This document shows, piece after piece, positions 1-64,000 of a stretch of 64,000 bases of DNA. A program made the translations under genes and the position numbers. The stretch covers positions 372,001 to 436,000 of the forward strand of contig NC_060258.1 in NCBI RefSeq assembly GCF_921293095.1, in the 5' to 3' direction. How positions within the stretch are numbered: position 1 is the first letter of the stretch; each line of letters starts with the position of its first letter. This stretch comes from Ischnura elegans. Lineage: Eukaryota > Arthropoda > Insecta > Odonata > Coenagrionidae. The notes beneath the pieces were generated by a model. The model was not told the DNA's origin, did not search any database, and was given only the letters and a program-made list of their open reading frames with translations.

Positions 1-986
1 CGTTCCAGCAAAGATATAGATGAACTAACGAATGATTTTGCTGCTATCCAAGCTTGGTGCGATGCTTGGCAGTTAGAATTAAATTTGGAAAAATGCGTCG
101 TAATGAACTTCTGGAAGAAGAATAACTCCCTACAACGTAGCTATATCATTCGGGACACCCAATTAAAGGCAGTTGAATCCGTGAAATATCTAGGAGTTAG
201 TCTCAATAATGATCTATCGTGGAATAAACATATTCGAGAAATAACCGTCAAGCTAATCGTAAAATGAGTTTTGTTAAAAGAACATTAGGAAAGTGCGACG
301 ACAAAGTGTGAGAAATTAGCTACTTTTCTCTCGTTAGACCTCATTTGGAATACGCTGCCAGTGTTTGGGACCCTCATGAAAAAGGCTTAATAACAGAGTT
401 AGAACGCGTGCAAAGAAGAGCTGCCAGGTATGTGAAAGGTCGTTACGATAGTCTCGTTAGTGTAACTGACCTCTTAGATAAACGCGGATGGGAAACTCTG
501 TTGACCGTAGTTTTAAAAATAGACTAAACCTTTTAGATAAATTCAAGAGCAGTGTCTTTTCTGACGAAGTTAACCATATCTTGCGGACGCCAACGTTCTA
601 CGGAAGATCAGATCATATAAATAAAATAAGAGAGATAGATTGCAGAACAGACAGATTCCGAATGTTATTTTTTCCACGATCAATAAGAGATTATAACGGC
701 AGCAATAGATTTCGTAAATAGATTGCATGACTTGTAGTGTAGCCTACTAACCTATGTAAAAATAATAATGCAATAATAATACATATATGTAATATGCATG
801 TTTCTTAATTCAATTATTATTTCTAACAGCATATATGTAGTTGTATAGTTTGTTAGTATACGGGACGTTTTTTGGACGGTGTGGTGTGCATGTGGGAGTC
901 CGAATACATGCTGCATGCTGGTGATTGATCACCCCCTGCCAAACACCCTAGAGATGGCTTGCAGGGTATTATGTAGATGTAGATAT
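1..986 (+). mobile_element. CR1/L2-type LINE, 3' part, cut by the window edge
   Basis: The window opens inside a non-LTR reverse transcriptase. Frame 1 from base 1 reads LELNLEKCVVMNF and then YLGVSLNNDLSWNKHI, the usual end of the RT domain. Around 330-490 follow SLVRPHLEYAASVWDP and ELERVQRRAARYVKGRY. At 488-721 the frame reads RTDRFRMLFFPRSIRDYN, the C-terminal signature of CR1/L2-group LINEs. The reading frame shifts near 265 and near 490, and a stop lies near 309, so the copy is dead. An untranslated tail of about 260 bp ends in a short TGTAGA-type repeat (971-986), as CR1-group 3' ends do. The clade within CR1/L2 cannot be fixed by eye. Confidence 0.85.
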
Positions 987-1080
987 GTCACTCTTTAAGC
1001 TATCTGTCCTCAATGTAATGGGAATCAAACCTTTGCAAATTTGGTTTATTAGTAATTATTTTACCTTCAAGGAAAATACT

Positions 1081-2545
1081 ACAAACAAAATATCGGTGCC
1101 ACTATGGGAAATTCACTCTCACCAATTCTAGCCAACGTCTTCATGACGCATTTCGAAACAACCTTCAAGAAGAAATTCTCCTACTTCCCTTCCATTTATT
1201 TACGATATGTTGATGACATTTTTGCCGTATTTGATATAAACAAATGATCACTGAATACTTTCTTAGACAACCTAAACAGCCTTTTCCCTTCCATAAAGTT
1301 GACCGTAGAAACTGAGGTGGATAACTCAATTCCTTTCCTCAATCTCTCCTTAACACGATCCGAAAACAAAATCGTATTTGACATATACCGAAAACCCACC
1401 ACCACAGCAAAGTGTATACATAACTACTCATTTGTTCACCCAAGCCACAAATTTGCTGCCTCTCATTCCCTCATTAATAGACTTTTAGACGTACTCCTTA
1501 GTAAAGTAGCTTTCAATAAAGAATTACTCGATTACAAACTAAAACCACTTTTAGGCACCACTAAAGATAAGATACCTCTTCAAGAAAAATCCGGCATATA
1601 TCAGATTAAATGTAATTCCTGACAAGCTCCCTACATAGGTTAAACACGACGAAACATTCTCACCAGATACAAAGAACACCTCTCACATTACAAAAACAAT
1701 AAACATGATAAATCCAGCATTGCAAAACACCTTACGGACACAGACCACGAAATTACCTTAGACAACCTACCTCTATTGTAACAACCATCAAATCACCTAC
1801 TTGACGCATACGAGACAATTTACATTTATAAAAACAAAGGGAAACTCCTTAATAGTAATGAAGGACCCATCCAAAATTCTTCTCTTTTTTCTCTATTACA
1901 CGAAGAACATTACACCCACAGTTATTTTCCACTCCGCAACGGTCATCCTTACGTCACGTTCCCCCACCCTTCGTCCAAAGTTAAACCTTCCCTTTCCCCT
2001 CCCCCCTTCCCTTACCTCCATCCGTTAACTCTTCCCCTCCCTTTCCGCCCCCCCCATGCCTTACGTCCAACCACAACTCCCCCTCTCCTCTTCCACCCTC
2101 AACACCACAACCATTCCCCCCTCCCTCTATATTTATATATTTCAGCGGTGTCTATTGTTTTTTATCGCTAAACCTTGTTGAAGAGAAGCTTAAAACCTCA
2201 GTTGCGTTGAGAAGGGAATCCTGGATTCCGAAACCGGTTCGCTTCTCCCGTCCAGGTGGCAGTCCCATCGCTCATTTTCGAGTGCACAGGTGAAATTTGG
2301 AAAGCGGGGATAGTTGAGAAGGCAGGGATAAGGGAATGACCATTGAATGGAAGGGATATCAATAGGATTGCGAATTTCTATTATGTATTCAAATAGTATA
2401 TTATAACTTCTCAATGACGTCGTAAGTTAAGTGGAATTTATATATTTTTATGTATTTCCATTAATGTCTCTGATGCGATATGGCTTCCTCAAAAAGGGTA
2501 AATTTTCGAACTGATATTCGGGTGTTTGAGACGAGAGGAGATATC
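1081..2545 (+). mobile_element. Penelope-like element, RT plus GIY-YIG, broken
   Basis: This is a fossil retroelement of the Penelope-like class. A reverse-transcriptase segment carries a TMGNSLSPILANVFM block (about 1,102-1,145) and the catalytic YVDD box (1,206-1,217). A GIY-YIG endonuclease follows: GIY at 1,593-1,601, YIG at 1,632-1,640, then the TRY-x-EH helix. RT followed directly by GIY-YIG is diagnostic of endonuclease-bearing Penelope-like elements. Downstream lie a C-rich tract (about 1,965-2,120), a TATA-like stretch (2,125-2,140) and a terminal block with a GAAACCGGTT motif (about 2,236). The frame is interrupted in several places and the 5' part is missing. The 3' limit near 2,545 is a guess. 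Confidence 0.85.
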
Positions 2546-3640
2546 AAAGATGACTATGAATGTTTACTTTTTCTTTCAAATGATGGGTGAAAGGTTTGTG
2601 ATGATGAGAATGCTTTTGATTGAGAATATTAAGGTACTTATTTATTTCATGAGCTAAGTGTTTTTTTAGCTGTTTACCTAACAACTATTATTAAAACGTT
2701 GTTCTTATTAACACTAGTCAGTTTTTATTTCTGGAAAATATTCAATATATCCTGCGACACACAAAGGTCAAGACTAGAGCCTATCAATATCGAATATCCG
2801 TTTATATATTTGCTCTAAATGAATTAACTCAGTTGTAAATGGTACAAGTTATTATTTAGTGAATTGAAAAAGTAACGAAACGGATACTTACCGCGGTATT
2901 TCAAAATAATCAGCGATATTTGAGTAAAAACTAAAAACCGTTTGCTATATTTATTTAGCTTCATCCGCTTTATCTTGCGCCTGATAACGAAACACAAACT
3001 GTTGTTTATCAGAAGGTGCTTGATGCATGGTTAAACCCGAATTTGTATGGCACACCGTGGTGCGTTTACGCATGCAGCACGTTTACGCAGTGCATTTTTT
3101 CCAAACAGTGATACTATAAATGGCGGGTCTAAAGTCATTTTGATGGTCTGCTTTATAGGGGCTTTTCTTACACGATTTTGAGCATCAGTCAAGTGTCGGT
3201 CTGGCGTTGTGTTAACCTGCCCCGTGAACGGGCCAAGTTCACGCAACAGACTTGGACCTAAAAACATTTTTTTACGGTTAATAATACAAATAACGAACAG
3301 CTGTATGAGTATAATTTTTATTTAATTAATTGCTTTATAAAACCACAATGCTCAAAATTTCTTAAGCTAAAACGTAAAAAACATAATCCGCGTAAACGTG
3401 CTCCGATCCCCTATGTTATTTCAATAAAGATATCCCTATCCCTACTGATATCCTAAAGTTATCCCTATGTTGATTCAATAAAGAAAATGTCTTTTTGACA
3501 AGCTATTTTGATACTCATTTAGGTAGTTTTATTGAATTTGTGTCCCTACTTTATTATAATAAATTAAATATGATTGAAAATGGTACACCCGCTCTTGATT
3601 TATGAATGGTGTAACTAAACTGTAAGTTCATTGATTCTTA
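2546..3640. other. No recognisable gene
   Basis: AT-rich sequence between the Penelope-like element and the MULE. Short open frames here have no family signature. Nothing else supportable was seen. Confidence 0.5.
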
Positions 3641-3815
3641 GGCGGTACAAAGTTCGCCGGGTCCAAACTCGACCGTTTTCCCGAATCGTTTTTTCCGACG
3701 ACCTTTTTCCCGAAAGAATTTTTTCCCGAGTCGTAACGCATCCTCTTTCCCGAAAGCTTTTTTCCCGAAACCCTTTTCTCCGAAACATTTTTTACCGAAC
3801 ACCTTATTTCCCGAT
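3641..3815 (+). repeat. MULE left terminal inverted repeat
   Basis: It pairs with 5,300-5,449 on the other strand. At least seven spaced copies of a TTTTCCCGAA-like motif are visible. Open frames across it on both strands (rich in GKK or FSR) are translations of the repeat and not genes. Confidence 0.75.
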
Positions 3816-3983
3816 TGTATAAAAATGAGTTCACATTTTTCATAACTTTTTTTTATGAAATTCAAGAATATTCCTATCGTTCTTGTAATCTTCATTCTTC
3901 TACAACCGATTTCAGCCTCTCGTGCATGTCGTACCATTTCTTTTTTGGCTTGCCCTTGATACTTTTCCCAACACTTAATTCAA

Positions 3984-4832
3984 TTAAGGCAATCTCTGTG
4001 TTAGCTTGTTCTTTCTGCAGCTCTTTTTTAGCTGAGTATAAATCCGGGTGATTTTTCCGACTAGTAACCTAAAGCGGTTATTCCAACCTTCGAATGCATT
4101 ATTTTTTGTTGCATAACCTGATTTTGTAGCTTCATGTTGATTCCATAGACTAGGAAGATATCGAGGAGGAACAGCGCGTCGTCTGCCAACAGCTTTTACA
4201 CCAGTAGCGTATGTTTCTTGAAAATATTTCACAATTGGCTCAAGTCTGGGAATATTTTTATTCGCGTACTTTCTTATAATCTCGAAAGTTGTTTCAACGT
4301 CTTCAACTGGAACAAACGCTAAATCTGCCATGATATGAACTGTCGTCTTGAGGGTTCTATCTGTTGGGTCATTGTAAGGGACTTGGAGTCCCACTTGTTA
4401 AATTTTACGACAAAAAGCTTGTTTGAGATGGTAGAAACAACCTGTATATGGCGAATCTGGGAAAACGTCGGTACAAGCATTTGTTATGGCTTTTTCAAAA
4501 TCACCCATTATTCTGTTCGGTGCACAATCATCAATGTCCAGATCTTCGGCAGCACCAGTAATTGCTTGAAGTACTGCTGTGTACTGCACTGTCGCTTTAG
4601 ATGAGAGATAACAGTACACTAATGGCAATACAAATACCTGAGTTTTTCCACCTTTGTTTTGAGCGAATGATCCGAGTGTTGTAAAAATTTGTGTGAAGAT
4701 GGATGGAGCTGTCTTGAATGTCCCATCTACGTACCAAACATCACATGTAGCAAGTTGTGTAAGGCTGTGAGCGGTGGCGAAAACCAGGACACGGCCTTCT
4801 TCTAGATCGCAGGAATCAGCTGAGTCGAACAA
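3984..4832 (-). pseudogene. MULE transposase, nearly open, one in-frame stop
   Basis: Two minus-strand open stretches, 4,832-4,398 and 4,394-3,984, lie in the same frame, separated by a single TAA at 4,398-4,400. The first carries the MULE catalytic region: WYVDGTFKTAP (first Asp), then LPLVYCYLSSKATVQY, the MGDFEKAITNA block (second Asp) and GCFYHLKQAF. The second carries the family's C-terminal YLPSLWNQHE and NNAFEGWNNRF blocks. Upstream on the minus strand (5,090-4,850) the sequence still translates as a MULE N-terminal linker (HPGQTPAQIIREMIAGVSAG). Near 5,160-5,070, GFIYQRSK and LRCRNC resemble a FLYWCH-type zinc finger. The enzyme would cut and join element ends. One stop plus frame breaks in the N-terminal part suggest a fairly young dead copy. 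Confidence 0.85.
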
Positions 4833-5299
4833 TAAAAATTTTCATCACTTAAGAGTTTTTTTCAAATTGATCGGGCAATTCTCCCAATTCAAGTAATGAT
4901 TTGGGATTGGCTAGGAGATTTTCGCGCCGAACTTTACGCATCGCCTTTTTTAAATTTTCTCTCTCGGGCAATTGTGCTGCTACTCCAGCAGAAACACCAG
5001 CAATCATTTCCCGGATAATTTGAGCCGGAGTTTGTCCAGGGTGCTCTACTGCTCTCCTTTTTAGCTTGTGTCTAACAATTTCTGCACCTTAGATCTTTGA
5101 TCTTAGATCTTATCTTAGATCTTTGGTATATAAATCCGGCCAATACCATCTTCGTTTCGCCAATAATTACTGGGATCTCTTCTTCAGCCATTTCACACGA
5201 ATTTGAACTTAGTATTATGTTCTCAATGGTACCAGAATTTTCTCCTGTCAATAATAAACAATAACAGTGCCATGGAAACACATTCATGGCAATGGAATC

Positions 5300-5449
5300 A
5301 TCGAACAAAAGTTTCGAAAAAAAAGACGTTCGGTATAATTCACTTCGGGAAAAAGGTTATTCGGGAAAAATGGATTCGGAAAAAAATTCGGGAAAAAGGT
5401 CGACGGAAAAAACGATTCCGGAAAAAGGTAGGGAATTGCCGGGTCACCT
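5300..5449 (-). repeat. MULE right terminal inverted repeat
   Basis: Inverted partner of 3,641-3,815, made of repeated TTCGGGAAAAA units ending in GCCGGGTCACCTA. Confidence 0.75.
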
Positions 5450-5464
5450 AGTATAGTATACAAC

Positions 5465-5600
5465 GTAAAAACCGGTGGAAAATAACAGTTCACAAAATTG
5501 ACTATGACAAACACAGTAACACAAAAAGAGACTCTCAATAACAGACAGATGTTTCAGCGGGATGACCCGCTATCTTCAGTGACGAAGTGGAAGAAAACCT
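5465..5600 (-). mobile_element. Penelope-type terminal fragment
   Basis: Short minus-strand remnant recognised by its hammerhead-like motif at 5,551-5,579 and by near identity of that motif to 52,232-52,260. It directly abuts the MULE right end, so the MULE may have inserted beside or into it. Confidence 0.55.
5551..5579 (-). ncRNA. Hammerhead-ribozyme-like motif
   Basis: On the minus strand the order is CTGAAGA, a short hairpin with stem AGCGGG/CCCGCT, then GAAAC. This is the CUGANGA - stem II - GAAA core of hammerhead ribozymes, with one extra U before stem II. Such ribozymes are known in Penelope-like terminal repeats. Stems I and III were not confirmed, so activity is unknown. Confidence 0.55.
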
Positions 5601-7180
5601 AATAGTAGAAATTACAAGAAAAAGGTGTGGCTTTGTTTCATAGATTATGAGAGACAACCCTCTAATGTCTTGCAGAGAGTTCATATTTTATTGTTCATAT
5701 TTTTTTAGAACTTATCAAAAACGGAAATTATTCAGTGATTTGATATACAACATGGCGTTTACCTTTTTGCCCTTTATAACCTGGAGCTGCTTTCGGGAGA
5801 TATCCAATTTCAAGATTATTCATTTTGAAAAATTTTTAAATTTGCGCTCAATAAAAATTACCGTGGCAGCTATATATTTTGTCTATAGACCATACACCAC
5901 AAAATGAAACGTAGTCAACATATTTCATCAAAAGAGCTGAAAGTATACGCATTGTTGATGTTGCTTAGAGGAAACATTGGGCTCTAATGGGTTAAAGGTT
6001 TTGATAAATATAAAAATGTGATGGAAATTATTACCATTTTCTGGAATCATAATATCTGAGTTATATTTCTCTTAAAGTGTTCCTAATTTCTTCTATAAGT
6101 AATATTTCTCTTCAACATGTTATAAGTTAATGCATTTCGTCTTTTAGATGTGCAATATTTCTTCAGTATTTTATTATTTATTTGATGTAACATAGCAAAT
6201 TAAGCTTTTTTAATTCGTTATTACTATTACTATTATTAAAATATATCCCCTGGTACTTAAACCAAAACCTGATAAAGCACTCATGCATATTAAATATAAA
6301 ATTATCATCTTTTTAATATTTCAAGTCGAATGTGATCTAATTATGAGGAGCGTGATAGCCATATAGAATAATTGGTTGACCATTGAGGGATCTTTAGTGA
6401 AGCCTCACCTATCCAAACAAAGCTTTGCATTATATCTGTAAGAGTATGAGTTACCACATGCATATTTCTCATTCACCATGATGTAAAGTATACGTCATTT
6501 AAAGAGCTTACCTTCGGTTCTCGATATCTTGTATTAGATTCCCCAGGATTTCATTCAAGAAGAAATGTACTAGTACCAGGTTTTCCCTGCAAGAATAGAA
6601 ATCATTATTATATTAACGTTGCTTATAATTACTCATTTAAAGTACTACTCTAAATGTGTTTTTATTCTTTTCGCCAATTTCTTGTTTATTATTTTTAATT
6701 GTGATAGTGTTTTAAAATTTAATTGACAAATGTTTTTTCTATTTCATGCATTTCCCGACTTTTGCCATAATTTGCTGGAAACTATGCGCTTTTTACAATT
6801 TTACATAGAAACTGATGCCCGTACGGACTTATTTGCTGTGTCTCTAAAAGTTATTGCATTTTCAAATCCTCAAACCACATTCCTTCCATTTCTATCGTAA
6901 ATATTAACTGTTTCAGCGAGGTAATAATTTGCTTTCTAAGTGAAAAGATAAAGTCTTACGAAAAAGTGAAATTGATTTATCCATGGTATGTTTATAAAGT
7001 TGAAATAAGGACACTTTTTATATTGGAAAAAATCTAGCTCTTCAAATTAGGGTAATAGAATACTGTGGCTCTGAACCTTCGGAGAACCTTCTACAACATT
7101 TTATTGAATACATTCAGAGGATAATTACATTTACCTAAACATTTTTGCTGGTTACGGCGTATTTTTAACTCCATGATAAT
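5600..7180. other. Non-coding AT-rich stretch with one dispersed repeat
   Basis: No gene is recognisable. About 5,785-5,995 is a diverged copy of 21,105-21,325 (see that entry). The rest shows nothing I can assign. Confidence 0.5.
5785..5995 (+). repeat. Unclassified dispersed repeat, copy 1
   Basis: It shares an ordered series of short matches with 21,105-21,325: GGAGCTGCTT, TTCATTTTGAAAA, TTTGCGCTCAATAAAAATTA and ACATTGG...TAATGG. Both copies are old. No open frame or terminal repeat was seen. Confidence 0.5.
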
Positions 7181-7184
7181 AAAG

Positions 7185-7560
7185 AACGAATGGTAAACTT
7201 CCACACTATTTCATTTGAAGGAACACCAACCCGGTTTCGAGATGAATGGTCATTATCAAGGTACAAATTGGCCTTCCTTAGTTCTATACACCGAGTTTGT
7301 ATACCGTCAGGCAAGAAGAGGGTGGGGATAGCAAGGAATTGGGAAGACAGTTTGACTGAAAAGGTGGTTAAAAGGGAAGGCCATTGAAGGAGGGGGGATT
7401 GGGTATTACGTGAAGGCAATGAATAGGGAAGGTTCGATGAGAAATCATAGTAACAAGGATAGGAGCAGGTGTTGGTGAAGGTAAAAAAATTATAAAAAAC
7501 ATATATGCATTCATAAAGCGGGGAGGAATGTTCTACATAATAAATCATATAGTCATTACA
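7185..7560 (-). mobile_element. Penelope-type terminal fragment, minus copy
   Basis: Read on the minus strand, a C-rich tract (7,440-7,310) is followed by a TATA-like GGTATACAAA and then ACCTTGATAATGACC...TCGAAACCGGG (about 7,262-7,230). The same terminal sequence recurs on the plus strand at 7,900-7,990 and, more diverged, at 22,835-22,990. It forms an opposed pair with the next copy. Confidence 0.55.
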
Positions 7561-7985
7561 TATTAGTGGGTGTACACCACTTTTATTTTTTCTTTGTTAT
7601 TCTTGTTCTTAGAAGCATAAAATTGTTTCTCCAACGTTACCTGGGTGTAGAAGGAGACCTTAGCTCTTATCTGGGAAGGATTTTCTTCCAATTGTATGAT
7701 ACTTAACCTACAAATGGTAGTTTTACCCAACGAGAAAGTTAAATTGCTCTGAAATGACGGAGAGGTTAGTGTGTGTGTGGCTTTGACGTCATCTCTAATC
7801 ACCCCTCCTTCAATGACTTTCCCTATTACCCACCTTTTTAGACGAACTGTCTCTTCCTCCAATGCTGTCGTTCCCACCCCAACCTTCTCATACTTCACGG
7901 TATATATAGATCTGAAAAAGGCCAACTTGTACCTTGATAATGTCGAAACCGGGTCGGTGTTTACTTGAGTAAAATGGTGTTTATG
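7560..7985 (+). mobile_element. Penelope-type terminal fragment, plus copy
   Basis: A C-rich stretch (about 7,795-7,890) is followed by GGTATATATAGAT (about 7,899-7,911) and then ACCTTGATAATGTCGAAACCGGG (about 7,930-7,952). This is the same layout as 7,185-7,560 in opposite orientation. Terminal repeats in inverted arrangement are known for Penelope-like elements. Confidence 0.55.
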
Positions 7986-8129
7986 TTTACCATTAGCTTT
8001 TCTTTCTCATAGAGATAAACAATTCCCATCAAGAATCGCCGGACACTGTTACTCATGTATTTTAAATTCTTCAATCTAGGAGGACATCAAAGGATTACAT
8101 TTTGTTCTCAGACTGGAGAATAGTTCATA

Positions 8130-9050
8130 GGGTCAAAAATTATTTCAGATCAATTTTGAGGGACTTAGGAAGGTCATTTATAAAAATTTACAGATTCTGG
8201 TCAAACGTAAAAGAGAAGAGCATCTTTTTTCAAAAACCAAAATTCTTCATATAAGGTTACTCTATTACCCCAACCCTGAGGCCTCAATGGCCTGAAAAAT
8301 TAGATTGGGGCTGTCGAGGGATGATTTAAAGTAACGTCATTACCGTGTGTAGTATATACTTATTTTTCAGGAAGATTTTACAGCATTTGTCTCCTCAACC
8401 GAGGGAAAATAGATAAGTCCATTTACTTTACCCTGGAGTTTAAAGGTCAAACCCGTAGAGTGCGGTAACTTATCCACTATGCAGTATGTAAGGAATCAGA
8501 CACTGATCAACTGTTCATGTTAAACTATGATATCATGTCCTCAAGTAAAGGTGTCATTAGGAAAAAATACCGAACATATAGGCTCTTTTTAGGGCCAAAA
8601 ACATTTCAGATCAACAATGATGGACGTAGGACATTCATTAAATTTACAGTTTCTAGCCAAGCGTAGAAAAGAAAACTTTTTTCAAAAGCCAAAATTCTTC
8701 AAATAAGGTTACTCTATTACCCCGACCCTGAGCCCTCAATGGCCTGAAAAATTAGATTGGGGCTGTCGAGGGATGATTTAAAATAACGTCATTACCGTGT
8801 GTAGTATATACTTATTTTTCAGGAAGATTTTACAGGATTTGTCTCCTCAACCGAGGGAAAATAGATAAGTCCATTTGTTTTACCCTGGAGTGTAGAGGTC
8901 ATACTCGTAGAGTGAGGTAACTCATATCCTACGTAGTATGTAACGAGTCAGATATTGATCATCATTTCAGTTTAAACAATAATTTTATCTGTACAAATAA
9001 GGGTATCATTTAAAAAAATTTCGGAATATTTTGCTTTTTTGGCCATAGAG
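8130..9050. repeat. Tandem duplication, period about 452 bp, two copies plus a remnant
   Basis: The sequence from AATTCTTCAT/A through TTAGATTGGGGCTGTCGAGG and CTCCTCAACCGAGGGAAAAT appears near 8,241-8,450 and again near 8,693-8,905, offset 452 bases. Flanking parts of each unit (GGGCCAAAAA...TTTCAGATCAA; GAATCAGA...TGATCA) also recur. A weaker third remnant precedes the first copy. The central 200 bp is the best conserved. There is no open frame. Confidence 0.85.
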
Positions 9051-9923
9051 CCAACACCATTGCTTTTATTTCTCTGGAGCATTGAAAAAGTTTACAGTGT
9101 CTCATACCCACTATCTTCTCTGATCCCCTGAGCGGTGTATAGGTTGTGTCTCATGGAAAATGATTTTTCTGCCCCTTGGATAACCTGATAGCGTTCCCAG
9201 GAAAATATCAGGGATCAAATTTTGTCGTGGGAAATTCCCCTGTAAATATGTTTCGAGGCTCTTTAATCTATATTATAGGCTATAATGCAGTTTCCAACTG
9301 GCGACGTCGTTCGGCAGAATTGCGTCAGGTTGGCAAAGTGACGTCTCGCGTAACTTGCATCCAGAGATGGCGACGAGGTAGTGGGTGCGATTATTGCGCT
9401 GTTGGCAGAGTGAGATAGGGATGATGCGATGTCACGTGACACAACAACCCCATTACGTCTTTACTTAATTGCTACTATACTCTAACCAAAACATCCTCTC
9501 AATATTTAATCACGGCTACAATTACCGTTAATGTTAGAATGTGCAATTTTTCGTGAGTGAAAAACAAAAGAAATGTGTTATTGGTATTTAAGTTTCTACA
9601 ACAATAATAATAATAATATATAATTTGTTGATTGAATAAGTAATATTGTGTACCTGAAGACTTAATAAGAAAATAAAAGAATAAGTACAGCATAAATTAC
9701 CACGGTAAAGCCATATTAAAGTCTTCACTACCAATTTAAGCTCAACGGGTAAAATTCGTCACCAAAAAACAATATTTACGGATACAAGAAAAGACATTAA
9801 AACTATTCAATCGCTATATTCACCTTGAGTGCATAAATGGTCGATCCTTCAGCATCAAATCGTGGAGGATGTTCTGCGGCGAGATATAAGAGTCCTTCCT
9901 GCATCAGAAAGGAAAATTAGCTA
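9051..9923. other. No recognisable gene
   Basis: It contains a GC-richer island (about 9,290-9,440) with no family signature, and a short (AAT)n microsatellite near 9,600-9,620. Nothing else was seen. Confidence 0.5.
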
Positions 9924-10170
9924 TTAACCCTTTCCGGTCCAGTGAGTCCAAATGGAATCACGTCGCTTTCCTGCTTCGAGCATCAATTCAAATCCCCCGC
10001 GGACTCTATTTAGCGTTAGCGGCCGTAGTACATAGTGCCACCACCAGGTTTTATGACTCGCCGTTCAAGAATAAATACGATCTTCAGCTATTGATGAAGA
10101 TTGCTGCACATGTGCTTGTGAGTATTCTTCGGAGTTCATCGGCGGAGTTTTACATGAATGAAAAACGGAG

Positions 10171-10555
10171 GTAAGTGCAGTATTTTGACCATAAAAATTA
10201 AGAGCTCTTTCGACATTGTTTGACATTGATTATAAGAGATTTTAAGCTTCTGCGAGAGGAAATGTCTTTGTAATTTTATAAAATATAACATGATTCCATT
10301 TGGAATCAGTGGCCCAGATGTATGTGTTAAGTTTGACCGAGTTTGCAAAGCATCATTTTACTGAAAGTAAGCTCATTAGTTGAGATCCAACGAAATAGTT
10401 GGTATTTTAAATACGAATTAGAATTGACGGAACGTGTTAATTGAATATCTCATGAACGGAATTGTCTAATTGTTTTTTCAGTGTATTTATGTTTAGTAAA
10501 GCCACAGGGATTTTGGAAAATAGATTTTATTTTCACCGAATCATTTCCATTTCAG
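10171..10555 (+). other. Putative 5' UTR intron of the piggyBac transposase
   Basis: A consensus donor (GAG/GTAAGT at 10,171) and an acceptor with a pyrimidine-rich run (CATTTCAG ending 10,555) enclose 385 bases just before the favoured start codon. Upstream ATGs at 10,154 and 10,158 would give very short out-of-frame peptides after splicing. RNA evidence would settle it. Confidence 0.5.
10292..10314 (+). repeat. piggyBac left subterminal inverted repeat
   Basis: GATTCCATTTGGAATCAGTGG and two more bases. It matches 12,564-12,586 in reverse complement except for the central ATTT/AAAT bases. The first part is itself a palindrome (GATTCC...GGAATC). A related half-site lies near 9,945-9,960. Confidence 0.8.
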
Positions 10556-10558
10556 ACG

Positions 10559-12373
10559 ATGGCGACATCATTGACGACTAAGGAAATAGTGTACATTTTA
10601 GAAGGTGACATCTCTGATATTGACATCTCAGATGATGAAGACATCTCAGAGGAAAACCCGGATTGGCTTTTGAATAGAGAAGCAGTCGGACCTGACGTTA
10701 TGAATACCGAGGTACAGGGTTTTCCGAACATCCCTGATGTCGGACTTGCTTTTGAAGTAAATAAGTGTAGTGATGATAGTGATGATGATGACATGCCTTT
10801 GGCACAACGTTATCCGCATCTAATGAACCAATCGCAGAGAAAAGTAAATAGGTCATTATGGACTTATGAAGACCTAGGTTATGTTGATTCCTCATGTGAC
10901 TCTCAATTTTCACCACCTCCTGATGAAATTAGCACCCCATTTTCATATTTCAAGCTTTTTGTTGATAATGATATGATAAGTAATATTGTAGAGCAAACTA
11001 ATCTCTATTCAGTGCAGGAAAAATGCCAAAATGTAAACACTAATGACAAAGAAATACATCAGCTCCTAGGAATTCATATGATTATGAGCATTGTCACAAT
11101 GCCAAGTTACTCCATGTTCTGGAGTGAAAAGTCGCGATATGGTCAAATTGCAGATGTCATGTCTCGCAATAGATTCAAAACTTTGCGAGGTAATCTACAT
11201 TTTAATAATAATGACAATATGTTGTCCCGTGATGATCCTGCTTACGATAAACTGTTCAAAATCCGGCCATTTTTAAATGCTCTAAGGAAAAACTTCCTGA
11301 AAGTGGAACCGGAAGAGCATAATTCAGTGGATGAATTTATGATTCCTTTGAAAGCTCATACAGCATTGAAGCAGTATATGAAAAGCAAACCACACAAGTG
11401 GGGAGTGAAGGTTTTTGCTCGTGCAGGGGTTAGCGGATTTGTGTATGATTTTGAAATTTATCTGGGCAAGCAAACTAATGTAAAAGAATCTGGTCTTGGA
11501 ATCAGTGGTGATATTGTCATTCGGCTAGCAGAAAATATCCCTAAGCACAAAAATTTCAAATTATATTGTGATAACTGGTTTTCCTCGCCTAAACTATTCT
11601 CGCAACTAAGGAAAGATGGTATTTTAGCTGCAGGAACTATCCGTAGAAATAGGCTAGGGCAATGCACTTTGAAAAGTGACAAGGAGTTGAAAAAACAAGG
11701 GAGGGGTAGCTTTGATTATAGACTTGAGAAAAGTGAAAATACGTTTGTTTTGAAATGGCTGAACAATAAACCAGTGTATTTAATTTCCAACTTTGTTGGG
11801 GCTCATCCTGTGGAAAATGTTCGACGCTGGTCTGTAGCAGAAAAAAGGTACATAGACGTGCCACAGCCAAATATTGTTCGTGCGTACAATAAGCATATGG
11901 GAGGAGTCGATAAACAAGATATGCTTCTGGAACTTTACAGAACAAACCTCAAAGGGAAGCGTTATTACCTCAGGGTGATTTTTCACTTCATCGACCTCAG
12001 TGTTGTAAATGCTTGGCTGTTATACCGCAGACATTGTGAGCAATTGAAAGAAAAATATATGCCCTTGATTGAGTTCAAATTATCTGTAGCTCATGCATTA
12101 CTCTACTTTGGTCCCAATATCTCTAATAAGAGAGGAAGACCATCTTCATCACCGAGTGTGGAGGGAAAAGGAGTGGCGAAAAGAACTTTTACACCACGGC
12201 CGGTGGCCGATGTTCGATTCGATGGGATTGATCATTGGCCTTTGCATGTAAATACTAAAAATAGATGTAAATTGTGCATAAAAAGTTATACGCGAGTGAA
12301 GTGCGAGAAATGCAACTTACCATTGTGCTTCTCCAACGAAAAAAACTGTTTCAAAACTTTTCATGTAAAATGA
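10559..12373 (+). CDS. piggyBac transposase, intact, 604 aa
   Basis: This DDE/D-type transposase cuts the element out and reinserts it at TTAA. The start at 10,559 is preferred to the in-frame ATG at 10,481 because a strong splice acceptor ends at 10,555. The first ~90 residues are acidic (ISDIDISDDEDIS; CSDDSDDDDMP), as in other piggyBac proteins. The catalytic core shows the expected aspartates: D258 in SVDEFM, D338 in LYCDNWF, and D451 with D454 in GGVDKQDM. The C-terminus (about 565-604) is a Cys-rich zinc-binding tail (CKLC, CEKC, LCFS, KTFH). The length is close to the moth piggyBac enzyme (about 594 aa). No stop or frameshift was seen. Family assignment is firm; activity is inference. 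Confidence 0.96.
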   Translation: MATSLTTKEIVYILEGDISDIDISDDEDISEENPDWLLNREAVGPDVMNTEVQGFPNIPDVGLAFEVNKCSDDSDDDDMPLAQRYPHLMNQSQRKVNRSLWTYEDLGYVDSSCDSQFSPPPDEISTPFSYFKLFVDNDMISNIVEQTNLYSVQEKCQNVNTNDKEIHQLLGIHMIMSIVTMPSYSMFWSEKSRYGQIADVMSRNRFKTLRGNLHFNNNDNMLSRDDPAYDKLFKIRPFLNALRKNFLKVEPEEHNSVDEFMIPLKAHTALKQYMKSKPHKWGVKVFARAGVSGFVYDFEIYLGKQTNVKESGLGISGDIVIRLAENIPKHKNFKLYCDNWFSSPKLFSQLRKDGILAAGTIRRNRLGQCTLKSDKELKKQGRGSFDYRLEKSENTFVLKWLNNKPVYLISNFVGAHPVENVRRWSVAEKRYIDVPQPNIVRAYNKHMGGVDKQDMLLELYRTNLKGKRYYLRVIFHFIDLSVVNAWLLYRRHCEQLKEKYMPLIEFKLSVAHALLYFGPNISNKRGRPSSSPSVEGKGVAKRTFTPRPVADVRFDGIDHWPLHVNTKNRCKLCIKSYTRVKCEKCNLPLCFSNEKNCFKTFHVK

Positions 12374-12445
12374 TATATTTGTCCCCTGTATTTCATGTAA
12401 AAGGTAATATGTAATCTACATGAAGTTCAAAAATTTGTTTTATTA

Positions 12446-12451
12446 AATAAA
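12446..12451 (+). promoter_or_regulatory. Polyadenylation signal of the transposase
   Basis: AATAAA lies 73 bases after the stop codon, inside the element and before the right subterminal repeat. Confidence 0.55.
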
Positions 12452-12563
12452 TTGATAATTTAACAATGTAATTTGTACATTATTTACAAATTTTATGTTG
12501 TTTTAAACCTGTATACTATTTAAATGAAACTTCAGTTAGAACGGAAATCATTGCTTTCAAAAA

Positions 12564-12586
12564 GGCCACTGATTCCATTTGGAATC
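12564..12586 (-). repeat. piggyBac right subterminal inverted repeat
   Basis: GGCCACTGATTCCATTTGGA and three more bases; inverted partner of 10,292-10,314. Confidence 0.8.
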
Positions 12587-12723
12587 AGGTCTGAAATTTT
12601 GTATTAATATATATTTGAACGCACTAAAGATTCTCTGCACATATATAACACTTTCAAAGTCATTTTAGTGCAGTAAATAAATTTTTTTGCTGCATATTCA
12701 TTATTTGGACTGGAAAGGGTTAA

Positions 12724-13750
12724 TTAGTGAGACACTTCCACGGAATGCAATATCCTTTAACCACGCGTTCTTGTGTCATATCATGAACCCCATACACAGA
12801 GGGCAGAAGGTAACACTTCAACAAAGGCTAATATCAATGGTATAGATAGATTCCCTTCACAGGAGTGAGAGATTGAGACGATATGTTCCCTTCATATAAA
12901 AATTCCCTCCTCATTGCATTAATTCTTATTATTTAATTTACGTGATTGGAAATAATGTATTTCAAATACAGAATGAATACCAACTTAAAGAGTACCTATA
13001 GCAATAAAAATGAAAGATAGACAATATTTGCATAACATGTAAAACATTAAAAATATATAACAACAAAGTGATGCGATAGTCACAGCCTCAGTACTTAGTA
13101 AGGTTGTTTTTTATTTGTCGGGTCAGAGATAAGGGATTAATATCATTCGGGATAGAATTTATGAGGCAATAGAGCCGGTAGAAAAATATAACGGCGAATT
13201 ATTTATACTATGGATATTGGTGTGTAGGCGTAGCAGGGAGTCCAAACTGTTGTGGCAGAAAGCTTTTTAGATCGTTATATATACTTGAATAACCTCAATA
13301 ATCACCTCACTGATCACAATTTCCTATTTCTGGTATTACTGGTTCATGGTAGCCTATACTCTTCGGGGTCTTCCTATTTTGTGAATATTCAAAATTGCAT
13401 TATGCTGACGTTTGGAAACATACCACATGAAACAATTTTAGTTGGTTATTAAACCGGAACAGATTAGGTAAAAACAGTATACCTGCGGAGGATCTTAGTA
13501 AATATTATATGTACGTTTGGTGTATATCCAACTACAATAGGTCACGTTACACTTAGACTCTAAATAGTAAGATTTTACACTTATTTTTACATACACTACA
13601 TTTTTAGTGCTCCCAGGGTACCTTCAAATCACTTGATTTACAGAAATAACCGCGGATTATGAATATAATGTGACGGATCGGACAGGGGTTGATAAGGTAG
13701 TGGTAATATGTAGTTGAGAGGTTGTGATCTTGTTACGTGTGCATGGAGTC
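12724..13750. other. No recognisable gene
   Basis: AT-rich flank of the piggyBac element. A 66-codon open frame at 13,252-13,452 has no signature. Nothing else was seen. Confidence 0.5.
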
Positions 13751-13759
13751 ACGGTGAAT

Positions 13760-14110
13760 GGTGGCATGTATGGCGCCCCAAGTTAACTGGGGCCGCCAAG
13801 AGAGCCACTTTTCCCCATGCCTAAACAGTAATCCACTCTCACCGGGAAACCCCCACCCCTCTACAATAAACACCCCTCCCGAGGGATATAAAAACGCGGT
13901 GTGTGCGCGTTTCGGGAGGAAGAACGAATACAGGAAGAAAGGGGACGATTTCGAGAGGAGGAATGTAAACGTGTGAGCACAATAGTCATGATTCTCCCGT
14001 GTAAGGCAGTGGAGGGTGTAAGGGCTGGTGGGGTGACACTCCTGAGGGCCGGGTCTGTCGGTCCGAGACTTTTCACATCTTTCGAATGAGAAGGACAGTG
14101 GAACGACAAA
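13760..14110 (+). mobile_element. Possible Penelope-type terminal fragment
   Basis: It has the same layout as the other terminal pieces here: a C-rich tract (about 13,815-13,880), a TATA box (GATATAAAAAC, about 13,885), then CTCCTGAGGGCCGGGTCTGT...GGTCCGAGAC (about 14,039-14,070). The last part can form a stem between CUGA- and GA(A)AC-like blocks. It is GC-richer than its surroundings. It could also be an unrelated promoter. Confidence 0.35.
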
Positions 14111-15770
14111 AATATAGGAGGTCCCTCCACAATGAGAGCCCCACGACGCCTACAGGGAAAGGATAGGAATGGAAAGAGTTGTAGAGGGAAATCCCAACGC
14201 AGTCATTCGGGCGTCGCACAGCGGGCGGAAATCGGAAAAAGCCGGACAAAATTATAAAATGACTGTTTTTGAGGTATAAACTTAAAACTTCGTAGGTATA
14301 CTTAAAAATGATTTAAATTTAAGGAAATGTACTTCATTTGACAAAGTTCCCACCCGTTACTGAGATACAGAGGCTCAAACGTGAGCAAATTTCCATAAAA
14401 ACGCCCGTCTTCAATTTTCTCTGAAAATCTTCCAAAGTAAGTAGAAGGTGAAGTTATAGGTGGATTCTTGTGGAATAAAAAACCACATAATCTGTTGGCA
14501 TGGTGTTTTTTCTTCAATTTTCCGTAATATTAAAGAATATCATCGATAAATTCTTACCGTGCAGTTACAAAATAGCGGATACTGTTTTTCGACCAAGTTT
14601 TACATTGAGGTAGAGTTTCAAATGGGTTTTCGGCAAAGTCAGGCGAAATAACTTAAATGAGAGCATTTTTTGAAGATTTCTTGAGGTGTTTATGCAGTTA
14701 TCTTTGAAATAAGTTTGCGTCGCCGGAAATTACATTGATTTTTCGATCGCGCGGCAGGGTTCGTGTCCGCGCGTCGGGGGTTGGATTAGCCGTGACGCGG
14801 TAAGATTATTGAAACTGTATGGGTTTTAACGCTCAGCATTCACCGTTTTTATGTTTTCCTTCAAGTCACCGAATCTCAAATGGTCTATGGTGAAGACAGT
14901 ATGGTGAGGAATTTTAGCCGAGGTGAGTGCACGTTTCATTGAAGTTCATTTTGTTTTCTTTGGATACGATCGAAGACCATGCTCTATTAAAAGCGTTCAA
15001 ACCTCAAAAAAGTGAGTGGTTCTCCTGGGATTCATACAAAAAGAACTACCTGAAAGATACCAGCTGGAACTCATACCTTCTTTACTCTCCGATCCCTGAC
15101 CCCCAGGATTCTACTGCGAAAACGGTCGTTTTATGACACCGCGGAGCGGAGCCTTTAACCGTCTTAACGGGGTATTTCCACGGGAACTTCTAGCTTTTTA
15201 AAAATCATGTGTGTCATACTCTCAGTTCTAATTTGACGGTTGATTTGTTCTAATTCTAATTATTTCATTTTTCTGTAACTCGCATTATATTTTGGAGAGA
15301 GGTAAAGGTCATTATCCATTCACTTTTATGATTTATATTTATATAGCTGAAATTTCATGATCATAAATTCATCCTCAACATCATCAGGGTATTTCGATGA
15401 TTTTTGAACGTGATAACCCATCGAACAATATATCTTGGTGGATTCCATCAGACAAGTTTTACTCAAATACTCCGGTATTCCCCTCCTCACACCGTGAATA
15501 TGACGTTGCTTACCGTCAAAATATAAAAATCCTCAATTCATGGTCTTCCATTCATCCAAAACTCTCATCATTGGACCGCAATATTAAAAATGGAATTATA
15601 TGCAGGTAATTTTTTAGAGATAGTTCATTTTTTTAAATGTTAGGTGATGGCTGCGGACATTTTGAAAATAGGCGATTTAATTCGTGTTTGAACTTAATCA
15701 ATCAGTCATTAAGTATAGTCTGCGTGACGTGTGGCACTATGTTTAGGTAAATATTCAGTAAAACTTCCGC
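14111..15770. other. No recognisable gene
   Basis: Mixed-composition sequence. A GC-rich patch near 14,715-14,800 and short open frames at 14,927-15,136 and 15,397-15,609 carry no domain signature and no convincing splice pairs. Confidence 0.45.
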
Positions 15771-15774
15771 GGGT

Positions 15775-15990
15775 GCTTTTTCCGTGTCGACTGGCTGCAA
15801 CGTTTCTCGACCAATGCTGGTCGCTTTTTCAAGGTATTCTGGTGAATTGGATACTTTTATTCTTGTTCATAGGGAACCGTGTCAGAGAGTGGGATAGGGA
15901 GCGGGAGGTTTGAGGAGTAGGTTGTCGAGTGTTCCTACGGATTACGGGTTGCCCAGCACCACTTATTCTATGGCCGGTATCCCGGTTAAA
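15775..15990 (-). mobile_element. Possible Penelope-type terminal scrap
   Basis: On the minus strand CTTGAAAAAGCGACCAGC...GGTCGAGAAACG (15,833-15,799) forms a stem GCGACC/GGTCG beside a GAAACG block, like the hammerhead-like ends of Penelope-like elements. A second motif, GGTATCCCGGTTAAAAC, lies near 15,977. There is no coding remnant. Confidence 0.3.
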
Positions 15991-16049
15991 ACTGTTCTCC
16001 TCTTTTCTACCATGGTAAGGTCGTGTAATACCAAAGGGGCCAACCAGTC

Positions 16050-16180
16050 GAGAAGGAGCCAGGATGAAGGCTTGCATATCGATAAGGAATTCAGTCAAAC
16101 GCCAGAGGGTAGATGCTTTATGGGGTGTGCAGGGAAAAGGTGGCTGGATGATGCAGAAGATGACCTCAATACAAATTAGC
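16050..16180 (+). mobile_element. LINE C-terminal scrap
   Basis: The frame ending at 16,179 reads CAGKRWLDDAEDDLNTN. This resembles the GRP-RW-DD-x-x-DL motif at the end of many LINE polyproteins (RTE-like and related). It is very short and isolated. Confidence 0.35.
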
Positions 16181-17905
16181 GTCAGGAAAGGGCAATATCT
16201 GGTTTTGAATTGATACAGGTGGAGTAAAATGTCAGCTTCCTATAAAATCTCAGGACTCTAACCTAAGATATAAAAGCAGCCACCGAAAATATTGAATCAA
16301 TACCCCAGAGTGAAGATGAATATGCCGGAGATAGTGGCAAGATGAATGCTCGGTTAAGCAAGGATCACAAACACAACGAACTAAAGAAGGGTACGGTGAG
16401 GATTCAGGACCCAAATATTCGATGCTGATAAGCTTACTCCCACCATAATGACCGATTACAGTGCTACTATCTGACAAAGCGGAACCATATGAAGTCGATA
16501 TTCAATGCAGCCGCATAACATAATCACTTATAAGAGGGGTTACCCCATTTACCAGCCACAGAAGAGTCAGAGAGGGATATGAAGACATTTCCATTAGATA
16601 TGGAAAAGACAGTGGGCTACTTTAGCCTCGAATTTGGTGCAAATTAATTCAAGACATTGGTATTTTACATATCAGATTCTGACTCGTGACCCATTTCTAG
16701 TGAATGCGGCTGAAAGGTCACAATTGAAGGTATGTACGAAAGGTCCTCTTCCCTGATCAACTAAATTATTTACCATGGTTAATGATCGTTATGTACTGAC
16801 CAGTGTATACAATTTAAAATACTAAGGTTTCAAAGTAAAATGTAGGAGGTATGCTGGGGGAAACATGCACTCTAATATGTGAAAATAACAAAGAAAGTTG
16901 GATAAATTTTCCCGGGTTATGGCCACGTTAGTTCGTTTTAGCGGACTTAACTTAAGCTTTTATCCATGTCATCACCTTGGAAGCCTCCGTACCAATGGAG
17001 GTATTTTATGGAATGGAAGTCTGTCTTGTACTATAGTTCAGAACATATACTTCTCCTTTCTTATTTTTGCCTAAGCTTTTTTTTTTATTATAATGTAGAA
17101 TTATAAACATCTAGACTCACCCATTGGTTGCTGAATGATCAACGCTCTGCTGGGCTTCAGCCTGTGCCCCTTGGTCTCTTGTCAGAATATTTTCATCCAT
17201 TGCCTCCAAATGGTGCTGATAGCTTTAAATATAAAATCATTTTCGACATAAGATGATTTCTCCTTGATTGCTACAGTTAGTAGCCCAAAAAATTATCAAA
17301 ATATTTTATAAATGGACATTCAAAAATAGACGTACAGCTGAGTCCTTCAAATAACCACCCATTTGGAATAAAATTCACCCTGTGCGAGAAATTTTTTCAT
17401 TCAAATCAGGGTCTCAGGTACTAGTCTTTAAAAAATTATAATATTAACCACTGCCGCTTGAGACTTGAAGTTAAACATTTCTTCTTCAGTATTCAGTGGT
17501 CTGGTGAAGTCTTGACCCTTCGAGAAACCCGTCAATATTCTCGGGTCCTCTCAGAAAATAAAATATTATATATTTTAATTATCTCTTTTATATACTGAGT
17601 ATAATTTCACAAAAAGATCATTCAATGCAATGGTATATTTATTCATAACAAATGCATGTTGTAAAAAAATCGATATAGCTAATTTAAGAAATATTATTCA
17701 TTACTTGCCTAACCAAAATTTACTGATGATCATGATTTTTGATATCTTAGTTATCATGCATAATCATTGGTAAAAGATGTGTAGTGATTCACTGTAGTAG
17801 TTCTCATTTTTGTTAATTTAATACTGAATGTCTCGGTTTTATTATGTTACTGACAAAATAAGCACTGGTGTAACCCTTTAAATAAAATAAAATGTATACC
17901 TAATT
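16181..17905. other. No recognisable gene
   Basis: Two-thirds AT-rich DNA without long frames, terminal repeats or RNA-gene signatures that I can support. Confidence 0.45.
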
Positions 17906-17969
17906 ATAAATGGGTAAGGATAGAGGGGCAAGACTTCTCCACACTGGAGTGGACTATAGTCCCATGGGT

Positions 17970-18043
17970 GACTCTCGCCGCACCGAGAGTCTTGTCGACA
18001 ACGGCGAGAAATTCAAGTCTCGTCAGGACCACCGAGACGAGAC
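17970..18043. other. Two perfect hairpins in tandem
   Basis: GACTCTCG-CCGCAC-CGAGAGTC (17,970-17,991) and GTCTCGTC - 11 bases - GACGAGAC (18,017-18,043) are both perfect 8-bp stems. They lie inside a GC-richer island (17,910-18,090) that is also a 62-codon open frame. No known RNA family was recognised. Confidence 0.5.
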
Positions 18044-18707
18044 TCTCACAGATCACCATTTAAAACCCTACGTAGGATGCGATACTCTTTTGATGTGAAG
18101 TATTGCAATACGACAGAATAATTTGTTTTAAATGTGCTGAGAAAGAGCCATCAATCAAAATATGTACTAGATTGAAACGTTTTATCCATTTCAACCGCCA
18201 TTCATTCCTAATATGAATTAGTTACTGCAGAAAGTCGTCATTTCCAAGTTGGACGATTTTACTTTTTTTATTTTAGTTGTTGCTAGGTGAAAGACTCGGC
18301 GTTTCCTACTGAAAACAAAGCATTTTATAAAAACATATGCTTGGTTTTATTGGCATGCGTGTTTCCTTTTAGTAGGAAGCGTTGCGTCTTGCGCGTAATA
18401 AATTAGTTAAAAAAAGATAAATCATCAAACTTGGACATGCTTTTCTGCAGTTAGCGATTGATTGGAGGATTTAAAGGAAAAATAAAAGGTAAGAGAAAAA
18501 TTAACTCTAGGATTTTAGAAGAAACGTTTAGAGATATTATCATAGATTTCATTTATCCCATTCCATTATCTTGGCTCAACTCTCCTGCCGACAATTTGTG
18601 TCTTCTCTGTGGTCTGAGGTGTAGTGTGGAGTCAGTGATTCCCTCGTGTCCCAAATGTGAGCTCTCTGTTAAACGATACAAAGTAGCGTAAGCTGTGAGA
18701 AGTGCTC

Positions 18708-18896
18708 TCATACGTACCGATCATCCTGTCCGTCTGTTTTAGACGCTGAATTATCAGCAATTGAGGACGTTGGGTCTTCTTGCATCAGCGGCTGCTGCTC
18801 TCCTGGACACGGGAGTCTAGACATTGGCACTCCTTCCTCCATGTCTTCGATCGACCTCCGGGAAGCAACGGCTGATTTCAGCATGATATTGAACTC
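18708..18896 (-). CDS. Possible terminal coding exon of an unidentified host gene
   Basis: A minus-strand open segment of 62 codons plus TGA begins right after a good splice acceptor (pyrimidine-rich ...CACTCGATCCAG at 18,900-18,897) in phase 0. It reads EFNIMLKSAVASRRSIEDME, then a polar tail ending QDDRYV. The composition (GC-richer, Ser/Asp/Glu-rich, few rare residues) stands out sharply from the AT-rich intron-like DNA upstream. This resembles a cytoplasmic C-terminal tail of a membrane or signalling protein, but I do not recognise the gene. An AATAAA on the minus strand lies about 360 bases downstream (near 18,345). No second exon was identified. Confidence 0.5.
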   Translation of the reverse strand, partial: EFNIMLKSAVASRRSIEDMEEGVPMSRLPCPGEQQPLMQEDPTSSIADNSASKTDGQDDRYV

Positions 18897-19239
18897 CTGG
18901 ATCGAGTGAAAAGTATTAAAAGTCAATAAGCAGTTAAATAATAATGAAGTAATAAAAGTGAGCAAACAGGAGCTGAAGGGCACTGTAGAATCATTAAAGT
19001 TAGTAATCAGTGTGCATTCTACCATGCTTGACCACTTCATTCCGTCTATTGCTTAGTAAACCAAACCATGTATCAAGCATGTGACGACAGTGCTACCATT
19101 AAACGCACGTGTGAGAAATCTTGAATCACACCAAAACAGATTACAGTGCAAGGGATAGCAGAAGCACGAATGCGTTGAAAAATCCAAGCTATGGTTGTAT
19201 TCGTGACTACTGTGCTCGAAGACCGCATGGCTCGTGATC

Positions 19240-19580
19240 AGGAAAGATTGAGTGAAAATATGTGTATGTGCGATCCTATATGGCTCAGAAGTTTGGACCA
19301 TTTTAAAAAGTAATCAGAAAAGAATAGTGGCCTTGGCGCCCTGGTGCTGGAGATGAATGCTGAAGACGAAATGGACGCATAGGGTGAGGAATAAGGAGGA
19401 AGGAGATTATGTAGAAGAAAGACCACTAGAGATCGTTGTATGCCGAAAAAGAACAAGGCGGATTGGCAACAGAATTAGAAACAGCAGTTAATACGTGGGA
19501 AACATATAGGATGGATAAGCCGATGGAAAAGCCTCCTGTGTAAGACACGAGGGCAAATATCAGAGTTATTTCGTGAGAAA
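19240..19580 (+). mobile_element. LINE fragment, C-terminal region
   Basis: The frame from about 19,279 reads YGSEVWTILKSNQKRIVA, then CWRWMLKTKWTHRVRNKEE and RRIGNRI. This is the ordered motif set that follows the RT domain in many arthropod LINEs (YGSE-W; RRML-I-W; GH/GN-LR). Stops and frame shifts are present. Confidence 0.6.
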
Positions 19581-19789
19581 CATAGCCACCTCCGTCCCGG
19601 CGAATTTTATTACATTACATCATATTTTGAATTTTTTCACCGCTTATCATAGTAAAATTTTGCTATTAAAATTGGTTCAGGTCGTACAGTAGGACAAAAT
19701 CATCATACATATGCGTGATTTACAGAAATCAGTAATGTTGTTTGTTAAAATCTAAGTGAACAGAAATACGTAGATATTTCGCTAGACTG

Positions 19790-19970
19790 AGGAGAATAAT
19801 GGATGGGTAATGAATGGAAAAATCTTCAGAGTAGGACATGAGGACAAATATTGGAGTCAGATGAAGAAAGGTTCGGGGAGGAAGAGCTTCAAAGAGGTTG
19901 AAAAACTGGCAATTGAAGAGATAGGGAGAAATGATGACCTGCAGTGGGTATAACAAACTTAGGATTGAAA
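19790..19970 (+). mobile_element. Second LINE scrap
   Basis: It resembles 19,500-19,560 (GATGGATAAGCCGATGGAAAA; GGACATGAGGACAAATAT). The next codons read KSFKEVEKLAIEEIGR, like a LINE C-terminal helix. This is a weak call. Confidence 0.35.
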
Positions 19971-21400
19971 TACTATGCAGGGAAATATGCATTCTTAATC
20001 ATGAGAAGTCGCATTGAAAAAGTATGCATTCCATACATCACATCAACGTGAGAATATGTTTCAGAAAACGCCCCTAATTTTACCTTATTTCTCCGTGACA
20101 TTTGCATCAATGCTATTCAATTACGCGGGTGGACACTTCTGTAAACCCACTTAAATGATCCCCAGGTAGCACATCCAGAGAAAATGCGGATAATCCCTTG
20201 TTGCATTATTGGTGCACTTTTTTCGAACGCGAATTACTGAATAAAGAATATCAACACAGAAAAACTAATTGAAAACTTGTTTTTTACAGTCAAGGTAACT
20301 TTTTAACGATTTTATGGTTGATACTTTCAAAACAAAATTATTTCAGTCTTCGGTATGTTTGTAACACGACTGACGCACTGATATGTGGTATCTTTTGCTG
20401 ATATTAGCGAACCTAACATTGGTAATATTGATGACATATACGGTCGATAGAAATTATTATTTGGTGAATTGAATTGAGTAGGTGCAATTGCAATCAAAGA
20501 AAATGTTTTTTTTGACAGAAGAATAATATTCATACAAAGAAATAAAAGATATCAAAATTAATTAGTTGCTTTCATCACAGTTGTGGGCCAATAAATCGCT
20601 CTTTGAAAGAAAGATAAAGAAAAACAACATTGATAATCCCTTGAGAGACAATGCTCAATAATTGGTGAAATGTTTGGGCATGTAATGCATTGTTGATGCA
20701 TTGAAATAAAACATGGAATGCACTCTGCATACATTTCTTTTAACGTCATCGGTAGGCTTCGCGGAGTGACGTCTCAAACATTTTCCTTGGACAAAATATT
20801 TAAAGATCACAGCGGTTACGTTTTACAAACAGCTCAGCTGAAAATAGAATTTTACGAGAGTAAACTAGTTAATTCTCTCCACTTACATTTGTATTTAATT
20901 TTATTACAGCCGATGGATATCTAACAATTACCGTACAAACGTATACCTTTAAGGATATCCCTACCATCAAATTGGCTTACAGGACACAGAGCTTATACAT
21001 AAATACAAGTATCGCGGATACGTAAGGATGGGGAAACTGCGATGACAACCATCGGCTAAATATAGTGAATATGGAAGCATTTTTGACTTAAAACTTCATA
21101 GCCCAGAGCTGCTTAAGGGAGAATTTAAATTTGAAGATTTTTCATTCTGAAAAGATGAAAACTTTGCACTCAATCATAATTATCGAGGTAGATAAGTATT
21201 TCGTCAACAAAATATGCGCCTCAAAATAATATGCAGTATAGCTATTTCCTCAACAGAGCTCAAAATTTATACGTTTTGATATTGATTTGAACATTGGTTC
21301 ATAATGGTTTAATGTTGTTAATTTTTCAGAGCAAAATTTAGCCACTTAAAAGTATCAGTCGGAGACTGAGTCCAAAAATTGTCAAACTAATTTGGCGTAA
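19971..21400. other. Non-coding stretch before the duplication array
   Basis: No gene was seen. About 21,105-21,325 is the second copy of the dispersed repeat also found at 5,785-5,995. Confidence 0.45.
21105..21325 (+). repeat. Unclassified dispersed repeat, copy 2
   Basis: Ordered matches to 5,785-5,995 (AGAGCTGCTT; TTCATTCTGAAAA; TTTGCACTCAATCATAATTA; ACATTGGTTCATAATGG). Confidence 0.5.
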
Positions 21401-22769
21401 CTCTGACCATTATAAAAATTATGAAACAGCGTCTCCAGATATTTCGAACCTCCTTGCTCATTGCAAACTATGTCAATAGTTATGGAAGGTCGGCCATTTT
21501 TTGCAGTGCTATCAAGTCTGTTGGATCTCATTCCGCCCATGTAATGCGCGAATTTACTCCAGGATAGCATTATCCCGCATGGGGCTACACTGTCAACATG
21601 CGTCTCATGCAATATAGGTCAGATTGAATCAGGGATGACGCGGAAAATCAATTAGTAAATCCAGAATCACACTAACAATTCGTAAGTCCCAAATGGTTGA
21701 TAGCTTAAGCTAGAGTATTTCAAGACCGAAAGAGCGATCAACATTTGAGCTATCATTTCATAAAACACAAGGTCCTCCCCACCTGCTTTTAATCAGTCGT
21801 TTACTGCGTCAATTTCCGTATTTACCCCTACCATTCAATCAAAAGACTAGAGTGGCATTATGATCGCTCTTGAAGGCCGTGGATTCGCATTGGCTGCAAA
21901 CGGTACAAGCGATGGCTCAGTGAGATCAAATTGACGGGGAGGTATTAGAACCTAGATTTAGGCTATCCTTATCGGAACTCATCTGCAGACTAAATTTTAA
22001 ATGTCTAACGGCAGAAAAATGTCAATAAATTTTTAGAGCCCATGTCCGATTCTTACACGAGATAAGCAGCCTTGAATGTCCGCTTTCAGCTTCGGCCACG
22101 CCCAACACACAAGCCGTATTGCCATTGGCTGACGCCACGCGACGTGTGAACAATATGATAGCCTCTTGAGTAATGCTACGAGAATCAGAACACACATTTA
22201 TCCAGTTGGATAAGTACCCAAACGTTTCTCATAACGGCGGAAATGGGCATTCATAATTTAACGGTTAATACCCTAAATCTTCGACCTTATAAATAAATAT
22301 ACTCTGTATAATCAGTAGTGTGAAGAGGGTGCTACAGTGGTCTAATAATACGAATGATAAATACTCAATTCGTCTACTTGAAGCTAATGCCGGGAAAGTT
22401 ATGGGAAAGAGTCGCGGGATAAGCTACTTACATCTCAAAGAAAAGAGAAGAATTGTTGTTAGACGCAGATGTACCCGAATCTTGAGAGGCAGAAATCAGG
22501 AACTGTATATCGTCTGCATAAACGGCTAAAAAAATTATTTACCAGCTTATGCATTGAATGTATAGCTAGTGCGGGTTTATGAAGACGTTGCTATCTCGCA
22601 AATTTTCCCGTGCACCTCTTTGAGGGCATATTCATAGTTATTCCCATTTTAAAATTAATTTTACATCGATAAAGTTATAAAATTGCACATGAATCAACAT
22701 TTCATTCATTATGTCTGCAGGATGATGCAACGCATTTCTTAGAGTCCCTTACTAAGCTTCGTAGATGAA

Positions 22770-23026
22770 CATAATTAACGTAAGTAACAGTGTTCGGTGA
22801 CAATTGGTGGAAATTTTTGATCTTCTTGAGAACAAAGAACGAATGATAAACTTCCACATCATTTTATTTTATTTGAAGAAAAACCGACCCAAATATATAT
22901 GTAACATAAGTGAAACTAAGTAAGGCCGATTTTTGCCTTGATAATGACACTACGTGTCGAAATTGGTTCGGCGCTCATTCAAACTAAATAGCGTGGAATT
23001 TTAGCGTTCGTTATTTATACTCTTAG
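22770..23026. mobile_element. Penelope-type 257-bp fold-back insertion
   Basis: It is flanked by a perfect 8-bp duplication, TAGATGAA, at 22,762-22,769 and 23,027-23,034. The corresponding site in units B-D is uninterrupted. Inside, about 55 bp near the left (AACGAATGATAAACTTCCAC) is inverted near the right (GTGGAATTTTAGCGTTCGTT). These flank CCTTGATAATG...GTCGAAATTGGTTCGG, the terminal motif also seen at 7,230-7,262 and 7,930-7,952. Confidence 0.65.
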
Positions 23027-23373
23027 TAGATGAACCCTGGAGCCTGCTACAACTACGCAAATTCCATGTGTTACTACAAGAAAGGTCGTCTTTCCAGGGT
23101 TGGAAGCACTACATTCGTAGGCAAAACATATTGCATCAGAAAGGCAAGTGCAATTAAGCAAGAAAAGAATCAAGATGATAAATGTGAGGGATTTTTTCTC
23201 ATCTCCTATTCCAGAGAGAAATATATTAGAATCGAAAAGAGACAAAACATGACCTACTCCAGCTCAATTCCCCCTCGTAAAAATCTTTCAATCTTTGCCC
23301 ATGCCAACAACATTGTAAAACACAGAGGATTGCCTTCTTTCAATATTACAAGGGAGCTTTTATATCATCTTAA

Positions 23374-25863
23374 TAGGGAAGTGCACTAATTTTTTTTTAT
23401 TGCTGAATTTGAAAGTTTAGCCTAAAAAAGAAACATTAGTATAGTCACTTTCATTTCCTGCATCTGGGGTATGCACTTTAAAACGTTTTGAAAGTTTTTA
23501 AAATTTCATGTTGCGCTGAAACACAGTGCCTCCATCTTGATTGAGATGTGACGTCACAAGGCAGTAGTCACCAGTGGAGTATCGCTGTATTACGTCGCCT
23601 TCTTTAGCGCGGCGATAGTTTCCGGGAATCGGTGGAGTTTGCTTCCTAAAAATGTCGTCTAGTACCGAAAACATGAATTCAAAATAGAATTATAAATGAT
23701 TTTTTGTTCCAAATTTCATCTCGACGTCGAAACAAAAGCCTGGAGAAGATATTCATTCCCGTGCCTTAAGCACAAGCTATACGGAATAAATGGTTCAAGG
23801 CTGCTCCTGACTCTTACCTATCGATGATATTCTGTTTTGAAGTTCATTTGAGGGTATTGTAAGATCAAATTGATATTTATATTATAATAATTTACTTAGT
23901 AGGTACCTCAGTCACATCAGAAATTGTGTTAAGTCAAAATATAGCATCTTCCGCGTAGACTTACGTAATTTATAAATTGAAAGTAGTTTGCTTTAAGAAT
24001 TATGGCGCAACTGTTATTTTACACGACCGGGCAAAATGCGTACTTTGCCCATGATATGTGCATATATGATAACAAACGATTTTTGTTAAAGTTAATCTTT
24101 ATTTGTCGAAATTAGTACATTTATAGGTGATACAGATATAAAGGTACACAGCAGGTCGCGCGGCGTAATTTGTACTCCACTGGTGACGGGTTCATCTTGC
24201 TGATCTAAACAATTAGCTACAATACCACGAACTTTGAAAACTCGCAATATAGGCAGTCAAAGTACATTGTAAGAATACACGTGACCATTCTAGCCCAGAA
24301 TGTACGTACAATGTTGAAATCCTTGGTTTTCAAAGATTGACGTATTTTATACGCCAGCGCGCCCGGTCCAGGGTTATCAACTTTTATTTCATCCTATTTG
24401 TGGAATGGAAATTATATTTCGGAATGGTTCTTTTAGCACTGCTTCTGAGGTAAACTGGTAGGTACTGAGTAAGTAAACTCCCTTTGGAGTAATGTGAATT
24501 ACAAGTGTTCGAGATATATGGCATTTTATATTCACTTTGTGTTCTTATTAATTATGTCTGTACACATATTATTGCTTGTCGCGAGCGAGCTTTAATGGTA
24601 TGTGCTCTTGCAAGAGTGGTTTTCATTTTTAATGTGGAAGTTGGTCAGTATAAGCAAAGAAAATATTGACATTTTAGCGCACACCAATCCTTGTAGTCAT
24701 CGTAGCTCTACGTTTGTAATGACACTGCTAAAATACCTAAAGGCCATCATGATGATAAAAAAATTGTCTTATGTCAATGATTGCTGCAATTATAATTAAT
24801 TATAAACTTGACGCCGTATGATCACAATGAAGACAACAAAAATAATGCCATGACGTAGTCTTGAACCCTAGTCTTTAGGGTGGGATGCCCTACCCGCTAC
24901 CACTACTCCATCCGACCCATTACGTAACGAAGGATATTTTAAATTTATATATATGGCTTATGAAAAGTAACGCATGAAAATTAATCAATTACAGCCTAAC
25001 TAAGACTTGAAAAAGATGGAGCAAGGTACGAGGTCTCCCCTTGTTAGCCTAAACGTCTCGCATTTTTATGGAGCGTTGGACCTGTCCTCCTTTTTCAAAA
25101 ATTCAGTGACCATAAATACATCAAAGTTTGGTATACCATTTATAAATCGTTGGAATTTTCCTTCTCCCAACCAACATTATCTTTCTTGAACCCATCCTGG
25201 ACAACGAACCATTGCAACAACCAGCCAGCACGGAAATAAGGCTAACATCTCATGATTCTAGTTGTGAAGGGCAACGTTCCGGCTGGCGTGAATACATACG
25301 CAACGAGTAAGTCTTGCAGCAAACGTCTTAAATAGGTCTATTAGTTTGACTCGGTTCTTACAAAAAAAGTTTTGGCATGATAAACGGCATTGTGCCAAAA
25401 TATACCCAGCGAAAATAAATACCATTACCTATTTATTAAAGATTCAATGTGCCATTCTTACTACTCTTTCCAAACTTGAAGATGACACGTAAATGAATAT
25501 TAATATATTACGCAATGATGAAGTAATTTACTCAAATGAGAAGCAGCCAAATATATATTCTGAAGATATTTTATGACAGCAAAAAACGGATACCCTCAAA
25601 TTCTGTAGTTTTGCTATGCAATAATAGTGGTAGAACTAAACGGCGTAGGAGCTGCCTTCTGCTACTGCCTTGTGACGTCACGGCCAATATTCAACATGGA
25701 CACCCGTTTTAGCGGCCTTTGAATTTTTCCATATTTCGGACGGTCATCTCGAATCAAGTATTCACTATTAGGATTTAAACTGTGGTTTTACGACATTATG
25801 TTATTCTGAACTCTAATTTAAAAAATGTGTTTGGTGCATTTGAAACACTAGTGTACTTCCCTA
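23374..25863. mobile_element. TTAA-flanked DNA transposon, 2.49 kb, probably non-autonomous
   Basis: Inverted ends TAGGGAAGTGCACTA (left) and TAGTGTACTTCCCTA (right) are bounded by TTAA at 23,370-23,373 and 25,864-25,867. The 20-bp motif GTGACGTCACAAGGCAGTAG occurs about 175-180 bases inside each end, in inverted orientation (23,548-23,567 and 25,662-25,681). Units C and D of the array have the uninterrupted site (TAATTAAT). TTAA targets suit Kolobok or piggyBac. The ends do not begin with the CCC of piggyBac, which leans toward Kolobok. No transposase was recognised. Confidence 0.7.
24853..24918 (-). repeat. tRNA-derived SINE head
   Basis: The minus strand reads GGGTCGGATGGAGTAGTGG then TAGCGGGTAGGGC, and later AGGGTTCAAGACTACG. 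The A box is TGGAGTAGTGG (24,910-24,900) and the B box GGGTTCAAGAC (24,868-24,858), with tRNA-like spacing. The acceptor arm does not close, so this is a SINE head and not a tRNA gene. It sits inside the TTAA element. Confidence 0.65.
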
Positions 25864-28800
25864 TTAATGGCATATAAATTAGCTCATGTGCAAGAACATT
25901 AAAATATCAATATATATATTATTTAGAATTGGAATTATACTCACAGTGAAATTGGACTTCGAAAATGAAATGGCAGGCTTATTCAGAAGTTGTCTTCTAG
26001 CTTGCTGTCTGCAAGGAGCGTCTAAACAGCGTCTTCCTTGGCCTGAAAATAAACACAGGATTATCCTTCACTCATTTCTAATATTGCGTATCGTCTGCTT
26101 TTTATCCTGTCAACCAAACTTGTCCTGATCTCCCGAAATTGATGTCCTAACACACCATAAATATATATATATATTTCTTCATTTTTTCTTTTCTTTAACA
26201 ATATTTTCTCATCTCTGATATCAATGTCCGTATTCCTTACCTCAATTTGAAACAGTTTTGCAGCAAATATTTGTTTACTTTAATTGATGACTGGAGCATG
26301 GAAACGGCAGAAATTATTTGTGAAAACGCATATACCACATAGTGAAATACAATTTTCAGAGTTAATGATAATTGCAATGGTAATTCGCAGGATTCTATTA
26401 ATTATAAACAAAAAAGTAATACACCCACACTTTACACTTTCCAAACAGGTGCTTAACTGAACCTCTGATGATTGCAGCGCCTCCCTAAGATTTAAATAGC
26501 TACTTATGGGACGAAATATTAATTTCTCATTTTAAATCGAACAGCACTAATAAAAATAGGGGCATTTCATGGAAGGTCGGTCAGTTCGGTCAATGGAATA
26601 GATGTGGGAGTTCGGCCATTTTGTGCAGTTCTATCAAGTGTGTTGGATATCATTCCGCCCTCGTATTGCGCGAATTTCCTCCAGGGTAGCATAACCCCAC
26701 ACTGAGTAACACCTTCAACATGCGTCTCAGGCAATATAGGTCAGATTGAATAAGGGATGTATGCGGAAAATCAATTAGTAAATCCAGAATCGCACGATCA
26801 ATTCGAAAGTCCCAAATGATTGATTGTAAAGTGATAGGTTTTCAAGGAAGGAAAGGAAAGATCATTCATTGAGCCATCATTTTATGAATCACACTATCAT
26901 TCCCACCGCCCCTTAAACAATAGATTACTCCGTCAATTTCCGTATTCACCACTTTCATTCAATTAAAAGACAAGGGTGGCATTACAATCGCTCTTAGAGG
27001 CCGTGAGTTATCATTGGCTGAAATACTACAAGCGATGGTTTCATAGAGAGAGATAAAGGGACTAGAAGGAAGCATAATCTATATTAAGGCTATCTTTATC
27101 GGAAATCATCTGCAAGTTATACTGAAATACTCAATAGTAGAAAGCACTCAAAATTATGAATTCGTTTTAAATATTTCAAACAAAAAAGATGTGAATAATA
27201 CCAATTAGAGGTAAATTTTAACAGCTTATATCCGATTTTTACTCGAGATAAGCAGCCTTAAATGTCTGATGTCAGCTTCGGCCACGCCCAGTCCATGAAC
27301 CGTATTTCTATTGGCTGACGCCGCATGACGTGTGACTCACATGATTGCATCGTGATTAATGCTAAGAGAATCAGGACAAGCATTCATTCCGGGAAATTCG
27401 CAGACAAAAGTTAATTCCTAATGGCGAAACAAAGCGATAACTGTGTTACGGTTCGTGGCCGTAATCGTCTGCCGAATCAATTGCGAATGTCTATATGTTT
27501 TTTTACCACGTAACGATTTGCATCATACTTATGAAAGTCGAGAAAATAGTACGAGGAAGAGTATAATAATTAGTGTTGAGAATTTTACTATGGTGGATGA
27601 ATAATAAGAAAAATAAATACCCAATTGGTCCCCTTACAACTAATTCCAGGAAAGTTATTTGAACAAAGTCGTGGGATAAGCTACAGCTGAAACAGAAGAA
27701 TAAAGTTTTTACTTAGGCAGAGATATACCCGGATCAATTGACGCGGAAATCAGGATGTATATACAACACCTGCATAAACGACAAATGAAGATTAGAGGCG
27801 GCGAGTTCAATTAATTTTTAGCTAGTGCAAGTGAGTGAATACGATATCATCTCGCTAACTTTCATTTTCTCTGCTTTACGGGCATATTAATAGTTTTTTT
27901 CCATTTTAAAATTCATTTCAAATCGATATAATTGTAAAATTTAACTTGTATCAACATTTAATTAATTACGTCTGCAAGTTGATGCAACGAATTCCTCAGG
28001 GTCCCTTACTGAGCTTATAAGATGAGGCCGGGAGCCTATTTTAACATACGCAAATACGCAGTGTTACTGGAAGAAAGGTCATCTATCGAGGGTTGGAAGC
28101 ACTACATTCGTGGGCAAGAATTATTCTACCAAGAAGTCGACTGCAATAAAGCAAGAAATGATTTCAGGTGACTAATGTGAGGGATTATGCGGTAATTTAT
28201 TTTCCAAAAGGAAAGAATTTGGGGTCGAGGAGAGAGAGATCATGACACAATACAGCCCAATTCCATCTCGTAAATATCTTTCAATCTTCTTTCTTTGTGG
28301 GCGTATTCAAAGTTTTTCCCATTTTTAAATTCATTTTTAATTGATACAGTTGTCAAAATTGTACTTGAATTAACATTTCATCCATTATGTGTGTAGGATG
28401 ATGCAAGGCATTTCTTAGAGTTCCTTGGTAAGCTTCGCATATGAATGCTGGAGCTTGCTCTAACATACGCATTGCACTGGGAGAAAGGTCGTTTATCCAG
28501 GGTTAGAAGCACTATACTCAAGGGCAAGAACTATTGTGCCAGGAAGGAAGATGCAATGAAGCAAGAAAGTATTCAAGGTGACAAATAAGAGGATTTTTGC
28601 GTATCATCTATTCCACATAGAAATAAATTGAGGTCGAGGAAAGACAGATCACGATACCTTACAACCCAATTCCTTCTTGTAAAAACCTTTAAATCTTCGT
28701 CGAACAACTTTGTAAAAAGCAGGAAAAGGCCTTCTTTCATTTATACGAATTGAATTGTTCTAATCTCTTAAATATTGCCACATAAAATTACAAAGGAAGA

Positions 28801-29819
28801 AACATTAAAACATCATAAAGTTCACAGAGAGGAATTGTACTCACAGTAAAATTGGACCTCGCAAATGAATAGGCAGGCTAATTCAGAAGTTGTCTTCTAG
28901 CTTGCTGTCTTCAAAGAGCGTCTTAACAGCGTCTTCTCAGGTCTGAAAGTAAGCGTAGGATTATATTACACTCATCTCTAATTTTCCGATGTCTTTGCTA
29001 TTTATCTTTAAGTACTCGAAATAACGTCGATCATAGATAGCATGCGATTCATGCCTTTCAGGTCGGGTAAGGTCTACGATTTCCACACCGAAGGAAAATT
29101 TCCTGGATGAGTTATTGACTCACAGGTAATTGACGCATTCATTGGGGAGGTTTTATTGGAGCAAATAATAATGAGTGCAGAAATGAGAAAGTATTTCATG
29201 AAATTCATGGTTGAGATGACTGTCAGACTTCTAAAAAGGAAAGGAAAGTTATTGCTGATATGAGCTATAGAAAACGAATACTTTGAGTGAAGAATGATAA
29301 TGATAGACAAAAATATTGCCGATATCTTTTGAAAAAGATCAATTTAATGGCACAAAGCGAATCTCTGAGTTTCAGAAAGGAGCGAAAGATCAGCTAATTA
29401 AATGATGTGAATTTCAGAAGTATGGCTTACATTTTTTCCAACTCAATAATGTTGTTTCACCTTTTTTATCTAGTGATACAGATGGTCATGCGAATTATTC
29501 ATTGTTTGCTAAGATGGCCATCTCAGCGTAACATATTTCCATAGGATAGTAATATTCTCTTCCTTTATTGTAAGAAAGTGTATTTCTCATTAATATTAAA
29601 TACGCTCATCAATTTCAATTTGGGTCAATGTTTATGATCCCAGCGGTTTCAGAACGGACGAATCAGGTTGTTTATGGTAGTCTCTGGCAAAGTTAAGTAA
29701 ATACATGAGATACCTGCTTTGTAGGTGCATTCTTTAAATGTCTTCACCGGCCTGACACGCGCACGTAAGGTAATTTCCTCTTCACTCCAATATATTACGT
29801 ACGTTTTATCTACACTACA

Positions 29820-30010
29820 TATCCATAGGCACTCGACATAACGCGTCCACGATGTCTTGCTCAACAGATAGCATGAGATTCACACTTTTTCAATATGGCG
29901 CCTGCCGAAGAAATAAGTGTTTGCCTATTTGGCTGTGGGTTAAAGTCCTCGCCTGCAAAAACGAGGTCGTTGGATGCAGCCCCACTTGTGCAGGCATGCA
30001 CCACCACACG
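29820..30010 (-). other. Conserved patch with shared minus-strand frame (unit B copy of M7)
   Basis: The minus strand reads SPTRVVVHACTSGAASNDLV, followed by AGEDFNP and ISSAGAILKKCE. The same frame is readable at 38,500-38,330 and, for a shorter span, at 50,070-49,925. The DNA core (ACGAGGT..TTGGATGCAGCCCC...GTGCAGGC) is better conserved than its flanks. It could be a decayed exon, a structured RNA (GCCTGCA/TGTGCAGGC can pair) or chance. Confidence 0.35.
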
Positions 30011-32514
30011 TGTAGGCGATTGAGCTTGGTCGTTATCAATTACATTCCGCTGAAGAAAATGCCTTATAAGGGTTGATAAAGATTAATAGCAACGGAATGT
30101 TTTATTGAGGTTGTGAAAACGGTTTCATATGCATAAAATAGTCAGTTTTCATCATTAAATGTTCATTGTCTATTCCTATGTACTTGATTAAATATACTTA
30201 AATCGATACCACTTTATATTTGGCCTGACGTATCTAAAATGAGGCATATGATCTTTGAACCTGGCCTTAATATTTCTCATTGTCCGGTTGGCTTAAACTG
30301 AATTACAGAAGGAGCTACTAATTCTGAAGATACTAGACTTTTGTGAGGGATCAAATTTATCCTTTGAATTACTGAACAAATGTTGTAGTTATTCTTACTG
30401 ATAATACATATCTTATTATAAACTGCTTTCAGAATATTCCCTAGAATTTTTAAATTTTTGGTCGAACGTAAGTTTGCTACATTCATTATATTTATTCTGC
30501 TTAATGTTGGTGGCGTTTTAAATAAAAATTTTTTACGGTTGTCGTTATTTACTAAAAATCGAATAATATACTCTGTGAAGGTTTGCTTTTGGTTATGATT
30601 AAATTTCTTTAGTAATGATGTTGATCAATCTTCATGTATTTGATTTTAGTGGGATGAATATTTACTAGTCTGTGCAAAAGAGGATGAAAAATGCGTTTTT
30701 GCCCGTTATGTACGAAAGAATAATAATGGAATTATTGTTTTTCGTACATATAGATTTCCTTCGGAAATCGTAAGAAATTTTTATTGTTGACTCGTTGTAT
30801 CAAATTCGCCTGTTGGTTTGTTTGTACTTAGGGAGAAATCCTAGCAACTGGATTCCTGGCAATACGGTGATTAGCTGAAGTGCTAAAAAAACTCACGGAT
30901 ATCGCAGACCTGGATGATAACAAATTTAATTTTTTATAATAAAAACCTCTAATGTTTAATATCTTTAAAGCCATTATGAAATTTGAGGAGGGTCTTGATA
31001 AAAAAGTTTTGAATAAGTTTTTTATTTCCCTTGTGGATTTGAAATAATAGAAACAAAAAAAATACATTAAACCTTACACTAAGATAATTGAAAAATGAAA
31101 GTGAATGTTAATCCATCCATTTTTGAAGGATTATAGAAAAAATTTTGTCTCACCTGATACAAAAAACTAAAAATGGATAGGACACCTATGACAATAATGC
31201 TATTTGATTTGAAGTGTTTTAGTATCATTTGTATAATATATTTAAATAATATTAATTTGTCATTAACGCTGAAAGTTAAAAGCAGGTACTTGTTAGATTG
31301 ACAATATAGTTTTTTTCTTCAGCTTAGTTGCACACGCGTTTCAAATCATTCGTTATTTAATGATTTTTTTCCAGCTCCCACGGTCAATAATCCACTCTGA
31401 GATAATTGTAAATCCAATTTCAAACTCGAGTGCATAGCTTCTTACGGACGGGTTTACGATTGCGCCAAACTGTTATCTCATATCGCGTGATGTCTCTTAT
31501 CGTGCAGCCACTGTTACTATGTGAAGTCTTTTGCCGTGTAAGCGGAAAATTCGACATTTTTATTCGAAGTAATTACGACATTTCATATCTGAAGTATCTG
31601 TCTGTCATTTTATTTTTAATAACTGATCAACTATTGCACGTTAGTTTTTTAAAAATATGTTGTGTATTTCGTGGGAAAATAAACTTCTAATGGATTAATT
31701 TGATAGTGTTAGTTCAGTTTAAAACCTAAGGTATGACAGTGTTTCGCATCCGATTTGTTCTCAGAGATCAGTAACACACAAAATCTATTATAACTTTTTC
31801 TCACTAACTAATTTTCTCTTCTACATAAACGTCATATTTGAACTCTAACCAATCAGCGACGATTGTTCAGTGAAATAGTGGCCCAAAATACGCTACGAGA
31901 AGTGAATGAGCACTAAAACTTAGTTGCTGCGTGTTGATTGATTTCAAGGGACTTTGATTTCTTAATCTTCGTGAATGCAACCAATATACCTTCCTCCGTT
32001 ACTATTTATCCAGAACCCCCTTCTTATTTCTAACTTTATTTCTTTCCACTCTACTCTGTTTAGCCTCCTTATAACCTATACATCCTCATAATAAACATCA
32101 TAAATGTTATCGGTATATGCTGAAATTTCATAAATTCTTAAAGCGGCAGAAGAAACGAACAGATAGATTCAACGTGAACACATGATGCACTAAATAAGCT
32201 GCATACTATGAAACCATCTTTCGAACATCACTCACACATACTTATGTATGGAATGAATGAAACGAGAAATGATAAAAAGTCATGTGGAAAAAACGTCTAA
32301 AACCCTAGTATCCAGTGTCTAAACACCAACATGTGTCTTTTTTTCTATCAACATTCAGTTGAACTTTGATACAAGATAGTTAAAAGGACCGGCATTATTT
32401 CCTCACTTACAAATGTTTCGGAATGTCCTATTTTACTTAAAGAGATACATATAAAGAAGTAGGAGCAGGAGAATGAGTGGAATCAACAGTTATACAGTAA
32501 TTTATATATGAATC

Positions 32515-32807
32515 CATGGGCTTAGCCTGCCAGGGGCAAGAGGGGGAGATGCCCTCCCCTTAAACAAAAGTCTTTTAAGTAGTTTTAGGACTGGATTGAA
32601 ACGAAAGCCTATAGTTCACTAAAAATATTTGTGCAAGAAATGTAACTAAGCAAAGTTTCTTTAAGCAAACGATTTTAAAAAATAATAAAACGCTGTTATA
32701 ATTATCTTATAATGTTAGTTCCATTGACCTTTTCCATATTTAAATATTACAACTTTAACAAACGTTGCTTAACCCTCCATCAACTTTTGATCCTTGGCAC
32801 GCCGTTG
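32515..32807. mobile_element. hAT-type MITE, unit B copy
   Basis: Orthologous to 39,841-40,139 and 53,878-54,185. The ends are related to CATGGGTGTACCC (left of the unit C copy) and, reverse-complemented, CAAGGGCGTACCTAGGA (right of the unit D copy). The body is AT-rich without an open frame. Confidence 0.6.
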
Positions 32808-35800
32808 TCTATTATTAAACATAAATTAAAATTATTTATAATATATAGGGAAATAAATCAGTTGATGTTTTCTAAGATTCTCTTGTTCCATTATTGATAT
32901 ATCTTTCGACCCCATAAATGTTATCAAAAATAGATTTTTTACTTTTTTGGAACAATTCTACTGTGTATAAATAAGCCAAACCGAATATAATCTCAGAAGA
33001 GCCTGTATTTAAAATTATTTTATTGGCATTTATTTTATCAATATCAGATTGAAATACAATAATTAATGACTATTTATGAAATACATGAAAGCATTTTGAG
33101 TTGAATGTACAACAAAATGTGTGTTCATTCTTATACATTAATAATATATAATATAATTCAAAACATTCATATACATTTTGGTAATGGGGTTCCAGACCTA
33201 ACTATAGACGTTGACATTTACGGAACATGTGCGGAAAAAATCAAAAATGAATTGTGTGGATAATCTTCAATTTAAATGTTACAGATGTTTTTTTATACGT
33301 ATTGCTCAAATAAATATTCTAATGACCACATCAGGCAAAGATTTTTTCCGAAATCGATATGCATCAAAAAGTTCTGTTTTTTAATATTTAGGGTTATCAC
33401 CGACATCCAAAACAAGATCCCAGGTAGCATATCATAAGTCATTGAGTTTAAATGAAAGGAAGAAAGAAGGAAGGGGCTAATCAAGCAAGTTTGTTATGGG
33501 TTTCTTACGGCCAGGCCGACAAACATCCAGAGTAATGACAAAATGGATGCCAAACTTTCAGCAATTCCAAAACGCAAATTTTTTATTCAAGATTAAAAGT
33601 CCCTGATTTTACGTACAAAATTTAGTTTTCCATTGCACCCATACTACTTTCATGAACTTCATAAATAGTCATTTATTTTTTAAAATTCAATGTGTAATGA
33701 TAAAATTAGTACCAATAAAATGTGAAATAAAGCAAATATTTTCTCTTCTGATATCTCTAATTTCTTTCAAACCATAAATCATGTCTATTTTATCGTGGAT
33801 TTAGGTTAGATAATACAGCATATCACCGGACATAATAGAACATATCATCAAAGAATTTTAACTACCGAATATAAAGATTTTGTCAAATACGTGGCATGAA
33901 AAGGCATAGGATTATATCTGACGGTAATAACAGCATAATCCTACGAGGCAGCAATGTAAGGTATTGTGGGTTGGATAATTGCCTATACATACCTAATTCG
34001 GCCAATGTAAAGAAAGCGCAACATTTTGTTCGCGATCCGATTTCCGCTTAACTTATTGACGAAACACCTCTAAGCTTTAACATATAATAACTGAAGTTTA
34101 GAGGTTTATATGGGCGAATTAGAAACTTGAATAAGGGATTAATTACTCGAAGGAAAACGTATTTTTCTTGCGTACCATGTGACTTGATAATTGAAACATT
34201 TTGAGTATTTCCTAAAATATCGAGATACTTATTAAATGTCATTATTATCTCACTAATAATTGGTACAAACTTAATTTAATCAAATAAAGCGATTTCTACA
34301 TGAATGAAAGTAAACTGAAACATTTTTTGCATTCTTTAATAATGTTGCGTTTTCGCAGCTTTGGCCGAAAATGGCATATCAAGGTTTGACTGTATTTTTA
34401 TTCGTAATCATTTTATCGTCATTTTAAATCGTCATTTAACTAAAATATGTTTAAATCAAGCCCTAATGCAACAGTGAAATAAAAAGCCGTCGAGAGTTTC
34501 GTAAAAGATTTTCTAGAGAATACTATTTATTATCCACATTTTTTTTAATATTCACATTATTTGAAATTATTGATCCCAAATCATCAAATGGAATAAAATA
34601 TTCTGTTCATTCAAATTGGAAATTAATAGAGGTCAATTACGGAGCTCATATGTTATTTTTACTCCAGATAAGCAGCCTTGAATGTCCGCCATTAGCTTCG
34701 GCCACGCCCAGCCCACGAACAGTATTCTTATCGGCCGACGCCGCGTGAAGTGTGAACAATATGATCAACTCGCGACTAACGTTAAGAGCATCAGAAGACG
34801 AATTCATCCCATTGGATAAATTTACAAATGATCCTCATAATTACGCAACAAGGAAATAACTTTATACCGGTTTGTGCTTTAAATCTTCAACCCAATCATT
34901 AAAGATTCTGTATATATTTTTTTACCACAGAGTAAATTATATCGCTCCGCAAATCAACGTAAATGTATGCAAGGAGGAGTACAGTTATTTGTACTTACTG
35001 TTAAAAGGTTGCTATGGCGAATGAAAAATACCAATAATAATAACTAAATTCGTTTTCTTGCAGCTAATTCCGGAATTTTACGGGAACAAAGTCGTGGGGT
35101 AAACTACAGCTCTGGGAGAGGAGAAAGTATTTATTGAGGCACAAATATACCCAGATCATCTGTTGCGAATTATTGGGACTATTAAATATCGTCTGTATAG
35201 ACGGCAAGAGAAAATTGTATACCTGTAAATGCTTGAAATATATAGTTAGTGATGGAAGGAGATAAAGTTGCGATTTTGCACTTTCCTGTGCCCTGTTTTG
35301 TGGGCGGATACATAGTTTTCCCCATTTATAAACCATTTTTAATCAATACATTTATAAAAATTTACTTGAATTAACATTTGATCTTTATGTGCGCGAATGA
35401 TGCAGAGCATTCCTTTAAATTTTTATCTAAGCTTCATCTATGAAGCTAGCAGTCCTCTCTATCATACGCAATCACTGTGGAAGAGAGGCCTTGTCTTTCC
35501 AGGGTTGGTATCACTGTATTCGTGACAAGAGTAGAGCTAGGAAGGCAAATGCAATAAAGCAAGAATAGATTTAAGGTGACACACGTGAGGGAATTTCTGG
35601 TACCTTCTTCTCCAGAGAGAAAGATATTGGGGTCTAGGGAAGACAATGTATGACTTATTACAACCCAATACATCCTACTCAAATCTTTCAATATTCGTCA
35701 ATGCAAACAACTTTTTGAAACACAGGGATCGCCATCTTGGATTACACCCAAGGGAACTTTTCCAATCTCCTAATTAATACAAAATAATAAACAGAAACGT

Positions 35801-36654
35801 CGGAGCATTGAAATACCACAAAGTACAGTTATTGGAGTTGTACTCACAGTAAAACTGGACCTCGCAAATGAAAAGGCAGGCTAATTCGGCAGTCTTCTTC
35901 TAGCTCAGTGTCTTCAAGGTGCGTCTAAACGGCGTCTTCTCCGGTAGGAAAGTAAGCGAAGGATTATCTTACACCCATTTCATATCCTCCGTTTTTTTTG
36001 CTATTTATCTATAAGTTCTCGCAATAACGACGTTCATAGATAGCACGTTATTCATGTGTTCACGTGAGGGATGTGTGCGATTTCCACAGCAAAGGAAGAT
36101 TTCCTGGATAAGGTGTTGACTTAACAAACTGAGATATATGGCGTATTATTGAGGAGATTTATTGGAGTGAAAACACTGAGTTAACTTTTGATAAAGTATT
36201 TGTTGAAATGCAAGTTTGAGATGAATATTATACTTCTAAAAAGAACATATGCTGACGTGAGCTCTTAAAAAAACAATTACTTCGAGTGAGCAATGATAAT
36301 GATAGACAAGAATGGTATTTTTTTAAAAAGATCAATTTGTAGTACGAGTCGAATTTAATGTCTAAAAAACGGACGAGAGAGCAGTTAATTGAAGAATGTT
36401 AGTTGCGGAGGCATAAATTTAATTGTTTCCATCTGAATAACGTCATTTCATCTTACTAATCTAATGGGTCATTGGAAGAATTCATAGTTGGAACGATCGC
36501 TGGCTCAGCGTAACAAATTTTCATGCAATAATATTTTATGTATTTATTTTAACAAATAGTATTTCTCATTAATTTTAAAAAAAGCTCATTGAATTTGATT
36601 TGAAACAATATTTATTAACGTAGCAAATTCCTAATGGACGATTCATAATATTTT

Positions 36655-36740
36655 ATACAGCCCCTGTCAAAATTTAATGAACATTTGAGTGATCTGCTGT
36701 CTACGTGAAGACTCTAAATTTCTTGATCGGTTTGACACAT
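36655..36740 (+). repeat. 85-bp repeat, left copy in unit C
   Basis: Its core, GTGATCTGCTGTCTACGTG...AGACTCTAA...CGGTTTGACACATG, recurs at 38,140-38,225, and once in unit D (49,760-49,845). The two unit C copies bracket about 1.4 kb absent from the other units. Confidence 0.65.
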
Positions 36741-38139
36741 GTTCTTTGATAATATATCTCCTTTCCAAAATTACATACTATATTATGCATCATTGAAATA
36801 CGAAAAATTCAATATTCAAGGCGCATCCTTACCCATTCTTTCATCAAATCATTTCAGTCGCATTATTTATTGCCTAATGTGCGGAATAATTTCAATCATA
36901 GTAACCGGTAATACTGACCATTATATACCAGGGTTGCTTTTTCCCGTGGTTATTTACCCACACAAAATTACGGATAGTTTGCTATTAAAATTTTTAATTA
37001 CGTTTTCTAGCATACGAGGCCTATATGTTATGCCTGTTGCATACTTCTTTACCAACGCTGAAATTTGGGGTCACGAAGACTACACCCTCACGTAATTCGT
37101 CGGTTAAGAATGTTTTACATTATATGGGATTCAAGTAGTCGGGAATCGATATCTAATAAAGCTCGCGTAAGGCGTCACGACAAATGAATGCCATAACCAA
37201 AAATTGAGTTAATTCGGCGAAGATAATTTGCTGTGAATGTGTAATGATTATGAAAAAATCTTGCGCGACCTGTTATGAAAGCCGTGTTACGCTGATTTGC
37301 GTCGTTTGCGCCATCTATACAGTGATAATAAAAATATATTTTAGAATGTCTATTTTTATGTGTATTGTTAATAACCAAAATTTTCGTGCTTGGTTATACT
37401 TTTGAGTGCCTATATTTTGCGTTCATAGCAGGTTTTAGAATAGCTAATTTTATGGCTGTGTGTGAAAATAATTTACAGGCCAGGCGATAGCTATCTTTTA
37501 CATTATTCCGTGCTCATATATTTAAGAATAGATGAACAGTTATGATGTGTATGAAATGTCGAATTTTTATAAATAAACCTCAAGGAATATGCGAATGCTG
37601 GATTTTTGAGGTTTGAGCTTATCTCGGTTGAAAGGTGGTAACATTTAATAGATCCGCGCTTTTTGGATTTCTGTCTTCGAAATTAACTTGATCGGCTGGG
37701 TATTGGTGCAATGAATTGGTCTTAGTTCGAAAGTAAAAAGAAGCTGTTATATTTTTTTAAGTATGTTGGGTTCAAATCTTTATAATCAGAAAGAGAAAAG
37801 CTACAATTCTAGGACAAGGGTCAAAATACGAAAAATCGGCGATATTTCACAAGTGCATCCACCGTAAATTTTACATTTCTCTTCATTACGTAAATATTCT
37901 ATTCAAAACGGTCTTAACGCTTATATCATCGTGGTTACTAAGACGACGTTAAGTATTGTTAAGAGCGAAAGTGCGTATCCTCCGTCTATTTCATCTTTTA
38001 AAACGATATTGTAAGTGTTTTCTTTCCCTTTTTAAGCAACTTATGGACCCAATACTCGAACACGCGTGACACAAACATGTTTCCACCCCCCTCTCGAACC
38101 CGATTTCATCAAGCGCCTATTGACTCGTTATTTTATAAT
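36741..38139. other. Unit-C-specific segment
   Basis: About 1.4 kb found in no other unit. It includes a 118-codon open frame (36,739-37,095) with no recognised domain and two hydrophobic stretches. It may be an insertion or sequence lost from the other units. Confidence 0.4.
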
Positions 38140-38225
38140 GTTCCTGGCTAAATATAATGAATATATGAGTGATCTGCTGTCTACGTGCAGACTCTAATCA
38201 TCGTGATCGGTTTGACACATGCACG
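38140..38225 (+). repeat. 85-bp repeat, right copy in unit C
   Basis: Direct partner of 36,655-36,740. Confidence 0.65.
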
Positions 38226-38329
38226 TAGGCTTTATCTCTTCTTAACACCACTTACCCGTTTTACCTACGCTATATATCTATAGGTACTCAACATAACGCG
38301 TTCGCGATGTCTTGCTCTGCAAATAGCAT

Positions 38330-38500
38330 GAAACTCACACCTTTTGAATATGGCGCCGGGCGAAGATATTCGTATTTGCCTCGTTGAAAGTGGTTTATAG
38401 TCCTCGCCTGCAAAAACGAGGTTGTTGGATGCAGCCCCATTTGTGCAGGCATGCACCACCACACGTGTAGGCGATTGAGCTTGGTCGTTATCAATTACAT
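38330..38500 (-). other. Conserved patch with shared minus-strand frame (unit C copy of M7)
   Basis: The minus strand reads VVHACTNGAASNNLVFAGED, then ISSPGAIFKRCEFHA, in the same frame as the unit B copy. See 29,820-30,010. Confidence 0.35.
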
Positions 38501-39840
38501 TCCGCTGAAGAAAATGCCTTATAAGGGTTGATAAAGATTAATAGCAACGGAATGTTTTATTGAGGTTGTGAAAACGGTTTCATATGCATAAAATAGTCAG
38601 TTTTCATCATTAAATGTTCATTGTCTATTCCTATGTACTTGATTAAATATACTTAGAACGACATCAATTTATTTTTGGTCTTTCGTATCCAAAATGAGCC
38701 GTATGTTCATTGAATGTGGCCTTAATATTCTTCAGTGTCCATCAGCTTAAACTGAATTAACAGAGAAGCAATTCTTTCAGCAGATTTTAGACTTTTGTGA
38801 GAGAACATTTTTATGCTGAGCATTACTGAACAAATATTTTAGTTTTTCTTACTGATAATACATATTTTATTATAAACTGCTTTGAGAACGTTCCCTAAGA
38901 TTTTCAAAATGCAGTTCGAACGTAAGTTTGCCATATTCATTATTTTTATTCTCCGTAATGATGGTGGCGCATTGAAAAAAACATTTTTATGGTTGTCGTT
39001 ATTTACTAGAAATCGAATAATATACTCTGTGAAGGTTTGGTTTTGGTGATATTTCTTTAGTAATGATGTTGATCAATCTTCAAATATTTGGTTTTCGTGG
39101 GAAGAGAATGTTTACTAGTCTGTGCAAACGATAAAAATGCGTTTTTTCCTGTGATGTGAGAAAGAATAATAAAGGAAATGTATATAAATTATTCGTAATG
39201 AAATAGTGGCCCAAAATACGCTACGAGAAGTGAATGAGCACTAAAACTTAGTTGCTGCGTGTTGATTGATTTCAAGGGACTTTGATTTCTTAATCTTCGT
39301 GAATGCAACCAATATACCTTCCTCCGTTACTATTTATCCAGAACCCCCTTCTTATTTCTAACTTTATTTCTTTCCACTCTACTCTGTTTAGCCTCCTTAT
39401 AACCTATACATCCTCATAATAAACATCATAAATGTTATCGGTATTTGAGGTAATTTTATAAGTTCTTAAAGCGACAGAGAAACGAACAGATAGATTCAAC
39501 GTGAACACATAGTGCACCAAATAAGCTGCATACTATGAAACCATCTTTCGAACATCACTCACACATACTTATGTATGGAATGAATGAGACGAGAAATGAT
39601 AAAAGGCATATGGAAAAAACGTCTAAAACCCTAGTAACCAGTGTCTAAACACCAACAAGTGTCTTTTATTCTATCAACATTCAGTTGAACTTTGATACAA
39701 GATAGTTAAAGGGACCGGCATTATTTCCTCACTTACAAATGTTTCGGAATGTCCTATTTTACTTAAAGATATACATATAGAGAGGTAGAAGGAGGAGATT
39801 GAATGGAATCAATAGTTATATACTCATTTATGTATGTAAT

Positions 39841-40139
39841 CATGGGTGTACCCAAAAAGGGGCAGGAGGGGGGGATGCCCTCCCCTTAAGGAAAAGCCTT
39901 TTAATTAGTTTTAGGACTGGATTGAAACGAAAGTTCACTAAAAATATTTGTGTAAGACATGTAAATAAACAAAGTTTTTTTAAGCAAATGATTTTAAACA
40001 CTAATGAAATTGCTGTTATATTTTTCTTTGTGTTATGATTCCAATGTTACTTTTGTAGAGCTTTTCCATATTTAAATGTTACGACTTTATCAAACGTTGC
40101 TTACCCCTCCCCCAACTTTTGATTCCGGATTAGTCCTTG
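39841..40139. mobile_element. hAT-type MITE, unit C copy
   Basis: Begins CATGGGTGTACCC after TATGTAAT (39,833-39,840), the same 8 bases that follow the right end of the unit D copy (54,186-54,193). This suggests the original 8-bp target duplication. Confidence 0.65.
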
Positions 40140-42071
40140 TGTGTTTTTACACATGAATTGAAATTATTTAGAATATATTGTTAAATAAATCAGTTGATGT
40201 CTTTTAAGATTCTCTTGTGCCATGATTGATATATCTTTCGATCCAATAAATCTTATCAAAAATACATTTTTACCTCCTTGAAACAATTCTACTGTGTATA
40301 AATTAGTCAAACCGAATAATATCTCAGAACGGCCTGTATTTAAAATTATTTTATTGGAATTATTTTATCAATATCAGATTGAAATACAACATATTTGACT
40401 ATTAATGAAATACATGAAAGCATTTTGAGTTCCATTGAACACAAAATTTGTGCATTCATATCAATTTTGATAATGGGTTGAAGACATAATTATAGACGTT
40501 GACATTTAGGGAACATTTGAAAGACAGGACGAAACGTCATATGTAGATACTTATAACTGCGGACCTCTTTTGAAATTCCATAGGAAAGGTATTAGTACTT
40601 TTCATTAAACTCATTATCAAAAAGCAGAGTTGTCTCCTTAGGGGAGGAATGACTTTTATTTTACATTAACGTTTTCTCCTACTTGTTTAGAGTCGGAATG
40701 TGCGGCAAAAATCAAAAATTAATGGTGTGGATTATTTTCAATTTAAATGTCAGAAAAGTTTTTATTAAAAATACGTATTACTCATATAAATAAACTATTG
40801 ACCACATTTGAGAAAGTTTTTTTCTGTCACTGATAGTTATCAGAAAAATTCGTTTTTTTAATATTTAGGGTTATCATCGACTTCCACAACAAAATCCCTG
40901 CTAGTATATTATAAGTCCTTGAGTTAAGATAAAAGGAAGAAATAAGGAAGGCGCTTATCAAGCAACCTTGTTATGACTTTCTTACGGCCAGGCCGACAAA
41001 CAACCAGAGTAATGACAAAATTGATTCCAAAATTCCAACACTTCCACAATGCAAAAATTTTATTCAAGATTAATAGTCCCCGATAGAATATAATAAAACC
41101 CTCGGAATTAGACAAAGAGGAACATGAAAACAATCATTTTATGAAGCTGTAGGTCTTAGTATTTTTTGATGGAATGATAACTCGGTTGTCACTGTGGACA
41201 GCAATTCCAGTTCAACGCTCCAGTGGGGCACATGGAAAGGTTTCAGCAGAAAAAAGAAAACACTATTCCACAGCCTCATGTTATTGGGGAGTATTTTCAA
41301 TAAATCAGAGCTGTGGACCTACTTGTTAATGCAAATGTGTATTACCGCACTGGTACTCAGGGGAAATGGGTCCTAGTTTATCAATTCAATGGACAGTGTT
41401 TGTAGTAACGCCTGGAAATTGTACATCCAATGCAAAGGGAGTAAATTTCACCGGTAGACTTCACATCGCATCAAGCAGGGACGTATCTAAAAAGTGAAGT
41501 AAATGAGTAAGTAGATGACATATCCGTATGCAATTCACGTCCATAAATATTGAAAAAGATAGGCCTAGCAACTCATCGCGGATTCGGGAAGCATGAAAGG
41601 ACGAATTTGGCAAGAGACTTCAAAAAGTGAGACCAGAAGTAGTTTCCGAAACGTCAGTATAAAAGCCATACCATATATGAATGTACAACATTTGTTTTTT
41701 CATTGAACCAATACTGCTTTCATATACTTCATAAATAGCCATTAATTTTTTTAAAATTCAATCTGCAATGATAAAATTAGTAACAACTAAAATGTGAAAT
41801 AAAGAAAATATTTTCTCCTCTCATTTCTTTCAAACCGTAAAGGGTGTCTATTTTATAGTGGATTTAGGTTATATAATACAACATCTCACCGGACATAATA
41901 CAACTTAAAATTAAAGATTTTTAACTATCAAATATAAATACATTTTTCAAATACGTGGCATAAAAAGTCATAGGATTATATCGGACGGTAAAAACGGCAT
42001 ACTGCGACGAGGCAGCAGGATAAAGTATTGTGGGTTGGATAATTGCCTATAGATACCTTATGCGGCCAATG

Positions 42072-42110
42072 CACAGTGGTCCCAATTGCGAATCTAGCAG
42101 GACAAAATTA
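42072..42110 (+). repeat. Transib left end, RSS-like
   Basis: CACAGTG (42,072-42,078), exactly 23 bases, then ACAAAATTA (42,102-42,110). CACAGTG equals the consensus heptamer of V(D)J recombination signals. The 9-mer shares its first six bases with the consensus nonamer ACAAAAACC, at 23-bp spacing. Confidence 0.75.
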
Positions 42111-42506
42111 TTTTTCCCAAAAAACATAGAGCTTTTGTTGTGAAAACATTCAGAATTGCCAAGTTATAGACAAAAACACAAAATAACTCTATCATAGGTT
42201 TTTTCAAGGTGGTTTTATGGGAAAAATTAAAATTTTTTTATTACAAAATAATTTCGTGTTACTTTACACTTTGAAAAGTGTGAAGAAAATCATTTACAAA
42301 TCTATAGTAATGCGCTTTTCTAAATTTAATGAACTAATTACGTTGAAAATATACTCCTAAACACAGGATTTACACATAAAATCGTTTTTCACAGAATGTG
42401 ATCTGCGGAATATTAGTCACCTTCATCATTATTACTCTCCCAACTCTCTTCATTTCCGACATTTACCGACGCCACGTCCTCCATCTCTTTAACATTACTC
42501 ATTTCA

Positions 42507-43560
42507 TTAGGCGGAGGTAATATTGGTTACCTGAGAAGCTGTCTGACATCCATCGAGAGGTTGCAATGAACTAATACTGAAAAAATAAGGATCAGATGTG
42601 ACTAATAGTAGGTTAAAAACATCTCTCATTGTGTCCTTTATTGAGTATTTAGCGCGTGATTTTCTTTGAATTTCCGAATATGCTTGCTTCTTGGGCCTCT
42701 TCGGAAAGAATTCCAATGGGAACTAATACAATGGAATGCAATGGGGGCAATCAATCACTTTTGTCTCATGAATTAGATTTCATGTACCGTGAAAGGCATA
42801 TAATACCATGACGCATGTATGGTATGGTAATAGTATGACGCATGTTTATTTTTTCTGTTTTTAAGCATACTTCTCAAATTCACTTGTACTTATGGAGAAA
42901 CCACAGGAAAGTGAGGTAAGAATTGCTCCAAACCATTGAAATAATTACTACTCCCATCTTAACCCCACTTAAATATCATCGTTAGTTTGAATTCATCACC
43001 AGACCGAAGGAAAGCGGCGACAACATCTTTCTAAGCCAAAATAGTATTATTCTGAACTAAAGCCAGTAATTTGACCTCGGCCGAAGTATCAGTAATGGTC
43101 AGTTCTTGTGATGGGGGATACAAAGGCAACTTTGAGTTCATCTTGTATGAGGGATAAATATCGCACCGTCTCTGGTTGGCCTCTCTTCTGATGTTTACGC
43201 ACTTTTGCTTAGTAGGTTTTTTCCATGGAAAAGGACAAAGCCTCTAATGATGAATATGGTATTGGAATCAAAGGTGAAGACAATTAAGCCTTCTCATAGT
43301 TGGTGGCTCTCTTTGGCATGTTTTCAGTTATATCTTTTATAATTGCAGCCGCATCTTTTTCCCAGAGCTTGGCAATGAAATCTGGCTTGCAAAACAAGCT
43401 TCTACTTTCGATATATCCTTCAAAAGAGACTGTACGCATCTAACAAAATCTGTCGTATTTTCTGGAGCAATATTTCAACTTTTTATCAAAATTACTTTTA
43501 AATAGCATGACAATTTTCCTGATATCCTTTGCGGTGTCTATGTTACAGCTTTCAAATCGT
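42507..43560 (-). pseudogene. Transib (RAG1-like) transposase remnant
   Basis: Read on the minus strand from right to left: FIAKLWEKDAAAIIKDITEN (about 43,390-43,330), YPPSQELTITDTSAEVKL (about 43,130-43,075), GDEFKLTMIFKWG-stop-DGSS (about 42,995-42,945), and a C-terminal open frame 42,716-42,507 with SIKDTMRDVFNLLLVTSDPY. From memory of the family, the T-x-TSAEV-L block, KWGxDGSS (holding the first catalytic Asp) and LLVTSDP are Transib/RAG1-like signatures. Frames change between blocks, and the distance from DGSS to the C-terminus is far too short for the remaining catalytic residues, so the centre is deleted. Confidence 0.7.
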
Positions 43561-44373
43561 AATATATGTTCTACGCATTTAGTAAGTCATCTATAGTATT
43601 TTATTCCTCAGCAATTGTAACAATTCAATACGATTTACCGCCGGTATCTTGAATAGCTCTGAATGCGACATGATTTTCCCCATTGATATAAAAATGTAAA
43701 TAATTGTAAGCCATGTAATAGCTATACCATGAATATTAATAAAAAAAATTGTACCATACAAAACTACAATAGTTAAAATTAAAAATATTTCTTCTCTAGC
43801 GTAATTTACCCCGATATCCTCCGAGGAAATACCCCCCAGTCCCGCGTCTCAACGGCTCTCGTTTGTTAACTTCATGGAACAAAAAGGGCATTATTGTTAA
43901 AAAGCGCAAGTAAGCGCAAAATGTGATGAAAATATCTATAACTACAAGGACGTTTCCACATGTCTTTGAAGGTTTCGCAATCCTACCTCGACATATATTT
44001 TTTATAAGTCAATTTAAACAATTGAAGTCAATAAAAAAACGAGGTTTTAAAGACTGAGAGAAATCTAGTATTTTAAAACAATTATATTTGAAGAAAAATC
44101 ACTCAAAATGATGCTATATACCGATGGCTATAAGATCCCGTTAGAAATTGTCGTTCCTTGCGTTATTGCTATCTAGCAGGTACGTGTTAATGCTAGCGAG
44201 TCAACCACCGTTTGGGTGTAGGCCGAGGGTAGGCAATTTCAACGCTTAACTTTGCAGCTGCATGACATTGTTATAACTTATATAAACGTTGTAAAAGTTA
44301 ACAATCATGATGAAGCATTTAATTGCGGATATCGCTACACCTACGGCAACTTTATTTTTAAAAGTTGCAAACA

Positions 44374-44412
44374 TGACTTTTTCTCGCTAGATTAGCGATT
44401 GGGACCACTGTG
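44374..44412 (-). repeat. Transib right end, RSS-like
   Basis: Reverse complement: CACAGTG, 23 bases, then AAAAAGTCA. The first 15 bases equal the left end. The nonamer-like part is weaker (5 of 9). Confidence 0.7.
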
Positions 44413-47400
44413 CAATGTAGCAAAAACGCAACATTTTGTTCGCGATCCCATTTTCGCTTAACTTACTGACGAAATACCTATAAGCTGTAACATAAAATAA
44501 CAGAAATTTAGAGGTTTATATGGGCGAATTAGAAACTTGAAAAAGGGATTAATTAATATTAGGAAAACATATTTCTCTATACATGCAATCCGTATGCAAT
44601 TCACGTCCATAAACATTGAAAAAGATAGGCCTAGCAACTCATCGCGGATTCGGGAAGCATTAAAGGACGAATTCGGCAAGAGACTTCAAAAAGTGAGACC
44701 AGAAGTAGGTGCCGAAACGTCAGTAAAAAAGCCATACCATATACGAATGTGAAAATTTTGTTTTTTTATGCACCCATACTGCATTCATGTAATTCATCAA
44801 TATTCATTAATTTTTTAAAATTTAGTCTGTAATGATAAAATTAGTACCACTTAAAATGTGAAATAAAGCAAATATTTTCTCTTCTGATATCTCTAATTCC
44901 TTTCATATCGTAAAGAATGTCTATTTTATAGTGGATTTAGGTTAAATATTACAACATCTCACCGGGCATAATACTATAAACATCATATAAAAAACTTCAC
45001 AATCAAATACAAAGATATTTGTCAAATACGTGGCATGAAAAGACATAAGATTATATCTGACGGTAAAAACGGCATATTCCTACGAGGCAGCATTGCAAGG
45101 TATTGTGGGTTGGATAATTGCCTATACATACCTAATTCGGCCAATGTAAAGAAAGCGCAACATTTTGTTCGCGATCCGATTTTCGCTTCACTTATTGAAG
45201 AAATACCTATAAGCTTTAACATATAATAACTGAAATTTAGAGGTTTATACGGACAAATAAGAAACTTGAAAAGGGGATTAATTAATCTCAGGAAAACATA
45301 TTTTTCTTGCGTACCAAGTGACTTGATAAGTGACACATTTTGAGTATTTTCTAAAATATCGAGATACTAGATAAATGTCATTATTATCTCACTAAAAATC
45401 GGTTTAAACTTAAGTTAATCAAATAAAGTGAATTATATACGAATAAAAGGAAATTGAAAGATTTTTTGCGTTTTTTAATAATATTGCGTTTTACAGCTTT
45501 GGTCGAAAATGGCTTATCAAGGTTTGACAGTATTTTAAATCGTCATCATTTTATCGTCATTTTAAATCGTCATATAAGTAAAATAGGTTTCAATTAAGAC
45601 CGTGAACATAGAAATAAAAAGCCGTCGAGAGTTTCGTGAAAATTTTTCTGTAGAATACTATTATCCACATTATTTCTTTTATATTCACATTATTTGAAAT
45701 TATTGATCCCAAATCCTCAAATGCAATAAAATATTCTGTTCATTCTAATTGGAAATTAATTGAGGTCTATTAGGGAGCTCATATCTGATTTTTACTCGAG
45801 ATAAGCAGCCTTGAATGTCCGCCATTAGCTTCGGCCACGCCCAGCCCACAAACAGTATTCCTATCGGCCGACGCCGCGTGAAGTGTGAACAATATGATCA
45901 ACTCGCGACTAATGTTAAGAGCATCAGAAGACGCATTCATCCCATTCCATCGGATAATCCATCGGATAATTTTAAAAATGATCATCATATTGTCGCACAA
46001 AAAAAAACTTTGTACCGGTTTTTGCTTTAAATCTTCAACCCAATCATTAAAGATTCTGTACATATTTTTTTACCACAGAATAAATTATATCGCTCCGCAA
46101 ATCAACGGAAATGTAAACAAGGAGGTGTAAAGTTATTATACTTACTGTTAAAAGGTTGCTAAGGTGAATGAAAAATACCAATAATAAATTCTCAATTCGT
46201 TTTCTTGCAGTTAAATCCGGGAACGTTATGGAAACAAAGTCGTGGGATAAACTACAGCTCTAGGAGAAGACAAAGTTTTTCATGAGGCACAGATATACCC
46301 TGATCATCTAGTGCGAATTATTGGGACACATAAATATCGTCTGCATAGAGGGCAAGAGAAAATTGTATTATATGCAAATGCATGGAATGCATAGTTGGTG
46401 ATGGTAGGTGAATACGTTGAGATTTTGCACTTTGCTGTGCCCTGCTACGTGGGCATATTCACAGTTTTCCCCATTTTAAAGCCATTTCTAATCAATACAT
46501 TTGTAAAATTTTACTTGAATTAACATTTGATCTTTGATGTCTTCAGGATGATGCAACGCCTTCCTTTAAATCCCTAACTAAGCTTCATCTATGAGGCTAG
46601 CAGTCCTCTCTATCAAACGCAATCATACTGGAAGAGTGGCCGTCCTTCCAGGGTTGGTATCACTGCATTCGTGGCAAGAGTAGAGTTAGGAAGGCAAATG
46701 CAGCAAAGCAAGAAAAGATTCTAGGTGATAAACGTGAGGGAATTTCAGGTAGCTTCTTTTGCAAAGAGAAAGATATTGGATTTCGAGGAAAGACAAATTA
46801 CGACTTATTTCTATCCAATTCTTCCTACTCAAATCTTTCAATATTCGTCCATGCCAACAACTTTTTGAAACGCAGGGATCGCCATATTGGATTACACCCA
46901 AGGGAACTTTTCTTATCTCCTAATTAATGGATTAGAATAATCAGAAACGTCGGAACATAAAAATACCACAAAGTAAAATTATTGGAATTGTACTCACAGC
47001 AAAACTGGACCTCGCAAATGAAAAGGCAGGCTAATTCGGCAGTCTTCTTCTAGCTCAGTGTCTTCAAGGTGCGTCTAAACGGCGTCTTCTCCGGTAGGAA
47101 AGTAAGCGAAGGATTATCTTACACCCATTTCATATCCTCCGTTTTTTTGCTATTTATCTATAAGTGCTCGCAATAACAACGTTCATAGATGTCATGTGAT
47201 TCATGTGTTCACGTGAGGGATGTGTGCGATTTCCACACCGAAGGAAGATATCCTGGAAAAGGTGTTGACTTAAGAAACAGAGATAAATGGCGTATTCTTG
47301 GGAAGATTTTATTGGAGTGAAAACACTGAGTGGACTTTTGATAAAGTATTTGTTGAAATGCAAGTTTGAGATGAATATTATACTTCTAAAAAGAACCTTT

Positions 47401-47702
47401 GCTGAAGTGAGCTCTTAAAAAACAATTACTTCGAGTGAGAAATGATAATGATAGACAAGAATGGTATCTTTTTTAAAGATCAATTTGTGGTACGAGTCGA
47501 ATATAATGTCTAACAAGGGGAATACACGACCTTCGCATCGCCGATCGAGCTCAAATTTTGCGATTCAGTAGTTTATGGGTACAAATGTAATATGCCGAAG
47601 GGAGACGACGCACTTCTCGGAAAATTCCGAGAAAAAAGCAATTAAAAATCGTAAAAATGAAGGTACGCTATATAAACGGTTTTGAACGCCTTTGTTAAAC
47701 AA

Positions 47703-47780
47703 TTGGGCGACAGCCCAGTGGATACGGTGCCCGACTGTGGAGGTGAAGGTAGCGAGATCGATGCTCGCTCAGGGAACTTT
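47703..47780 (+). repeat. tRNA-derived module in the left arm
   Basis: GGGCGACAGCCCAGTGGATA with an A box (CAGCCCAGTGG, 47,711-47,721), then GACTGTGGAGGTGAAGGT, then a B box (GAGATCGATGC, 47,754-47,764), tRNA-like in order and spacing. An inverted copy lies at about 49,190-49,268. Confidence 0.65.
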
Positions 47781-48337
47781 TTTTTTGTTAATTTTTAAGG
47801 ATTTTATTGTTTAAATTTTTAAAGTTCGTTTTCTTATCTTCGTTATACTATGGAATATATTTTTAAAAGAGCTTTTTTTAATTATTTAAATCCAGAATGG
47901 ATCAGCTTGGGATTAGGAACTGAGGATGAAGGGTGGATAGAAACCCGGCGTCGGCATTAGCCTGCTCTTAACGAAAGGCGCCAAGGGGACCATGGCTTAA
48001 CGTCCCATGCGACGGACGGTGTACTGCACAACTAGTGTAATCCACATTACACGCAGGGATTGAATTTAGGAATGCCCCTTAATTCTTTACCGAGATTTGG
48101 ATGTGGAAGGCCAGTACACTGCCTCACCACTCCGGTTAATCCTTTATTTGCAATTTTCGGGATGGAACTTATCATAAAGACATGCAAGGCAAAGTGATTT
48201 GCGGCACCAGGAACAAGCAGAAAAGGCGTTTTTTTCCGCAACTGCAACGACTGTCCATAATTTTTAAAGGAAAACATACGTCATTTACATTTACGAAAAG
48301 TTGTCTCGTGCCAGCACTTCTCGTGTTTCTACTTTAA

Positions 48338-48823
48338 ATAGATTCGTGGGGAGAGCAGACGAACCCCGCATTTTACGATGACATTTTTGCGGATGACAAG
48401 GGAGAGGCATCGTGCACTCTGAAAGTGATACCTCCAAATTGTACCCCATTATGCCAGCCTTGCGACGTGTATTTTTTCAGGCAGGTGAAAATATTTATAA
48501 AGCATTTACAGAATTCCTCGATTCTATTGGAGGAAAATCGGGATATTGCGTCAAGAGAAGACGCAATAAAAATACATGCGTTAATTCATAACCAATTAAG
48601 TGCTCCGATTTTCCAAAACATGTTAAAATATGCATGGTTTGCTTCGAAGCTCGCTGGCAGGAGACAATTTTTCGTAAATGTAAATGACGTGTGTTTTCCT
48701 TCAAAAACTATGGACAGTCGTTGCAGTTGTGGAAAAAACGCCTTTTCTGCTTGTTCGTGGTGCCGCAAATCACTTTGCTTTGCATGTCTTTATGATGAGT
48801 TCCATCCTGAAAATTGCAAATAA
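48338..48823 (+). CDS. DDE-type transposase, C-terminal part, in the fold-back element
   Basis: An open frame of 161 codons has no start of its own in the family sense. It opens with DSWGEQ (a likely second catalytic Asp, as in LLxDSW), continues DDIFADDKGEASCTLKVIPP, then NCTPLCQPCDVYFFRQVK. The latter is the PPNxTxxxQPxD region that carries the third acidic residue in Tc1/pogo-like DDE enzymes. After AWFASKLAGRR comes a Cys/His tail (CSCGKNAFSACSWC, CFACLYDEFHPENC). The N-terminal DNA-binding half and first catalytic residue are absent. The tail coding region (from about 48,653) lies in the right arm and is mirrored in antisense in the left arm. The open frame suggests recent origin, but the piece cannot be a full transposase. 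Confidence 0.75.
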   Translation: MDSWGEQTNPAFYDDIFADDKGEASCTLKVIPPNCTPLCQPCDVYFFRQVKIFIKHLQNSSILLEENRDIASREDAIKIHALIHNQLSAPIFQNMLKYAWFASKLAGRRQFFVNVNDVCFPSKTMDSRCSCGKNAFSACSWCRKSLCFACLYDEFHPENCK

Positions 48824-49189
48824 AGGATTAACCGGAGTGGTGAGGCAGTGTACTGGCCTTCCCCATCCAAATCTCGGTAAAGAATGAAGGGGCATTTCTA
48901 AATTCAATCCCTGCGTGTAATGTGGATTACACTATTTGTGCAGTACACCGTCCGTCGCATGGGACGTTAAGCCGTGGTCCCCTTGGCGCCTTTCGTTAAG
49001 AGCAGGCTAATGCCGACGCCGGGTTTCTATCCACCCTTCATCCTCAGTTCCTAATCCCAAGCTGATCCATTCTGGATTTAAATAATTAAAAAAAAGCTCT
49101 TTTAAAAATATATTCCATAGTATAACGAAGGTAAGAAAACGAACTTTAAAAATTTAAACAATAAAATCCTTAAAAATTAACAAAAAAAA

Positions 49190-49268
49190 AGTTCCCTGAG
49201 CGAGCATCGATCTCGCTACCTTCACCTCCACAGTCGGGCACCGTATCCACTGGGCTGTCGCCCAATTG
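49190..49268 (-). repeat. tRNA-derived module in the right arm
   Basis: Inverted counterpart of 47,703-47,780. Because it is in both arms at the same position, it was present before the arm duplication or was carried by it. Confidence 0.65.
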
Positions 49269-49924
49269 TTTAACAAAGGCGTTCAAAACCGTTTATATAG
49301 CGTACCTTCATTTTTTACGATTTTTAATTGCTTTTTTCTCGGAATTTCCCGAGAAGTGCGTCGTCTCGCTTCGGCATATTACATTTGTACCCATAAACTA
49401 CCGAATCGCAAAATTTGAGCTCGATCGGCGATGCGAAGGTCGTGTATTCCCCTTGTAAGAAGGGGACGACAGAGCCGCTAATTGAAGAATGATAGTTGCG
49501 GAAGCATAAATTTGATTTTTTTTCCAACTCTTTGACGTCGTTTCATCTTACTAATCGAATGGGTCATTGGAAGGATTCATAGTTTGAACGATCGCTGGCT
49601 CAGCGTAACAAATTTTCATGCTATAAAATTTAAGTATTTATTTTATAAAAATGTATTTCTCATTAATATCAAAATTGCTCATCAAATTTGATTTGAAACA
49701 ATACGTATTGAACTAGAAATTTATGAATTGACGATTCATATTATTTTATACAGCCCCTGGCCAAATTTAATGAATAAAAGCGTGATCTGCTGTCTTCGTG
49801 CGGACTCTAAATTTCTTAATCGGTTTGACACTTGCACTAATGCTTGATTACTTCCTAACTCCAATTATCCGTTTTATCAACGCTATATATCTATCGTGAT
49901 ATCTTGATCTGCGTAGTGCATGAG

Positions 49925-50070
49925 ATTAACAAGTTTTCCATAATGTGCCGGCCGAAGAAATAAATGTTTGCCTCGTTGGCAATGAAGTCAATTCCTGGCC
50001 TACAAAAACGAGGTCGTTGGATGCAGCCCCACTTGTGCAGGCATGCACCACCACACGTGTTGGAGATTGA
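49925..50070 (-). other. Conserved patch with shared minus-strand frame (unit D copy of M7)
   Basis: The minus strand reads TRVVVHACTSGAASNDLVF, then ISSAGTLWKTC. The surrounding M7 sequence is much more diverged than this patch. See 29,820-30,010. Confidence 0.35.
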
Positions 50071-50460
50071 GCTTGGTCGTTATCAATTATATTCCGCCGA
50101 TGAAAATGCATTAAATTCACTGATAAAGATAAATAGCGACGGAATGTTTTATTGAGGCTAAGAAAAATGTTTCATTTGCCTGAATTAGTCAATTTTCATC
50201 ATCATATGTACCTTGTAAATTCCGATGATCTTCATTAAATATCTACAAGTCGATAGTTATCTGAAATGAGCCAAAGGTTTTTTGAAACTGGTCTTAATAT
50301 TACTCAGGGTTCGGCCGGCATAAACTAAATTACACAAGGAGAAAATATTTTTGAAGATTCCAAACTTTCATGAGGGGTGACTTTTTCATTCGTATCACCC
50401 AATAAATGTTTGAGTTTTTTGTTACTGATAATAGATATTAAAACATTCCCTATACCCTTT

Positions 50461-51481
50461 CGCAGTTGGTGTTGAAGGTGCAGGAACGAAGTTACTGTTT
50501 TACCTTCCGGTCAGTTTCTAACACCACTTGGTACTCACACCAGCCTAGGAGAAATTTTCAGGGCTCCCTTAGGAAAGTTTTATCTATATCATATTTGTAT
50601 GTAACTTCATACCCCGTGAAGTATCATGCAGGTCAAATAACTTACTACTCTTGATATGACTGCTCAAGTATGGCTCTTCCCCAAAAATAAAATAATTTCT
50701 AATGAAGGCGAAAGGACAAACGGGTATTAAAAAGAGGCGAAAAAAAACTTTGCGGTCCCATTTAATCAGAGGGACGATTGTCAAGGACGTAAACAAATTG
50801 GATTATTCACATGTGGAACGAAAGCGAGAGCATTGTGTCGCTGGATGATTATAGATTTCTTCACTGATGCACTATAAAATATTAATGATGGCCGACGACG
50901 CACTTCGGCGCGATACTTTGCTGAAGCTGACCGATGAGAAGACCCACCGGACAACGTGAGGTTATCAACGAATGACTCCTATATAAACGTAAGGAGCTCT
51001 CAATAATTTATCTTCCAACCGAAGGTAAATATGAACCAATTTGGCATATATAATTGCTGTGTCAGGTGATATATGCAGTAAACTAATACCCCAATAAAAT
51101 AAATGTACCGATTCGTACAATAAAAATATCACCAACAAAGATAATGTGTCAGCGCGCCGTCAGCTTCGAGCACCTCGAGATGCTTGTACCAGCGCAGAAC
51201 AAATTTCCAAGTTTCCCTCCGCAAAGTTAATAATATTTATTTTCATCCTTGGACAAAACAAGAGCTTTTACTCATTTGTCACCAAGATGTCACTGAATTC
51301 CTCTGCCAGCTACAATCATCCACCTTTAGCTGCCATGCAATGCAATAGCCTCGGAGAGCATCCCACTGACATTTGGCGTCGAACATCAAAGAAACTAAAG
51401 ACAATCAAAGCGCATGGAACTTGGATGTGTTTATGACTCGTTCAGATAACGTTTGTCTAAACAATCGTCCTAACGATACTT
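50461..51481. other. Unit-D-specific DNA without recognisable gene
   Basis: No domain, terminal repeat or convincing exon. A 96-codon frame at 51,146-51,436 has no signature. Confidence 0.45.
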
Positions 51482-51489
51482 GGCCGATC

Positions 51490-51790
51490 CAGAGGCGCAG
51501 CGAGGGGGGGTTTTGGGGGTTAAACCCCCCCCCCCAGAGCTCAGAGAAATATTTAAATATAATCCATTTTACTTAATTGGATTGATATTACTAATAGAAT
51601 AGTGTAAGGATTAATAAAATATCCCTTAGAAAGCCGAAAAACTCACCATTTTGAACCGTTTATCTTAAAATTCCGCAATTAATTAATCTCACACCTACCA
51701 CTTATCCTGATAGGTATCCATACCACCAAACACCCATGTATTAGTTGTACCTAAATACACCCCCCAGCCTTAATTCCTGCTGCGCCCCTG
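51490..51790. mobile_element. hAT MITE, 301 bp
   Basis: The left end CAGAGGCGCAGCGAGG and right end (reverse complement) CAGGGGCGCAGCAGG are bounded by 8-bp flanks GGCCGATC (51,482-51,489) and GGCAGATC (51,791-51,798), 7 of 8 identical. Eight-base duplications and CAG-GGCG ends are typical of hAT MITEs. The body is AT-rich with no coding capacity. Confidence 0.8.
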
Positions 51791-52059
51791 GGCAGATCTA
51801 ACCCTGTGAATGCATGTGCTGACGAAAGTTCACGTAGTTCCGAAGGTTGCCACTTTACGATGGTTTAGCGCTGAGAGACCGGAAGTGGAAGCGACAATAG
51901 AAAGACGAAAAGTTCGTGTATCTCCCTTCGCTCTATTTTCTTCATGGATTCGTCCATGCGAGGGAGACTATGGGCGGAAGAAAAATTATTCGTTAAACGC
52001 ACGTTGAACACAGTAATATCTTTTCCCTGTATACCTCAACAGCTGTGCCAACCGTCAAT

Positions 52060-52300
52060 TTCTCATTCACGAAAAGGCGTTTGAAACGCCCGGGCTAAAC
52101 ATTGCCCACTAATAGCCAAATCAAACCCTACTCCCCCCCTTCCCCCCCTCTCCCCTTCCCCTTCTTCCACCCCCACTACTCCACCAAGGAGAGCTTCTGG
52201 AGGATCCGACTGCAGCAGTTCACCTTCAGCACTGACGATAGCGGGTCAACCCGCTGAAACGTTTGCAAGCTTCTTTGTGAGTGTCCTTTTCTATATAAAG
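52060..52300 (+). mobile_element. Penelope-type terminal fragment with hammerhead motif
   Basis: A C-rich tract (52,125-52,190) is followed by the hammerhead-like motif at 52,232-52,260, the same arrangement as the ends listed at 5,465 and 61,537. No coding part remains nearby. Confidence 0.6.
52232..52260 (+). ncRNA. Hammerhead-ribozyme-like motif
   Basis: CTGACGA, then T, then stem AGCGGGT/ACCCGCT with a 2-base loop, then GAAAC. The core is almost identical to the minus-strand motif at 5,551-5,579, with a compensated stem. Stems I and III were not verified. Confidence 0.6.
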
Positions 52301-53877
52301 TAAGACAATATACCGTAATTATTTCCAATGGGTAGTATGAGTGATACTCACATGCACCCACACACCAAATTTCATTGGTCTAACTTAAATAATTATGAAG
52401 ATATTCTAATTCTCGTATTTGCTGTGATAATCGAATCGAACTTTCAATTTTACTGACCTCTTTTGTGATTTTATGAATCATTTTTTTTTAATTTTTTGAA
52501 ATTCGTAGTAAAATTGAATCAATTACGCAACAAAAGCCCTCTTCACATATAGAGTGATTCATTTTTATTTGCTCACGCAGAAGCGGCTGCCGATTTTCCA
52601 AAATTATTCTCCCTACGAAAACAGAGAGGTACGCTCGAGGTGTTTAGCGAACAAACAGGAGTCGGCAAATCTCATGACGAAGACACGGAAGTTCTTCCTT
52701 GATAACTTATCTTTTGTGGCGCTAGGCGTGATTTAAGCGTTCTTTCCTTGTTTGTTTTAAACTTTATCCACCATTTGCTATCTCCCTGCTTCTCCCTGTC
52801 TCTCCACAGTCCTCTTTATCTCCGTTTACCACTCCTACGACGCGATACTGTGGAATTTCTTATCTTGTGAAGTCTCTCATCGCCTAAATACTGTTATCAT
52901 AAAAAATTTCTTATTTATCGAGTAAAAAAATGCATTTTTAATCTATATACTCGGAAGCCTATCTGTTTTTATAAGCCTACCTAGTTTTATTCTATTTTAA
53001 TAACTGATCTACATAAGCAATTTAGGCGTTCGTAGGACATGTTCACTTCTTTGGAAAATAAATTGCTCATGAGTTTACAAAACATTTCCCACCTAGTTTT
53101 TAATCTACGGTCTCATGGTGATTTCCATCCGAGTTGTTCTAATATATCAGTGGCAGTAAGAAAACTGTTATAACGGCCTTTCACGCACCTGGCTCATCAC
53201 TTTTGTAAACGTCATATTTGAACTCCAACTTTACAGCGACGAATGCTCAGTGAAATAGCGACTCAAAATACCGCTGCGAGCAGGGAATGAGTGCTCAAAC
53301 TTAGCTACTTAATAGCGGTCGCATTTCAATGGTTATATCACTAAACAGCTTTTGAGAAACAGCGCAGTGAGTGCTTACTCCCCGTGAATGCAATCAATGT
53401 CTCCGTGACTATGTATCCAGCACCCTCTACTCATCTCTCACTTTTTCTATTTTCCACTCTACTCTCTCTAGCCTCCTTCACACCTATCCATAATTGTAAT
53501 ACACTTCCTAAATTTCATCGCTCACTGCTGCAATTTCAATAATTGCCCCGTATTTAAAGGCAGAAGACACAACTAGATAGACCCAACGTGAACGCATGAT
53601 TTACCAAAAAGTCTGAACAGTATGAAACCCTTTAAAAAACATCACCTAATTAATATCTATTGTATGGAATGAAGGAGACGAGAATAGATAAAAATTCAGA
53701 TGATGGACTCCTTATACAATCGTTTGAAACCCAAGGAGCCAGTGAAAAAACACCAACAAGTGTCCGTGTTCTATCAATTTACAATGGAACCTTGAAAAAA
53801 AGAGTTTTAATGGGACCTCACTTATACAGGTACACGTGAGGAAGCAGGGGCCGGAAATTTCCGGGAATCCAAAGTTA

Positions 53878-54185
53878 TATGGGCGTATCCAAGGAGGGGC
53901 AGGAGGAGGGAGGTGCCCCCCTATAAGGAAATGTCTTTAAGGAAAATCAGGACTGGATTGCAACTATAGTTTTCAACAAAATTTCTTTTAAGCCACGAAA
54001 AATGATATTAGTATAAGGCATGTAATTAGACTAAGTTTTTTTAAGCAAATGATTTAAAAAATAGTAAAGCTCCATGATGGTTTTATTAAAATGCGAGTTT
54101 CAATCACCTTTTCCATATTAAAGGCTACAACTTGAATAACCATGGCTTGCCACCTCCTAAAATTTTGATCCTAGGTACGCCCTTG
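53878..54185. mobile_element. hAT-type MITE, unit D copy
   Basis: Left TATGGGCGTATCCAAGGA; right GATCCTAGGTACGCCCTTG followed by TATGTAAT. See the unit B and C copies. Confidence 0.65.
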
Positions 54186-54199
54186 TATGTAATAATCTA

Positions 54200-54986
54200 C
54201 AAACGAAATAAGGAGAGGGAGGGTAGGAAATTTACAATGTCGTTTTTGAAAATTCATACTCTTCTTGGCTCGTTTCCATGTGAACGGAGAAGGAATATGC
54301 AGGAAATTTACTAAACAGTTCTTGATAACTTAAATTCTTGCAGCATAATTACATGTAAACAATTCTAGAGAGAATAATTTGTTTTTGTAACTGATTTAAA
54401 ATCTATATTCATGAAATAACGTTTTGAATTGGATAAAATAATAATAAAAAATCTAATATACCGAAATTTTCTCTAACTTCTTCCTTCTAGATGAATAATT
54501 TGGACGCGTAACATCTTTCAATCATAACATTAATTGCAATGCAATCAAAAGAAAAGAATCAATACTTGGATTAGGAAATCCTGAGGAAGGTTGTTGCTGA
54601 AGCTTCGTCTGCAGTTTTGGATTGAGAAGAGGAGTCCACATTACACTATCTAAATCTCTCTCTCCGCCTAAGGCCTCGTTCTACCATTTCTCTCCCTCCC
54701 TTTGCTACCTATTCCCTATCAGAATTTTCCTCATTTTTCCCTTTTCTGGGTGAAAATAACAAGAAATTGAATGATCGCATATTCTTTGAAAGACGAATTT
54801 ACAATGCGCTCAAGGAAAAGGGATTACCACGTGCCGTTTTTGCGAAATAAAAACAATTTAACTTGGGCTATTATGGAGAAGCACGTCTTTTTCTCGAGCT
54901 AGAGAGGCAGTTTGTAACTTCAAATTGTGGAGAGAGAATTCATTATACGCAAATTTTTTGGCAAATGTAAATGTGTTGGGATAATG
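54200..54986. other. No recognisable gene
   Basis: AT-rich DNA between the duplication array and the mariner copies. Nothing supportable was seen. Confidence 0.45.
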
Positions 54987-54988
54987 TA

Positions 54989-55881
54989 TAAGGGTTGCCC
55001 AATACGTAATGTACTACAATTGCTTTCTCAGTCGATAACAATGGTGTGAATGCGAAACTTTACTTATGCATTACGTGAAGTTTTATGTGTGCGTACAACA
55101 AAGTCTTGGCTTTTCCGAGTGAAAGATTTGCAGCAGGACTGTTTCAAAGTGGCATCTGTTAGTGATGTGCGTTACCAGCAGCATGCCCTGATTGAATTTC
55201 TCACTGAGGAGAAAACAAATGTAGAGGATATTCACAAATGTTTGAGCAAAGTTAATGGAGAATCTGCTGTCAATAGGTGTGCAGTTAGTTGCTGGTTTCA
55301 GAGGACTAGGACATCAGAAGGCAGTTCGGCGGTGATCCAAGATTAGCAGCGTTCAGGGGGGCTATCCACGGCTGTCGCGCCTGACACGTTGCAGCGAGCT
55401 GATGTTGCTATTGCCATGCCATTAATGGCAAGAGGCAGAAACATTAAATCAAAAGCATATGCCAACACACTAACTAGCCTCAAGACGTGCATCCAGCGAT
55501 TTCGGTGCCATACACCCGAGGTGATGTTTTGGTTCAACATGATAACTCTCGGCCCCACACAAGTTCGAGGACTGCTGGTCACATGGCAAAACAGGGATCG
55601 ACAGTGTTACCCCATCCACTGTACAGCCCTGAACTGATTCCCTCGGACTTCCTCTTGCTTGGGATGATATTCACATGACAGGACACCATCAAGGAAGACA
55701 TTTTGTGGGACGCGAGGATGTGATTCACTCAGTAAAGAAATTGCTCCGTGACCGAAAGGATTCAAACCAACAACAGGATATGTAGTTTAAACATCATTCT
55801 TTCTTTTTTGTGATTCTTATTACGTTCGATTAATAAATATCGAAGAAAAAATATGTTCCTTTACTTTCCGGGCAACCCCCG
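54989..55881 (+). mobile_element. mariner element, internally deleted
   Basis: 893 bp between TA dinucleotides (54,987-54,988; 55,882-55,883). The inverted ends share GGGTTGCCC (left ...AGGGTTGCCCAATACGTAA; right reverse complement ...GGGGTTGCCCGGAAAGTAA). Length is about two-thirds of a full mariner. Confidence 0.85.
55050..55680 (+). pseudogene. mariner transposase remnant
   Basis: The N-terminal DNA-binding part is readable at 55,140-55,345: HALIEFLTEEKTNVEDIHKC, then SAVNRCAVSCWFQRTRTSEG, matching the mariner HTH region. The catalytic C-terminal part is at about 55,515-55,668: VLVQHDNSRPHTSS, then LPHPLYSPELIPSDFLLLG, with the HDN and YSPxLxPSD motifs of mariner DD34D enzymes. The first catalytic Asp region between them is deleted, and frames differ, so no active enzyme is possible. 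Confidence 0.85.
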
Positions 55882-55904
55882 TATGTTAGGTTCAAGCAAT
55901 GTGG

Positions 55905-56118
55905 AAAAATAGGTAGTGTAGTTGAAACATCATTCTTTCGTGTGTATGATTCTCATTACGTTCAATTAATAAATGTCGAAGAAAAAAATAGGATACATTT
56001 CTTTCCAGGCAACCCTAGTATACTGGGTTCAAGCTACGTCGCTTCAATAATCATTGAAAACATTGTAGAGAAGGAAGTGTTTCCCACCGAGTTTGTTGGA
56101 TCCCCAACCATGATTGGA
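55905..56118 (+). repeat. mariner 3' end plus flank, duplicated segment copy 1
   Basis: GTTGAAACATCATTCTTTCG to CCAGGCAACCCTAGTA is a mariner right end. The following 95 bases (GGGTTCAAGC...CCCCAACCATGATTGGAC) also follow the mariner end at 59,010. This shows duplication of end plus host flank. Confidence 0.7.
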
Positions 56119-56122
56119 CTAT

Positions 56123-58147
56123 GGCTGCTATTATGGATAAGCGTTGCAAAAAATAGCATATGCTATTCCGCGGGTCATTATTGCAACGACCCCGTATTAT
56201 GAATGAAGCGTAGTAATAATTTTGTTCGGAATAGCAGCATGCTATTTCTTGCGCGAGCTATTTGGAAGCTCCGCCTCTTCCGGTATGAAAAACTTTCGGA
56301 ACAGTTTGCGTAAACAATGAGGGAGAAGATATTTTTATATATTTTTCTGTATTTTACGGGATATTGACTTGAAGTTATAAATAATTACTTTATTTACATT
56401 TAAAAATTATATTAAACCTTGGAAGTATATAATACGCTTTGAAAATCTCATTTAAGAAATCAGCTGTTTGTTGTGGTTGTGATAATTTCCCAATGGCTTC
56501 AGACAAGTGGGTTAAGGTGGGTTAGGTCATAATTTCGTTGTTATAATGATGATTTATCGGACATAAATATTCAATGATTTACCTATATCCGATCGGTCCT
56601 TCACCGTGAGATATATGCTATGCGAAATAATCATTGAAAGCTAAATTTGTTTGATTTTCTTCGTAAATGTGTTAGGCTTCGAAGTCTGTTTGTTGCATAT
56701 CAGAAATAATATGTATCAACTTTTATTGTATTGCTCGTGACGATATCGTTTTACTGTATGAACTAGAAGCTTTCGTTTCTAATGTTATCTATATATTATA
56801 TGACTCCCTAATTTCAGTGTTCATTCTCTGTTTAGGAAATGAAGTAGGTGGCAACGTCACAGCTGTGCGTACATGTATTATGATGGAATAGTATCGATAT
56901 TTGAGCTGCATATTTGGAAAAAGCAGAGGGAGGTGATGGTGAATTTGAGGATGGATGGAACAGCTGTGAAAAAGTGAATCTAGCAATAGTGAATCGTGTG
57001 GAAAGTGCTGTTGTGTCAGTTATCATTGTTTTCGTATCAGCTGATTTTATTATGTGCTCACTGAAATTTTTGATAGACCCTGAACTGTGCCGATAAACTG
57101 AAACTTAATTGTGTGAATAACTTACTTGTCTATAGAGGAAACAATTTGTATTCAATTCCACATGATATATATTGCATTAATGATGTAGTGCATGGATATT
57201 CCATTAAACGTTTGTGGTGAATCATATTTGTTCGGAAACTTTATTGGTGTTCGGAGAAATCCTTTGTTTTCAAGCAAGTAATTCAAGTCGACTGCCCGTG
57301 TTTATAATTTAGTAAATTTTTAGTTTTAATTGTAGAAGGCAGCGAGTAGTGGGGAAAACAATTTCGACTCGTTGCATGTATTTGTATATACTGTCCAATT
57401 GAGGAAATGAACGGCTGATCAAAGTATATGGTATTATTATGGTAATATATGGTTTTCATTGAAAGCTATAACTATTAATATATTTGGCGAGTTAGTGTGT
57501 TAACACAAGCTTGAAAATTTTCAAGAATCGACCTGATAGCCTACATTGAGGATATTTTTAGTAGCAAGTCAAGTGATGAAATAAAATTATGAATTGTAAA
57601 TATGAATAAAACACGTAAAATTTGGGCTAATGGTAGTAATTCTTTGCATTAATTGTTATTGTTTTCGTACTGTCGATGAAGCAAGCTTGTGCTTCATATA
57701 TTAAGCTCGAATATTAATTCCTAACCAAATCACTTAACTAGTTAAATATTCATCACTTATGCTACTATTATTTAATTAAAATAAAGCTGATATCATTTTA
57801 TTTTTGGCTATTATTCCATTTTTCAATGCTTGATTAGGTTACTTTAACCTCAGAAAAACAATTCGACATCGCAAGGCGCACGTTTTCTGGGTTGCAATAC
57901 CGAATTTCTCGGCATCGAAGACCGCGTATTATTATTGCAACCCTATCGGTTGCAATTCGCCGTTCATAATAGTAAATAGCAACGGGCCTATGCTATTCTG
58001 AGAATTACGTCTTCCGGTGTAGTAAAAACACGAATTGCAACCGTTCGTAATACCAAATAGCATAGGCGTTGCAATACGCTATATTATAGCAACATCGGTT
58101 GCAATATCGAAGAATAGCATAATGCTATTCCATCCATAATAGCAGCC
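56123..58147. mobile_element. 2.0-kb element with palindromic subterminal motifs
   Basis: 16-bp perfect inverted ends GGCTGCTATTATGGAT (56,123-56,138; 58,132-58,147). Near both ends the palindrome AATAGCATnATGCTATT recurs (about 56,153, 56,232 and 58,112), along with GTTGCAATA-type motifs. It splits the duplicated mariner flank. No target duplication is clear and no transposase was seen; the interior is AT-rich. Superfamily unknown. Confidence 0.6.
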
Positions 58148-58790
58148 CATGTGTCGTTTTTGCACATTTTGGGGATGGCAATGCCCATTGCTTCTTTAAT
58201 TGCCTCCTCCAACGTTTTGCCATTATGTCAAAGTCTTCTTCATTTTCGTGTCTTTCATTTCCATGCGACACGGCATTACGGAAGATCTCCCAGTCTGCCA
58301 GCCCATAACACAGTATTTGTAGCAAGTATGGGAGTTGTGTCAACATGAATTAACCCGGATTAGTCATCACCACATCAAATTCAATGTTATTGATTTAGCT
58401 GGGCTTCTTAGCCCTCTTGTTACAGCAAAGTCAATGATGCTTTTGCCATGCACCCTCATTGGTACGTCAGGTGCAATGGGTAACCTGCAAGAAATTTGTT
58501 CATCATGCTAGTTAGTCTCATTGAATAGAAAATTTTCTCACGAGTACAAATATATAAGCCAAAATTCTCCTAGTGCTCCACAAACGTCAATAAATTCTAG
58601 TTAAAAATGCTCAATTATCGCTTGAAGTCACGTGACCTGAAACGCATTCTGACGTCATCGCACGGTACTAAACACGATATATATGGTTTTCACACGTTTG
58701 TCTATTGAATATCCTTGCTGCAATACACTTATTCCACTAACCAAATGATATGGGAGTCCAAAACAGGAAACAATTTGTATTATATTTGAG
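58148..58790. other. Unassigned sequence with weak minus-strand coding look
   Basis: A 73-codon minus-strand frame (58,346-58,125) and another unlinked stretch near 58,490-58,380 have balanced composition. No family was recognised. Confidence 0.3.
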
Positions 58791-58794
58791 GATG

Positions 58795-59012
58795 TGAGAA
58801 GAAATGGCTGCGTGACCAAAAGAAGGATTCAAACCAACAAGGAAAACATGCCCTTGTTTCCTGCTCGAAGAGGACAATAGAACGAGACGGAGATTATGTA
58901 GAAAAATAGGTTGTGTAGTTGAAACATCATTCTTTCGTGTTTTTATGATTCTCATTACGTTCCATTAATAAATGTCGAAGAAAAAATATGTTACATTTCT
59001 TTCCGGGCAACC
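58795..59012 (+). mobile_element. mariner 3' fragment
   Basis: It reads WLRDQKKDSNQQGKHALVSC then KRTIERDGDYVEK, the C-terminus of mariner transposases. The untranslated tail and right end (TTCCGGGCAACCCTCG/TA) follow. The adjoining 110 bases repeat 56,018-56,118. Confidence 0.75.
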
Positions 59013-59119
59013 CTCGTATACTGGGTTCAAGCGATGTCGCTCTAAATACCTTAAAGCATTGAAAATATTGTGGAGAAGGAAGTGTTTTCCACCGAGTTCG
59101 TTGGGTCCCCAACCACGAT

Positions 59120-59300
59120 TGGACAATGAGTACTGGTGTGAAGGTTACTATAGTAGGTGGTTAAAATATAGAGCAATTCAATTATTTGGGCAGCACTTTA
59201 GAGTAGAACCTATAGGTATACAGCAATACAGCAATTAGGAAATCAAGAAAAGAATTGAACTAGCAATGGTGGCATTCACGAACAGGAAGAAGTAATGTGA
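59120..59300 (+). mobile_element. LINE scrap
   Basis: It reads EIKKRIELAMVAFTNRKK after a spacer ending in QYSN. The EI-x-RI-x-AK/M-x-AF motif is the usual block after YLGS in arthropod LINE reverse transcriptases. Confidence 0.45.
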
Positions 59301-60270
59301 GGGAATAGTTGTGTAAGAGTTTAAAGATAAGTATGGTGAAGATAAGGAGAGAAGGAGAAACGACAAAGTGCTAGGCATTGTGCGTGAGTAGAAACAGATT
59401 CTTGATGAGATTTGATAAAGACAGAAGGCGTGGAAGGAAGGATTACTGATTGGGGAGGGGATACTGATAGTGTTGGAGAGAATGATGTTCGGGAAATGAG
59501 AGAGAGGAATAAAAAGAATAGGAAACGTTGGTAATTTTGGTAGGAATCGTACACGGTTCTGTTTTTAAAATTGACTGAAACCAATAAACTGAACATATAT
59601 GATAACAAATTGACAATAAACTCCCATTTCTTGATCAATAACACGAAAAAGTCGTTTTAAAAAAAACGTAAATAACAGGGATAAAGGGTAAAAAAATAAT
59701 TTTGAAATGGAGCAACGTTTAAAAACAAAGAAGAAAATAATATCCAACGGCTGCATACATTATTAATATGAATACAAGTAGAAAAGAAATCTTTCAAGTT
59801 AAAATAACCATTAGAAGAATATTTAAAGTATCAAAATCGAAAAATGTGGTTAATGTAAGATTATATTGCTTTTTCTAAAGGGCAAGTCCGATACATTTTA
59901 ACCTGCAAGAATTAATGTTATTATCATATAAAAATCGCATTGTCCCTCAATATTATTTCAAATTTTCTTTGTTTTGATGGAGTGGAATGTTGCAATCAAT
60001 TTAAATTTTAAGAGCAACCTGCACCACGTGGATGTCTCAATTTTTCCATCATCAATACCGGACTTTAAACTTTCAGCGATAATTTTTAAAATATACTCTA
60101 GGCATAATAAAAGTTTTCTTATCTATCTTAAACGAGATGCCTGAGCCTACTTGGTTGGCAAAAGAATCGTCTTTTAATATTATAAGCACTTCAAATGAAG
60201 TGGAGTAGTAATTGTTGTCTATTTATTTTCATGCACTTCATTTGTTTTATTAATTGAAAAAGCAGTTCCC
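59301..60270. other. No recognisable gene
   Basis: Purine-rich then AT-rich DNA. Minus-strand frames at 59,321-59,756 are hydrophobic by composition only. Confidence 0.45.
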
Positions 60271-61240
60271 ATTCAAATGAAAATGAAACTATTTCCATTT
60301 GCTTTGATTCTCCAATTATCTGGTAGCAATTTTAAAAGTTTTTATATTACTTTAAATCGAAATGAGAAATCAAGAACAAATGCAACAGCTACATTAAAAG
60401 CCGTCGACAGTTTCATAAAAATAATTCTGGAAAACGCCATCGCATGCATATTCATTCTTATGTTCAAAGTAAATGGAACTAATTGATCCCGAATAATAAA
60501 ATTTTAATATACATTCTATTCATACTGTTAATCTCGCCAACCTACCTTCTCCTGATGTCCTCAAATTGATGTCTTAACACGCTGGTATCTTTTGCAGTTT
60601 GTCACATATTCTTTACTCTCTTGCATTTCACTTTCTTTGCATTATCCCTCAAATTATTAATACTATTTCTTTCCTGATTATAAAATTAAAAGTACCTCTC
60701 TCAGTATTCATTACTTTAAATCGACATCAGATATCTTAATTTAACATAATACTTCCAAGAAGAGCCGTGAAGAGGTAAAATAATTTTCAAAGGATTCACC
60801 CGAGTGCCATATTCTGATTAAATATCCAAATAAAATATTTCATCCAGTAAACGTACCTTGTCCTGATGTCCCGAAATTGAGGTCTTAACACACCTTATAG
60901 CTATGTATTTCTTCATTTTTTCTTTAATTAAAGAGTCTTATCTCATTCCCGATATTAATGTCCGTAACTTATTACTCCGATTTGAAATAGTTTTGCAGCA
61001 AGCATTTGTTTACTTCAATTGTTGATTGAAACATGGAGACGGCAGAAGTTATGTGCGAAGACGAATATTCCACGCAGTGAAATGCAATTTTATAGAGTTG
61101 ATAATAAAAGGAATGGCAAATCACCCATTTTATATTGAATATAATCAACAAAACAATCCACACATACTTTACCTTTGCTAAGAGATGAATAATCATCATC
61201 ATCTCTAATTACTGCAGCGCCTCCATAGGGCTATAATGGT
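60270..61240. repeat. Outlying remnants of the duplication array
   Basis: About 60,380-60,540 resembles M13 (AAAAGCCGTCGACAGTTTC; TTGATCCCGAAT-AATA). About 60,840-61,240 resembles 26,110-26,490 (TGTCCTGATGTCCCGAAATTG, CAGTTTTGCAGCAA-TTTGTTTACTT, GCAGCGCCTCC), with a partial extra copy near 60,540-60,600. These extend the duplicated material beyond unit D. Confidence 0.65.
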
Positions 61241-61536
61241 CAATTTCGAAACTAAATATTATATCTTCATTTATTTATATTACTTTACGTTGTTCCGATT
61301 GTGGTATAAGTGTAGGAACATTTTACTGTCGTCTAATTTTGAGCTCTCATAAATATTCCCGCGCTCCAGCTCATCAAAAAGAGATCGAATTTGAGTTCCA
61401 AGCTTTTGCCCAGATGAAAATCAAAAAAGAAAGAGTATGAAATATCACGAGGCTATAATAAATATCTCCGATGACGTCTGTTGTGAATTCGTTTAATCGT
61501 ATTAGGCTCAACTATGCGGAAGTTAATACTCGAAAA
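61241..61536. other. Nothing recognised
   Basis: AT-rich, no open frame or repeat noticed. Confidence 0.4.
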
Positions 61537-62265
61537 TGAAAGGGACACTTCGTTGATTTCCACTGATTTATTTTGTCCGTACGACATGTTCCGAAACATA
61601 GAGGTCATTATCGAGTACAAAAATTGAATGGTAAGCGTACATTTATATACTCTTTGAAGGGGATGGGGGAGAGAGTGGAAGGAGTGGGTGTCGGAAGGGG
61701 GAGGGGAAGGTGTTGGCTTGGAAACCCCCCAAGTGGGGGTTGTATTGAGAAATCAACCGTTTGCGGACGGCGCTGATGAGACGGAGGGAGGGCGGGGGGT
61801 GGTTTGTTGACTGGAAAGGGTTTTCCCGTGAGTTGGGGTTAAGGAAGAGGTATTTAATTAGAGCGAGTGAAGTGGGGTGGTAGGGTTCTGGATTTTTGTC
61901 CATCCGTGATGTTAAGGGACGCTTAGGAGTCGGTAAAACCTTTCAAAAAGGATGTCGTTAGGTAATTCACCGTTGGTCATATCCCTCCTATTTCTAGCTC
62001 CTCCACTTTGTCCAACTTACTCCATTTCTTCTCTTAATATATTATCTCCGGTACAAAGTTGCTTTCACGATCTTCTTCCCAAAGATGTTTCCCAAAATGG
62101 GACTGCTCCAGATTGCAATTTAGCAATGCAAGAGGTGCTACCTAAAGAGTATATATATGTTTACTTACCATTCAATTTTTGTACTTTATAATGACCTATA
62201 TGGTTCGAAACATGTCGTACGTACAAAATAAATCAGTGGAAATCAACGAAGCCTCCTTTTCATTT
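61537..62265. mobile_element. Inverted pair of Penelope-type ends
   Basis: About 61,545-61,650 and 62,150-62,258 are inverted copies (GTTGATTTCCACTGATTTAT; CGACATGTTCCGAAACAT; GTACAAAAATTGAATGGTAAG). Each carries TCGATAATGACC or TTATAATGACC followed by a GAAACATG block, like the ends at 7,230 and 7,930. On the minus strand of the left copy a C-rich tract (61,800-61,660) precedes a TATA-like GTATATAAATG (about 61,651-61,641). Inverted terminal repeats are known for this class. Only non-coding parts are visible. Confidence 0.6.
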
Positions 62266-63430
62266 TCGTCTATTGCAAATCTTTGATAACGAATGGCCTA
62301 TATGGTTCACACACTATTAACATGAATTGAGGGAATGGTATGACCTGGGGTTCCTCCTCCCCCCCCCCCCGGCAGCGTAAAAAACGCAGTCAGGGAAAAT
62401 GTTTGCAAAATAACATACATGGGAACACATTTGTCATCATTTTCTCACTTATAACTTAACTTTAAGCAGATGCAATTATTATATGTCAAAACTTGGCAAC
62501 AGTTTTAATAACTTTTAATTTCTTTTAGGCGTTGGGGAGATCTATCCCCTCTTCCCATCCTGCGAAGTTCGCTGCTCTATTACGATTTGTTTGTCCAGTA
62601 CAGTATTAAACATTTGATTGAACAGTATTAAACTTTACGTCTTCAATGCTCTTTAAACAAGACAAACTAATGTTACACTCTGTGAAATAACTTCTTCAAA
62701 GAATTTAATAACATCAAACTCATTACTAAAGAAAGTGGCTTCACAGAGTCCATTGCTTTGTTTCGAGTATTAAAAAGCACAACCATAAGGAATCTCGTTG
62801 AAAAATCAACGACCCTTGCACATTTGCAAATCTTCTTCATGTTTCAAACTTTATTTCCACCCACAATTAACTGAACGACCATGGAATATTTTCAAGACAA
62901 TTGACATTTAAATATCATTTGGGAGTAGAAACAAATTGGGCAATGCTAAGGATAAAAGTAATGGACCTGGAGTAATTTTACAATCAGTGATACAAATTGC
63001 TTCTCTTGAAATTTAGTTCACATCGGCCAGACATGGATGAATAGTACGACCATGTTCAAGGAACATAAACAATCCATTTTATTAAACAGCAGACCCGAAA
63101 AATGAGTAATAATCAACACTAACTCAATGAAGGAAATTAAAAAATTACACTGATTAAAATATAGACTCACGCAACTCTTTATTGGACACACGTGAAATCA
63201 TATTCACACAAAAATATAAAGAATTACGTTTTTGATCTCAGACGGCGTTGATCGCAAATCATGGCACACGAACAACTACAAATCCATCACAGTGGCGTAA
63301 CCATCCACATGTGACCATGTTGCTGCCTAATAGGGGTGTTAACCTCAAACGAAATTACCCATTCAATTAGATGCTAACGGTGAGTTTTGGCTAATAATTC
63401 ACATTGGTGAAAAACTATCTGCAATAGGTG
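62266..63430. other. No recognisable gene
   Basis: It contains a run of about 12 C (62,359-62,370) and a lone hAT-like end (CAGTGGCGTAACC near 63,292) without a partner. Otherwise nothing was seen. Confidence 0.4.
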
Positions 63431-63439
63431 CATTACTTT

Positions 63440-63620
63440 TTATTTTGTGCTCCGTTGAAATTCGTGCGCTTTTGAAACGGCCAGTTCCGGCGGGAACTCG
63501 AATGGCTCTGACGTCACACACTCAGCTACTTCGCTGACTGCGCGCTTTCGGTGAACGCCGTGCTTAAATTTGTGGATGCCGTGGCGAGAAACGGCTTTCG
63601 GATTGTGGTTATGAGAGGGC
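63440..63620 (+). promoter_or_regulatory. Possible CpG-richer promoter
   Basis: Markedly richer in C, G and CpG than the surrounding DNA. It holds a full CRE site TGACGTCA (63,509-63,516) and a near palindrome GTTCCGGCGGGAAC (63,484-63,497). A possible first exon follows within 60 bases. No TATA box was seen. Confidence 0.35.
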
Positions 63621-63674
63621 TAATTCCAACACTGTTCCTAATAGGAGTGCTCTGATGCTCATTTTTCATCATTA

Positions 63675-63770
63675 ATGAATAGAGGTCAAGGCAAGAAACA
63701 ATCTAAATACGCAGAAAATAAATCTAATAATGACATTTGTAGTGCTCCGGAAATTCAAGGATTCAAGCGG
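63675..63770 (+). CDS. Possible first coding exon, gene unknown
   Basis: ATG at 63,675 opens 32 codons (MNRGQGKKQSKYAENKSNND, then ICSAPEIQGFKR) ending exactly at a splice donor CGG/GTAAGG (63,771). The peptide is hydrophilic and basic. No downstream exon is seen before the window ends. It is supported only by the promoter-like DNA before it and the donor; chance is a real alternative. Confidence 0.35.
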
Positions 63771-64000
63771 GTAAGGTAATATTTAATGCATATTAACTAT
63801 GATAACACTGTAAAATATGGTAATTGTACTTATGAGTGTATTTTTCATCAAATACTTAATTTTGTCACGATTTACTCGGCCTTGGCCGGCTTCCATTTTT
63901 ATTCAAATTATACCCTGGTAAACGCTAAAATGGTTCTCGAGGGATAAATTTCGTATTATATTAACAATCCCTGTCACACAATGCTTTTTTTATTTTAAAG

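Follow-up and report, generated by a model that had tools for sequence, protein, structure and literature searches.

An insertion assigned to a non-autonomous Transib family in Ischnura elegans, with ends that resemble V(D)J recombination signals

The Transib group of DNA transposons is the source of the antibody-gene recombinase, and the ends of its members reportedly resemble recombination signal sequences (RSSs), an observation said to go back to Kapitonov and Jurka in 2005. The case for Transib ends as ancestors of the V(D)J signals has been built mainly on the heptamer, and its nonamer side is weaker. Hztransib is described as having terminal inverted repeats, a 5-bp target-site duplication and a deduced protein of 489 amino acids (PMC1852546). 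Most Transib families, HzTransib among them, are said to carry symmetric terminal inverted repeats that resemble the RSS nonamer little or not at all, and a GC bias is given for the targets of both Transib and RAG (PMC8289069). Other sources describe Transib ends as symmetric with 20- to 22-bp spacers, some showing 12/23 asymmetry (PMC8355894), and credit some Transibs with consensus heptamers and nonamers at varied spacer lengths (PMC6941560). A Transib segment related to the RAG1 nonamer-binding domain has also been published (PMC9435367).

We analyzed a 64-kb stretch of I. elegans DNA (the window), in which a 2341-bp feature is almost certainly a single inserted copy of a cut-and-paste DNA transposon from a non-autonomous Transib family (Table 1). 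This assignment is made because of the length of its target-site duplication, its termini and the homology of its transposase. As the original prediction stated, exact CACAGTG heptamers form both termini, a nonamer-like box lies 23 bases inside the left one, and a perfect 5-bp duplication, CAATG, adjoins the element on either side. Bases 1 to 15 are the same at the two ends, both of which open with CACAGTGGTCCCAAT, and the inverted repeat spans 49 nt including the duplication, with 82% complementarity. The right inner box of this copy has decayed, such that four of the six bases of ACAAAA are found at spacer 23 and five of six at spacer 21, unlike other copies of the same family (family A hereafter), which carry ACAAAAGTC at 23 bases in the right end. 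The heptamer alone conveys little information because CACAGTG occurs seven times in the window, where 4.5 occurrences are expected.

Table 1. Coordinates within the window of the insertion, its parts, and the corresponding unoccupied sites.
Feature	Start	End	Strand	Remarks
Unoccupied site, CAATG once, first local paralogue	34003	34007	+	Self-comparison and joined-flank alignment
CAATG, 5-bp target-site duplication, left copy	42067	42071	.	Present once in each unoccupied paralogue
Whole insertion, assigned to non-autonomous Transib	42072	44412	-	2341 bp; transposase remnant on minus strand
RSS-heptamer-like terminus CACAGTG, left	42072	42078	+	Element's 3' end relative to transposase
Left-end spacer, 23 bp	42079	42101	+	
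Nonamer-like box ACAAAATTA, left	42102	42110	+	First six bases as in RSS consensus ACAAAAACC; same box in sister copies
Transposase C-terminal remnant including LLVTSDP	42555	42923	-	tblastn, intact family-B residues 443-553
Transposase C-terminal remnant, family C	42576	42965	-	tblastn, residues 539-657
LLVTSDP	42588	42608	-	
First catalytic Asp remnant, family C	42935	43165	-	tblastn, residues 224-304
Remnant around first catalytic Asp	42944	43192	-	tblastn, family-B residues 110-196
KWG-x-DGSS (x, in-frame stop codon)	42947	42970	-	Block of first catalytic Asp
Nonamer-like box, right, decayed in window copy	44374	44382	-	Family version is ACAAAAGTC
RSS-heptamer-like terminus CACAGTG, right	44406	44412	-	Element's 5' end relative to transposase
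CAATG, target-site duplication, right copy	44413	44417	.	
Unoccupied site, CAATG once, second local paralogue	45142	45146	+	Self-comparison and joined-flank alignment

The element resembles HzTransib of Helicoverpa zea (PDB 6pqn) in its homologous transposase, its inverted repeats starting with CAC and its 5-bp duplications. It differs in that family A is non-autonomous and in that intact relatives in this genome possess extra N-terminal residues, including a G-R segment. In addition, the first six bases of the nonamer are present here at 23 bases, which distinguishes these ends from those of HzTransib and most Transibs. Compared to the vertebrate 23-RSS (CACAGTG-23-ACAAAAACC), the heptamer agrees at all seven positions, the spacer is again 23 bases and the first six nonamer bases match, but the nonamer ends in GTC or TTA instead of ACC. 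Furthermore, both ends here are of the 23 type and lack the 12/23 asymmetry of the vertebrate RSS pair. Given that RSS-like Transib ends and a nonamer-binding segment have already been published, family A adds one more family to a type already described.

Two paralogous stretches of the window cross the insertion point unbroken in a self-comparison (33613-34007 continuing into 34003-34168, and 44580-45146 into 45142-45307), and each holds CAATG once. The joined flanks of the insertion are 85.6% and 86.4% identical to these paralogues, which are 87.9% identical to each other, and 110 of 2303 positions (4.8%) in the window copy deviate from the majority sequence of the 29 other long family-A copies. 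On the basis of these identities and of the copy divergence, the insertion is probably younger than the local duplication, which gives a relative order only. Thus, the empty site had correctly been read from the sister duplicates, whereas its description as dated holds only in this relative sense. Duplicated local blocks, mostly 82 to 89% identical, surround the insertion from about 29800 to 47500 of the window.

Judged by counts over the 1.72-Gb assembly, to which all genome-wide pattern counts in this report refer, the ends of family A lie beyond chance because a 35-base end with three or fewer mismatches occurs 276 times (139 forward, 137 reverse) and its reversed control not at all. A 15-base end pattern yields an excess of about 3100 over control, which overstates the family; the 35-base count puts its recognizable ends in the genome at 276 or more. 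Twenty complete copies (2620 to 2736 bp) were fetched by exact 15-base ends. Together with copies inside other fetched loci, and with equal flanks merged, they make up a set of 31 insertions. A further copy, L042, has a perfect 5-bp duplication and is absent from the set because its 5' end could be assigned equally well to either end type. The complete copies L031 (C1) and L048 (C5) are bordered left and right by identical 10-base flanks and are counted as one insertion; the place they occupy was probably duplicated between chromosomes. Because copies were selected by their ends (exact 15-base ends or a protein match, then ends with at most six mismatches), the terminal conservation of family A, with CACAGTG at both ends in 31/31 copies, is partly built in.

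Perfect 5-bp duplications accompany 27 of the 31 copies, with distinct flanks. These duplications favor C-R-N-Y-G preceded by C and followed by G: C and G each occupy their edge of the 5 bp in 23 cases, with C just before in 20 and G just after in 18. The four copies without a plain 5-bp duplication are L036, L040, L079 and L039. In the close sisters L036 and L040, located at different sites, one additional C separates the 5-bp duplication from the 5' heptamer. In L079 each heptamer has an additional C on its outer side, and L039 shows no duplication. The additional C of the first three may mean that the cut site has moved by one base in a heritable way.

All but one of the 31 copies exceed 2.2 kb, and among these 30 the mean pairwise difference is 5.9%, with the window copy differing from the others by 7.9%; the remaining 29 measure 2606 to 2736 bp. 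Two pairs are nearly identical: L063 and L064 show a single difference over 2606 bases, and L055 and L057 show six over 2722. Within each pair the perfect 5-bp duplications differ and the compared flanks are dissimilar. Near-identical copies thus reside in unrelated sites, and therefore family A moved recently. The window copy, by its divergence, is one of the older members. Accordingly, the term "fossil" suits the window copy, which is itself an ordinary dead insertion, but does not suit the family.

The KWG-x-DGSS and LLVTSDP blocks reported earlier are both present on the minus strand, the variable position of the former being a stop codon. The same blocks recur in intact relatives from this genome, for example as KWGCDGSSGH and LLLTSDPF. 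Translated searches recover the C-terminal remnant with E values of 3.4e-8 (family B) and 0.009 (family C). A reading frame at 43031-43243 of the window, which overlaps the remnant around the first catalytic Asp, matches HzTransib (6pqn) at E=0.0014, and for a sister-copy fragment the match reaches E=4.8e-7 over 85 residues, with KWG at the very end. An intact relative with a 706-aa frame matches HzTransib at E=6.7e-110. Pfam searches with six reading-frame pieces of the window and with four sister-copy pieces returned no match, the window LLVTSDP piece alone matched no solved structure, and of five intact relatives two are hit by the Pfam RAG1 model, one of them above the cut-off. The suggested comparison with Transib thus gave a match, through the solved HzTransib chain and not through Pfam. 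The Transib/RAG1-like reading as such is upheld by the two HzTransib matches together with the 5-bp duplications.

Three sister copies (L032, L041 and L049) align with the intact 702-residue family-C transposase in two blocks, the first beginning at residue 133 or 224 and ending at 397, the second covering 532-657, and the window copy aligns over the two stretches given in Table 1. Residues 398-531 of the family-C protein are unmatched by tblastn in all four. The motif of the second catalytic Asp (family-C residue 407) is found in 0/31 copies, and a TAA precedes the first Asp in 19 of the 31; the motif gave no score for the remaining 12. These features make it very probable that family A amplified in a form unable to produce active transposase. 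The complete DDE triad is thus absent from the element itself; this marks a non-autonomous derivative and is compatible with membership in the Transib superfamily. No frame longer than 150 residues exists in the window element or in the 20 fetched copies, and the three frames of the window element and of four sister copies (L032, L041, L044 and L049) are broken throughout. The window copy has suffered an additional loss of 355 bp.

No intact family-A element was found among the best 150 protein candidates scored. Two loci were rejected as autonomous partners. One of these, L081 (C3:129491400-129497100), is a family-A copy split by a nested family-B Transib that has a 517-residue frame and whose other end is lost, and the second, L090, is a truncated family-A copy. 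Because coding capacity has been lost and yet copies moved recently, movement is expected to have occurred in trans.

Two other identities for the element deserve consideration. If the leading CA belonged to the flank, the end would begin as CAGTGGTCCCAAT and would recall hAT elements, given that CAGTGGTCCCAA resembles the ends of that group. The original prediction named 8-bp duplications in other copies as a pointer to hAT, and 0/20 fetched copies have one, whereas 17/20 have a perfect 5-bp duplication directly outside CACAGTG. Moreover, the protein remnant yields a Transib match, and the Pfam search of the pieces returned no hit of any kind. We reject the hAT reading on the duplication length and on the Transib protein match, and regard it as exceedingly improbable. 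A RAG-like (RAG1L-RAG2L) transposon would equally present RSS-like ends and RAG1-type core motifs, and ProtoRAG and its kin do share CAC termini, 5-bp duplications and a RAG1-type core with our element. However, HzTransib is the sole solved-structure match of the fragments, the intact relative reaches only E=0.0061 at best with RAG1L/RAG1 chains versus 6.7e-110 with HzTransib, and a second gene hardly fits in 2.3 to 2.7 kb. A RAG2-like gene, which sets RAG-like transposons apart, was not seen by eye in the frames of the window copy, L032, L041, L044 or L049, nor did Pfam searches of the pieces give one. ProtoRAG also differs in its inner element GCCATCTTG and 27/31 spacers (PMC8289069, PMC8355894). 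There is consequently next to no likelihood that the insertion is RAG-like rather than a Transib.

Additional Transib families were found in this genome by searching with an HzTransib piece and listing stop-free frames, which reach 714 residues. Both ends were read for families A, D and F, and one end only for B, C, E and G. In family A, CACAGTG and 23 bases are followed by ACAAAAGTC at the 5' end and by ACAAAATTA at the 3' end. ACAAAA is therefore common to both, and similarity between the two ends ceases past position 36, the last base of ACAAAA. Family D (L082, L083) carries CACATAG-23-ACAAAATTA and CACATAG-23-ACAAAATTG, family G (L089) carries CACAGTG-23-ACAAAAGTC, and family E (L084) carries CACAGTG-23-CCAAAACTA with five of the six box bases; the E and G ends were chosen among heptamer- or nonamer-scored candidates. 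Following CACAGTG, family B (L087, and the copy nested in L081) has five of six box bases at spacer 22, and family C (L085, L086) has a weak box (4/6) at spacer 22 among other places. For family F, a free-spacing pattern that contained CACAGTGGGG and ACAAAA, and so asked for heptamer and box, gave 230 matches versus 10 when reversed. The spacer is exactly 23 in 86 of the 100 matches listed, and both ends of one fetched copy carry ACAAAAGTC with this same spacing. G-type ends were found at two further places.

Thus, the ends of A, D and F are of the 23 type on both sides, with no 12/23 asymmetry, and the nonamer region and its 23-base spacing are kept among family-A copies and between most of the families read, which bears out an expectation of the original prediction. 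The rarity it attached to so close a heptamer identity in an arthropod was overstated, as CACAGTG is exact in six of the seven families (all except D, which has CACATAG) and RSS likeness of Transib ends is published.

It might be reasonable to ascribe ACAAAA at 23 bases to shared descent or A-rich composition, with no role in recognition. The families are all related, such that their ends could share ancestry; in addition, family C has a poorly matching box, and that of B lies one base closer to the heptamer. Within family A it is no clearly better kept than its surroundings, with conservation of 0.98 and 1.00 at the two ends compared to 0.99 for both spacers. Likewise, there is scarcely any enrichment of the exact RSS nonamer ACAAAAACC, with 32 matches versus 23 for the reversed pattern; four of these 32 have spacer 22 (two of them Transib-like by eye) and one has spacer 23. 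The combination of CACAATG with GGACAAAAGT gave 17 matches versus 13 for its control, 12 of the 17 having spacers of 21 to 24 with five each at 22 and 23.

Agreement between families is distributed in a manner that argues against this explanation. Comparison between A, D, E, F and G gives 3 to 11 matches over the 20 spacer positions 9-28 but 6 to 8 over the eight positions 29-36, and 0/20000 shuffles (composition-keeping, as in all these tests) reach the observed value. With F left aside, the spacers of A, D, E and G agree at 3 to 10 of 20, but the box and the two bases preceding it agree at 6 to 8 of 8. In these four families the highest-scoring run of six columns begins at position 31 with 23/24, a score that no shuffle out of 20000 equals (maximum 21). 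When B and C join them in an ungapped alignment, the top block begins at position 30 and scores 29/36, again reached in 0/20000 shuffles although by a small margin (maximum 28). We consequently consider descent or composition alone a rather unlikely explanation, and a functional inner box the likely one. In the running text of the published sources consulted, we found no statement that divergent families in one genome keep ACAAAA at 22-23 bases despite changed spacers, and this aspect seems less documented.

A candidate reader of the inner box is the N-terminal stretch of the intact transposases. Four intact relatives align there, with a G-R start and conserved basic residues, and the stretch preceding the part represented by the solved HzTransib chain ranges from about 90 residues (family B) to 190 (family C). 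A profile of the segment searched against solved structures returned HzTransib and two chance-level chains, and RAG1 was not found among them; compared directly with mouse RAG1, the profile gave a weak match (E 0.034, probability 1.5%). A structural model of the segment (pLDDT 65.5, pTM 0.30) has no match in the PDB, the best E value being 3.9. Any kinship to the RAG1 nonamer-binding domain is therefore only weakly visible in the present tests, if at all.

We propose that a Transib transposase encoded elsewhere would recognize CACAGTG and the ACAAAA box 23 bases inward at each end, the box presumably being bound by the nonamer-binding-like segment. The enzyme would excise the element and join it to staggered nicks made 5 bp apart in a GC-flanked target, leaving CAATG on both sides. 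Nick-and-hairpin chemistry is reported for purified HzTransib (PMC6941560), and we infer the same chemistry, together with mobilization in trans, for family A. The founder of the family probably had an internally deleted transposase gene lacking the second catalytic Asp, and its copies would have spread in trans only, some of them recently. The window copy would be older, the 355-bp deletion and the decay of its right inner box having come later.

The presence of an RSS-like signal in several distant Transib families strengthens a known link and does not constitute a new kind of system. It is possible, although we consider it doubtful, that the single-gene Transibs in this genome rely at both ends on a genuine two-part signal of the 23 type, read by a nonamer-binding-like segment of the transposase, that these elements are active or were so until recently, and that the 23-RSS is this ancestral symmetric Transib signal. 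If true, the 23-RSS would predate RAG2 and the 12/23 rule, and the 12-type end would be a later change. Because it combines several divergent families, some with unbroken frames of up to 714 residues and most with a box near ACAAAA at 22-23 bases, with recently moved copies, the genome offers natural substrates and enzymes with which the nonamer can be tested as an ancestral recognition element.

Other features of the window include an unbroken 642-residue frame on the plus strand at 10445-12373 that matches Pfam PF13843 (E=9.8e-77) and that we take to be a piggyBac-type transposase. An inverted pair of sequences, each about 815 bp long and 97% identical, lies at 47509-48320 and 48646-49460.
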